Shown here: positions 1 to 37,643 of the stretch, one piece after another
How the letters are laid out: every line of letters begins with the position of its first letter
How positions within the stretch are numbered: position 1 is the stretch's first letter
DNA from: Cocleimonas sp.
GTDB taxonomy: Bacteria; Pseudomonadota; Gammaproteobacteria; Thiotrichales; Thiotrichaceae
Direction of reading: 5' to 3'
DNA: 37,643 nt
Assembly (NCBI GenBank): GCA_023146545.1
Contig: JAGLBW010000002.1
Coordinates: 1-37,643 of the forward strand
Position numbers and translations under genes: made by a program
The notes under the pieces: generated by a model
The model's database searches: none
What the model was told of the DNA's origin: nothing
Seen by the model: the letters and a program-made list of their open reading frames with translations, nothing else

Positions 1-509
1 CGTTCCCATTCTGCTCTCAATTTCATTGATTCATTAAGGGTAATTTTTGCACCTAAACCATAATTGAATCCAAACCCTGTTTCTTCTCCCATTGTATTTT
101 CACTGGTCCAATTCGAAAGACCTGCTTTTCCAAAAAGGCTAAACTGATGATTAATGGGCAACTTGGCTACTCCCGAAGCAGAGAGAGCCGAAATATCAGA
201 AAAATTACCTTGTTTATGCAAATCGCCAACACTGGTATAAGCCAGCTCGATATCAAATATTTCAGTGATTTTGTAGCCTACAAACGCTTTCCAAGAGGTA
301 TCTTTGTCTTCACATCCCTTGTTAATGATGCAATAGCTTTCCGCCTCAGAAGCACCAATTGCCCCCCCTAAATAAATGTTTTCACGTAGGTTATTACTTG
401 CAGTGTCGAGATAAGCTAAAGAACTGGAGGCAGGGTTTGCGAGTAATATTGAAGCAAAAGGAAGTGTTACAATTGCAATAAAAAAATTAAGCCCATTATT
501 ATTTTTCAT
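1..509 (-). CDS. OmpA-like outer-membrane beta-barrel protein (partial, C-terminus off the left edge)
   Basis: About 169 residues can be read from an ATG at 509 down to base 1 with no stop, so the 3' end lies outside the window. The N-terminus is a signal peptide (KNNNGLNFFIAIVTLPFASI, then a small-residue cleavage region). The mature part alternates polar and hydrophobic residues as in a membrane barrel: ENIYLGGAIGASEAE, AFVGYKITEIFDIELAYTSV, SLFGKAGLSNW, GLGAKITLNESMKLRAEWE. This pattern is characteristic of the OmpA-like 8-stranded transmembrane domain. Two Cys in the first loop (YCIINKGCED) could form a disulfide. Whether a peptidoglycan-binding OmpA domain follows cannot be seen. The gene is divergent from exbB. 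Confidence 0.75.
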   Translation of the reverse strand, partial: MKNNNGLNFFIAIVTLPFASILLANPASSSLAYLDTASNNLRENIYLGGAIGASEAESYCIINKGCEDKDTSWKAFVGYKITEIFDIELAYTSVGDLHKQGNFSDISALSASGVAKLPINHQFSLFGKAGLSNWTSENTMGEETGFGFNYGLGAKITLNESMKLRAEWE

Positions 510-839
510 CTGGATACCACAGTATTGTTGTTATTTTTTTGTATTAGATTTTATGTCAATCTTTTTTAACACAACAGTAACAAAGGAACAAGCCGTCGTT
601 AATAAAATCTAAAAGAAGGCTATAAAAATATTTTATTTACTTGCTTGTAGAATGTAAAATATTTGTAGATGCTAAGCTCGAAGTAGATGATGCAATAGGC
701 TTTCAGCCTTGCTATGACACGTTGCTGTATAAAAAATACACTTCGTCTGTCGATGAAGTGCATATATTTATTTTGTATAAAAAATCGCGTACAATGCGTT
801 TCCGAGGCTTTAATTATAAAAAAACGGAAAGGCTAGCTA
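510..839. other. divergent intergenic region between the OmpA-like gene and exbB
   Basis: This gap of about 330 bases contains an imperfect inverted repeat at 739-760 (CACTTCGTC, 4-base loop, GATGAAGTG; 8 of 9 pairs). It is flanked by a direct repeat of GTATAAAAAAT at 727-737 and 775-785. Such an arrangement can be an operator or a leader hairpin. I see no confident -35/-10 pair for exbB. An open frame starting at 641 runs into exbB in another frame and is not credible as a gene. Confidence 0.4.
531..559 (-). promoter_or_regulatory. candidate sigma-70 promoter for the OmpA-like gene
   Basis: On the minus strand a perfect -35 hexamer TTGACA (554-559) is followed after 17 bases by AAATAA (531-536), a moderate -10. 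It lies about 25 bases upstream of the ATG at 509. No clear Shine-Dalgarno is visible, so the leader would be short. Confidence 0.4.
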
Positions 840-1541
840 ATGTTCGAATATATCACTGCTGGGGGCTTTTTAATGGTTCCTATTATCCTAATATCAATCA
901 CTGCAATGGCAATCGTTGTTGCTTTATTTATCTCACTTAATAGTCGGCGCGTGATTCCAGATGGGGCAACCAATGCAGCACGTAAACTTGCGTTATCGGG
1001 GCGCGCAACACCTGCACAAATTAATAAACTAAGAGAAAGCTCCCTTTTAGGGCGTGTTTTAGCCACAGGGCTTGAGAATTCAAAATTACCGCGCCATGCA
1101 TTGAAAGAAAGTATTGAAGAAACAGGTCGTCATGTTATTCATTCGATGGATAAATACATGACAACATTAGGGACAATCGCAGCCGTTGCCCCCTTGTTGG
1201 GTTTGTTAGGAACCGTTGTGGGAATGATTAATGTTTTTAGTGTGATTACAAGCCAAGGTGTCGGCAGTCCCACTGAATTAGCAGGGGGTATATCTCAAGC
1301 TTTAATTACCACTGCGGCAGGAATTAGTGTGGCGGTTCCTGCTTTAATTTTCCATCGTTATTTTCGGGGGAAAATTAACGATTATGCCATTGAAATGGAA
1401 AAAGAAACCATGAAATTGATGGATACAATTAATCGTAAAACAGCATCAGCATCCAATGCTGCAGTTCAAGCGGCACAGCAAAAATTGATTGCACAACAGC
1501 AAGCGGCAAAACTACAAAAAGAACAAGGTACGAGGGTATGA
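840..1541 (+). CDS. exbB: MotA/TolQ/ExbB-family proton channel protein
   Basis: This 233-residue inner-membrane protein is the channel-forming partner of ExbD. Together they use the proton-motive force to drive an envelope process through a TonB- or TolA-like partner. The three expected membrane spans are visible: about residues 10-33, 107-131 (with the family's GLLGTVVGMI motif) and 152-172. The C-terminus is a Gln/Ala-rich cytoplasmic tail. The start ATG is preceded by GGAAAGG. It overlaps exbD by the ATGA arrangement. In many gammaproteobacteria this pair sits directly upstream of msbA-lpxK-kdsB, so it may serve lipopolysaccharide or outer-membrane maintenance and not iron uptake; that role is inference. 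Confidence 0.92.
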   Translation: MFEYITAGGFLMVPIILISITAMAIVVALFISLNSRRVIPDGATNAARKLALSGRATPAQINKLRESSLLGRVLATGLENSKLPRHALKESIEETGRHVIHSMDKYMTTLGTIAAVAPLLGLLGTVVGMINVFSVITSQGVGSPTELAGGISQALITTAAGISVAVPALIFHRYFRGKINDYAIEMEKETMKLMDTINRKTASASNAAVQAAQQKLIAQQQAAKLQKEQGTRV

Positions 1542-1963
1542 ATTTTCGTCAACACGTTATTGATGATGTGGAAGTGAGTTTGACACCCTTGATTGATGTG
1601 GTTTTTTTATTGCTCATCTTTTTTATGATTACAACCACCTTTGATCGTGATGCTAAAATTAAGATTGATTTACCCACAACAGCAAATGCCCCCGTACTAG
1701 TGCAAAACAATACGCTTGAATTATTAATTGATAGCCAAGGGCGTTATTATGTGGATGGTTTAGAAGTATTAAATAACAAGCCAGAGACGTTGTTTCAAGC
1801 CATGAGCCAAGCGCTTGATAAATACAAAAATAATCCAGCACTGGTCATTAGTGGTGACTCTAAGGCAAACTATCAAGCAGTGATTACCGCGATTGATATT
1901 GCAGGGCGATTAGGTTTAACGAACCTATCAATGGCAACAACACAATCTAAACGTCAAAAGTAA
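1538..1963 (+). CDS. exbD: ExbD/TolR-family biopolymer transport protein
   Basis: This protein has 141 residues. It has a short cytoplasmic N-terminus and one membrane span (about residues 16-34, LTPLIDVVFLLLIFFM) that carries the family's essential proton-binding aspartate, Asp20. A periplasmic domain follows. The length is normal for ExbD. The start codon overlaps the exbB stop (ATGA), so the two are translationally coupled and probably made in a fixed ratio. It is followed 40 bases later by msbA, whose start is unusual (see the next entry). Confidence 0.92.
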   Translation: MNFRQHVIDDVEVSLTPLIDVVFLLLIFFMITTTFDRDAKIKIDLPTTANAPVLVQNNTLELLIDSQGRYYVDGLEVLNNKPETLFQAMSQALDKYKNNPALVISGDSKANYQAVITAIDIAGRLGLTNLSMATTQSKRQK

Positions 1964-2003
1964 GCTATTATTCTCTTTTTTAAATATTAAGGACGGAATC
2001 GTT

Positions 2004-3779
2004 ATTGCTAAGACGACGAATCAAGGGATTAATGACTCAGAGAGTGGGTTTGCAATTTACAAACGCCTCGCCCGCTATACACTTCAATATAAAGCCTACT
2101 TATTTTTCGCGTTTATTGGTTTATTGTTAAATGCAATGACTCAGCCAATGTTTGCGGGGTATATCAAGCCCTTGCTTGATGGAACATTTATGGATAAAGA
2201 CCCTGATATTATCCGTTGGGCTCCTTTTGCCTTATTATTTATTTTTCTATTACGCGGTATTTCAGGTTTTATTTCAGGGTATTACTTGTCGTTGGTGGGA
2301 CGATATGTTGTTACAACCATCCGTCGTCAACTGTTTCATCATTTATTGTGTTTGCCCTTATCGTATTACGATAAAAATAATTCAGGTCAACTGATTACTT
2401 TGTTGATCTTCCAAGTGGAGCAGTTAGCCGAAGCGGCGACTAAAGGCTTAAAAGTACTGGTACAAGATATTTCTACTGTGATTGGCTTATTAGCCTTAAT
2501 GCTTTACTACAGTTGGGAATTAACCCTTGTTGTTTTACTAACAGGTCCTATTATCGCCGTCATTATTTCCTTTGTTTCAAAACGATTCAGACGTTTTAGC
2601 CGACAAATACAAGCGTCGGTTGGTGATGTCACTCAAATCAGCAGTGAAGCACTTGCCGCCCCACGTGAGATTCGTATTTTTGAAGGTATTGACGATGAGA
2701 AAAAACGTTTTAATGTGGTCAATGAGCGTAATCGCCGCTCATTTATGAAACGAGTCGTGACAGAACTGCTCAGTATGCCGTTAGTGCATTTTATTGTTGC
2801 CATTGCACTTGCAATTATCATTTATATTGCAACCCATGACGGTTTAATCAACCAGTTTACACCAGGCACCTTTATGTCGTACATGTCAGCGATGATGTTG
2901 TTGCTAGACCCTGTTAAACGCCTTACTCAAATTAATTCAACGTTGCAAAGTGGTATTGCGGCGGGTGAAAATATTTTTTCACTGCTCGATAATGAGACTG
3001 AAAAAGATACAGGAACACAGCAGCTTAAACAGGTTAAGGGTGATATTGAGTTTAAGCAGGTTGCTTTTCGTTATGATGAAAGTGGAAGTGATACGCTTAA
3101 ATCAGTCAGTTTTAAGGTTAAAGCAGGACAAAAAATAGCATTTGTTGGGCAATCAGGCAGTGGAAAAACAACATTGGTTAATTTATTGCCCCGTTTTTAC
3201 AATTATTACAAGGGCGAACTTTTATTAGATGGTGTTGCTATTACTGATATTAAGCTGGATAACTTAAGGCAACAATTTTCCTATGTAGGGCAAGATATTA
3301 CGTTATTTAATGATAGTGTAGGTAATAATATAGCCTACGGTAAAATGCGTCATGCGAGTAAGGAAGCCATTAAACAAGCCGCGATTGCCGCACATGCCTT
3401 CGCCTTTATTGAAGCATTACCTCATGGCTTTGATACCCTTGTGGGTGAAAACGGTACGCTTCTTTCAGGAGGGCAAAAACAACGGATTGCCATTGCTCGT
3501 GCCATTTTGGCGGATGCGCCTATTTTAATCTTAGATGAAGCAACCTCAGCTTTAGATACACAATCTGAAAAAGCCATTCAATCGGCCTTATCTGTGTTAT
3601 TAAAAGGACGTACTACCTTTATGATTGCGCATCGTTTATCAACGATTGAATCAGCTGATCAGATTATTGTTTTAGAACAGGGTGAAATTGTTGAAAGGGG
3701 AACGCATCAGGCACTCTTAGCAAAAGAGGGCGCATACGCTAAATTACATCGTTTACAATTTGATAGATTGGATAGCTAA
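2004..3779 (+). CDS. msbA: Lipid A export ATP-binding/permease protein MsbA
   Basis: This is an ABC half-transporter that flips lipid A-core across the inner membrane. The N-terminal half holds six predicted membrane spans. The C-terminal half is an ATPase with Walker A GQSGSGKTT, Q-loop YVGQDITLFNDS, signature LSGGQKQR, Walker B ILILDEATSALD and a switch His in MIAHRLST. The first canonical start in frame is a TTG at 2124, inside the first membrane span. Family-like sequence continues upstream (FAIYKRLARYTLQYKAYLFF) to AAGGACGGA at 1989-1997. I place the start at the ATT at 2004 (product beginning M-AKTTNQG), giving 591 residues, close to E. coli MsbA. A GTT and an ATC directly upstream are less likely alternatives. 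The product call is secure; the start codon is inference. Confidence 0.93.
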   Translation: MAKTTNQGINDSESGFAIYKRLARYTLQYKAYLFFAFIGLLLNAMTQPMFAGYIKPLLDGTFMDKDPDIIRWAPFALLFIFLLRGISGFISGYYLSLVGRYVVTTIRRQLFHHLLCLPLSYYDKNNSGQLITLLIFQVEQLAEAATKGLKVLVQDISTVIGLLALMLYYSWELTLVVLLTGPIIAVIISFVSKRFRRFSRQIQASVGDVTQISSEALAAPREIRIFEGIDDEKKRFNVVNERNRRSFMKRVVTELLSMPLVHFIVAIALAIIIYIATHDGLINQFTPGTFMSYMSAMMLLLDPVKRLTQINSTLQSGIAAGENIFSLLDNETEKDTGTQQLKQVKGDIEFKQVAFRYDESGSDTLKSVSFKVKAGQKIAFVGQSGSGKTTLVNLLPRFYNYYKGELLLDGVAITDIKLDNLRQQFSYVGQDITLFNDSVGNNIAYGKMRHASKEAIKQAAIAAHAFAFIEALPHGFDTLVGENGTLLSGGQKQRIAIARAILADAPILILDEATSALDTQSEKAIQSALSVLLKGRTTFMIAHRLSTIESADQIIVLEQGEIVERGTHQALLAKEGAYAKLHRLQFDRLDS

Positions 3780-3788
3780 AGGTTAATT

Positions 3789-4883
3789 ATCAAACATCAA
3801 CAGCACCTCAACGAGAAAGAGAGCAAGCGAACCCATTATCAACACACGCTGTATTTACAACAAAAATTAGAGAACATTTGGTATAAAAAAGGGCGAGGAA
3901 AGGGGCTGTTATTTCCCTTAATGTTACTGTATTGCGCCCTACACGGGTTACAGCGTTGGAAGCAACGTCGCCATCGCTCCAAAATGCCGCTTCCTGTCAT
4001 TATTGTGGGTAATCTTTCGGTTGGAGGGACAGGTAAAACACCGCTTGTGATTTATCTGGTTAACCTATTGCGATCCGCAGGTTACCAACCCGCTATTATC
4101 ACCCGTGGTTACGGTGGATCATCCCATCCGTCTCCTATATTGCTGAATAAAGACAGTCTCTCCGCTGAGGTGGGTGATGAACCTGTTTTAATGGCAAGGC
4201 GTACAGGGGTTCCTGTGGTGGTTGGCTCAGATCGTTGTTTAGATGTTCAATACCTGTTTTTACATACCGATTGTGATGTGGTGATTTCTGATGATGGTTT
4301 GCAACATTATCGTTTGCAGGCTGATATCGAAGTCGCAGTGGTTGACGGGGAGCGACAATTAGGAAACGGTTATTGCCTGCCTGCGGGACCTTTAAGGGAA
4401 ACGCCTAAACGTTTGCAACAAGTCGATGCGGTTTTATTGAATAACAGTGTGATTGATCATGCCAAAAAAAATCAGAGGCTAGATCATTACCCTGTGAAAA
4501 ATCTGTTTTCTGTCCTTTTTATTGGCGATACACTGCGAGCATTGGTCAATAAAAAAACGAGAATCAAACTTAAGGGATTAAAAGGAAAAACCGTTCATGC
4601 GGTGACGGGTATTGGGAATCCTCAACGGTTTTACCGTAGCTTAGAACAAGCTGGTTTAGTACTGATAAAACACAGCTTTCCTGATCATTATATCTTTAAA
4701 AAAGAAGACCTTCAGTTTTTTGATGGACGAAAAATTGTGATGACGGAGAAAGATGCGGTTAAGTGTGAACGCTTTGCGTTGGATACGATGTGGTGTTTAC
4801 CCATTGACGCTCAAATAAACCCCGTGTTTGATCAGCTCATCTTCGATAAACTACACTCACTTCAACAGCAGATAAAGGATTAG
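3789..4883 (+). CDS. lpxK: Tetraacyldisaccharide 4'-kinase (lipid A)
   Basis: LpxK phosphorylates the 4' position of the lipid A disaccharide at the inner face of the inner membrane. Visible family features are the P-loop [35 protein letters not shown] and MTEKDAVKC near the end. The first ATG in frame is 3921, but the conserved LpxK N-terminus (LENIWYKK, then the membrane-anchoring [10 protein letters not shown]) lies upstream, at 3867-3926. No ATG, GTG or TTG occurs in frame between the msbA stop (3777-3779) and 3921. A near-cognate ATC at 3789, six bases after AAAGG (3778-3782), is my best start; ATT at 3786 is the alternative. That gives about 364 residues with a hydrophilic extension. 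It is in the same frame as msbA, with only the stop codon and a few bases between. Confidence 0.9.
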
Positions 4884-4885
4884 CA

Positions 4886-5074
4886 ATGGATAAGAAATTA
4901 CTGGATGTATTAGTTTGCCCTGTGACAAAAGGGTCGCTTAAATACGATAAAAAACGACAAGAGTTGATTTCTAAATCAGCACGGCTCGCCTATCCAGTGC
5001 GTGATGGTATTCCTATCATGTTAGAAGAAGAGGCAAGGACACTGAGTATGGAAGAAATTGATCAATTAAAATAA
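4886..5074 (+). CDS. Trm112/YcaR-family small protein
   Basis: This is a 62-residue protein of the Trm112 family (UPF0434, YcaR in E. coli). It has [14 protein letters not shown] near the N-terminus and [18 protein letters not shown] further on, the family's two signature segments. Only one Cys of the usual CP motif is present, so it lacks the full zinc site, as in many bacterial homologues. It lies 2 bases after lpxK and 19 bases before kdsB, the usual gammaproteobacterial position. Its biochemical role in bacteria is poorly defined. Confidence 0.88.
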
Positions 5075-5093
5075 AGGAGAGGGATGATTTAAG

Positions 5094-5870
5094 ATGCAAA
5101 AAACAGTATTGGTAATTCCTTCCCGTTTTGGTTCGACCCGTTTAGTTGGAAAACCCCTGCGTTTAATCGCAGGTAAGCCAATGATTCAGCATGTCTATGA
5201 ACGTGCACTGGAATCTAATTTTAAAACGATTATTATTGCAACAGAAGATGAAAGGATTAAATCCTGTTGTGTGGGTTTTGGTGCAACGGTGTGCATGACT
5301 GCGAAAACACATGAAACAGGGAGTGATCGTTTGGCGGAGGTGGTGACACGTTACAATTGGTCAAATGATACGGTTGTGGTTAATCTTCAAGGGGATGAAC
5401 CCTTAACACCGATTGATAATCTTTACCAAGTCGCTGATAATTTAGTAAAAAATACTGACGCTTCCATTTCAACGTTAGCAACGCCGTTATTAAGTCACCA
5501 AGAATACATTGATCCTAATGTGGTTAAAGTAGTGAGGGATCAACACGGTATGGCATTGTATTTTAGCCGTGCTGCGATTCCATTACAGCGTGATCATGAT
5601 ACGAAAGTGACCGCTGATTACTTTGGTTTACGGCATATTGGGATTTATGCTTACCGAGCGGCTTATTTAAAAGCCTTTGCAACCATGGAATCTTGCGAAT
5701 TAGAACAGTTGGAGAAATTAGAACAACTCAGAGCAATGTGGCACGGGTCACGGATTCATGTTGATATTGCTAAACAGATACCAGGACACGGTGTCGATAC
5801 AGAAGCGGACTTAAAAGCAGTCGAGAAAATAATATTAGCCTCATCAAGCGTAACACCACCCACCGTATAA
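5094..5870 (+). CDS. kdsB: 3-deoxy-manno-octulosonate cytidylyltransferase (CMP-Kdo synthetase)
   Basis: KdsB activates Kdo with CTP to CMP-Kdo, the donor used by WaaA to build the inner core of lipopolysaccharide. The 258-residue length is normal. The N-terminal nucleotide-binding motif is IPSRFGSTRLVGKPL, followed by ATEDERI, VNLQGDEPL (metal/nucleotide site) and FSRAAIP. The C-terminal segment contains HIGIYAYR and the ELEQLEKLEQLRAM helix typical of the family. It is preceded by GGAGAGGG at a suitable distance. It ends the envelope operon and converges on the SH3 protein gene, with a weak inverted repeat (ACGCTA/TAGCGT) around 5891-5917 between them. Confidence 0.96.
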   Translation: MQKTVLVIPSRFGSTRLVGKPLRLIAGKPMIQHVYERALESNFKTIIIATEDERIKSCCVGFGATVCMTAKTHETGSDRLAEVVTRYNWSNDTVVVNLQGDEPLTPIDNLYQVADNLVKNTDASISTLATPLLSHQEYIDPNVVKVVRDQHGMALYFSRAAIPLQRDHDTKVTADYFGLRHIGIYAYRAAYLKAFATMESCELEQLEKLEQLRAMWHGSRIHVDIAKQIPGHGVDTEADLKAVEKIILASSSVTPPTV

Positions 5871-5910
5871 CGGATTAATTGGGTGATATTACGCTATTTG
5901 AACTATTATA

Positions 5911-6738
5911 TTAGCGTCCGTATTGGTGATGATGATTTCTATCTTGGTAAGGGTGAGAATGGCTTGAAGCGCGAGTCATTGAGTTAGCGGGGTGAGCATG
6001 CTGACCCCCTGCCTGTCTTGCGTAAGTATTATGTCTAGAAACACATTGATGGCGGTGGATTTTTTGTCCACTGGGATGCGAATGAGAGATAGCACTGACA
6101 CATTGGCTTTTTCCGTGATAGTGCTTCAAATGTTGACTATAAACCACATTTCGCTGTCCACTACGTCCTCTACCTTGGCAACTGTAATGGTGAGAGTGTC
6201 CACTGACTCCTGCATGAGAGTGTGTCTTGGATGCGGTACACTGATTTGCGGGGTGACGATGAGTACGTGCTAAAGGTGCATTCCTCATTGCAGTAGGACG
6301 AACCGCACCATAAACATTAGTTGAAGACGGTGTTGTCGTATAAGGGTTAAAATAGGGTTGTTGTTCAACCTTCGGCGTTGGTGATGAATAGAGTTGTGGT
6401 GTATTTAAATTAGATGATACCGCTGTTGCTTCTGTAAGGGCTAAGAAATTTTTATTAACCCAACCTGTATTACTTTTCCATTTAATTTTTACCCAAGTCG
6501 TACCATCAATGCTTCGTTCGTTACTGGTAATACTAATGCCATCACTATCAGCAGGAATTTCATTAATGACTTTATATTCCATCCCCGCACCACTGCGAAC
6601 ATTTAAGGCATCCCAATTGGCAACATTGGATACTTTGTAGTTTTGGTTACGATCAGCAAAACTGATGGGAAGGGTACTAAGACTAAAAAGAAGGGTGCTA
6701 GTCAATACAACGAGCTTGATACGGTATTTTGTGCGCAT
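5911..6738 (-). CDS. Secreted SH3-domain protein with a histidine-rich HxH-repeat tail
   Basis: This protein of 275 residues starts with a signal peptide (residues 1-28, ending SFAD). A bacterial SH3 (SH3b) domain follows at about 34-100, with the recognisable NWDALNVRSGAGMEYKVI and WVKIKWKSNTGWVNKNFLAL. A Ser/Thr/Pro linker covers about 101-157. The last 118 residues carry many HxH units (THRHP, THSHA, GHSHHY, KHYHG, SHSHP, IHRHQ, QHAHP, SHSHP, NHHHQ) with several Cys between them. SH3b domains usually bind cell wall or mediate envelope contacts. The HxH/Cys tail could bind transition metals such as Zn, Ni or Cu, but no family I know fixes its function. It stands alone, with about 480 bases upstream. 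Confidence 0.8.
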   Translation of the reverse strand: MRTKYRIKLVVLTSTLLFSLSTLPISFADRNQNYKVSNVANWDALNVRSGAGMEYKVINEIPADSDGISITSNERSIDGTTWVKIKWKSNTGWVNKNFLALTEATAVSSNLNTPQLYSSPTPKVEQQPYFNPYTTTPSSTNVYGAVRPTAMRNAPLARTHRHPANQCTASKTHSHAGVSGHSHHYSCQGRGRSGQRNVVYSQHLKHYHGKSQCVSAISHSHPSGQKIHRHQCVSRHNTYARQAGGQHAHPANSMTRASSHSHPYQDRNHHHQYGR

Positions 6739-7215
6739 AGTTTGAAATCCTTTATCGGTTTAAAATGTTGATCATGCTTTGGTTTATTTCAAGGTTCAAT
6801 AAACGATATCGTCAGATCGTTCCATTAGACTTTGTAAGGTCATCTTAATTCATCTTACAAATTCAAGTGTCAATAATTAAAATGATGATTGTTGCCCCTG
6901 TAATCATTGATAAGATCAGTTGTGCAATCAGTTCAGGTTATACCGATACGCTAGAGAGTCAATCTCTTTTTACTAGGCGGTTCAGGGTGTTTATTAAGCT
7001 GTAAATTTTAATAAAACCTGTGACACTTTTTGATTAAGCCACTGGCTTTAATGTGAGTAATATCAACAATATTTGTTTCTTTGATTGGTGTGAAAAAGTG
7101 CTCTTACGATTGGTTTTTTCGCCTAATTATTTTTAAAATTTTAATTAATCAACGGTTTTTGTTTTTCGTTCTGATAAGTTGACAGGTTAAGATCTAACAC
7201 AGAGTAATTTGTTAA
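6739..7215. other. intergenic region between the SH3 protein and the LEA14-like lipoprotein
   Basis: I find no credible gene in this stretch of about 480 bases; a 40-codon frame near 6883 has no supporting features. It holds a perfect 10-bp palindrome ACGATATCGT at 6803-6812 and an inverted repeat TTTGTAAG/CTTACAAA at 6831-6838 and 6854-6861. Both lie just upstream of the minus-strand SH3 gene and could be operators. Near the other end a lone -35-like TTGACA sits at 7179-7184, without a convincing -10. Confidence 0.4.
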
Positions 7216-7665
7216 ATGATAAAAAAAATAGCAATAATAATGAGTCTAATAACACTACTTTCAAGCTGTTCATCAGCAGGTATTAAAGGGGTGATAGATC
7301 GTCCAGAAGTTTCAATTCAAAAGGTTGAAATGGGTCGTTTAAGTCTTTCAGGTGGTTCAGCAAAGTTTTTAATTAATATTAAAAATACCAATGCTTTTCC
7401 TATTCCTCTGTCAGGTTTTGATTATGGTTTACGCCTCAACGGTATTGAGGTTGCTAATGGGAGTCGGGAGCAAAAAATTACAATTAATGGTGGGGAATCC
7501 CGATTGGTCGAAGTACCCTTAGTCTTTAGTTTTAGCAATATGTTTAATTTATTGCCTAATATTCTAGGGAATAAAGATTTAAAATATAATTTAGTGGGTT
7601 CAATTCACTTCCCATGGTTTAATTTACCGTTTAGTCGCTCAGGTGGGGCTTCTTTCTCACGTTAA
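7216..7665 (+). CDS. LEA type 2 (WHy-domain) family lipoprotein
   Basis: This protein has 149 residues. The N-terminus is a lipoprotein signal with lipobox LLSSC, Cys18 being the predicted lipidated residue. The rest matches the LEA14/WHy domain, an immunoglobulin-like fold: VSIQKVEMGRLSLSGGSAKF, INIKNTNAFPIPLSGFDYGL, LNGIEVANGSREQKITINGG, LVEVPLVFSFSNMF. Bacterial members are envelope proteins linked to desiccation or stress tolerance by family resemblance only. It is followed 21 bases later by dcd on the same strand and may share its transcript. Confidence 0.82.
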   Translation: MIKKIAIIMSLITLLSSCSSAGIKGVIDRPEVSIQKVEMGRLSLSGGSAKFLINIKNTNAFPIPLSGFDYGLRLNGIEVANGSREQKITINGGESRLVEVPLVFSFSNMFNLLPNILGNKDLKYNLVGSIHFPWFNLPFSRSGGASFSR

Positions 7666-7686
7666 AACGAGATTAATATAAAAAAT

Positions 7687-8253
7687 ATGAGTATTAAATC
7701 AGATCGTTGGATTCGTAAAATGGCGTTAGCACAAGACATGATCAGTCCTTTCGAAACCAACCAAGTTCGTGAGCAAAATAACGAACGTATTGTTTCTTAT
7801 GGCACTTCAAGTTATGGCTATGATGTTCGTTGTGCTAATGAATTTAAAGTTTTTACTAATATCAACTCCGCTATCGTTGACCCCAAAGCATTTGATGAAG
7901 ATAGTTTTGTTGATGTGCAGTCGGATGTCTGTATTATTCCACCTAACTCCTTTGCGCTCGCACGGACAGTAGAATACTTTAAAATCCCTCGCAGTGTATT
8001 AACCATTTGTCTTGGTAAATCAACCTATGCCCGTTGTGGGATCATTGTTAACGTAACGCCTTTAGAACCCGAGTGGGAAGGGCATGTCACTTTAGAATTT
8101 TCCAATACCACAACACTCCCTGCAAAAATTTATGCCAATGAAGGGGTCGCGCAGGTGTTGTTCTTTGAATCTGATGAGGTGTGTGAAACATCCTATAAGG
8201 ATCGGGGAGGAAAGTACCAAGGACAAGAGGGCGTAACGCTACCTAAAACATGA
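7687..8253 (+). CDS. dcd: dCTP deaminase
   Basis: Dcd deaminates dCTP to dUTP, the main source of dUMP for thymidylate synthesis in enteric-type bacteria. The 188-residue length and motifs fit: [18 protein letters not shown], the active-site stretch [20 protein letters not shown] with the catalytic Glu in [17 protein letters not shown], and a C-terminal [19 protein letters not shown] that closes over the nucleotide. The start [13 protein letters not shown] is the normal Dcd N-terminus, although no Shine-Dalgarno is evident. It converges on the gene at 8273-8695. Confidence 0.96.
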
Positions 8254-8272
8254 TGTTGGTATCATACTGATC

Positions 8273-8695
8273 TTAATGTATTGTCTTTTTATTAAAGTCT
8301 TCAGGATTGAAAAATTCTATTTTTTGCTCTTGTTGTGCTTTTTCTAAACTGCGGTCAAAGACTAATTCTATAGAAATTTCCTCTGCTTCACCAATCGCTT
8401 TGACTTGCTGTAAATCAGGGATACGTTTGGCTAGATAAGTACACATTGCAATGGCTAAATCATAATTTTCTTTAAAAAGGGCGTTGACCAAGGTATTTGA
8501 AATATATTGAGCGCGTTGCAGTATATCAGGGTTATCAATCTCATCAGAGCCTAACCGAATGCCTTTATTCATGGTGATATCCATCTGATCAAGATACTGA
8601 CGTTGATGACCAGGTAGTGGTTTATTACGATCATATTCTAAAATAGGGGCATCATTGATAATGACAAACAGCTTATTTTCAGTATCGTTCTTCAT
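8273..8695 (-). CDS. conserved-looking hypothetical protein, 140 residues
   Basis: I do not recognise this protein. It has no signal peptide or membrane segment, so it is probably cytoplasmic. The N-terminal half (ENKLFVIINDAPILEYDRNK, then PLPGHQRQYLDQMDITMNKG) is followed by a helical stretch (QYISNTLVNALFKENYDLAI, AMCTYLAKRIPDLQQVKAIG) and an acidic tail. Codon use and composition match the neighbours, and the frame is open over its whole length. Residues 100-125 alternate charged and hydrophobic positions as in a short beta strand plus helix. It converges on dcd and diverges from the Omp85-type gene at 8884. Confidence 0.65.
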   Translation of the reverse strand: MKNDTENKLFVIINDAPILEYDRNKPLPGHQRQYLDQMDITMNKGIRLGSDEIDNPDILQRAQYISNTLVNALFKENYDLAIAMCTYLAKRIPDLQQVKAIGEAEEISIELVFDRSLEKAQQEQKIEFFNPEDFNKKTIH

Positions 8696-8883
8696 GGGTG
8701 ATAGGGCTCATTGAGTATATAGATCGCAAGAAACTAATTTTATAGTAAAAACAGATTAGGGAAGCGTTACTATACCAGCTTTAAAGAGACGGTTAATCGC
8801 TATCTTTAAAAGGTGTGTGAAACCTTATGCTTTGTCCTTTTTTCTCGATTACCTTCAAATAAAAAGACTAAAGATATTGTTAT

Positions 8884-10497
8884 ATGTTAGAAAACTTACC
8901 CAAAAAAGCCATCATTGTACTCTTTACTTATCTTTTTTTTACCTTAAAAGGGGTCTCTGTCGCAGAGTGTCTTCCTTGGCAAAATGACTTTGAGCAACGT
9001 CCTGATTTAAACATTGGTCTGATTACAATTCAAGTGAATGATGTTTTTAAATTAGAGAATAAAAAAGAACAAACTTGGTTTCATAGCACCCTTAATTATC
9101 TACATATTAATACCCAAGATAATGTCATTCGTCAGCAATTATTGTTTCAAACAGGGGATCTATTTAGACCTAAAACACTGATAGAGTCTGAGCGTTTATT
9201 ACGTGATAACCCCTACCTTAAAGAAGCCTTAATTACAGCAACTGCACTGTGTGATCATCTGGTGCAGATTAACGTGGCTGTACAGGATAGTTGGACATTA
9301 ATACCGAGTGCCTCCATTGGCAGCGCGGGTGGAAAAAGTGAATCAGGACTAAGCCTTCAAGAACATAATCTATTTGGTTTAGGTAAAGGAATTTCCCTTA
9401 AATACAACAAAGACAGTGAACGAGCATCAACCTTGCTGGCGTATAAAGATACTCAGTTATTTGGATCAAGAAAACAACTGTTGCTTTCCTTTCAAGATAA
9501 CACCGATGGTAAAGGTTATGAGTTTGATTTGAGCTTGCCTTTCTATGCTTCTGAGACCGAAATTGCTTGGGGAGTGAATAGCGTTGCATTGAAACAAGAA
9601 AATTCTGTTTATACCGCAGGGGAAGTCATAAAAAAAATAGGACAAGAGGGACGTTCGCATACCGCATTTTATGGCTGGGGTAATCAAACGGAAGGGCAAC
9701 GTTTTAAAGTAGGCTGGTCTTACCATAAAAAGCAGTATTTATCGTTGGCTGAGAGAGAAAATTCTCCTTTACTATCAAGTTTGACGGAATCTTACCCTTG
9801 GTTTCAGCTTGAAAACTATAACGATAATTTTATTACAAAAACTAATTTCAGAACGATGGGCAGAACGGAAGATATTAGTTTAGGTCGTCGTTTAAGTGTG
9901 AATATTGGGCTTTTAGCACAACAGCTTGGCTCTGATGATAACTATCTACGGGTTGCTTCCACGCTATCGAGGGGAAAGGTTTTTAATCAAAATAACTTAG
10001 GGTTTATTGAGCTAAACACAACACACTATATCGGGGAGGGGGCATCAAAAGGGGGGCAGACAAGTCTAAAAGGTGAATGGTATGCTTATGATAATAAAGA
10101 TAATAATTTCTATGTTTCAACAACCTTAGAGGTTGCTAATAATCAACTGGAAGGTGAGCAAACCTTATTAGGTGGAGAGTATGGTTTACGGGGCTATCCT
10201 TTAGGTTATCAAACAGGGGATAAATCCATTACGCTGAGTGCAGAGAAACGAGTGCATTTTGATTGGTATCCTTTTAATCTGGCTAAATTTGGAGGCGTTG
10301 CTTTTGTTGATATCGGGAGTGCATGGGGAAAGGGTAACGAAGCAAGGCTATTGAGTGATGTTGGCTTTGGTTTACGGATTGTTCCCACCCGCTCAAGTTC
10401 TTCTAATATATTCCATTTGGACATTGCCTTTCCACTGAATGATCTAGAAAAAGTAGATCAATACCAGCTCGTTATTAGAGGGAGTAAAACATTTTAA
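8884..10497 (+). CDS. Omp85/BamA-TamA superfamily outer-membrane protein
   Basis: This protein has 537 residues and a signal peptide ending near residue 27. It has one POTRA-like segment (RQQLLFQTGDLFRPKTLIES, then ERLLRDNPYLKEALI; about residues 80-135) and a C-terminal 16-stranded-type barrel. The barrel contains GGEYGLRGYPLGY, the RGF/RGY motif of loop 6 that marks the superfamily, and the strand GVAFVDIGSAWG. It ends in a hydrophobic/aromatic strand (QYQLVIRGSKTF), the usual signal for barrel assembly. With a single POTRA it is too short for BamA (about 800) or TamA (about 577), so its role in protein or lipid insertion is open. It stands alone between intergenic gaps. Confidence 0.82.
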   Translation: MLENLPKKAIIVLFTYLFFTLKGVSVAECLPWQNDFEQRPDLNIGLITIQVNDVFKLENKKEQTWFHSTLNYLHINTQDNVIRQQLLFQTGDLFRPKTLIESERLLRDNPYLKEALITATALCDHLVQINVAVQDSWTLIPSASIGSAGGKSESGLSLQEHNLFGLGKGISLKYNKDSERASTLLAYKDTQLFGSRKQLLLSFQDNTDGKGYEFDLSLPFYASETEIAWGVNSVALKQENSVYTAGEVIKKIGQEGRSHTAFYGWGNQTEGQRFKVGWSYHKKQYLSLAERENSPLLSSLTESYPWFQLENYNDNFITKTNFRTMGRTEDISLGRRLSVNIGLLAQQLGSDDNYLRVASTLSRGKVFNQNNLGFIELNTTHYIGEGASKGGQTSLKGEWYAYDNKDNNFYVSTTLEVANNQLEGEQTLLGGEYGLRGYPLGYQTGDKSITLSAEKRVHFDWYPFNLAKFGGVAFVDIGSAWGKGNEARLLSDVGFGLRIVPTRSSSSNIFHLDIAFPLNDLEKVDQYQLVIRGSKTF

Positions 10498-10642
10498 TTA
10501 AAAAGGATAAACCTCTCCAGATAAGTTGGGGCGACCGCTTTACAAACCTGCGCTGAAAATTTTAGGCTAGAGCTATAACACTATAGAATCAATAAGCTCT
10601 GCACTATACTGTAGCGTTAATTATGAGTGAGAATAGTGTGCT

Positions 10643-11056
10643 ATGTTAGATTATTTATTTTTTAATCAGTCTATTGCAGATCAATTTATTCATTTTATGA
10701 ATAAGCACCAGTTGGAATGGACGCAGGAAGTAGAAAAAATTCAAAAGGCCATTGTATTAAAAACATCGGATGAGATTGAGGATACCTTATGGGATGCACT
10801 GGATGATTTCTATGATGATTTGAGTATTGAGGATGCTCGGTTGAGCAGCGAAACAGAAGTCGATGAAAATCTAATGGATACCGCAGGCGTTTATATTCAA
10901 TTGAAAAATGGCGAGCAAACGATTGCAAAAATTAATCCCTCGGTGATGAACCGTATACTAGATGTGATTTCAATGGATGAATTTAATGATGTTGTTGAAG
11001 CCATTGTGAGCAGTGTTGAAGCACCTGATGATTCTGCTATTTGTAGGAAAGAATAA
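10643..11056 (+). CDS. acidic hypothetical protein, 137 residues
   Basis: I do not recognise this family. The protein has no signal peptide and is strongly acidic, with DEIEDTLWDALDDFYDDLSI at about residues 44-63. It has two probably helical parts around a short strand (VYIQLKNGEQTIAKINPS). The frame is fully open and codon use matches the neighbours. A -10-like TATACT lies at 10605-10610, without a convincing -35. It converges on nadK 35 bases downstream. Confidence 0.6.
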   Translation: MLDYLFFNQSIADQFIHFMNKHQLEWTQEVEKIQKAIVLKTSDEIEDTLWDALDDFYDDLSIEDARLSSETEVDENLMDTAGVYIQLKNGEQTIAKINPSVMNRILDVISMDEFNDVVEAIVSSVEAPDDSAICRKE

Positions 11057-11091
11057 GCATAGCCTGTTTTTGATGCCTCATTTCTAATGGC

Positions 11092-11958
11092 TTATGGTGC
11101 GACACTCCACCCTAATTTATTCCTTAGTATACGATAATAATCATAACTTTCAGGGTGGATAAGTGTCAGCTTTTGGGGTTTTGATTGGATCACAATACGA
11201 TCCCCAGCTTGTAGCTCAATATTGGTCTGACCATCAAAGGAAACTCTAGAATTTACATCCCTACTCTCACATAAACTAATTTCTATCGTGCCTTTATTGC
11301 CAACGACAAGCGGGCGGTGACTGAGTGTGTGTGGGCAAATGGGAACCAATACAATCGCGTCCAATTCGGGGTGTAAGATAGGTCCCCCACCTGATAATGA
11401 ATAAGCGGTGGAGCCTGTCGGTGTGGCAATTACAATCCCATCAGCACGTTGACGGTTGACAAATTTACCATCAATATGAGTATTGAATTCAATCATTCGT
11501 ATGGTATTTCGAACATGAAGTACAATATCATTAAGGGCGTTGCCTTCGCCTAATAAGTGATCTCCACGATAAACCCACGCTTGTAATAGCGAGCGTGATT
11601 CCTCTTTATACCGTCCTGAAAATATATCATGAAGTTGTGACCTGATCTGGTCGGGTGATATATCCACTAGAAAACCTAAACGTCCTAGATTAATACCAAT
11701 AATAGGGATATTGTATTCGCTCAGCACACGCCCCATCTTTAATAGTGTGCCATCACCGCCGACAACAATGGCAATATCAATTTTTTTTACGATTTCATCA
11801 GTGTGTGTTGGTGAAATATTAAGAAATTTAGCCGATGTATTGTCAACATAAACTTGAAAATGATGTTGGTTGAAAAAGTTGTGCAGTGTTTTTAAAGCAA
11901 TACTGATGTGATCATCATTGTCTTTAGAAAATAAACCAATAGTGGAAAAAGAAGTCAT
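11092..11958 (-). CDS. nadK: NAD kinase
   Basis: NadK phosphorylates NAD+ to NADP+ with ATP (or polyphosphate in some homologues). The 288-residue length is typical of gammaproteobacterial NadK. Motifs in order are VVGGDGTLLKMGRVL (the GGDGT signature), IGINLGRLGFLVDI, LNDIVLHV, then ADGIVIATPTGSTAYSLSGG (NAD-binding and catalytic loop), with SHRPLVV near the end. It is divergent from hrcA with 81 bases between the start codons, an arrangement common in gammaproteobacteria. Confidence 0.96.
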   Translation of the reverse strand: MTSFSTIGLFSKDNDDHISIALKTLHNFFNQHHFQVYVDNTSAKFLNISPTHTDEIVKKIDIAIVVGGDGTLLKMGRVLSEYNIPIIGINLGRLGFLVDISPDQIRSQLHDIFSGRYKEESRSLLQAWVYRGDHLLGEGNALNDIVLHVRNTIRMIEFNTHIDGKFVNRQRADGIVIATPTGSTAYSLSGGGPILHPELDAIVLVPICPHTLSHRPLVVGNKGTIEISLCESRDVNSRVSFDGQTNIELQAGDRIVIQSKPQKLTLIHPESYDYYRILRNKLGWSVAP

Positions 11959-12039
11959 AACTTATTAGCGTTGTTGTGGCAAAAATATTTCAAAAGTGAT
12001 GAAAAGTGTCACCTTTATCATATCAGGAACTTATAGATT

Positions 12040-13101
12040 ATGCCCAAACAAGCACTTGATTTAAATGATCGTGCCAAGCACTTATTAAAAGTGTTAGTGG
12101 AAGGCTATATTGATGATGGTCAACCCGTTGCATCTTCCACACTCGCGCGACGCAGTGGTTTACATCTGAGTGCTGCAACAGTGCGTAATGTAATGGCATC
12201 CTTAGAAAAACAAGGGTACATTCATGCGCCGCACACCTCAGCAGGGCGTATACCAACATCACAAGGTTATCGTTTGTTTGTGGATACAATGGTGAATATT
12301 AATCCATTAGACCATAGCGTTTTAGCCGCACTACAAGCTAAACTGAACTGTAATGGGCAATCGGTAACGGGGTTGATCCAATCGGCCTCTAATGTTTTAT
12401 CGGGCATTACTCAGCTTGCAGGTATTATCAGTATGCCACGGGTGGAGCTAGTCACTATCCGTCATATTGAATTTTTGCAACTATCAACAACTCAATTGCT
12501 GGTTGTATTAGTGATGGCGAATAATGAAGTGCAAAATCGTATTATTCAAGTGGAGCACGATGTCACAAGCAATGAGCTGCAACAATCAAGCAATTATTTA
12601 AACGCGTTATTAGTTGGGAAAGGGTTAAAGCAGGCACGAAATATTTTATTGAGTGATATGAAGCAAGTACGGGAAGATTTAAATCAAATGATGATTTCCG
12701 CGATTGAGTTAGGAGAAAAAGCATTTGATGAGGATAAACCTGCACTTGAAGCAGGGTGTGTTATTGCAGGTAAAACCAATTTAATGGATTATGATGATTT
12801 AGGTGATATTAAAAAATTACGCCAATTATTTTCTGCTTTTAATCAGAAAAGGGATGTTTTAAGTCTATTAGATAAATGTTTACAGGCAGATGGGTTACAA
12901 ATTTTTATTGGAAAAGAATCAGGTTATACCATTTTTGATGACTGTAGTGTCGTGACCGCACCGTATCAATTAGATGACCATCAAATTGGTGTTTTGGGAG
13001 TTATTGGTCCTAAACGGATGCAATATGAACGTATTATTCCTGTTGTAGAAGTAACAGCTAAACTATTAAGTACTGCTTTAGGTGCTAAGGTAACTCACTA
13101 A
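12040..13101 (+). CDS. hrcA: Heat-inducible transcription repressor HrcA
   Basis: HrcA represses groESL and dnaK operons by binding the CIRCE inverted repeat. The 353 residues show the family's N-terminal winged helix (LNDRAKHLLKVLVEGYIDDG, then QPVASSTLARRSGLHLSAATV RNVMASLEKQGYIHAPHTSA in short order), followed by the HrcA GAF-like core with PRVELVTIRHIEFLQL. The C-terminal signature VTAPYQLDDHQIGVLGVIGP and RMQYERIIPVV is intact. grpE/dnaK do not follow and no CIRCE element (TTAGCACTC-N9-GAGTGCTAA) is visible here, so its targets lie elsewhere. Confidence 0.95.
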   Translation: MPKQALDLNDRAKHLLKVLVEGYIDDGQPVASSTLARRSGLHLSAATVRNVMASLEKQGYIHAPHTSAGRIPTSQGYRLFVDTMVNINPLDHSVLAALQAKLNCNGQSVTGLIQSASNVLSGITQLAGIISMPRVELVTIRHIEFLQLSTTQLLVVLVMANNEVQNRIIQVEHDVTSNELQQSSNYLNALLVGKGLKQARNILLSDMKQVREDLNQMMISAIELGEKAFDEDKPALEAGCVIAGKTNLMDYDDLGDIKKLRQLFSAFNQKRDVLSLLDKCLQADGLQIFIGKESGYTIFDDCSVVTAPYQLDDHQIGVLGVIGPKRMQYERIIPVVEVTAKLLSTALGAKVTH

Positions 13102-13488
13102 TTACCCTTTGATTTGATAATTAACTGATAAGATAAATCAATTATTTTTTGAGTAAATTTTGTTCGGTTTACTCTTTTTATCGAATGCATCGGTTATACT
13201 AATTATAGAGTAATGATCTAATACAATTACTTTTTTAATAAAACACCTTCATCAAATCTTATGCTAAATCGGATAAGTTGTTGCATTATCCGATAATATT
13301 AACGACTTGTTGCTTTATTAGGAATGTGGATCTTTCTAAAGATAATAGAATGCGTTCTTTTAGTGTCGTTAGTCATGTCAAATGGTTTACCGTTTCATCA
13401 ATAACCTTACCTGTCGCCTTGTTTTTGGTAAACTATTTTTGACGATAAGATTGTCTTTTAAATCTTTAAAAATTAATTGCTTACAAAT
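13102..13488. other. intergenic region after hrcA
   Basis: About 390 bases without a credible gene. Besides the terminator it contains a perfect 9-bp inverted repeat ATCGGATAA/TTATCCGAT (13268-13276 and 13286-13294) with a 9-base spacer and no T-tract, which looks more like an operator or RNA hairpin than a terminator. The remainder is AT-rich upstream sequence of the gene at 13489. Confidence 0.4.
13151..13179 (+). terminator. Rho-independent terminator of hrcA
   Basis: Perfect 7-bp stem GAGTAAA/TTTACTC (13151-13157 and 13168-13174) with a 10-base loop, followed at once by TTTTT. It lies 50 bases after the hrcA stop. The stem is AT-rich, so it may be weak. Confidence 0.55.
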
Positions 13489-14403
13489 ATGAATAATAAA
13501 TCAAGTTATCAATTTAATAGACCTTCATTAATTGTATCTGGCTTTGTTCTAGCAGGCTCTTTAGCGATTCCGTTGAGCAGTGTAGCGGATACGAGTGCAT
13601 CCATTGATGCTATTATGGAACAGCTTAAGTCACAAAAACCGAGAACATCAATACCGATTCCTTCAACAACGGTTGTGGAGGAAGAAAGAAAACCTGTTCT
13701 TGTTTCTAAACCTGTTGAGGTAGTGGAGCCACCTGTTGTTATCGAGAAAAAAGAGCGGGTAGAAATACCCGTGACAACAGTAAAAAAAACAGTAGTTGAA
13801 ACTATTGAAACCAGAGTCATTTCAGTAGAGGAAGACAAGCCAAGCGTAAGTCGAGTTGTTGTGGATACCCCTCCTACTGTTGCGCCTACAAAAAAATCAG
13901 TAAAAACAAGCCGAAAACGCCGTAATAAAAAGATCACTAAAAGATCCAGTCGGCGCATTACTAAAAAAATACGAAAACAAAATAAGAAGGAAATAAAAGG
14001 GTTTAGCGCCGACTATAGGGCGGCGATTCATGCCTTATTAAATGATCAAAAATCACCTAAAAAAGTGCGGAATAAAACTAAATTAAAGAAAAAAATACAA
14101 AGGTATAAAGCAACCCCCCTTAAAACAGCAAAGGGAAAACCATCAGGGTGGATATTTCTAGGACACTATTTTGATGAGTTAGGTTGGTTAGGTGAATATA
14201 CTGTTAAAACAGGCAACCAATTACCTCAAATTGGAAAAACCTACCAGATTAAATCAATTTTCCTTAACCTAAGAAAAACACGTCCTTTAAATCGGAAGTT
14301 GGGTAAGCAAATTCGAGTTTTGCATGCAGGTGATCGTGTGAAAATTTTAGCGGTACGCCATATTGGTAAAAATAATTATTGGGCGCAGATAGAGCGACGT
14401 TAA
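13489..14403 (+). CDS. secreted basic protein with a C-terminal SH3-like domain
   Basis: I chose the ATG at 13489 (MNNKSSYQFNRPS, 304 residues) over a TTG four codons upstream. Residues about 14-35 form a signal peptide ending SSVADT. A long low-complexity part follows: Val/Glu/Thr/Pro-rich (about 50-135), then very Lys/Arg-rich (about 135-205). The last 80 residues look folded (GWIFLGHYFDELGWLGEYTV, LPQIGKTYQIKSIFLNLRK, VLHAGDRVKILAVRHIGKNN, YWAQIERR) and resemble an SH3-type beta barrel. The basic region may bind peptidoglycan, lipopolysaccharide or nucleic acid in the periplasm; that is inference. I know no named family. Confidence 0.7.
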   Translation: MNNKSSYQFNRPSLIVSGFVLAGSLAIPLSSVADTSASIDAIMEQLKSQKPRTSIPIPSTTVVEEERKPVLVSKPVEVVEPPVVIEKKERVEIPVTTVKKTVVETIETRVISVEEDKPSVSRVVVDTPPTVAPTKKSVKTSRKRRNKKITKRSSRRITKKIRKQNKKEIKGFSADYRAAIHALLNDQKSPKKVRNKTKLKKKIQRYKATPLKTAKGKPSGWIFLGHYFDELGWLGEYTVKTGNQLPQIGKTYQIKSIFLNLRKTRPLNRKLGKQIRVLHAGDRVKILAVRHIGKNNYWAQIERR

Positions 14404-14442
14404 TAATTAGAACAGGACAAACAAAAAAGATTAAGTATGCTA

Positions 14443-14478
14443 TCTCATCTTCGCAGGTTTATTGAAGCGAGGATGAGA
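14443..14478. terminator. bidirectional hairpin between convergent genes
   Basis: A 12-bp stem TCTCATCTTCGC/GCGAGGATGAGA (one G-U pair) with a 12-base loop lies between the stops of the genes at 13489-14403 and 14504-14974. No immediate T-tract is present on either side, so termination from it is plausible but not certain. Confidence 0.5.
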
Positions 14479-14503
14479 CGTAAAACAAGTGTAAATTTAT
14501 CTT

Positions 14504-14974
14504 TTATTTCTGAGGTTGAAAATCTTTAGCATAGAGGTTTAATTCCTCATCAGCGATGCCTTTGTCATAATCAACATAAATAGATTCTGGATAACCGTAT
14601 TGTTTATTGTATTTCACAGTGATCAATGCGGCCTTTCTATTAATTGCTTCTTGTATCTGCTTAAAAAAGTAGTCTATCGTTTGTTGGTTATCCTTTAACT
14701 CTTTCATCAAGGGTTTCTGATCATCCTTAAAGTAAGCTTTAACTACTTGATTGTTTTTCACCTCATTAACGACACTTCTTGTATAATCAGGGAGACAATG
14801 ACAACTGCGCTGAAAGGTATAATGATAATGACTAATACCTTGTTTTTTCCATTGTTGTTGGTGTTGATCTAAGGTTTTTTGTGGCGATGATGATGTTGGC
14901 GGTACAGTTTTATTTGATGAGTTACACGCAATGAGTGTACTTGATAGTATGATGAATAGAATAATCTGTTTCAT
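14504..14974 (-). CDS. DUF6174-like lipoprotein
   Basis: This protein has 156 residues. The N-terminus is a lipoprotein signal with lipobox STLIAC (Cys17). The mature domain carries the pattern of the DUF6174 family: HQQQWKKQGISHYHYTFQRS followed by CHCLPD, a V-x-V strand region, IDYFFKQIQEAINRKAA, and ITVKYNKQYGYPESIYVDYD near the end. Function is unknown; members are small envelope lipoproteins. Its stop converges on the basic protein gene, and yaiI ends 5 bases upstream of its start on the same strand, so the two are probably cotranscribed. Confidence 0.75.
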   Translation of the reverse strand: MKQIILFIILSSTLIACNSSNKTVPPTSSSPQKTLDQHQQQWKKQGISHYHYTFQRSCHCLPDYTRSVVNEVKNNQVVKAYFKDDQKPLMKELKDNQQTIDYFFKQIQEAINRKAALITVKYNKQYGYPESIYVDYDKGIADEELNLYAKDFQPQK

Positions 14975-14979
14975 ATGGT

Positions 14980-15438
14980 TTACTCTTTACCCTTAAGTTG
15001 TTGTGTTAGCCAACGATCCAATTGGTTCGCAAAATGTTGTCGGTCACTCTGGTTTAAAGGTGGAGGGCCGCCTGTATTGACACCACTTGCACGTAATGTT
15101 TCCATAAAATTCCTTATATTTAAACGTGCTTTGATATTATCGGGGGTATACCGCTCTCCGCGTGGATTAATCGCCACGCCACCCTTCTCAATAACTTCTG
15201 CAGCTAATGGAATATCGCCCGTTATAACAAGATCCTTCACGTTTAACTGTTTAATAATCTCATTATCGGCGACATCAAATCCCGCAGGGACTTGAATAAA
15301 GCGAATAAAGGAAGAGGAAGGTATTCGAAGGGGATGGTTGGCAACCAAAATTACCTGTATTTTAGTGCGTTGCGCGGCACGAAATAAAATTTCTTTGATC
15401 ACAACAGGACATGCATCAGCATCTACCCATATTTTCAT
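14980..15438 (-). CDS. yaiI: YaiI/UPF0178 (DUF188) family protein
   Basis: I place the start at the ATG at 15438 ([20 protein letters not shown]), 152 residues, which is the normal beginning and length of the family. An upstream ATG at 15546 would add 36 non-family residues and run through the TetR operators. Signature segments are [43 protein letters not shown] and [16 protein letters not shown] near the end. The DADACP and GDIPLA motifs recall PIN-like nucleases, so a nuclease role has been proposed from fold similarity; the biological role is not known. The gene is divergent from the TetR regulator. Confidence 0.93.
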
Positions 15439-15513
15439 ATTAAACCACTTTTTATCGTTAAGGTTTGATTCTACTCTTGATTTGAAGGAATAGAAAATTG
15501 AAAATTTTAGTTG

Positions 15514-15529
15514 CATACCAACTGGTATG
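15514..15529. promoter_or_regulatory. TetR-type operator 1
   Basis: Perfect palindrome CATACCAACTGGTATG (7 + 2 + 7). Its centre is 30 bases, about three helical turns, from the centre of operator 2, so both sites face the same side of the DNA. It lies between the divergent yaiI and tetR starts and is a likely site for the regulator encoded at 15569. Confidence 0.7.
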
Positions 15530-15540
15530 ACGATAGTCTC

Positions 15541-15562
15541 CACCATACTGATCGGTATGGTG
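15541..15562. promoter_or_regulatory. TetR-type operator 2
   Basis: 22-base palindrome with outer arms CACCATAC/GTATGGTG (perfect 8 bp) and one mismatched inner pair. Its central 16 bases, CATACTGATCGGTATG (15544-15559), match operator 1 in both half-sites (CATAC/GTATG). It ends 6 bases before the regulator's ATG, so autoregulation is likely. Confidence 0.7.
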
Positions 15563-15568
15563 TTTTAA

Positions 15569-16234
15569 ATGAATTCAAATAAAAAAATAAAAGGTGAACC
15601 GTGGTGGCATTTGTGGAAGTGTCGCCGCTGTTCTGGGCAAGGGCGGGGGGAAGAGACGCGCCAGATATTATTACAAGCTGCTTTTGATGAAATTCATAAA
15701 GTGGGTTTTCAAGCGGCCAGTTTAAGTAAAATTTTAAAAGATACAGGGATTACTAAGGGAGCGTTGTATCATCATTTTAATAATAAATTAGAACTCGGTC
15801 ATGCCGTTTTAGATGAGGTCGTGTTAGTTTTCTTCGAGCAAGTTTGGCTTAAGCCATTAGAACAGACTGACGATCCTATTACGACGTTACAAGAGATTTT
15901 AAAGCGTTCTGGGGATGAAATGACTGAGGAAGATGCACGTTTAGGTTGTCCTCTTAATAATCTAGCACAAGAAATGTCACCCATTGATGAAGGTTTTAGG
16001 TCACGTACTGTCGCGATTTATGATGCTTGGCGAGAGGTTATCGAAGCGGCGTTGGAACGAGGAAAGCTTGCGGGTAATATTTGTGACGATACGGATGCAC
16101 GTCGTATTGCCATTTTATTTGTGGCGACCTTGGAAGGCTGTATGGGATTATCAAAAAGTACACAAAGTTTATCCCTGTTAATGGAGTGTGGGCAGGGTTT
16201 AATTGCACAGTTAGAGATGTTTCGAGAAAAATAA
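15569..16234 (+). CDS. TetR/AcrR-family transcriptional regulator
   Basis: This protein has 221 residues. The N-terminal helix-turn-helix is clear: RQILLQAAFDEIHKVGFQAA, SLSKILKDTGITKGALYHHF, NNKLELGHAVLDEV. The ligand/dimer part contains RLGCPLNNLAQEMSPIDEGF, typical of a TetR subgroup that responds to small organic or electrophilic compounds. Upstream of the HTH is an unusual 25-residue extension with WKCRRC, a possible thiol or metal site; no closer in-frame ATG exists. Two matching palindromes lie in the 60 bases before the gene. It is followed 30 bases later by the MMPL transporter, its probable target. Confidence 0.92.
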   Translation: MNSNKKIKGEPWWHLWKCRRCSGQGRGEETRQILLQAAFDEIHKVGFQAASLSKILKDTGITKGALYHHFNNKLELGHAVLDEVVLVFFEQVWLKPLEQTDDPITTLQEILKRSGDEMTEEDARLGCPLNNLAQEMSPIDEGFRSRTVAIYDAWREVIEAALERGKLAGNICDDTDARRIAILFVATLEGCMGLSKSTQSLSLLMECGQGLIAQLEMFREK

Positions 16235-16264
16235 TATTTTGAGTTAACAGTTTAAGGTAATTAG

Positions 16265-18574
16265 ATGATAGAACAATACGCAAAAACACTGATTAAGTGG
16301 CGTTGGGCGGTAATATTAGTGATGCTTTCCGTTGTGGTGCTAGCCGCATCAGGAGGGCGTTATCTGCACTTTAATAATGATTATCGTATCTTTTTTGATA
16401 GCAATGATAAGCGTTTAAAAGCCTTTGAAAATTTACAAAATACCTATACTAAAAATGACAATGTGCTGATTGCACTTGAACCTAAAAATGGTAATGTCTT
16501 TAGCAAGGAAACCTTAGCTGCGATTGAAGACATTACTCAGCGCGCATGGCAAACCCCTTACTCCTTACGGGTTGACTCACTCGCTAACTATCAGCATACC
16601 GAGTCGGTGGGTGATGATATGTCGGTTGCCAATTTGTATGAGGAGGCAACTACGCTGGACGATACCCAGTTAGCACGGATTAAAAAGATTGCCTTAAGTG
16701 AACCTTTGTTAGTGCATCGTTTGATTTCTGACAAAGGTCATATGGCAGCGGTTAATATTACCGTTGAGATTCCCACAAATGCTGATGTGACCGCGATTGG
16801 CCCTGAAATTGTTAAATCAGTGCGTGAATTAGAAACCTATATTAAGGACAAATACCCAACATTAAACGTATACCTTACGGGTATTGTCATGATGAATAAT
16901 GCTTTTGCTGAAGCATCGAAATATGACATGTCGCACCTTATTCCCTTAACATTTTTAATTATTTTAGTGGTTGTTTTCCTGCTATTGCGTAGTTTTAACG
17001 GAATTGTTGCGACGATGCTAGTGGTTGGTTTTTCGATTGCAACCGCGATGGGGTTAGCAGGTTGGATGGGAATTGAATTATCATCTCCGGTGATGTCAGC
17101 CCCTGTGATTATACTGACCTTGGCGGTGGCCGATTGTGTGCATATTTTATCCTCATGGATGCAACAAATGCGTAAAGGGGTTGATAAAAATGTCGCAATG
17201 GTCGAAAGCTTACGGATTAATTTCTCACCTATTTTCCTCACCTCAATTACGACCGCGATTGGTTTCTTATCGCTTAACTTCAGTGATGCACCGCCTTTTC
17301 GAGATTTAGGTAATATTGCTGCAATGGGTGTGATTGCGGCTTATCTTTTCTCGGTTACTTTTTTACCTGCACTCGCAACGGTATTGCCATCACGAGTTAA
17401 AGCAAAAGAATCTAAACCGATCGGTGCGGTAATGATGTCCTCTTTTGCAGAAGGCGTAATTCGTCATCAAAAAGCGTTGTTGATCGGGATGAGTACCTTT
17501 GCCTTGCTGTTAATTGCTTTGATCCCAACCAATCAATTGAATGATATTTATGTTGAATATTTTGATGAGCGAATACAGTTTCGTACCGATACTGATTATG
17601 TTGTCAAGAACATGACAGGCATTTATTTTGTTGATTACTCCTTAGATTCTAAAGTAGCAGGGGGTATTTCTGAGCCTAAAATATTATCCCAAATCAATCA
17701 ATTTACAACGTGGTTACGTTCTCAGCCTGAAGTGATTCATGTCAATAGTATTGATGACACGTTTAAGCGCTTGAATAAAAACATGCACGGGGATGATCAA
17801 AGCTGGTATCGCTTGCCCAGCAGTCGAGAGTTAGCGGCTCAATATTTATTATTGTATGAAATGTCATTACCGTATGGTTTAGATCTTAATAATCAAGTTG
17901 ATATTGATAAGAGAAGCACCCGTTTAAGTGTCACCATGAAAACTATTTCAACCAAGGCAGTGATAGGGTTTGAAAATCGGGTGGATCAATGGATGAAGAC
18001 CAATACACCTGATATTTACAGTGTCGGTGCGAGTCCAACGATTATGTTTGCTCATATTGGTATGAAAAATATTAAGAGCATGTTAATGGGAACAACAATT
18101 GCCTTACTGTTGATTTCTTTAATTCTTATTGTTGCATTAGGATCAGTACGTTACGGTATTTTAAGTTTAGCACCAAACCTTATTCCTGCGGGGATGGCCT
18201 TTGGTTTATGGGCGATTGTTGATGGTGAAATTGGGTTAGGTCTTTCCGTTGTTACTGCAATGACCTTGGGTATTGTGGTTGATGATACGATACATTTTCT
18301 AAGCAAATACATTCGGGCGCGTCGTGAGCAAGGTTTAACGGCTGAAGATGCAGTACGGTACGCCTTTTCAACCGTTGGTATTGCGTTATGGGTTACGTCA
18401 CTAGCATTAATTGCAGGCTTCCTCGTGTTATCGACCTCGTCGTTTAAATTAAACTCAGGTATGGGCTTGTTAACCTCAATCGTTATTAGCTTTGCCCTAC
18501 TTGCCGACTTTCTATTATTACCCCCGTTATTAATTAAGCTGGATAAGTGGTTAAGTGCTGGGGATAAAAAATAG
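16265..18574 (+). CDS. MMPL/RND-superfamily transporter
   Basis: This 769-residue inner-membrane protein has the RND layout: one span near the N-terminus (about 13-30), a large periplasmic loop, five spans, then a repeat of span, loop and five spans. Conserved membrane acidic motifs are visible: ILTLAVADCVHILSSWM in the first half and LGIVVDDTIHFLSKY in the second. The length and motifs fit the MMPL/HpnN-like group that exports lipids and other hydrophobic compounds, not the 1000-residue AcrB drug pumps. A good Shine-Dalgarno (AAGG) precedes the ATG. The downstream LolA-like protein and barrels support outward transfer to the outer membrane. Confidence 0.93.
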   Translation: MIEQYAKTLIKWRWAVILVMLSVVVLAASGGRYLHFNNDYRIFFDSNDKRLKAFENLQNTYTKNDNVLIALEPKNGNVFSKETLAAIEDITQRAWQTPYSLRVDSLANYQHTESVGDDMSVANLYEEATTLDDTQLARIKKIALSEPLLVHRLISDKGHMAAVNITVEIPTNADVTAIGPEIVKSVRELETYIKDKYPTLNVYLTGIVMMNNAFAEASKYDMSHLIPLTFLIILVVVFLLLRSFNGIVATMLVVGFSIATAMGLAGWMGIELSSPVMSAPVIILTLAVADCVHILSSWMQQMRKGVDKNVAMVESLRINFSPIFLTSITTAIGFLSLNFSDAPPFRDLGNIAAMGVIAAYLFSVTFLPALATVLPSRVKAKESKPIGAVMMSSFAEGVIRHQKALLIGMSTFALLLIALIPTNQLNDIYVEYFDERIQFRTDTDYVVKNMTGIYFVDYSLDSKVAGGISEPKILSQINQFTTWLRSQPEVIHVNSIDDTFKRLNKNMHGDDQSWYRLPSSRELAAQYLLLYEMSLPYGLDLNNQVDIDKRSTRLSVTMKTISTKAVIGFENRVDQWMKTNTPDIYSVGASPTIMFAHIGMKNIKSMLMGTTIALLLISLILIVALGSVRYGILSLAPNLIPAGMAFGLWAIVDGEIGLGLSVVTAMTLGIVVDDTIHFLSKYIRARREQGLTAEDAVRYAFSTVGIALWVTSLALIAGFLVLSTSSFKLNSGMGLLTSIVISFALLADFLLLPPLLIKLDKWLSAGDKK

Positions 18575-18607
18575 GTATTTGTAGTTTATCTAGTCAATAA
18601 AAAAGAG

Positions 18608-18646
18608 TGCTTTAGCTGCACGTTGTATGCTAAAGCAACTGTTTTT
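18608..18646 (+). terminator. candidate Rho-independent terminator after the MMPL gene
   Basis: Perfect 9-bp stem TGCTTTAGC/GCTAAAGCA (18608-18616, 18629-18637) with a 12-base loop, then ACTG and TTTTT. It would separate the tetR-MMPL transcript from the LolA-like gene, or act as a partial attenuator between them. Confidence 0.55.
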
Positions 18647-18798
18647 AAAAGCATCATTGATGTAAAAAATGAGCGCTTCACTATTAAAAATTAATAAGAT
18701 TAAATATTGTTGAAAAGTATAAATTGTTTTGCAATGAATCTCGTTTTTAGCGGTCTCATTGTGGATGTTTATGTCAAAATAAAATAAGGAAAAATAAA

Positions 18799-19575
18799 AT
18801 GATAAAGTATATTTTACCCGTTGCGATTGCATTATTTTCAGTCAATGTAATGGCAGAAACACCCGAAGAAAAAGGGTTTCGGATTGCAAAGGCTGCAGAA
18901 GCTTCTAATGATGGCTTTGGTGATAATACGGCTGATATGACCATGACGCTTAAAAATCGAGCGGGTCAATCCAGTGTACGTAAAATTCACAGTAAAGTAT
19001 TAGAAGTGAAAGGTGATGGGGATAAATCATTATCGTTATTCGATACCCCCGCAGATGTTAAAGGGACTTCCATGCTAACGTTCTCGCATGGGTTAAAAAC
19101 AGATGATCAATGGCTTTATTTACCTGCTTTAAAACGGGTTAAGCGTATTAGTTCACGTAATAAATCAGGGCCTTTTATGGGCAGTGAGTTTGCTTTTGAG
19201 GATTTAGGGTCTCAAGAGATTGAGAAATATAAATATAAATACCTACGTGAAGAAGCCTGCGGAAAAGGTTGGAAATGTCATGTGATTGAACGTACGCCAG
19301 CCTATAAATATTCGGGTTATACACGAATGATGAGCTGGATTGATACAAACGCCTATCGCTTGGTTAAAGTGGATTTTTATGATCGCAAAAACGCTAAAAT
19401 GAAAACGTTAGTATCAACAGGCTTTAAGCAATACCTAGGAAAGTATTGGCGACCAAATTTGATGAGTATGCAAAATCACTTAACAGGAAAAAGCACTACC
19501 TTACAATGGAGTAACTATAAGTTCCGTACAGGTTTAAGTCATCGTGATTTTAATAAGAACGCTTTAGCTCGATAG
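18799..19575 (+). CDS. LolA-like outer-membrane lipoprotein-sorting protein
   Basis: This 258-residue protein has a signal peptide (residues 1-19, ending VMAET) and is periplasmic. The family signature is intact: GFRIAKAAEASNDGFGDNTA, DMTMTLKNRAGQSSVRKIH, LSLFDTPADVKGTSMLTF, the WLYLPALKRVKRISSRNKSG stretch, and SEFAFEDLGSQEIEKYKYKY. Two Cys (EEACGKGWKCHV) could form a disulfide. These proteins have a LolA/LppX-type lipid-binding fold and are usually encoded next to an MMPL transporter, as here. It probably carries the hydrophobic cargo through the periplasm. Good Shine-Dalgarno (AAGGAAAA). The next gene starts 1 base after its stop. Confidence 0.9.
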   Translation: MIKYILPVAIALFSVNVMAETPEEKGFRIAKAAEASNDGFGDNTADMTMTLKNRAGQSSVRKIHSKVLEVKGDGDKSLSLFDTPADVKGTSMLTFSHGLKTDDQWLYLPALKRVKRISSRNKSGPFMGSEFAFEDLGSQEIEKYKYKYLREEACGKGWKCHVIERTPAYKYSGYTRMMSWIDTNAYRLVKVDFYDRKNAKMKTLVSTGFKQYLGKYWRPNLMSMQNHLTGKSTTLQWSNYKFRTGLSHRDFNKNALAR

Positions 19576-19576
19576 T

Positions 19577-19945
19577 ATGTTGTCCTCTCATGTTTTAGTT
19601 CACCTAATAGCGGCTTCCATTGCTTTGTTATTAGGTGCAGTTATTTTAATGTTACCAAAAGGTACGTTATGGCATAAGCGATTAGGACGCGTTTGGGCGG
19701 TTGCTTTGTTGGTGACGGCTATGGGGTCTTTTTGGATTCAAACTTCAGGACAATTTAGCCCTATTCATTTGTTATCCGTTGTGTCATTGATCAGTCTCTT
19801 TATAGCCCTTTATGCTATAAAGAGGGGCGATACAGTTACGCATCGTGGTGCAATGTTAGGGGGGTACATTGGTTTATGTGTTGCTTTTTTGTTTACGTTT
19901 ATTCCTGATCGTTTGGTCGGGCAATTTTTTTGGCGTTTATTTTAG
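19577..19945 (+). CDS. small four-span membrane protein (DUF2306-like)
   Basis: This protein has 122 residues, almost all in four predicted membrane spans: about 5-25, 36-54, 62-81 and 92-113. HLIAASIALLLGAVILMLPK with the following GTLWHKRLGRVWAVALLVTA, and the HRGAMLGGYIGLCVAFLFTF segment, match the DUF2306 group, with His and Arg at loop boundaries. Function is unknown. It starts one base after the LolA-like stop and is clearly in that operon. Confidence 0.78.
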   Translation: MLSSHVLVHLIAASIALLLGAVILMLPKGTLWHKRLGRVWAVALLVTAMGSFWIQTSGQFSPIHLLSVVSLISLFIALYAIKRGDTVTHRGAMLGGYIGLCVAFLFTFIPDRLVGQFFWRLF

Positions 19946-20219
19946 ATTCTGTCGATTTTTGATCAGGAGATAAAGGGATATGTGTCGACTTTTTAAATGC
20001 CCTCAAAAAATAAATTCTTTTATAAAATTAAGCTAAAATGTAATATTACCGTCATTAACCTAATGGAATGTGATTGAATCATTTAATTGCCTTCCTTTAG
20101 CTTTTTATCTACTTGTTTTTTCAGCTAAGAATTATTTTGACCCTTGTTCATCTGAATTTTTTGTGAAGCCTGTTAGATAAGTTTGTGCTTAAAAATAATC
20201 ATTAAAAAGAGACTCTTCT

Positions 20220-20816
20220 ATGAAAATACTTCCTTTACCTGCAATCAGTGCGTTGGTTTTATCCTGTTTTATGACAAACCTTCAAGCTAATGAAATTAAC
20301 TATGATTATGTTCAAGTTGGTTATTCGTATGTTAACGACTTGGATGTCAATGGCGGCTTAACAGCATCAGGGTCTTATGATCTTTATGATAATGTCAATG
20401 TCTTAGCCAATGCTTTTTTTAGTACAGGTAGTGATTCGGATACGGTCGATAGTGCAAAAGCGGTGACCTATACTTTGGGTGTGGGATACCACCTTACTAT
20501 TGCAGATGATACCGATCTTATTGGGGAAGTCAGTATGTTAAATACCCATAGTCAAGGAACAAAAAATGGGGTTACGGTTAAACAAAACGGTACAGGAACC
20601 GTGTTATCTTTTGGTGCTAAGCGACAATTTAGCGATAAATTAGAACTATTAGCACGCGTTGATAAACGCAATGGCAGTGATTTATCAGGTACGGTATTTA
20701 CCTTAGGCGTTGTCTATGAGTATAAAAAGAATTTAGCCTTTGTCGGTGACTTTAATACAGGAGCAGATAATGGCTCTGAATCCTTAACAGGATCGATACG
20801 TTGGGCGCTGGATTAG
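20220..20816 (+). CDS. small OmpA-like outer-membrane barrel
   Basis: This protein has 198 residues. The signal peptide is residues 1-23 (ending LQA). The mature part is a series of amphipathic strands separated by polar turns: YDYVQVGYSYVNDLDVNGGL, AVTYTLGVGYHLTIADDTDL, GTVLSFGAKRQFSDKLELLA, GTVFTLGVVYEYKKNLAFVG and a last strand SLTGSIRWALD. That is right for an 8-stranded barrel. It is preceded by a gap of about 270 bases without visible features and followed by a large hairpin. Its position inside the MMPL locus suggests a role in the same process. Confidence 0.75.
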   Translation: MKILPLPAISALVLSCFMTNLQANEINYDYVQVGYSYVNDLDVNGGLTASGSYDLYDNVNVLANAFFSTGSDSDTVDSAKAVTYTLGVGYHLTIADDTDLIGEVSMLNTHSQGTKNGVTVKQNGTGTVLSFGAKRQFSDKLELLARVDKRNGSDLSGTVFTLGVVYEYKKNLAFVGDFNTGADNGSESLTGSIRWALD

Positions 20817-20874
20817 AATTTACCTTTTTAAAGACAGATATTTAAGTGTTTACCCCTTAACGTTCCAATGGTGC

Positions 20875-20962
20875 TGTAGGATGTACTGAGCTAGGAAGCG
20901 CATCAAAAATGCTAACGAATGCATTTTCTAACATTAGTACATCCTACAATACTATTTTTTTT
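20875..20962. repeat. REP/MITE-like inverted repeat that ends in a T-tract
   Basis: Perfect 13-bp terminal inverted repeats TGTAGGATGTACT (20875-20887) and AGTACATCCTACA (20936-20948) enclose 48 bases containing GAGCTAGGAAGCGCATCAAA. An eight-T run follows at 20955-20962. The GTAGGATG...GCGCATCAAAAA wording resembles a family of dispersed non-coding repeats seen in many gammaproteobacteria. Here it may also terminate transcription of the barrel gene. Confidence 0.6.
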
Positions 20963-21073
20963 GAGAAATTATTGATGTCTGTTTTAGGCTGGAGAGGGTT
21001 CTAACAAAGCGATAAGGCGATCAGCAGTGTTGATACTTTTTTCATAATTGTTATTAAATTTTAGGAATAAATA

Positions 21074-21529
21074 ATGTTTAAACTTAAAATTCCACCCCCT
21101 GTTTATGCCTTAAGTATTGCAGGTCTGATGTGGTTATTAAATCAATATTTTCCCTTAGTGCATTGGCTTGAAGCGCCTTGGAACAGTATTGGATTGGTCT
21201 TGATGGGCTTGGCATTGGTTTTTGATCTCTGGTCTTTAGTACTGTTTTTTAAAGTAAAAACGACCCCTAACCCAATGAAACCCGAAAAAGTGAACGCCCT
21301 TGTGACTTCTGGCTTATATCAAGTAAGCCGTAATCCGATGTACGTGGGTTTGTTGGTCTTATTATTCGGTTTTTCATTATGGTTAGGTAGCGTGACACCT
21401 TTTTTGTTGTTGCCCCTGTTTGTTTTTTTGATAACAACACAGCAAATAAAGCCAGAAGAAGCCGTTTTAACGAAGGTATTTGGAAAAGAATACCTTGAAT
21501 ATAAAGCACAAGTTAGACGATGGTTATAA
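21074..21529 (+). CDS. isoprenylcysteine carboxyl methyltransferase / phospholipid methyltransferase-like membrane protein
   Basis: This protein has 151 residues and about four predicted membrane spans. The C-terminal half holds the family's cofactor-binding stretch: VTSGLYQVSRNPMYVGLLVL, then KPEEAVLTKVFGKEYLEYKA, where the RNPMY segment and the EE..L...FG..Y..Y pattern are diagnostic of the ICMT/PEMT fold. These enzymes use S-adenosylmethionine to methylate lipids or prenylated groups at the membrane. The true substrate is unknown; in this locus a lipid modification is plausible. Its TAA stop overlaps the ATG of the next gene. Confidence 0.87.
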   Translation: MFKLKIPPPVYALSIAGLMWLLNQYFPLVHWLEAPWNSIGLVLMGLALVFDLWSLVLFFKVKTTPNPMKPEKVNALVTSGLYQVSRNPMYVGLLVLLFGFSLWLGSVTPFLLLPLFVFLITTQQIKPEEAVLTKVFGKEYLEYKAQVRRWL

Positions 21530-22716
21530 TGAAAAACAAAATATTAACAAGCAGTTGTCTTGTACTCGGTTTGCTGTTGTCACTGACAGCGCAGGCCGGT
21601 GAATTTTCTGGAAATATAGGGCTTGAAGGGCGCTATTTTTTGGATGATGCGGCGTATACAGGACAAACAGCAGGAGGACTCGCTTTAAGTTTAGAGCCTG
21701 AGTATAAACACAAGTGGGATAATGATAATAATGTGTTTACTGTTAAAACATTTTCACGTTGGGATCAAAAAGATGATAAACGCAATCATCATGATATTCG
21801 CCAACTTGATTTAGTGATGGCAACGGGGGACTGGGAATTTCAAGCGGGGATTAGTCGCGTCTTTTGGGGGGTGACAGAATCACAACATCTGGTTGATATT
21901 ATTAATCAAACGGATGGTGCTGAGGGCACAGATGGCGAAGATAAACTGGGTCAGCCCTTATTCCGAGTGAGTCATATTCAAGAGAATGGAACGGTGAGTT
22001 TTTATCTCTTGCCTTATTTTCGGGAGCGTACCTTTGGTGGAAAAGCAGGGCGCTTTCGTGCCGCATTGCCTGTTGATACCAATAATGTCAGCTATGAATC
22101 AACGAAGAAAGAGAAGCATATTGATTATGCGGTACGCTTAACCCACACCTTTGATGCATTAGATGTTGGTTTAAGTTATTTTGATGGGACGGCTCGATCG
22201 CCACTATTTAAACCTGATTTGAGGAGTGGCGTTCTAAAACAACACTACCCCTTGATTAAACAAGTCGGGCTAGATTTACAATACACAGGGGAAGAATGGT
22301 TGTGGAAGCTTGAGACCATTAATCGTGAGGCAAAAAAAGAAAATTACACCGCCGCTGTGGGTGGATTTGAATACAGTTTTCCAGCGATTACCGAAAGCGG
22401 TTCAGATTTAGGGTTATTAGCGGAGTATCATCATGATTCACGCGGTGAAGTGCTTCAAGCTCAATTTCAAAACGACTTGTTCTTAGCGGCTAGAATGAGT
22501 TTAAATGATGCTGAAGGTACCGAATTTTTAGCGGGTACTTTCTTTGATTTAGATCATCAAACCAAAATATTTCGTATGGAAGCCAGCCGTCGAATAGGCA
22601 AGGGGTTGAAGCTTAATATCGAAGCACAAACCTTTATGGATGTAGATAAAAAGGATGCCTTAAGCAATGTAAAAAAAGATGGTTTTATTCAGATTGAATT
22701 GCAAAAATATTTTTAA
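21529..22716 (+). CDS. predicted outer-membrane barrel protein of the MMPL locus
   Basis: This protein has 395 residues, starting at the ATG at 21529, which overlaps the previous stop (TAATG); an ATG three codons upstream is less likely. The signal peptide is residues 1-23 (LLLSLTAQAGE). The mature part is rich in alternating strands with aromatic girdles (FTVKTFSRWDQKDD, WEFQAGISRVFWGVTESQ, VSFYLLPYFRERTFGG, LDVGLSYFDGTARSP). It ends IQIELQKYF, a classical C-terminal barrel strand with terminal Phe. The length suggests a porin-sized barrel. Such proteins often occur beside MMPL and LolA-like genes and may be the outer-membrane end of the route. Its stop overlaps the convergent mobB stop. Confidence 0.82.
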   Translation: MKNKILTSSCLVLGLLLSLTAQAGEFSGNIGLEGRYFLDDAAYTGQTAGGLALSLEPEYKHKWDNDNNVFTVKTFSRWDQKDDKRNHHDIRQLDLVMATGDWEFQAGISRVFWGVTESQHLVDIINQTDGAEGTDGEDKLGQPLFRVSHIQENGTVSFYLLPYFRERTFGGKAGRFRAALPVDTNNVSYESTKKEKHIDYAVRLTHTFDALDVGLSYFDGTARSPLFKPDLRSGVLKQHYPLIKQVGLDLQYTGEEWLWKLETINREAKKENYTAAVGGFEYSFPAITESGSDLGLLAEYHHDSRGEVLQAQFQNDLFLAARMSLNDAEGTEFLAGTFFDLDHQTKIFRMEASRRIGKGLKLNIEAQTFMDVDKKDALSNVKKDGFIQIELQKYF

Positions 22717-23246
22717 TTCATAATATTTGCTTCAATAAAATCAGCAATCGACTTTGGTTCATTGATATCAAACTGATATTTTGGTATTGGAGGGTGTGTT
22801 TGCTGCTCTAGCGGATAGTCTGTCGCGATGGCAATAATATTATCATCATCAGGATACAAGTAGGGTTTTTCTAATAGCTTTCGATGTAATTCTATTTTAG
22901 GGAAATCAGCGTGTTTGAAGCCCTCGACCAACAATAAGTCTAGATTATCCATTGGCATTTTGTTCAATGCGGTTACTAAGCTAGGGTCTTGGGGTTCATG
23001 AGCATGCTCAATAATAATCGCCGTGCGTTTGTGAGAGGCGATTAAAAGTGTCTCTGCCCCTGCTTTTCTTAGCTCATAACTATCTTTTTTTGGATGATCA
23101 ATATCAAAATGATGGTGAGCATGTTTAATCACCCCAATTTTAATGCCTTTTTCTTTTAATAAAGGAATCAGTTGACATAATAAGGTGGTTTTTCCTGTGC
23201 CACTGTACGCAGCGAAGCCCAGCAATGGGAGGCTTATTTTATTCAT
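22713..23246 (-). CDS. mobB: Molybdopterin-guanine dinucleotide biosynthesis protein MobB
   Basis: This 177-residue GTP-binding protein assists MobA in attaching GMP to molybdopterin. The Walker A motif is AAYSGTGKTTLLCQ. Further family segments are IGVIKHAHHHFDIDHPKKDS, YELRKAGAETLLIAS and LLLVEGFKHADFPKIELHR, as in E. coli MobB. The start overlaps the mobA stop, and the stop overlaps that of the barrel gene on the other strand. Confidence 0.95.
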   Translation of the reverse strand: MNKISLPLLGFAAYSGTGKTTLLCQLIPLLKEKGIKIGVIKHAHHHFDIDHPKKDSYELRKAGAETLLIASHKRTAIIIEHAHEPQDPSLVTALNKMPMDNLDLLLVEGFKHADFPKIELHRKLLEKPYLYPDDDNIIAIATDYPLEQQTHPPIPKYQFDINEPKSIADFIEANIMN

Positions 23247-23845
23247 GGATGATTTTTTTCCATCGACTTATGTTGTTCGGGTGTATTGATATTACTAAAG
23301 GCTTCTGGAATATCAGAAAAATCAACAGATTTTACCTGATGTTGTGCATACCACAAGCCGACTCTGCGCTCACCTTGTGCAAGAAACTGTTCTAAATTAG
23401 CTTGTAAACGAGTAGGAATAAGCGCGTGAACGAATTGAGTCTGTTGTCCATCGTGTGCCAATAAAATATGCTCTGGATAATACGCTATTGATGAGATCAT
23501 GCGCAAACCTAGATCAAGGGGAAGTAGGGGGGCATCACACGGTAACATTAAGATATAGCGTGTTTTTACCTGTGGCATGGCACTTAATAACCCTGCTAAA
23601 GGACCTTGATAATGCGCTAAACTATCCTGAATTACAGGATAACCATAGGCTTGATATTGGGCTTTATTACGGTTTGCATTAATTAAAACCGTGCTTACTT
23701 GAGGCTCAATACGTTCTAATACGTGTTCAATGAAGGGTTTATTTTTATAACAGACTAAGCCTTTGTCCTTGCCACCCAAACGTTGCCCTCTACCCCCTGC
23801 AAGAATCAATGCGGTTATATCGTTTTTAGTGATATTGATTATCAA
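23243..23845 (-). CDS. mobA: Molybdenum cofactor guanylyltransferase MobA
   Basis: MobA transfers GMP from GTP to molybdopterin, making the bis-MGD cofactor used by DMSO-reductase-type enzymes (nitrate reductases, formate dehydrogenases and others). The 200-residue sequence has the nucleotidyltransferase motif ILAGGRGQRLGGKDKGL, then GPLAGLLSAMPQV and MLPCDAPLLPLDLG. Presence of mobA/mobB implies molybdoenzymes elsewhere in the genome. It overlaps mobB by 4 bases downstream and the DUF423 gene by 4 bases upstream, forming a tight three-gene unit. Confidence 0.95.
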   Translation of the reverse strand: MIINITKNDITALILAGGRGQRLGGKDKGLVCYKNKPFIEHVLERIEPQVSTVLINANRNKAQYQAYGYPVIQDSLAHYQGPLAGLLSAMPQVKTRYILMLPCDAPLLPLDLGLRMISSIAYYPEHILLAHDGQQTQFVHALIPTRLQANLEQFLAQGERRVGLWYAQHQVKSVDFSDIPEAFSNINTPEQHKSMEKNHP

Positions 23846-24222
23846 GACGTTGTGTGACCTTTGTAGGCATACAAAATAACCAAAACCCAGCCAATAATAA
23901 ATGCGAGTCCACCAAGCGGGGTGATCATGCCAAAGAGTTTATTGCCTGTTAAGGCATAGCTGTATAAGCTCCCTGAAAATAAAATAATCCCAAGGCTAAA
24001 AAACAGCATCGCACGGGTTAATAACCGCGCGGTTTCTTGCTTGAGAAACAATGCGAATACGGTGATGCTAAAGGCATGAAAAAACTGATAATCCACTCCT
24101 GTATTAAAGCGTGCTAACATTTTTTCATCAGAGGTTATCTGTTCTAACCCGTGTGCGCCAAAAGCACCAATAATGACAGCAAATAAGGAAAAGACAGCAC
24201 CAACAAGTAGGAATTTATTCAT
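23842..24222 (-). CDS. DUF423 family membrane protein (YgdD-like)
   Basis: This protein has 126 residues and four predicted membrane spans. The family signature GAVFSLFAVIIGAFGAHGLE lies at residues about 8-27. It is followed by RFNTGVDYQFFHAFSITVFA and a final span LGGLAFIIGWVLVILYAY. Function is unknown. It is the first gene of the unit with mobA and mobB, overlapping mobA by the ATGA arrangement, and starts only 19 bases from the divergent gene at 24242. Confidence 0.9.
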   Translation of the reverse strand: MNKFLLVGAVFSLFAVIIGAFGAHGLEQITSDEKMLARFNTGVDYQFFHAFSITVFALFLKQETARLLTRAMLFFSLGIILFSGSLYSYALTGNKLFGMITPLGGLAFIIGWVLVILYAYKGHTTS

Positions 24223-24241
24223 TGTTAAAGAGATCAGTTAA

Positions 24242-24709
24242 ATGGCAGATAAACGTCAAGTATACCGTGTAATTTTACAATTGATGACTTATATCGCGAT
24301 AGGTCTCTTTTTATGGCTTATGTTTCGCTCCGCTTTTGTGTCGCCGATTGATCAAGAACAGCATAAATTACCCGAAATTATTAATTTTAGTTTGCAGCAA
24401 CTTGCCGTTGGTGAGATAAGCCGTGTGATATGGGAAGGGAAAAGTATTTCAATTTTACACCGTAATCGTGCCTTAAAAAACACCGACCCCTCATCAAGGT
24501 ATTTTGTTTTTTATAATAGAGGGGATTCAGGGTATTGCCCCTTGTTTTTTAATGGAAAGGTGTTAAAAGATACCTGTACAGGAACACAATATAATCAAAA
24601 AGGTGAGCCAATTAATACAAATAAGGACGGTGATTTAGCATCGCCTCCCTATTACTTTTCTTCTCCTCAGTTGTTGCATATTGGTACTTTGGAAAAAGAA
24701 AAAAAATGA
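24242..24709 (+). CDS. single-span membrane protein with a degenerate Rieske-like domain
   Basis: This protein has 155 residues. One membrane span lies at about residues 10-31, with a basic N-terminus in the cytoplasm (MADKRQVYRV). The remaining part has GYCPLFFNGKVLKDTCTGTQ followed by YNQKGEPINT and LASPPYYFSSPQLLHIGTL. The order of Cys-Pro, DTCTGTQYN, then Pro-Pro-Tyr resembles the cluster-binding and C-terminal parts of a Rieske protein, but the second Cys-x-x-His pair is missing, so a [2Fe-2S] cluster is unlikely. Resemblance is my inference from motif order; function unknown. It is divergent from the DUF423 gene and converges on the channel gene. Confidence 0.65.
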   Translation: MADKRQVYRVILQLMTYIAIGLFLWLMFRSAFVSPIDQEQHKLPEIINFSLQQLAVGEISRVIWEGKSISILHRNRALKNTDPSSRYFVFYNRGDSGYCPLFFNGKVLKDTCTGTQYNQKGEPINTNKDGDLASPPYYFSSPQLLHIGTLEKEKK

Positions 24710-24718
24710 GGGCTTCTT

Positions 24719-25708
24719 TTATCGCTCTTTTGTTTTTCTGACAAAGGCTTCCCCCATTGGGTGATCAATATGAAACGAAGCATGACAATAGGGACATTGT
24801 GATGGTGTTTCAAACCGAGTGGTTTGGCTAATTTCATCAATAATCAACCGAGCATCACGATGACTAAGACCCAGTTTATGGCGTAGTGCCTCCAATTTTT
24901 TTAATTCAGTGCTGGAAATAATATTCTCATTCATTTTCTTATAGACCGCTATTTGAAAAGTTTCACGGCGGCGATTAATTTCGGCAGTAAAGCCCGCTGC
25001 CATAATACCCGCAGGAAGTGCTGCCATCGTAATTCCTGAAATAGCGATGAGTCCACCCAATAATTTCCCCCCTACTGTAATTGGAATAACATCCCCATAA
25101 CCCACAGTGGTTAAGGTCACTGTTGCCCACCATAATGCTTTGGGAATACTGCCAAAGGCTTCGGGTTGAATATCGCCTTCGATTAAATATATTCCTGTCG
25201 CAGTGAGAATAATCAACAGACCTAAAATAAAAAAGGCAGAGAAAAATGTGGTGGCTTCGTACTTTAAAACAGAGAGTAGAATCTCCATTGGACGAGCATA
25301 ACGAGTGAGTTTGAAGGCTCTAAGTAAACGCAATAAGCGTAGCACCAATAAATCACCTGCAACAAAGAAACCTAAGAAAAAGGGTAGAATAGCTAATAAA
25401 TCAATCAGTGCCATTGGGGTGATTAAATAACGTAAGCGTGCTTGAAGGTTGCTTCTTTGGTTGTGTTTTTTATCTTCGGGACTCATCCATACTCTTAAAA
25501 TATATTCAACTGTGAAGATACTAAAAGCGAAAAATTCAAGATGATAAAATATTGTTTTATAACTTTGAGCAATGGCTTTATCAGACTCTAAAATAACAGC
25601 GATAACACTGCTTATAATGAGTAAACCTAGAAAAAAATTAATAATAAAACCAAATGTTCCTCCACTGTGTTTTTCGAGGATTTGATAAGTTAATTTTCTT
25701 GAGTTCAT
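24719..25708 (-). CDS. voltage-gated-type potassium channel (6TM ion transporter)
   Basis: I place the start at the ATG at 25708 (MNSRKLTYQILEKHSGG), 329 residues; the longer frame from 25891 adds unrelated residues. There are six spans with an arginine-bearing S4 (VLRLLRLLRAFKLTRYARPM) and a pore loop WWATVTLTTVGYGD whose selectivity filter TTVGYGD (about residues 200-206) fixes K+ selectivity. S6 follows (GGLIAISGITMAALPAGIMA). A cytoplasmic tail carries a coiled helix and ends in CPYCHASFHIDH, a possible zinc-binding site. It is related to bacterial Kv-like channels of the KvAP/Kch type. No strong Shine-Dalgarno is visible. Confidence 0.9.
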   Translation of the reverse strand: MNSRKLTYQILEKHSGGTFGFIINFFLGLLIISSVIAVILESDKAIAQSYKTIFYHLEFFAFSIFTVEYILRVWMSPEDKKHNQRSNLQARLRYLITPMALIDLLAILPFFLGFFVAGDLLVLRLLRLLRAFKLTRYARPMEILLSVLKYEATTFFSAFFILGLLIILTATGIYLIEGDIQPEAFGSIPKALWWATVTLTTVGYGDVIPITVGGKLLGGLIAISGITMAALPAGIMAAGFTAEINRRRETFQIAVYKKMNENIISSTELKKLEALRHKLGLSHRDARLIIDEISQTTRFETPSQCPYCHASFHIDHPMGEAFVRKTKER

Positions 25709-26045
25709 AGGTATTTTAAGATGAAAGGGCGTAAAAAACCGAAGTTGGAGCTTAACTATACGCGTATTAATCCCGTGCTTAAACTTATTTGATGAGGAGT
25801 GTGTTGTTATGATTTCGATAATAAAAGGTATGCAATACAACTTATTTTTAGACCATGAGATGCAGAAAGAGCATTGATAAAATATAATCATCTTTAGCGT
25901 AGTGAATGGATCTCATCCAACACGTGAGGGTAGATTCCAAAGTTTAATAAAGCTACAAGGATATGAGCTACACTGTATTGGTATACAGTAAACACCATCA
26001 ATGGATAGTAAAATGATCACACTAATTTAGAGCTGTTTAATCACT
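25709..26045. other. intergenic region between the K+ channel and selU
   Basis: About 340 bases. It holds the LexA-type box at 25973-25988. The stretch at 25894-25921 (GCGTAGTGAATGGATCTCAT then CCAACAC) looks like a worn fragment of dispersed GTTGGATG-type repeats. No convincing gene is present; a nine-codon frame at 26001 is not supported. Confidence 0.35.
25973..25988. promoter_or_regulatory. LexA-type SOS box upstream of selU
   Basis: CTGTATTGGTATACAG fits the gammaproteobacterial LexA consensus CTGT-N8-ACAG, with a TAT/ATA-like spacer. It lies 57 bases before the selU ATG, so it could control the selU-trxC unit. No lexA or other SOS gene is nearby. Confidence 0.5.
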
Positions 26046-27152
26046 ATGAAAGATCAACCACAATGTAATTCACTACTGGATTTGTTTCTTCAGGATACTC
26101 CCTTATTGGATGTACGAGCGCCTGTAGAATATGAAAAGGGGGCTTTTCCTCATACCACTAATATTGCGATTTTAAATAATAAAGAGCGTGAAGCGATTGG
26201 AATTTGCTATAAACAACAAGGGCAAGAGGAAGCGATTAAATTAGGAGAGAGCTTTGTTCAAGGTGAACTTAAAGCGCAACGGATTGCACACTGGAAAGCT
26301 TTTGTTAAACAACATCCACAAGGTGTCTTATACTGTTTTCGTGGCGGATTACGTTCACAAATAACACAACAATGGATAAAGGAACATACTGGGATTGCGT
26401 ACCCTCGTGTCGCAGGGGGTTATAAAGCGATGCGGCACTTTTTAATCGAGGCTATCGAACGTCTCTCCCAGTCCTTCGATATTATTGTACTCGGTGGTCG
26501 TACAGGCTCAGGAAAAACCCGTGTGCTTAAACAGCTAGACAATAGCCTTGATTTGGAAGGTCTTGCGAATCACCGAGGCTCTGCTTTTGGTGCGACACCA
26601 ACCCCCCAACCCAGTCAAATTGATTTTGAAAATCAATTGGCAATTGAAATGTTAAAGCAAGAAGCACGTGGAAAAACTACGCTGATTGTTGAAGATGAAG
26701 GACGTAATATCGGTTCGTTGCATTTGCCTGTCGTGTTGTATCAAGCGATGCAACACGCTGATATCGTCTTGATGGAAGTCGCTGATGAAGAACGAATTGA
26801 GGTGACAATTTGTGAATATGTGGAGGATGTTCATAAAAAAATGTTAACGCTTTATAGTCCAGCTGAAGCCTTTGAACAGTTACAAGACTATCTGCTGGGT
26901 AGCCTTAGAAAAATACAGAAACGTTTAGGTAGTGCGCGTTATAACGTATTCCATCAACAAATACGAGACGCTTTAGCACACTATAAAACAACAGCTGATA
27001 GTGGCAAGTTTTCAACGGTGTTTTATGCGTTATTAACCGATTATTACGACCCTATGTATGATTATCAGCTCAATAAAAAACAATCACGGATTATTCATAA
27101 GGGTAGCTCTAAGAAGGTATTAGACTATCTACAAAACTTAAAAAGGACTTAA
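26046..27152 (+). CDS. selU: tRNA 2-selenouridine synthase (MnmH/SelU)
   Basis: This enzyme replaces sulfur with selenium in mnm5-2-thiouridine at the wobble position of Lys, Glu and Gln tRNAs, using selenophosphate and passing through a geranylated intermediate. The 368 residues start with a rhodanese domain (LLDVRAPVEYEKGAFPHTTN) with the catalytic Cys97 in LYCFRGGLRSQ. A P-loop domain follows (VLGGRTGSGKTRVLKQL, about residues 147-163), then LANHRGSAFGATPTPQPSQI. It lies 3 bases before trxC. It implies selenophosphate synthetase (SelD) elsewhere. Confidence 0.95.
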   Translation: MKDQPQCNSLLDLFLQDTPLLDVRAPVEYEKGAFPHTTNIAILNNKEREAIGICYKQQGQEEAIKLGESFVQGELKAQRIAHWKAFVKQHPQGVLYCFRGGLRSQITQQWIKEHTGIAYPRVAGGYKAMRHFLIEAIERLSQSFDIIVLGGRTGSGKTRVLKQLDNSLDLEGLANHRGSAFGATPTPQPSQIDFENQLAIEMLKQEARGKTTLIVEDEGRNIGSLHLPVVLYQAMQHADIVLMEVADEERIEVTICEYVEDVHKKMLTLYSPAEAFEQLQDYLLGSLRKIQKRLGSARYNVFHQQIRDALAHYKTTADSGKFSTVFYALLTDYYDPMYDYQLNKKQSRIIHKGSSKKVLDYLQNLKRT

Positions 27153-27155
27153 AGC

Positions 27156-27590
27156 ATGACGGATAAAAAACATATTCTTTGCCCACATTGTGATGTGACT
27201 AATTGTATTCCAGCAGGGCGTTTAGAAGATCATCCTAAATGTGGACGTTGTAAACAGCCTTTATTTACAGGAGAACCGATTAACTTAACAATAAGTAACT
27301 TTGCAAAACACATTAGAAGTAGTGATATTCCAGTCGTTGTTGATTTTTGGGCACCTTGGTGTGCGCCTTGTCAAACAATGGCACCTGCTTTTTCTCAAGC
27401 GGCTCAAGATTTAGAGCCCTATTATCGCTTAGTTAAAGTGGATACTGAGGCAGAGCAAACTTTAGGTGGGCAATATAATATTCGTAGTATTCCAACCTTA
27501 ATGTTGTTTAAAGATGGTCAAGAACTTGCCCGTCAACCCGGTGCAATGGGTGCGAGTGACATCGTTCATTGGGTGAAAAGACAAGATTGA
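27156..27590 (+). CDS. trxC: Thioredoxin 2
   Basis: TrxC is a cytoplasmic disulfide reductase with an N-terminal zinc finger that thioredoxin 1 lacks; in E. coli it is induced by oxidative stress. The 144 residues show the zinc ligands CPHC and CGRC (residues about 9-12 and 29-32) and the thioredoxin fold with DFWAPWCAPCQTMAPAFS. The active site is WCAPC, in place of the more common WCGPC. The C-terminal thioredoxin features (YNIRSIPTLMLFKDGQELAR with the cis-Pro) are intact. It is directly downstream of selU and probably cotranscribed. Confidence 0.95.
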   Translation: MTDKKHILCPHCDVTNCIPAGRLEDHPKCGRCKQPLFTGEPINLTISNFAKHIRSSDIPVVVDFWAPWCAPCQTMAPAFSQAAQDLEPYYRLVKVDTEAEQTLGGQYNIRSIPTLMLFKDGQELARQPGAMGASDIVHWVKRQD

Positions 27591-27639
27591 ATCGATACGC
27601 TAGACTTTGTTAATGATAATCCAATGAAAGAGGCTATGA

Positions 27640-28323
27640 ATGAAACGATTGGTTTTTAATCTCAGTAAATTATTGTTATTTTCTTTGTTAATTTTTTTGC
27701 CACTGAAGAGTATGGCAAAAAAGTATTCTGTGGGTGTAAAAGGGGGAACGTTAGGGTTTGGTGTGGAGCTTAATAAATCGTTAAACCCCTCTTTAGACTT
27801 AAGGTTGGGCTTCAGCCATATTGAAGCTAAAATCAGTAGTTTTAAAATAGGTTCTATTGAATACAACGTGGATGCCCGCGCTGACAGCATCAATGCCGTA
27901 TTAGATTGGTATCCTAAACAGAATAAGCACCTTTTTATTAGCGGTGGGTTATTATTAGGCAATGATCATATCGACCCACAGCCTACCCCTGATTTTGTGT
28001 TTAGAGGGATAAAAATTGGGCAAGCTTTAGATCGTTTTGAGGTAAAGACAACACTTGACTATGGTGATATAGCACCTTATCTTGGTGTAGGTTACAGCAG
28101 TAAAAAAGATAAAAACAAAGGTTGGTATTATACCTTAGAGCTTGGTTTAGCTTACTTAGGAAAAGCGGAGGCTGGGTTTGAAATTATTGATAAATCAACA
28201 GGGAAAATACCCGTAGGGTTACCTCAAGAAGAAATTGATAACGAACTTAAAAAGATTGAAGATAAGCTAGAGGACTATAAAATATGGCCCGTAGTTAGTC
28301 TCTCTTGGGTGTATCAATTCTAG
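27640..28323 (+). CDS. small outer-membrane beta-barrel protein
   Basis: This protein has 227 residues. The signal peptide is residues 1-26 (ending LKSMA). The mature part resembles an outer-membrane barrel of the OmpW/opacity type: YSVGVKGGTLGFGVELNKSL, LDLRLGFSHIEAKISSFKIG, SINAVLDWYPKQNKHLFISG, YLGVGYSSKKDKNKGWYYTL. It ends PVVSLSWVYQF with the terminal aromatic. A charged insertion (EEIDNELKKIEDKLEDYK) before the last strand could be an extracellular helix or plug. Substrate unknown. A Shine-Dalgarno (GAGG) precedes the ATG. Confidence 0.78.
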   Translation: MKRLVFNLSKLLLFSLLIFLPLKSMAKKYSVGVKGGTLGFGVELNKSLNPSLDLRLGFSHIEAKISSFKIGSIEYNVDARADSINAVLDWYPKQNKHLFISGGLLLGNDHIDPQPTPDFVFRGIKIGQALDRFEVKTTLDYGDIAPYLGVGYSSKKDKNKGWYYTLELGLAYLGKAEAGFEIIDKSTGKIPVGLPQEEIDNELKKIEDKLEDYKIWPVVSLSWVYQF

Positions 28324-28343
28324 ACCTATCATGATCTATCGAT

Positions 28344-29186
28344 TTAAGCGCATGTCAGCGTTAAATGAGTGACTTCTGGCACGCAGTTGTGTCGAAGCGG
28401 AATACCCGTTGTACCAATGCCGCGACTCGTATAAACCCACGACTGATTAACACGGTATAAACCCTGTACATATTTTTTTCCTAAATAAGGACGTACTAAT
28501 GGCTTTCCCTTAGCCGTGCGAACTTGTCCACCGTGGGTATGTCCTGAAACCTGTAAACTAATCTCTTCTCGATCCGCATACCAATCAATCATATCAGGCT
28601 CATGCGCCATTAAAATAATGGGCGTTTGATCCTGACGGTAATTTTCTAGAGTCTTATCAATATTAGGCCGTCCTAACCAACCATCATCAATCCCCGCCAG
28701 ATAAACAGAAGCATCACCGACATCAATATGCGCTCCAAAATTGGTATAAACAGGAATATTATACCGCTCAAATGTCCGTCTGATTAAAGGGGCGTTCGTT
28801 TTATATTCATGATTGCCTAAAATGGCAAACACACCATATTTTGCGCGTAAATTAGCAAGGGTAGGTACAAGCTCTAAAATATCTTCGGCATCGTGCCAAA
28901 CATAATCACCTGTTAAAACAATAATATCAGGATTTAGGGCGTTACTTAGTTTAACCGCACGTTGAATATGATCAATCTGAGTAAACGGGCGTAAATGCAT
29001 ATCGGTTAATTGAACAATTGAAAAACCTTCCAAAGCTGAAGGCAGTGAACGAAGGGGTATTGGAGTATGTTCCACGGTTAACCATCGCATTTCATTTCTA
29101 CGTTTTGAATGATGCTCATCGTGAAAATAGGGGTGACGACCAATCCGGTTTAACAATCGCTGGGGTGCTTTTTTTACAATGCTCAA
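28344..29186 (-). CDS. calcineurin-like metallophosphoesterase (YkuE/YaeI-like)
   Basis: This protein has 280 residues and all motifs of the dimetal phosphoesterase fold: IVQLTDMHLRPF (Asp/His), IIVLTGDYVW (GD), GVFAILGNHEY (GNHE), ILMAHEPD and VSGHTHGGQV (GHTHGGQ). The ending (YTSRGIGTTGIPLRHNCVPE) is typical of the YkuE/YaeI group, which includes the UDP-2,3-diacylglucosamine-type lipid A and other membrane-lipid phosphodiesterases. The substrate cannot be set from sequence. No N-terminal span is evident, unlike several homologues. Confidence 0.88.
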   Translation of the reverse strand: MSIVKKAPQRLLNRIGRHPYFHDEHHSKRRNEMRWLTVEHTPIPLRSLPSALEGFSIVQLTDMHLRPFTQIDHIQRAVKLSNALNPDIIVLTGDYVWHDAEDILELVPTLANLRAKYGVFAILGNHEYKTNAPLIRRTFERYNIPVYTNFGAHIDVGDASVYLAGIDDGWLGRPNIDKTLENYRQDQTPIILMAHEPDMIDWYADREEISLQVSGHTHGGQVRTAKGKPLVRPYLGKKYVQGLYRVNQSWVYTSRGIGTTGIPLRHNCVPEVTHLTLTCA

Positions 29187-29368
29187 ATCCTTTTACCAAT
29201 CATTTTAAGGCTTATTCTGTCGAAAGAAGCGGAGGTTAAATAAAGACGCGTTATAGTCTGCCTCAATATATCATAAACAAGCCGTACGAAAGCTGAAGTC
29301 CTCCTGAACCTATCCTCTAATTATGTTACGCTTAGCGGCTTATTTACACTGAAATGGCTCAATAAACT

Positions 29369-31945
29369 ATGGCAGAATTTGCAGGGGAAATAATCCCGAT
29401 TAATCTTGAAGATGAGATGCGTAAATCCTATTTGGAATACGCAATGAGTGTCATTATTGGACGTGCTTTACCTGATGTTCGAGATGGTCTCAAGCCAGTT
29501 CATCGTCGTGTTTTATTTGCGATGAGTGATTTAGGTAACGATTGGAATAAGCCCTATAAGAAATCTGCGCGTATTGTGGGTGATGTTATTGGTAAATATC
29601 ATCCCCACGGCGATACTGCTGTTTATGACACGATGGTACGCATGGCACAGCCTTTTTCAATGCGCCATATGCTCATTGATGGTCAAGGAAACTTCGGCTC
29701 TGTCGATGGTGATTCACCTGCCGCCATGCGTTATACCGAAGTTCGTATGTCAAAAATTGCACACTTATTGCAAGCTGATATTGAGAAAGACACGGTTGAT
29801 TTTATTGATAACTATGATGGATCAGAATCAGAGCCTGCTGTTTTTCCAACCCGCTTTCCCAATTTATTAATTAATGGTTCTTCGGGTATTGCTGTGGGTA
29901 TGGCAACCAATATTCCACCGCATAACCTCACCGAAGTCGTCAATGCTTGTATTGCACTGATTGATGATGAGTCCTTGGATATTTCGGCATTAATGGAGTA
30001 TTTGCCCGGCCCTGACTTTCCTACAGCGGGTATTATCAATGGTGCTCAAGGCATCAAACAGGCGTACCACACCGGTCGAGGCAGTGTAAAAATTCGTGCG
30101 GTTGCCGATATTGAAACCAATGCAAAAGGGCGTGAAAAAATTGTAGTTCACGAGTTGCCTTATCAAGTCAACAAAGCCCGTTTAATTGAAAAAATTGCCC
30201 AACTGGTTAAAGATAAAAAAATTGAAGGCATTTCCGAGCTTCGTGATGAGTCCGATAAAGACGGGATGCGAATGGTCATTGAGATCAAACGGGGTGAGTC
30301 GGGCGAGGTTGTGTTAAATAACCTGTATAAACAAACGCAGATGCAAAACTCATTTGGCATCAATATGATCGCTATTGAAGGTGGTCAGCCGAAATTGCTT
30401 AATCTCAAGCAAATTTTAGATGCTTTTTTACGTCATCGTCGTGAAGTTGTTACCCGTAGAACTATTTTCTTACTACGTAAAGCCAGAGCAAGAGCACATA
30501 TTTTAGAAGGCTTAGCGGTTGCCTTGGGCAGTATTGATAAGGTCATTGTTTTAATAAAAGCATCTGCTAACCCACCTGAAGCCCGTGCGGCTTTGTTAGC
30601 CCGTGCTTGGAATGCTAATATTGTTAGGGAAATGTTAGAACGTGGTGATGCTAATATAGCAAAACCTGAAAATCTTTCCCATCATTATGGTTTAAAAGAA
30701 GAAGGTTATTGGTTATCAGAAGTACAAGTTAAAGCCATTCTTGATTTACAGCTACACCGTTTAACGGGCTTAGAAAAAGATAAAATACTGCATGAATACC
30801 GAGAGATTCTAGAACGTATTCTTGATCTTTTAGATATTGTTAGTCGTCCTGAACGTTTGATGTCCGTCATTCGTGAAGAACTCACTGAAATTATTGCCCA
30901 GTTTGGCGAACCACGTCGCACCGTGATTAATGCGATTGGAGAGGACTTAGTCGATCTGGATTTAATCCCAGAAGAAGATGTTGTGGTTACACTATCACAC
31001 GCAGGCTATGTTAAAGCACAACCTTTGGATACTTATCGTGCACAACGTCGAGGGGGGCGTGGTAAAACGGCAACGAAGATGAAAGACGAGGATTTCATCG
31101 AAAAATTATTTGTTGCCAGTACGCATGATACCTTACTGTGCTTCTCTAGCCGAGGGCGCTTATATTGGTTGCAAGTTTATCAATTGCCTATGGCAAGTCG
31201 TACCTCGCGTGGTCGTCCCTTTGTTAATCTATTACCCTTAGAAGAAGGCGAAAGTATTCAAGCTGTCTTGCCCATTCGTGAATATGAAGATGATAAATTC
31301 GTCTTTATGGCAACAGAACACGGTACGGTTAAGAAAACAGAGCTAAAAGCTTTTTCAAATCAACGTGCTAACGGTATTATTGCTATTGATTTGCGGGATG
31401 GTAATCAACTGGTTGATGTTGCTATTACCAATGGCGACAATGAAGTTATGCTGTTTACTTCCGCAGGTAAAGCGATTCACTTCCATGAAAACGATGTGCG
31501 TTCAACAGGGCGTACTGCCGTTGGTGTGCGAGGCATTAAGCTTGCTAAAGATATTAAGGTCAATGCCTTAATTATTGTTAATGAGATCAAAGGTAAGGTA
31601 CTGATTGCGACCGAAAATGGTTACGGAAAGCGTACCGATGTTGATCAATTCTCATTACAAAAACGCGGTGGAATGGGTGTTATTGCCGTTAAAGCATCAC
31701 CGCGTAATGGTCAAGCTATTGGTGCAGTTCAAGTAGCTAAAGATGATGAGATTATGCTGATTACTAGCGGTGGTATCTTAGTCAGAACTCCTGTTGATAA
31801 CATTTCTATCAGTGGTCGTAATACACAAGGTGTTACCTTAATTAAGCTTGGTAAAGGCGAAGCTTTAGTGCAAATTGCACCGATTGAAAATATGGATGAT
31901 GATATTGATCTTGATGGAGAGGATGAGGCGCTTGTAGAAGATTAA
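29369..31945 (+). CDS. gyrA: DNA gyrase subunit A
   Basis: GyrA cuts and rejoins DNA to introduce negative supercoils, together with GyrB. The 858 residues show the active-site Tyr122 in MRYTEVRM, the quinolone-determining region [15 protein letters not shown], and the C-terminal wrapping domain with the GyrA-box QRRGGRG. Numbering equals E. coli up to here, which makes residue 83 a Thr (Ser in E. coli) and residue 87 an Asp. Thr83 is the wild-type residue in several gammaproteobacteria, so it does not by itself mean resistance. The tail ends acidic ([16 protein letters not shown]), as in many GyrA proteins. It stands alone before a large hairpin. Confidence 0.98.
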
Positions 31946-31946
31946 G

Positions 31947-31988
31947 CCAATCGGTAGATCGTATCAATAGGGTATGATCTACCATTGG
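31947..31988. terminator. hairpin between gyrA and the convergent SGNH gene
   Basis: Nested stem: CCAAT (31947-31951) with ATTGG (31984-31988), one bulged C, GGTAGATC with GATCTACC, then GTATC/GGTAT containing G-U pairs, and a 5-base loop AATAG. It starts one base after the gyrA stop. No T-tract follows on either strand, so it may block RNA decay or act as a weak bidirectional terminator. Confidence 0.55.
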
Positions 31989-31994
31989 GTGTGC

Positions 31995-32834
31995 TTACAT
32001 TTCCCTTAAAGGACTATTTTTAAATAATTTATTACCAACATAACGTGCCCCAGATTTCGTTAAATGCCAGCCATCATAAGAAATAAGGTCTAAATTTTTA
32101 GTAAAAACAGGACAGTCTTTTTCTGACCCACACACCAATTTATATTGGTCAATATAGATAATTCTTCGATTGAGTTCGGTACGTAGAATTTTATTCGATT
32201 CTTTTACATTGTCATCAATGTCATTTTTAATACTCAATAACGTTTTATCCGACATCCGTAAATACTGTCGGATGGATATTTTACCAAAAAACTTCCCCCC
32301 TAAAACAATCACATTTTGATCTGATTTAATATTCAGTTGTCGAATCGTTTCAGTTAATGCTTTGGCAGCTTTTGCCTTCCAGCGTGCAGAAAAAATAACC
32401 AAATTAGCTTGTTTAATCTGTTCTTTTGCTTGCAATAAATTATCCGTGCGTTCCGTATCCGCACACAGTTCACGGTCTTTACGATCAATAAATCGAGACA
32501 GGTGTTTACTGATCAAGGGTTGGCATTGATAAGGAATATAGCGCATCCGAATTTGATAATTAGTTAGATAACCATTTTCAATCATACTATTTAGAAAATC
32601 ACACGCCTGACTGTCACCGATCAATAATAATTTTTTCTTCTTACTGTTAGTCTCAAATGGTTTTTTTCGTAAAGGGTTGCAATGTTTAAAGGTATATTCT
32701 TCATTGGCATCAATATTAGCGGAGCGAATCAAACTTTTTCGTGCTGATGGGGAGTCTGCCATAGCAGATATGGTTGAGAATAATCCTATCAGCATAATGC
32801 AGATCAGTAGACGTGGCTTTTGTGCCATAGACAT
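31995..32834 (-). CDS. secreted SGNH-type hydrolase/acetyltransferase domain protein
   Basis: This protein has 279 residues. The signal peptide is residues 1-26 (ending SAMA). The SGNH fold is recognisable from KLLLIGDSQACDFLNSM (catalytic Ser75 in GDS) and the C-terminal DGWHLTKSGARY (Asp254 and His257), with six Cys that could form disulfides. The wording GDS(Q/H)...DGWHLT matches the SGNH domain normally fused to the C-terminus of OafA-type membrane acyltransferases, here as a separate periplasmic protein. The divergent gene at 33222 supplies the membrane part. Likely job: transfer or removal of an acetyl group on a surface polysaccharide. Confidence 0.8.
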   Translation of the reverse strand: MSMAQKPRLLICIMLIGLFSTISAMADSPSARKSLIRSANIDANEEYTFKHCNPLRKKPFETNSKKKKLLLIGDSQACDFLNSMIENGYLTNYQIRMRYIPYQCQPLISKHLSRFIDRKDRELCADTERTDNLLQAKEQIKQANLVIFSARWKAKAAKALTETIRQLNIKSDQNVIVLGGKFFGKISIRQYLRMSDKTLLSIKNDIDDNVKESNKILRTELNRRIIYIDQYKLVCGSEKDCPVFTKNLDLISYDGWHLTKSGARYVGNKLFKNSPLREM

Positions 32835-33221
32835 ATTAATTTCCTTTTAAATATAGCGGTTTAAGATGGTTTAAGGGGCGGGGACTAAAAGAGCACCTAA
32901 AAGAAGGTTTTTTTGTTCTCTTAAAAAACAATAACGGGTGTCTAATCTTTTGTATTTGTTTCATCTAAGCTAAGCGATAACTATAGCATTTAAAAAAAAA
33001 GAATAGGCATTGGATTTGATAGAAAATGTGTTTTTTTTAAACAATAAAAAATAAGGATAGCTCTTTGTTTTAAAAGGTCTTAGCGGCTCATTTATGCGTG
33101 TAAATAAATTGTTACTTCTGAGTTTAAATCTGCTATTATCGCGAGTTGCTTAAACTCGGTTTTTATTGTTAACTATATGAATATATTATAAATAAATGAT
33201 TTTACAGTGTAGTATCTGCTT
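32835..33221. other. divergent intergenic region between the SGNH and acyltransferase genes
   Basis: About 390 very AT-rich bases. For the acyltransferase an extended -10 TGCTATTAT (33131-33139) with TTGTTA (33109-33114; spacing 19) is a plausible promoter. Two overlapping inverted repeats cross it: CTGAGTTTAA/TTAAACTCGG (33118-33127, 33150-33159) and CGAGTT/AACTCG (33142-33147, 33153-33158) followed by GTTTTTATT. The first suggests an operator on the promoter, the second a short start-proximal hairpin. No gene is seen. Confidence 0.4.
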
Positions 33222-34346
33222 GTGACTTATAGAAAAGAAATAGATGGTTTACGCGCCCTAGCGGTTGTTTCTGTTATCCTTTTTCATGCGGGGTTTAAAT
33301 GGATTGGGGGAGGGTATATCGGTGTTGACATGTTTTTTGTCATTAGTGGTTACCTCATTACCTCCCTTTTATTGAAAGACCTTGAGCACGGTGTTTTTTC
33401 AATTAAGACCTTTTACGAAAAACGTGCACGTCGTATTTTACCTGCGCTATTCTTTATTCTCCTCCTCTGCCTTCCTTTTGCATGGGTGTGGTTTTTGCCT
33501 AATGAATTAAAAGATTTTGGCAAAAGTCTGATTGCGGTTGTCGCCTTTGTTTCCAATATTTTCTTTCTACAAGAAACAGATTACTTTACCAGCAATGCTG
33601 AATTAATCCCCTTGTTACATACTTGGAGTTTAGCGGTTGAAGAGCAGTTCTATCTTGTTTTTCCCCTATTACTCGCGCTGTTTTGGCGTGGGGGACAAGC
33701 TGTTTTGTTTACCCTGATGGGGGTGATTGCGCTGTTAAGTTTAGGTTTAACAGAGTGGGGGTGGCGTTATTATCCTAATGCTAATTTTTATTTAATTTTA
33801 ACACGGGCATGGGAGTTAATGATGGGCGCTTTGTTAGCGAACTATCTTTTTTATCATCAAAGCCCTAAAGGTTGGATTTGTCATTGGGCAAGCTTATTTG
33901 GTTTGGTGTTAATTGTTGGTTCATTTTTTTTCTTAGATAAAAGTATTCCTTTTCCGAGTGTCTATACCTTGATTCCAACATTAGGAACACTGCTGGTTAT
34001 TCTCTTTGCTAATCAAGATACCTTAGTGAATAAACTACTTTCATTGAAATTATTGGTTGGCATTGGATTAATTTCATACAGTGCTTATTTATGGCATCAA
34101 CCGTTATTTATTTTTGCGCGTGCGGCTTCAATTGATACCCCTAGCCTAACGTTAATGGGCTTTTTAAGTGTTGCAACCTTTCCTTTAGCTTATCTTAGCT
34201 GGCGTTATATTGAATCACCCTTTAGAAACCGACAACACTTTACCCAAAAACAAATTTTTATGTTTACCTTTGGCTGTAGCCTATTGTTTATTGTGGTTGG
34301 TTTATTTCTCATTTTATCCGATGGGGCAATGTATCGATTCTCTTAA
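33222..34346 (+). CDS. acyltransferase-3 family membrane protein (OafA/YrhL type, without SGNH domain)
   Basis: This protein has 374 residues with about ten predicted membrane spans. The family's signatures are clear: EIDGLRALAVVSVILFHAGF with catalytic His22, GYIGVDMFFVISGYLITSLL, FYEKRARRILPALF, LLHTWSLAVEEQFYLVFPLL and YLWHQPLF. Such proteins bring acetyl groups from cytoplasmic acetyl-CoA across the membrane to modify surface glycans. Full-length relatives of about 640 residues carry a periplasmic SGNH domain; this one stops after the last span (ILSDGAMYRFS). The start is a GTG without a clear Shine-Dalgarno. Confidence 0.9.
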   Translation: MTYRKEIDGLRALAVVSVILFHAGFKWIGGGYIGVDMFFVISGYLITSLLLKDLEHGVFSIKTFYEKRARRILPALFFILLLCLPFAWVWFLPNELKDFGKSLIAVVAFVSNIFFLQETDYFTSNAELIPLLHTWSLAVEEQFYLVFPLLLALFWRGGQAVLFTLMGVIALLSLGLTEWGWRYYPNANFYLILTRAWELMMGALLANYLFYHQSPKGWICHWASLFGLVLIVGSFFFLDKSIPFPSVYTLIPTLGTLLVILFANQDTLVNKLLSLKLLVGIGLISYSAYLWHQPLFIFARAASIDTPSLTLMGFLSVATFPLAYLSWRYIESPFRNRQHFTQKQIFMFTFGCSLLFIVVGLFLILSDGAMYRFS

Positions 34347-34817
34347 AAATCACTGCTTTTCGCAATCCTGACTCCCGACCTTTTTTTTATCAAAAAAATC
34401 CCTAAAAGATAATTAAATAGCCAAAATGGTTATTTTATAGCCATCCAATAAAAGCTTAATTTATTGTCTTGATTAGTATTTGTTATCATTATGAATTTAT
34501 TGAATTTTTTATAAAAAAATGAGCTTTTTTGTGTTATTTTTTCGCTAGTTTCTTAGGTGTAGACTCTCGTTATTAAACATTTCTTATTTTATTGGCGTTT
34601 TCCATTCTAAAAAATAATTTGTACGCAATAAAATATTGAAACAAGTCTATTACGTTCTATCTGATGGCATAACGTTAATTTTGGCGTTACTTTTGGACAG
34701 GCATAAAAAAAGCGTTTGGCAGTTGTTGTTATAACTACCGAATCAATACTGTGCTTAGCCTAATACCCTTATGGTTTCAGGTATCTATTGATACATCGTT
34801 AGTGAGAACAACTAAAA
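34347..34817. other. intergenic region before the ECF sigma gene
   Basis: About 470 bases without a credible gene. It is very AT-rich. An inverted repeat TAACG/CGTTA with spacer TTAATTTTGG lies near 34671-34690, upstream of the sigma factor start at 34818, and may be part of its control. A direct ATAGCCA repeat occurs near 34420-34445. I see no -35/-10 pair that I would trust. Confidence 0.35.
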
Positions 34818-35342
34818 ATGGAATTTAATCAAAATAACTCAATGCTATTGCAGTCTGTTTATCCTGAGCTTAAACGTTTAGCTTCAATTTATATGTCACG
34901 AGAAAGAGCGGGGCATACCTTGTGTCCTACCGCTTTGGTAAACGAAGCCTATTTGAAAATGTGCTCTAATCAAGACATTAAAAGTGAGGACAAACAACAT
35001 TTTCTTGCCATTTGTGGGCGCTGTATTCGTCAGGTTTTAGTCGAACATTCTCGGGTTAAAAATGCCTTGAAACGAGGAGGGGACCGTACCTTTATGACCT
35101 TGAATGAGGAGGTTTGTGGTAACCAACGGGAAACGGCACGAGATATTGATATCATCGCGCTAGAGGAAGGGTTAAAACGTCTGGAATGTTTGGATGCGGT
35201 ACAGGTACGTATTGTTGAATTACGGTTTTTTTCAGGGATGACAATTGAAGAGATTGCTAAGTTATTGGCGTTATCAGAATCAACCATTAAACGTAAATGG
35301 ACGATGGCTAGAGCATGGTTATATAAGGAGATACGACAATAA
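34818..35342 (+). CDS. ECF-type RNA polymerase sigma factor (PF07638-like)
   Basis: This protein has 174 residues. The N-terminal region 2 reads SVYPELKRLASIYMSRERAG, HTLCPTALVNEAYLKM, and DKQHFLAICGRCIRQVLVEH, typical of the Sigma70_ECF subfamily that is often paired with Ser/Thr kinases. Region 4 carries the helix-turn-helix (MTIEEIAKLLALSESTIKRK, then WTMARAWLYKE). No anti-sigma factor is adjacent; the overlapping kinase gene is the likely partner and may control it by phosphorylation. The stop TAA overlaps the proposed ATA start of the kinase. Confidence 0.88.
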   Translation: MEFNQNNSMLLQSVYPELKRLASIYMSRERAGHTLCPTALVNEAYLKMCSNQDIKSEDKQHFLAICGRCIRQVLVEHSRVKNALKRGGDRTFMTLNEEVCGNQRETARDIDIIALEEGLKRLECLDAVQVRIVELRFFSGMTIEEIAKLLALSESTIKRKWTMARAWLYKEIRQ

Positions 35343-37555
35343 ATACGGAAGGATTTGAGAAAAGTGAACAGTATTTTTCGGCGGCATTACTAAAAGACAA
35401 AGTGGTGCGTGTCAATTGGCTTAAAACCGTTTTAAAAGAGGATAAGGAGACCTTAAAGGAAGTCCTGATTTTATTAGAATCACACAATGTGTTGGATGAT
35501 TTTTTAGGCAAGCCAATAGCGGCAACAGAAGCCGTTAATCGGATGATCGAACGGTGTCCTGATTTAACAGGGCGGTATTTGGGTGTTTATCAGGTTATTA
35601 AAAAAATTGCACACGGTGGTATGGGGAGAGTTTATTCTGCCCAGCGTATTGATGGTGAATATGAACAAATTGTTGCCATAAAAGTACTGGAGGTTGCCAA
35701 CCTTGAGCTACAACTTTTCCTAAGAGAACGTCAACTGTTGGCTGATATTCAGCACCCTAATATTGTGACCTTGTTAGACGGTGGCACATTAACTGAAGGG
35801 TTTCCTTATCTGGTCATGGAGTTAGTGGAAGGCATTAGTATTGACCGTTATGCGATTGAAAACTCACTGCCTGTACAGGCTATCGTTCAACTCTGTGCTG
35901 ATTTGTGTGGCGTTGTAGACGATGCGCATCAAGAGGATATTATTCACTGTGATCTTAAGCCTGATAATATTTTAGTGATCAATAAAGGAAACCGTAATGG
36001 GGTTTTAAAATTACTCGACTTTGGCATTGCACAAACATTAACAGAGAATAAATGCCTAAAGCCGAATGAAACCTTGCCCACTTATGCGATAACGCCTGAA
36101 TATGCGAGTCCTCAACGGCATCAGCAAGGATTGCCTGACAAAACCGATGATGTGTTTAGTTTAGGCGTTATTTTAGGGCAATTATTGAGTGGTGAACCAC
36201 TACCTGTAATACAAGATGCTTCAGTAAATAACCCTTACAGCTCACCTGATCTTAATACCTTAGCTCAAAGGGTAGAAGATAAAGAATTAGAACAAATCTT
36301 AACCAAAGCAACCGCTCATGACCGTCGGGGGCGTTATGCTTCTGCGCAGGAGCTTCAACAAGATTTACAACATTGGTTAAAAGGAGAACCGATTGTTGCC
36401 GCACAAGGGGGCATTTTCTATTTTTTGGGCAAATTACTGTCTCGTTATCAATATTTCTTTATGACGATTTTTGTGGTGAGTTTATTCACGCTAGGCATTG
36501 GGCAAATATTGGGACAATACCGTCAACAATCTGAAAATAATGGTTTGCGCCAAGAAAATGCAGTAGAAGCTGTTGCTGATTTAAAACAAATGCTAGCCAC
36601 TATTCCTTATACCCCAAGTTTAGAAAAAGAGGTAACAAAACTCACTATTAATCGTTTGCAAGATTGGAGTCATGATTCCCCTGAAAACCAAGCGATTCGG
36701 GTATTGTATGCTGAGCATTTAGTGCGGATGGGAAATATCAGTGGTCATGCCTATTATTTGAACCTAAATGATCCGATTGAAGCACGTTACCTGTATAAAA
36801 AAGCCTTGAGTCTTTATCAACACTTAGCAGACAAGGATGCCATAAAAGGTCATGCAACGGTGCAACAATCCACTGATATTAACCAACTGTTTATACAGCA
36901 TCGTTTATTGGAAATTGATATCAACAACGCGCGAGATCATGCATCAGCTCATCAGTATTGGCAAGCAATGCAAACCCTTCAGCGACAATTAGAGCATCAT
37001 TCCTTTGCCAGCTTTTCTAGAAAACAACAGCAAATGATTTTAAGTATGTTATTAGCTGAAGCCTATGAAAGTTTGCGTCTACAAGCCTATCAAGCAACGC
37101 CGCGTTTATTAGAAAAAGCACACCACCTGATGACTATCAGTGATGTTGCACCAAAACGTCGTTCGGAAGAAGAACGCTACTTAATTGCTTTTTATTATGA
37201 AATAAAAGGTCATTTGTTTTTTCTTCAGGGTGAGCTGAATGAAGCAATGCACACTTATTCTAAAATTAGTCGTCCAAAACTAAAAGGAGAGCCTGTTTCG
37301 GGGCGTTATCGTTATTTACTAACACGGGTTGATAGTGTTTTTGCCTGCATAGGGTTTACACAAAAAAACAAGGAGATGCAGGCACAGCATTTTAAATACT
37401 TTGAATATGCCCGTTTAAACCTAGCAACCTTGGCGGATCAATATAAAGATGTCCCTATGTTGCAGAAAAAAATAATCAGAATGAACCAAGCAAAACAAGC
37501 AGGTCAACACGCTTTATTTTGTAAAAATCCCGCCCAATTCTTGTTTTCATCTTAG
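35339..37555 (+). CDS. membrane-anchored Ser/Thr protein kinase (PknB-like) with a C-terminal helical domain
   Basis: The kinase domain, in extended numbering, shows: G-loop KIAHGGMGRVYSAQR (about 89-103), VAIKVL with catalytic Lys near 115, HCDLKPDNIL (about 203-212; Cys replaces the usual Arg, so a non-RD kinase), LLDFGIAQ, TPEYASPQR and VFSLGVILGQLLSG. One membrane span (YFFMTIFVVSLFTLGIGQIL, about 371-391) follows. The rest, about 350 residues, is helical and probably periplasmic, possibly TPR-like. The first canonical start is GTG 35402, but coding continues upstream (GFEKSEQYFSAALLKDK) to an ATA at 35339 that lies 8 bases after AAGGAG and overlaps the sigma stop. That gives 738 residues; kinase call secure, start inferred. 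Confidence 0.9.
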   Translation: MNTEGFEKSEQYFSAALLKDKVVRVNWLKTVLKEDKETLKEVLILLESHNVLDDFLGKPIAATEAVNRMIERCPDLTGRYLGVYQVIKKIAHGGMGRVYSAQRIDGEYEQIVAIKVLEVANLELQLFLRERQLLADIQHPNIVTLLDGGTLTEGFPYLVMELVEGISIDRYAIENSLPVQAIVQLCADLCGVVDDAHQEDIIHCDLKPDNILVINKGNRNGVLKLLDFGIAQTLTENKCLKPNETLPTYAITPEYASPQRHQQGLPDKTDDVFSLGVILGQLLSGEPLPVIQDASVNNPYSSPDLNTLAQRVEDKELEQILTKATAHDRRGRYASAQELQQDLQHWLKGEPIVAAQGGIFYFLGKLLSRYQYFFMTIFVVSLFTLGIGQILGQYRQQSENNGLRQENAVEAVADLKQMLATIPYTPSLEKEVTKLTINRLQDWSHDSPENQAIRVLYAEHLVRMGNISGHAYYLNLNDPIEARYLYKKALSLYQHLADKDAIKGHATVQQSTDINQLFIQHRLLEIDINNARDHASAHQYWQAMQTLQRQLEHHSFASFSRKQQQMILSMLLAEAYESLRLQAYQATPRLLEKAHHLMTISDVAPKRRSEEERYLIAFYYEIKGHLFFLQGELNEAMHTYSKISRPKLKGEPVSGRYRYLLTRVDSVFACIGFTQKNKEMQAQHFKYFEYARLNLATLADQYKDVPMLQKKIIRMNQAKQAGQHALFCKNPAQFLFSS

Positions 37556-37575
37556 GTTCAACGCTATTGATCCTT

Positions 37576-37643
37576 TCATAATGGCTCAGAAAACCATGCT
37601 TCCAAGCCTAAAGCGTTGACCATGCGTTTCAGTGATACCTTGG
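37576..37643 (-). CDS. C-terminal end of an unidentified minus-strand gene (partial)
   Basis: On the minus strand, one frame is open from the window edge and ends at a TGA at 37576-37578. The read tail is KVSLKRMVNALGLEAWFSEP plus a last Leu. It has plausible amino-acid composition for a real C-terminus, but 22 codons cannot identify the protein, and a chance open frame is possible. Confidence 0.3.
   Translation of the reverse strand, partial: KVSLKRMVNALGLEAWFSEPL

Follow-up and report, generated by a model that had tools for sequence, protein, structure and literature searches.

A TetR-linked MMPL pump, LolA-like carrier and outer-membrane barrel form a conserved gammaproteobacterial core that probably exports a hydrophobic or amphiphilic compound

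The nearest described system to the locus analysed here is AmeABCD of Castellaniella defragrans, an exporter of apolar monoterpenes that comprises a DUF1302 barrel, a DUF1329 LolA-superfamily protein, AmeC (COG4447) and an HAE3 pump; when it is deleted, cells tolerate monoterpenes less well and accumulate more Nile Red (PMC6394551). A comparable DUF1302/DUF1329/MMPL set in Pseudomonas putida (PP_0765/PP_0766/PP_2018/PP_2019) is required on Tween 20, and its carrier has predicted contacts with both pump and barrel (PMC10866462). On C28 alkane, Thalassolituus oleivorans raises TOL_3187, in which MMPL and LolA-like parts are fused, 42-fold, and expresses the domain-less porin TOL_3188 exclusively under that condition (PMC6304351). 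We describe a locus of Cocleimonas sp. in a 37,643-nucleotide stretch of DNA, which we refer to as the window. Its core, consisting of an MMPL/RND pump, a LolA_like periplasmic carrier and a large outer-membrane barrel, is widespread and undescribed as a unit in the literature searched, where we found no paper on the MMPL/LolA_like/barrel set.

Like AmeABCD, the window system brings together an HAE3-like pump, a LolA-superfamily periplasmic protein and an outer-membrane barrel in one cassette, and the profile of its barrel meets DUF1302 in two intermediate sequences (L200 and L201). It differs from AmeABCD in its carrier, which belongs to PF17131 rather than full-length DUF1329, in its barrel, which has about 400 residues and no Pfam family as against 605 residues, and in its gene order and linkage to tetR. 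Because the COG4447 component is lacking (AmeC, YCF48-like, PF14870, is absent both from the locus and from the window genome, which is 90% complete), we do not file the window system as a member of AmeABCD; by analogy, it very likely works in the same way. The P. putida set likewise combines a barrel, a LolA-superfamily carrier and an MMPL pump, but is split over two loci, includes a fourth protein and uses DUF1302 and DUF1329 families. The T. oleivorans pair has its pump and carrier fused, whereas these are separate genes in the window; likened by layout alone, it matches a locus in another genome of our survey (G121), in which a fused MMPL–LolA-like gene is followed by the barrel.

The locus comprises seven open reading frames, all on one strand, in the order given in Table 1. 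An ORF check of the window found every one of them on the + strand at its stated coordinates; Pfam backs six of the seven assignments, and the exception, the 398-aa protein, is recognized as a barrel from its AlphaFold2 model. The assembly of this genome amounts to 2.4 Mb in 197 contigs, and Leucothrix records are among the named relatives in its family. That the genes form a one-strand run holds for their orientation, but the run is probably not a single transcript: a terminator-like hairpin follows the MMPL gene, and a dispersed repeat, whose T8 tail may mark a transcription end before the methyltransferase gene, stands between the small barrel and that gene, so that the run may comprise more than one transcript. 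The arm motif of this repeat, GTAGGATGTRCTGAG, occurs at least 8 times in the genome and 0 times in the reversed control. Rfam yielded zero matches in the window.

Table 1. Features of the locus, in window coordinates
Feature	Position	Strand	Evidence and remarks
Two 16-bp palindromes, CATACCAACTGGTATG and CATACTGATCGGTATG, candidate TetR operators	15514..15559	.	Spacing 30 bp
tetR, TetR repressor with LmrA/YxaF-like C-terminal domain	15569..16234	+	TetR_N 3e-11
MMPL/RND inner-membrane pump, HAE3-like, 769 aa	16265..18574	+	MMPL 1e-35
Terminator-like hairpin 3' of MMPL	18598-18647	+	-19.5 kcal/mol, z -3.1, T-rich tail
lolA, LolA_like periplasmic carrier	18799..19575	+	PF17131 1e-61; signal peptide in sequence
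DUF2306 small membrane protein	19577..19945	+	6e-15; starts 1 bp after lolA
Small beta-barrel, OMP_b-brl	20220..20816	+	2e-11
Dispersed palindromic repeat, REP/MITE-like, then T8	20867-20956	.	-37.5 kcal/mol, z -6.1
PEMT/ICMT-type membrane methyltransferase	21074..21529	+	PEMT 2e-14, ICMT 2e-5
Large outer-membrane barrel, 398 aa	21520..22716	+	AlphaFold2 model; LolA_like linkage

The pump matches the HAE3 model TIGR00921 over its full length (E 5e-47), scoring 160 bits where the cut-off is 352. It falls short of the equivalog scores both for the hopanoid transporter HpnN (TIGR03480, 91.5 versus 751.85 bits; NF052374, 61.7 versus 1100) and for BstA of the BstABC sterol transport system (NF045600, 23.8 versus 1400 bits). 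HpnN is also an HAE3/MMPL pump, with a weak partial match to the window pump, but functions without LolA-like or barrel partners. Among 34 homologues of the window pump, D673 and H677 are invariant, D674 is nearly so and D290 is D in 28; by analogy with what is established for RND pumps, these residues would constitute the proton path.

The carrier has the fold of the LolA superfamily and, besides its main family, passes the DUF1329 threshold (PF07044; 1e-8, 35.1 bits versus a cut-off of 23.1). Its model corresponds closely to the Vibrio parahaemolyticus structure 3bk5 (57% identity, TM 0.98 normalised by target), and also matches Porphyromonas gingivalis LolA3 (9tp6; TM 0.91, 32% identity) and the DUF1329 protein 4z48. 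It is not, however, a canonical LolA: Pfam gives only PF17131 and PF07044, TM to LolA structures is about 0.4-0.5, and the cassette is without LolCDE.

AlphaFold2 models the 398-aa protein with confidence as a beta-barrel of about 18-20 strands (pLDDT 91), and a signal peptide is visible in the sequence. Pfam gave no confident match and a sequence search of solved structures gave zero relatives, while Foldseek returned only general large barrels, for example OmpM1 and AlgE, at TM 0.5-0.6; identification from solved structures was therefore dropped. Direct comparison with DUF1302 by hhalign scored weakly (E 0.007, probability 5.6%). Despite this score, distant kinship with DUF1302 is probable, because both intermediates, encoded in other genomes beside MMPL and LolA_like, match the window barrel profile (1e-13 and 3e-11) as well as the DUF1302 profile PF06980 (1e-13 and 1e-11).

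We surveyed 369 gammaproteobacterial genomes and found the large barrel, which has no Pfam family, in 134, about one-third of the sample, and LolA_like in 175. For 105 of 125 strong barrel hits, a strong LolA_like gene lies on the same strand within 2 kb and always upstream; several of the exceptions to this linkage are at contig ends or have the genes on separate contigs. Strong LolA_like hits are also present in 113 of the 118 genomes with a strong barrel (Fisher p ~5e-86, uncorrected for genome relatedness). MMPL is directly upstream of the LolA_like–barrel pair in nearly all loci read. In G121 (L196 1327-4533) a single gene encodes MMPL and LolA_like as a 1068-aa protein, and the barrel gene comes next; such a fusion suggests that pump and carrier are in contact. 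The complete inner-to-outer route proposed in the first-pass annotation is thus supported by class-wide co-occurrence and adjacency of pump, carrier and barrel, together with the fusion. It is these three genes, and not all seven, that constitute the conserved core across the class.

The other members of the run are distributed differently. DUF2306 directly follows lolA, at 1-5 bp, in four of nine genus genomes and is elsewhere or absent in the others; as an accessory of the module, it is confined to the genus. The small barrel lies within the locus in five of the nine and at other sites in others. Labelled OmpA-like in the first-pass annotation, it has family matches to OMP_b-brl and, below the cut-off, OmpO/Ax21. 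Two genomes (G002 and G006) have the methyltransferase–barrel pair placed apart from tetR-MMPL-lolA-DUF2306. We regard DUF2306 and the small barrel as optional additions at the level of the genus. We rejected a single seven-gene system because no other genus genome read carries all seven genes together. Homologues of DUF2306 and the small barrel are scattered among relatives and those of the MMPL/LolA_like/large barrel core are not. The earlier reading had picked out a genuine core but stretched it two or three genes too far.

A TetR gene stands upstream of the module in 55 of 74 loci; the culturable relative Leucothrix arctica (L073), for example, has tetR, MMPL, LolA and the barrel. All aligned homologues of the window TetR except the most distant one have the GCP motif. 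The palindromes CATACCAACTGGTATG and CATACTGATCGGTATG lie 10-55 bp upstream of tetR (2 observed versus 0.01 expected in the window), and in the window candidate operators occur upstream of tetR only. Near the tetR start, the palindrome CATACCnnnnGGTATG was found at 21 of 31 loci with the window-type TetR, against 0 of the 24 whose regulator is of a second TetR type. A single candidate operator precedes lolA in another genome (G040, locus L035). In both genomes in which the methyltransferase–barrel pair is split from tetR, the same tandem pair of palindromes precedes the methyltransferase gene; for this reason we take the split loci as the best evidence that TetR would govern methyltransferase and barrel even where they are not linked to its gene. 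A wider regulon in the window genome was considered and dropped, since the two other operator matches are both inside coding sequence. As a separate observation, TetR bears an N-terminal WWHLWxC..C extension ahead of its DNA-binding domain (window 15569-15660; L038, L051, L054-L057), which is conserved throughout the genus and, in part, within the family.

Our preferred interpretation, which we consider probable, is that the locus encodes an exporter of three components, driven by ions and controlled by TetR, for a hydrophobic or amphiphilic compound. Cargo in the inner membrane would be raised by the MMPL pump to the periplasmic side of that membrane, the LolA_like carrier would hold it in a hydrophobic groove through the periplasm, and the large barrel would let it across the outer membrane or insert it there. 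TetR would bind paired CATACCnnnnGGTATG sites and so repress its own operon and the split-off units, being released by a ligand. Weighing against this reading are the possible division of the window genes among several transcripts, with candidate operators upstream of tetR only, and the want of a recurrent cargo gene beside the module. The cargo may be a lipid, as the first-pass annotation had it; the nearest tested system exports monoterpenes. Gene neighbours failed to identify the cargo: when the neighbours of 70 loci were clustered, the clusters comprised only the second TetR type, at 29 loci, and a few scattered families, none of them present at more than 6 loci, and no cargo or biosynthetic gene recurred beside the module. 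Scanned next to the window locus were DUF188, DUF6174, MobB and MobA proteins, with no aryl polyene-type ketosynthase or ACP genes among them.

The main rival has the same three-part route running inward, or otherwise supporting growth on alkanes, fatty acids or detergents, with the barrel admitting these substrates, the carrier handling them and the pump returning excess or building the path. Two of the analogues would also fit uptake, given that the P. putida set is required on Tween 20 (PMC10866462) and that the T. oleivorans response, the 42-fold rise of TOL_3187 and the exclusivity of TOL_3188, is to an alkane (PMC6304351); the occurrence in G121 of a fused pump-carrier with a window-type barrel favours this rival further. 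We nevertheless judge an inward route unlikely: the clustered loci show no recurrent neighbour for hydrocarbon degradation, and the phenotype of AmeABCD deletion is one of export. Those MMPL/RND pumps whose direction is known move their cargo outward.

Two other alternatives, the one improbable and the other possible though still on the unlikely side, involve the methyltransferase, whose RNPMY and EE motifs are intact in the alignment. The improbable one retains the methylated cargo of the first-pass annotation, with the enzyme methylating a lipid destined for the outer membrane by way of MMPL, LolA_like and barrel. In its favour, 19 of the 21 barrel-bearing genomes of the family have the methyltransferase gene immediately before the large barrel, in the window the barrel ATG at 21529 overlaps its stop codon (TAATG), candidate operators precede it in the split loci, and in two further families (L230 and L035) a PEMT-like gene lies inside the locus. 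Of the 15 genomes of the family with no barrel, however, 12 retain the methyltransferase, beside unrelated genes, and elsewhere in the class it does not adjoin the module. The enzyme thus does not establish a methylated cargo, as it persists in relatives that have no transporter; these orphan copies weaken it as proof, and it had been over-read. Neither substrate-giving equivalog was reached (NF040696, 31.5 versus 160 bits; LmtA, 31.6 versus 325). The methyltransferase tree follows genera, with 4 label changes needed, and on this pattern the orphan copies may be remnants left by transporter loss. The other alternative takes only MMPL, LolA_like and the large barrel as the system, and DUF2306, the small barrel and the methyltransferase as chance neighbours sharing nothing functional with it; it bears on the accessories alone and is compatible with a three-part exporter. 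The placement of DUF2306 and the small barrel apart from the module in relatives supports it, as does the dispersed repeat between small barrel and methyltransferase, whereas the shared operator of the methyltransferase, its overlap with the barrel, and the 1-5 bp spacing of DUF2306 behind lolA in four genomes argue against it. In our preferred interpretation, the methyltransferase is a family-level, probably co-regulated partner of the three-component exporter, with a substrate that need not equal the cargo.

Identifying the cargo would give a function to MMPL–LolA_like pairs, which are often annotated as 'outer membrane lipoprotein-sorting protein'. Such work would also test whether bacteria link a pump of the RND superfamily to a barrel by a carrier that diffuses between them, in contrast to the fixed tunnel of AcrAB-TolC-type pumps.

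Several loci of the survey vary the arrangement. At L199 (5786-7479), a tandem pair of LolA_like genes lies between MMPL and barrel. L230 (3501-9929), from another family, has tetR, a 262-aa protein, a PEMT-like gene, MMPL, LolA_like and barrel in one run, the 262-aa protein resembling a metallo-beta-lactamase-fold hydrolase. A record titled Aquificaceae (L071, QOAQ01000136.1) contains a locus 76-81% identical to the Leucothrix-like locus of the window; this record is probably mislabelled.
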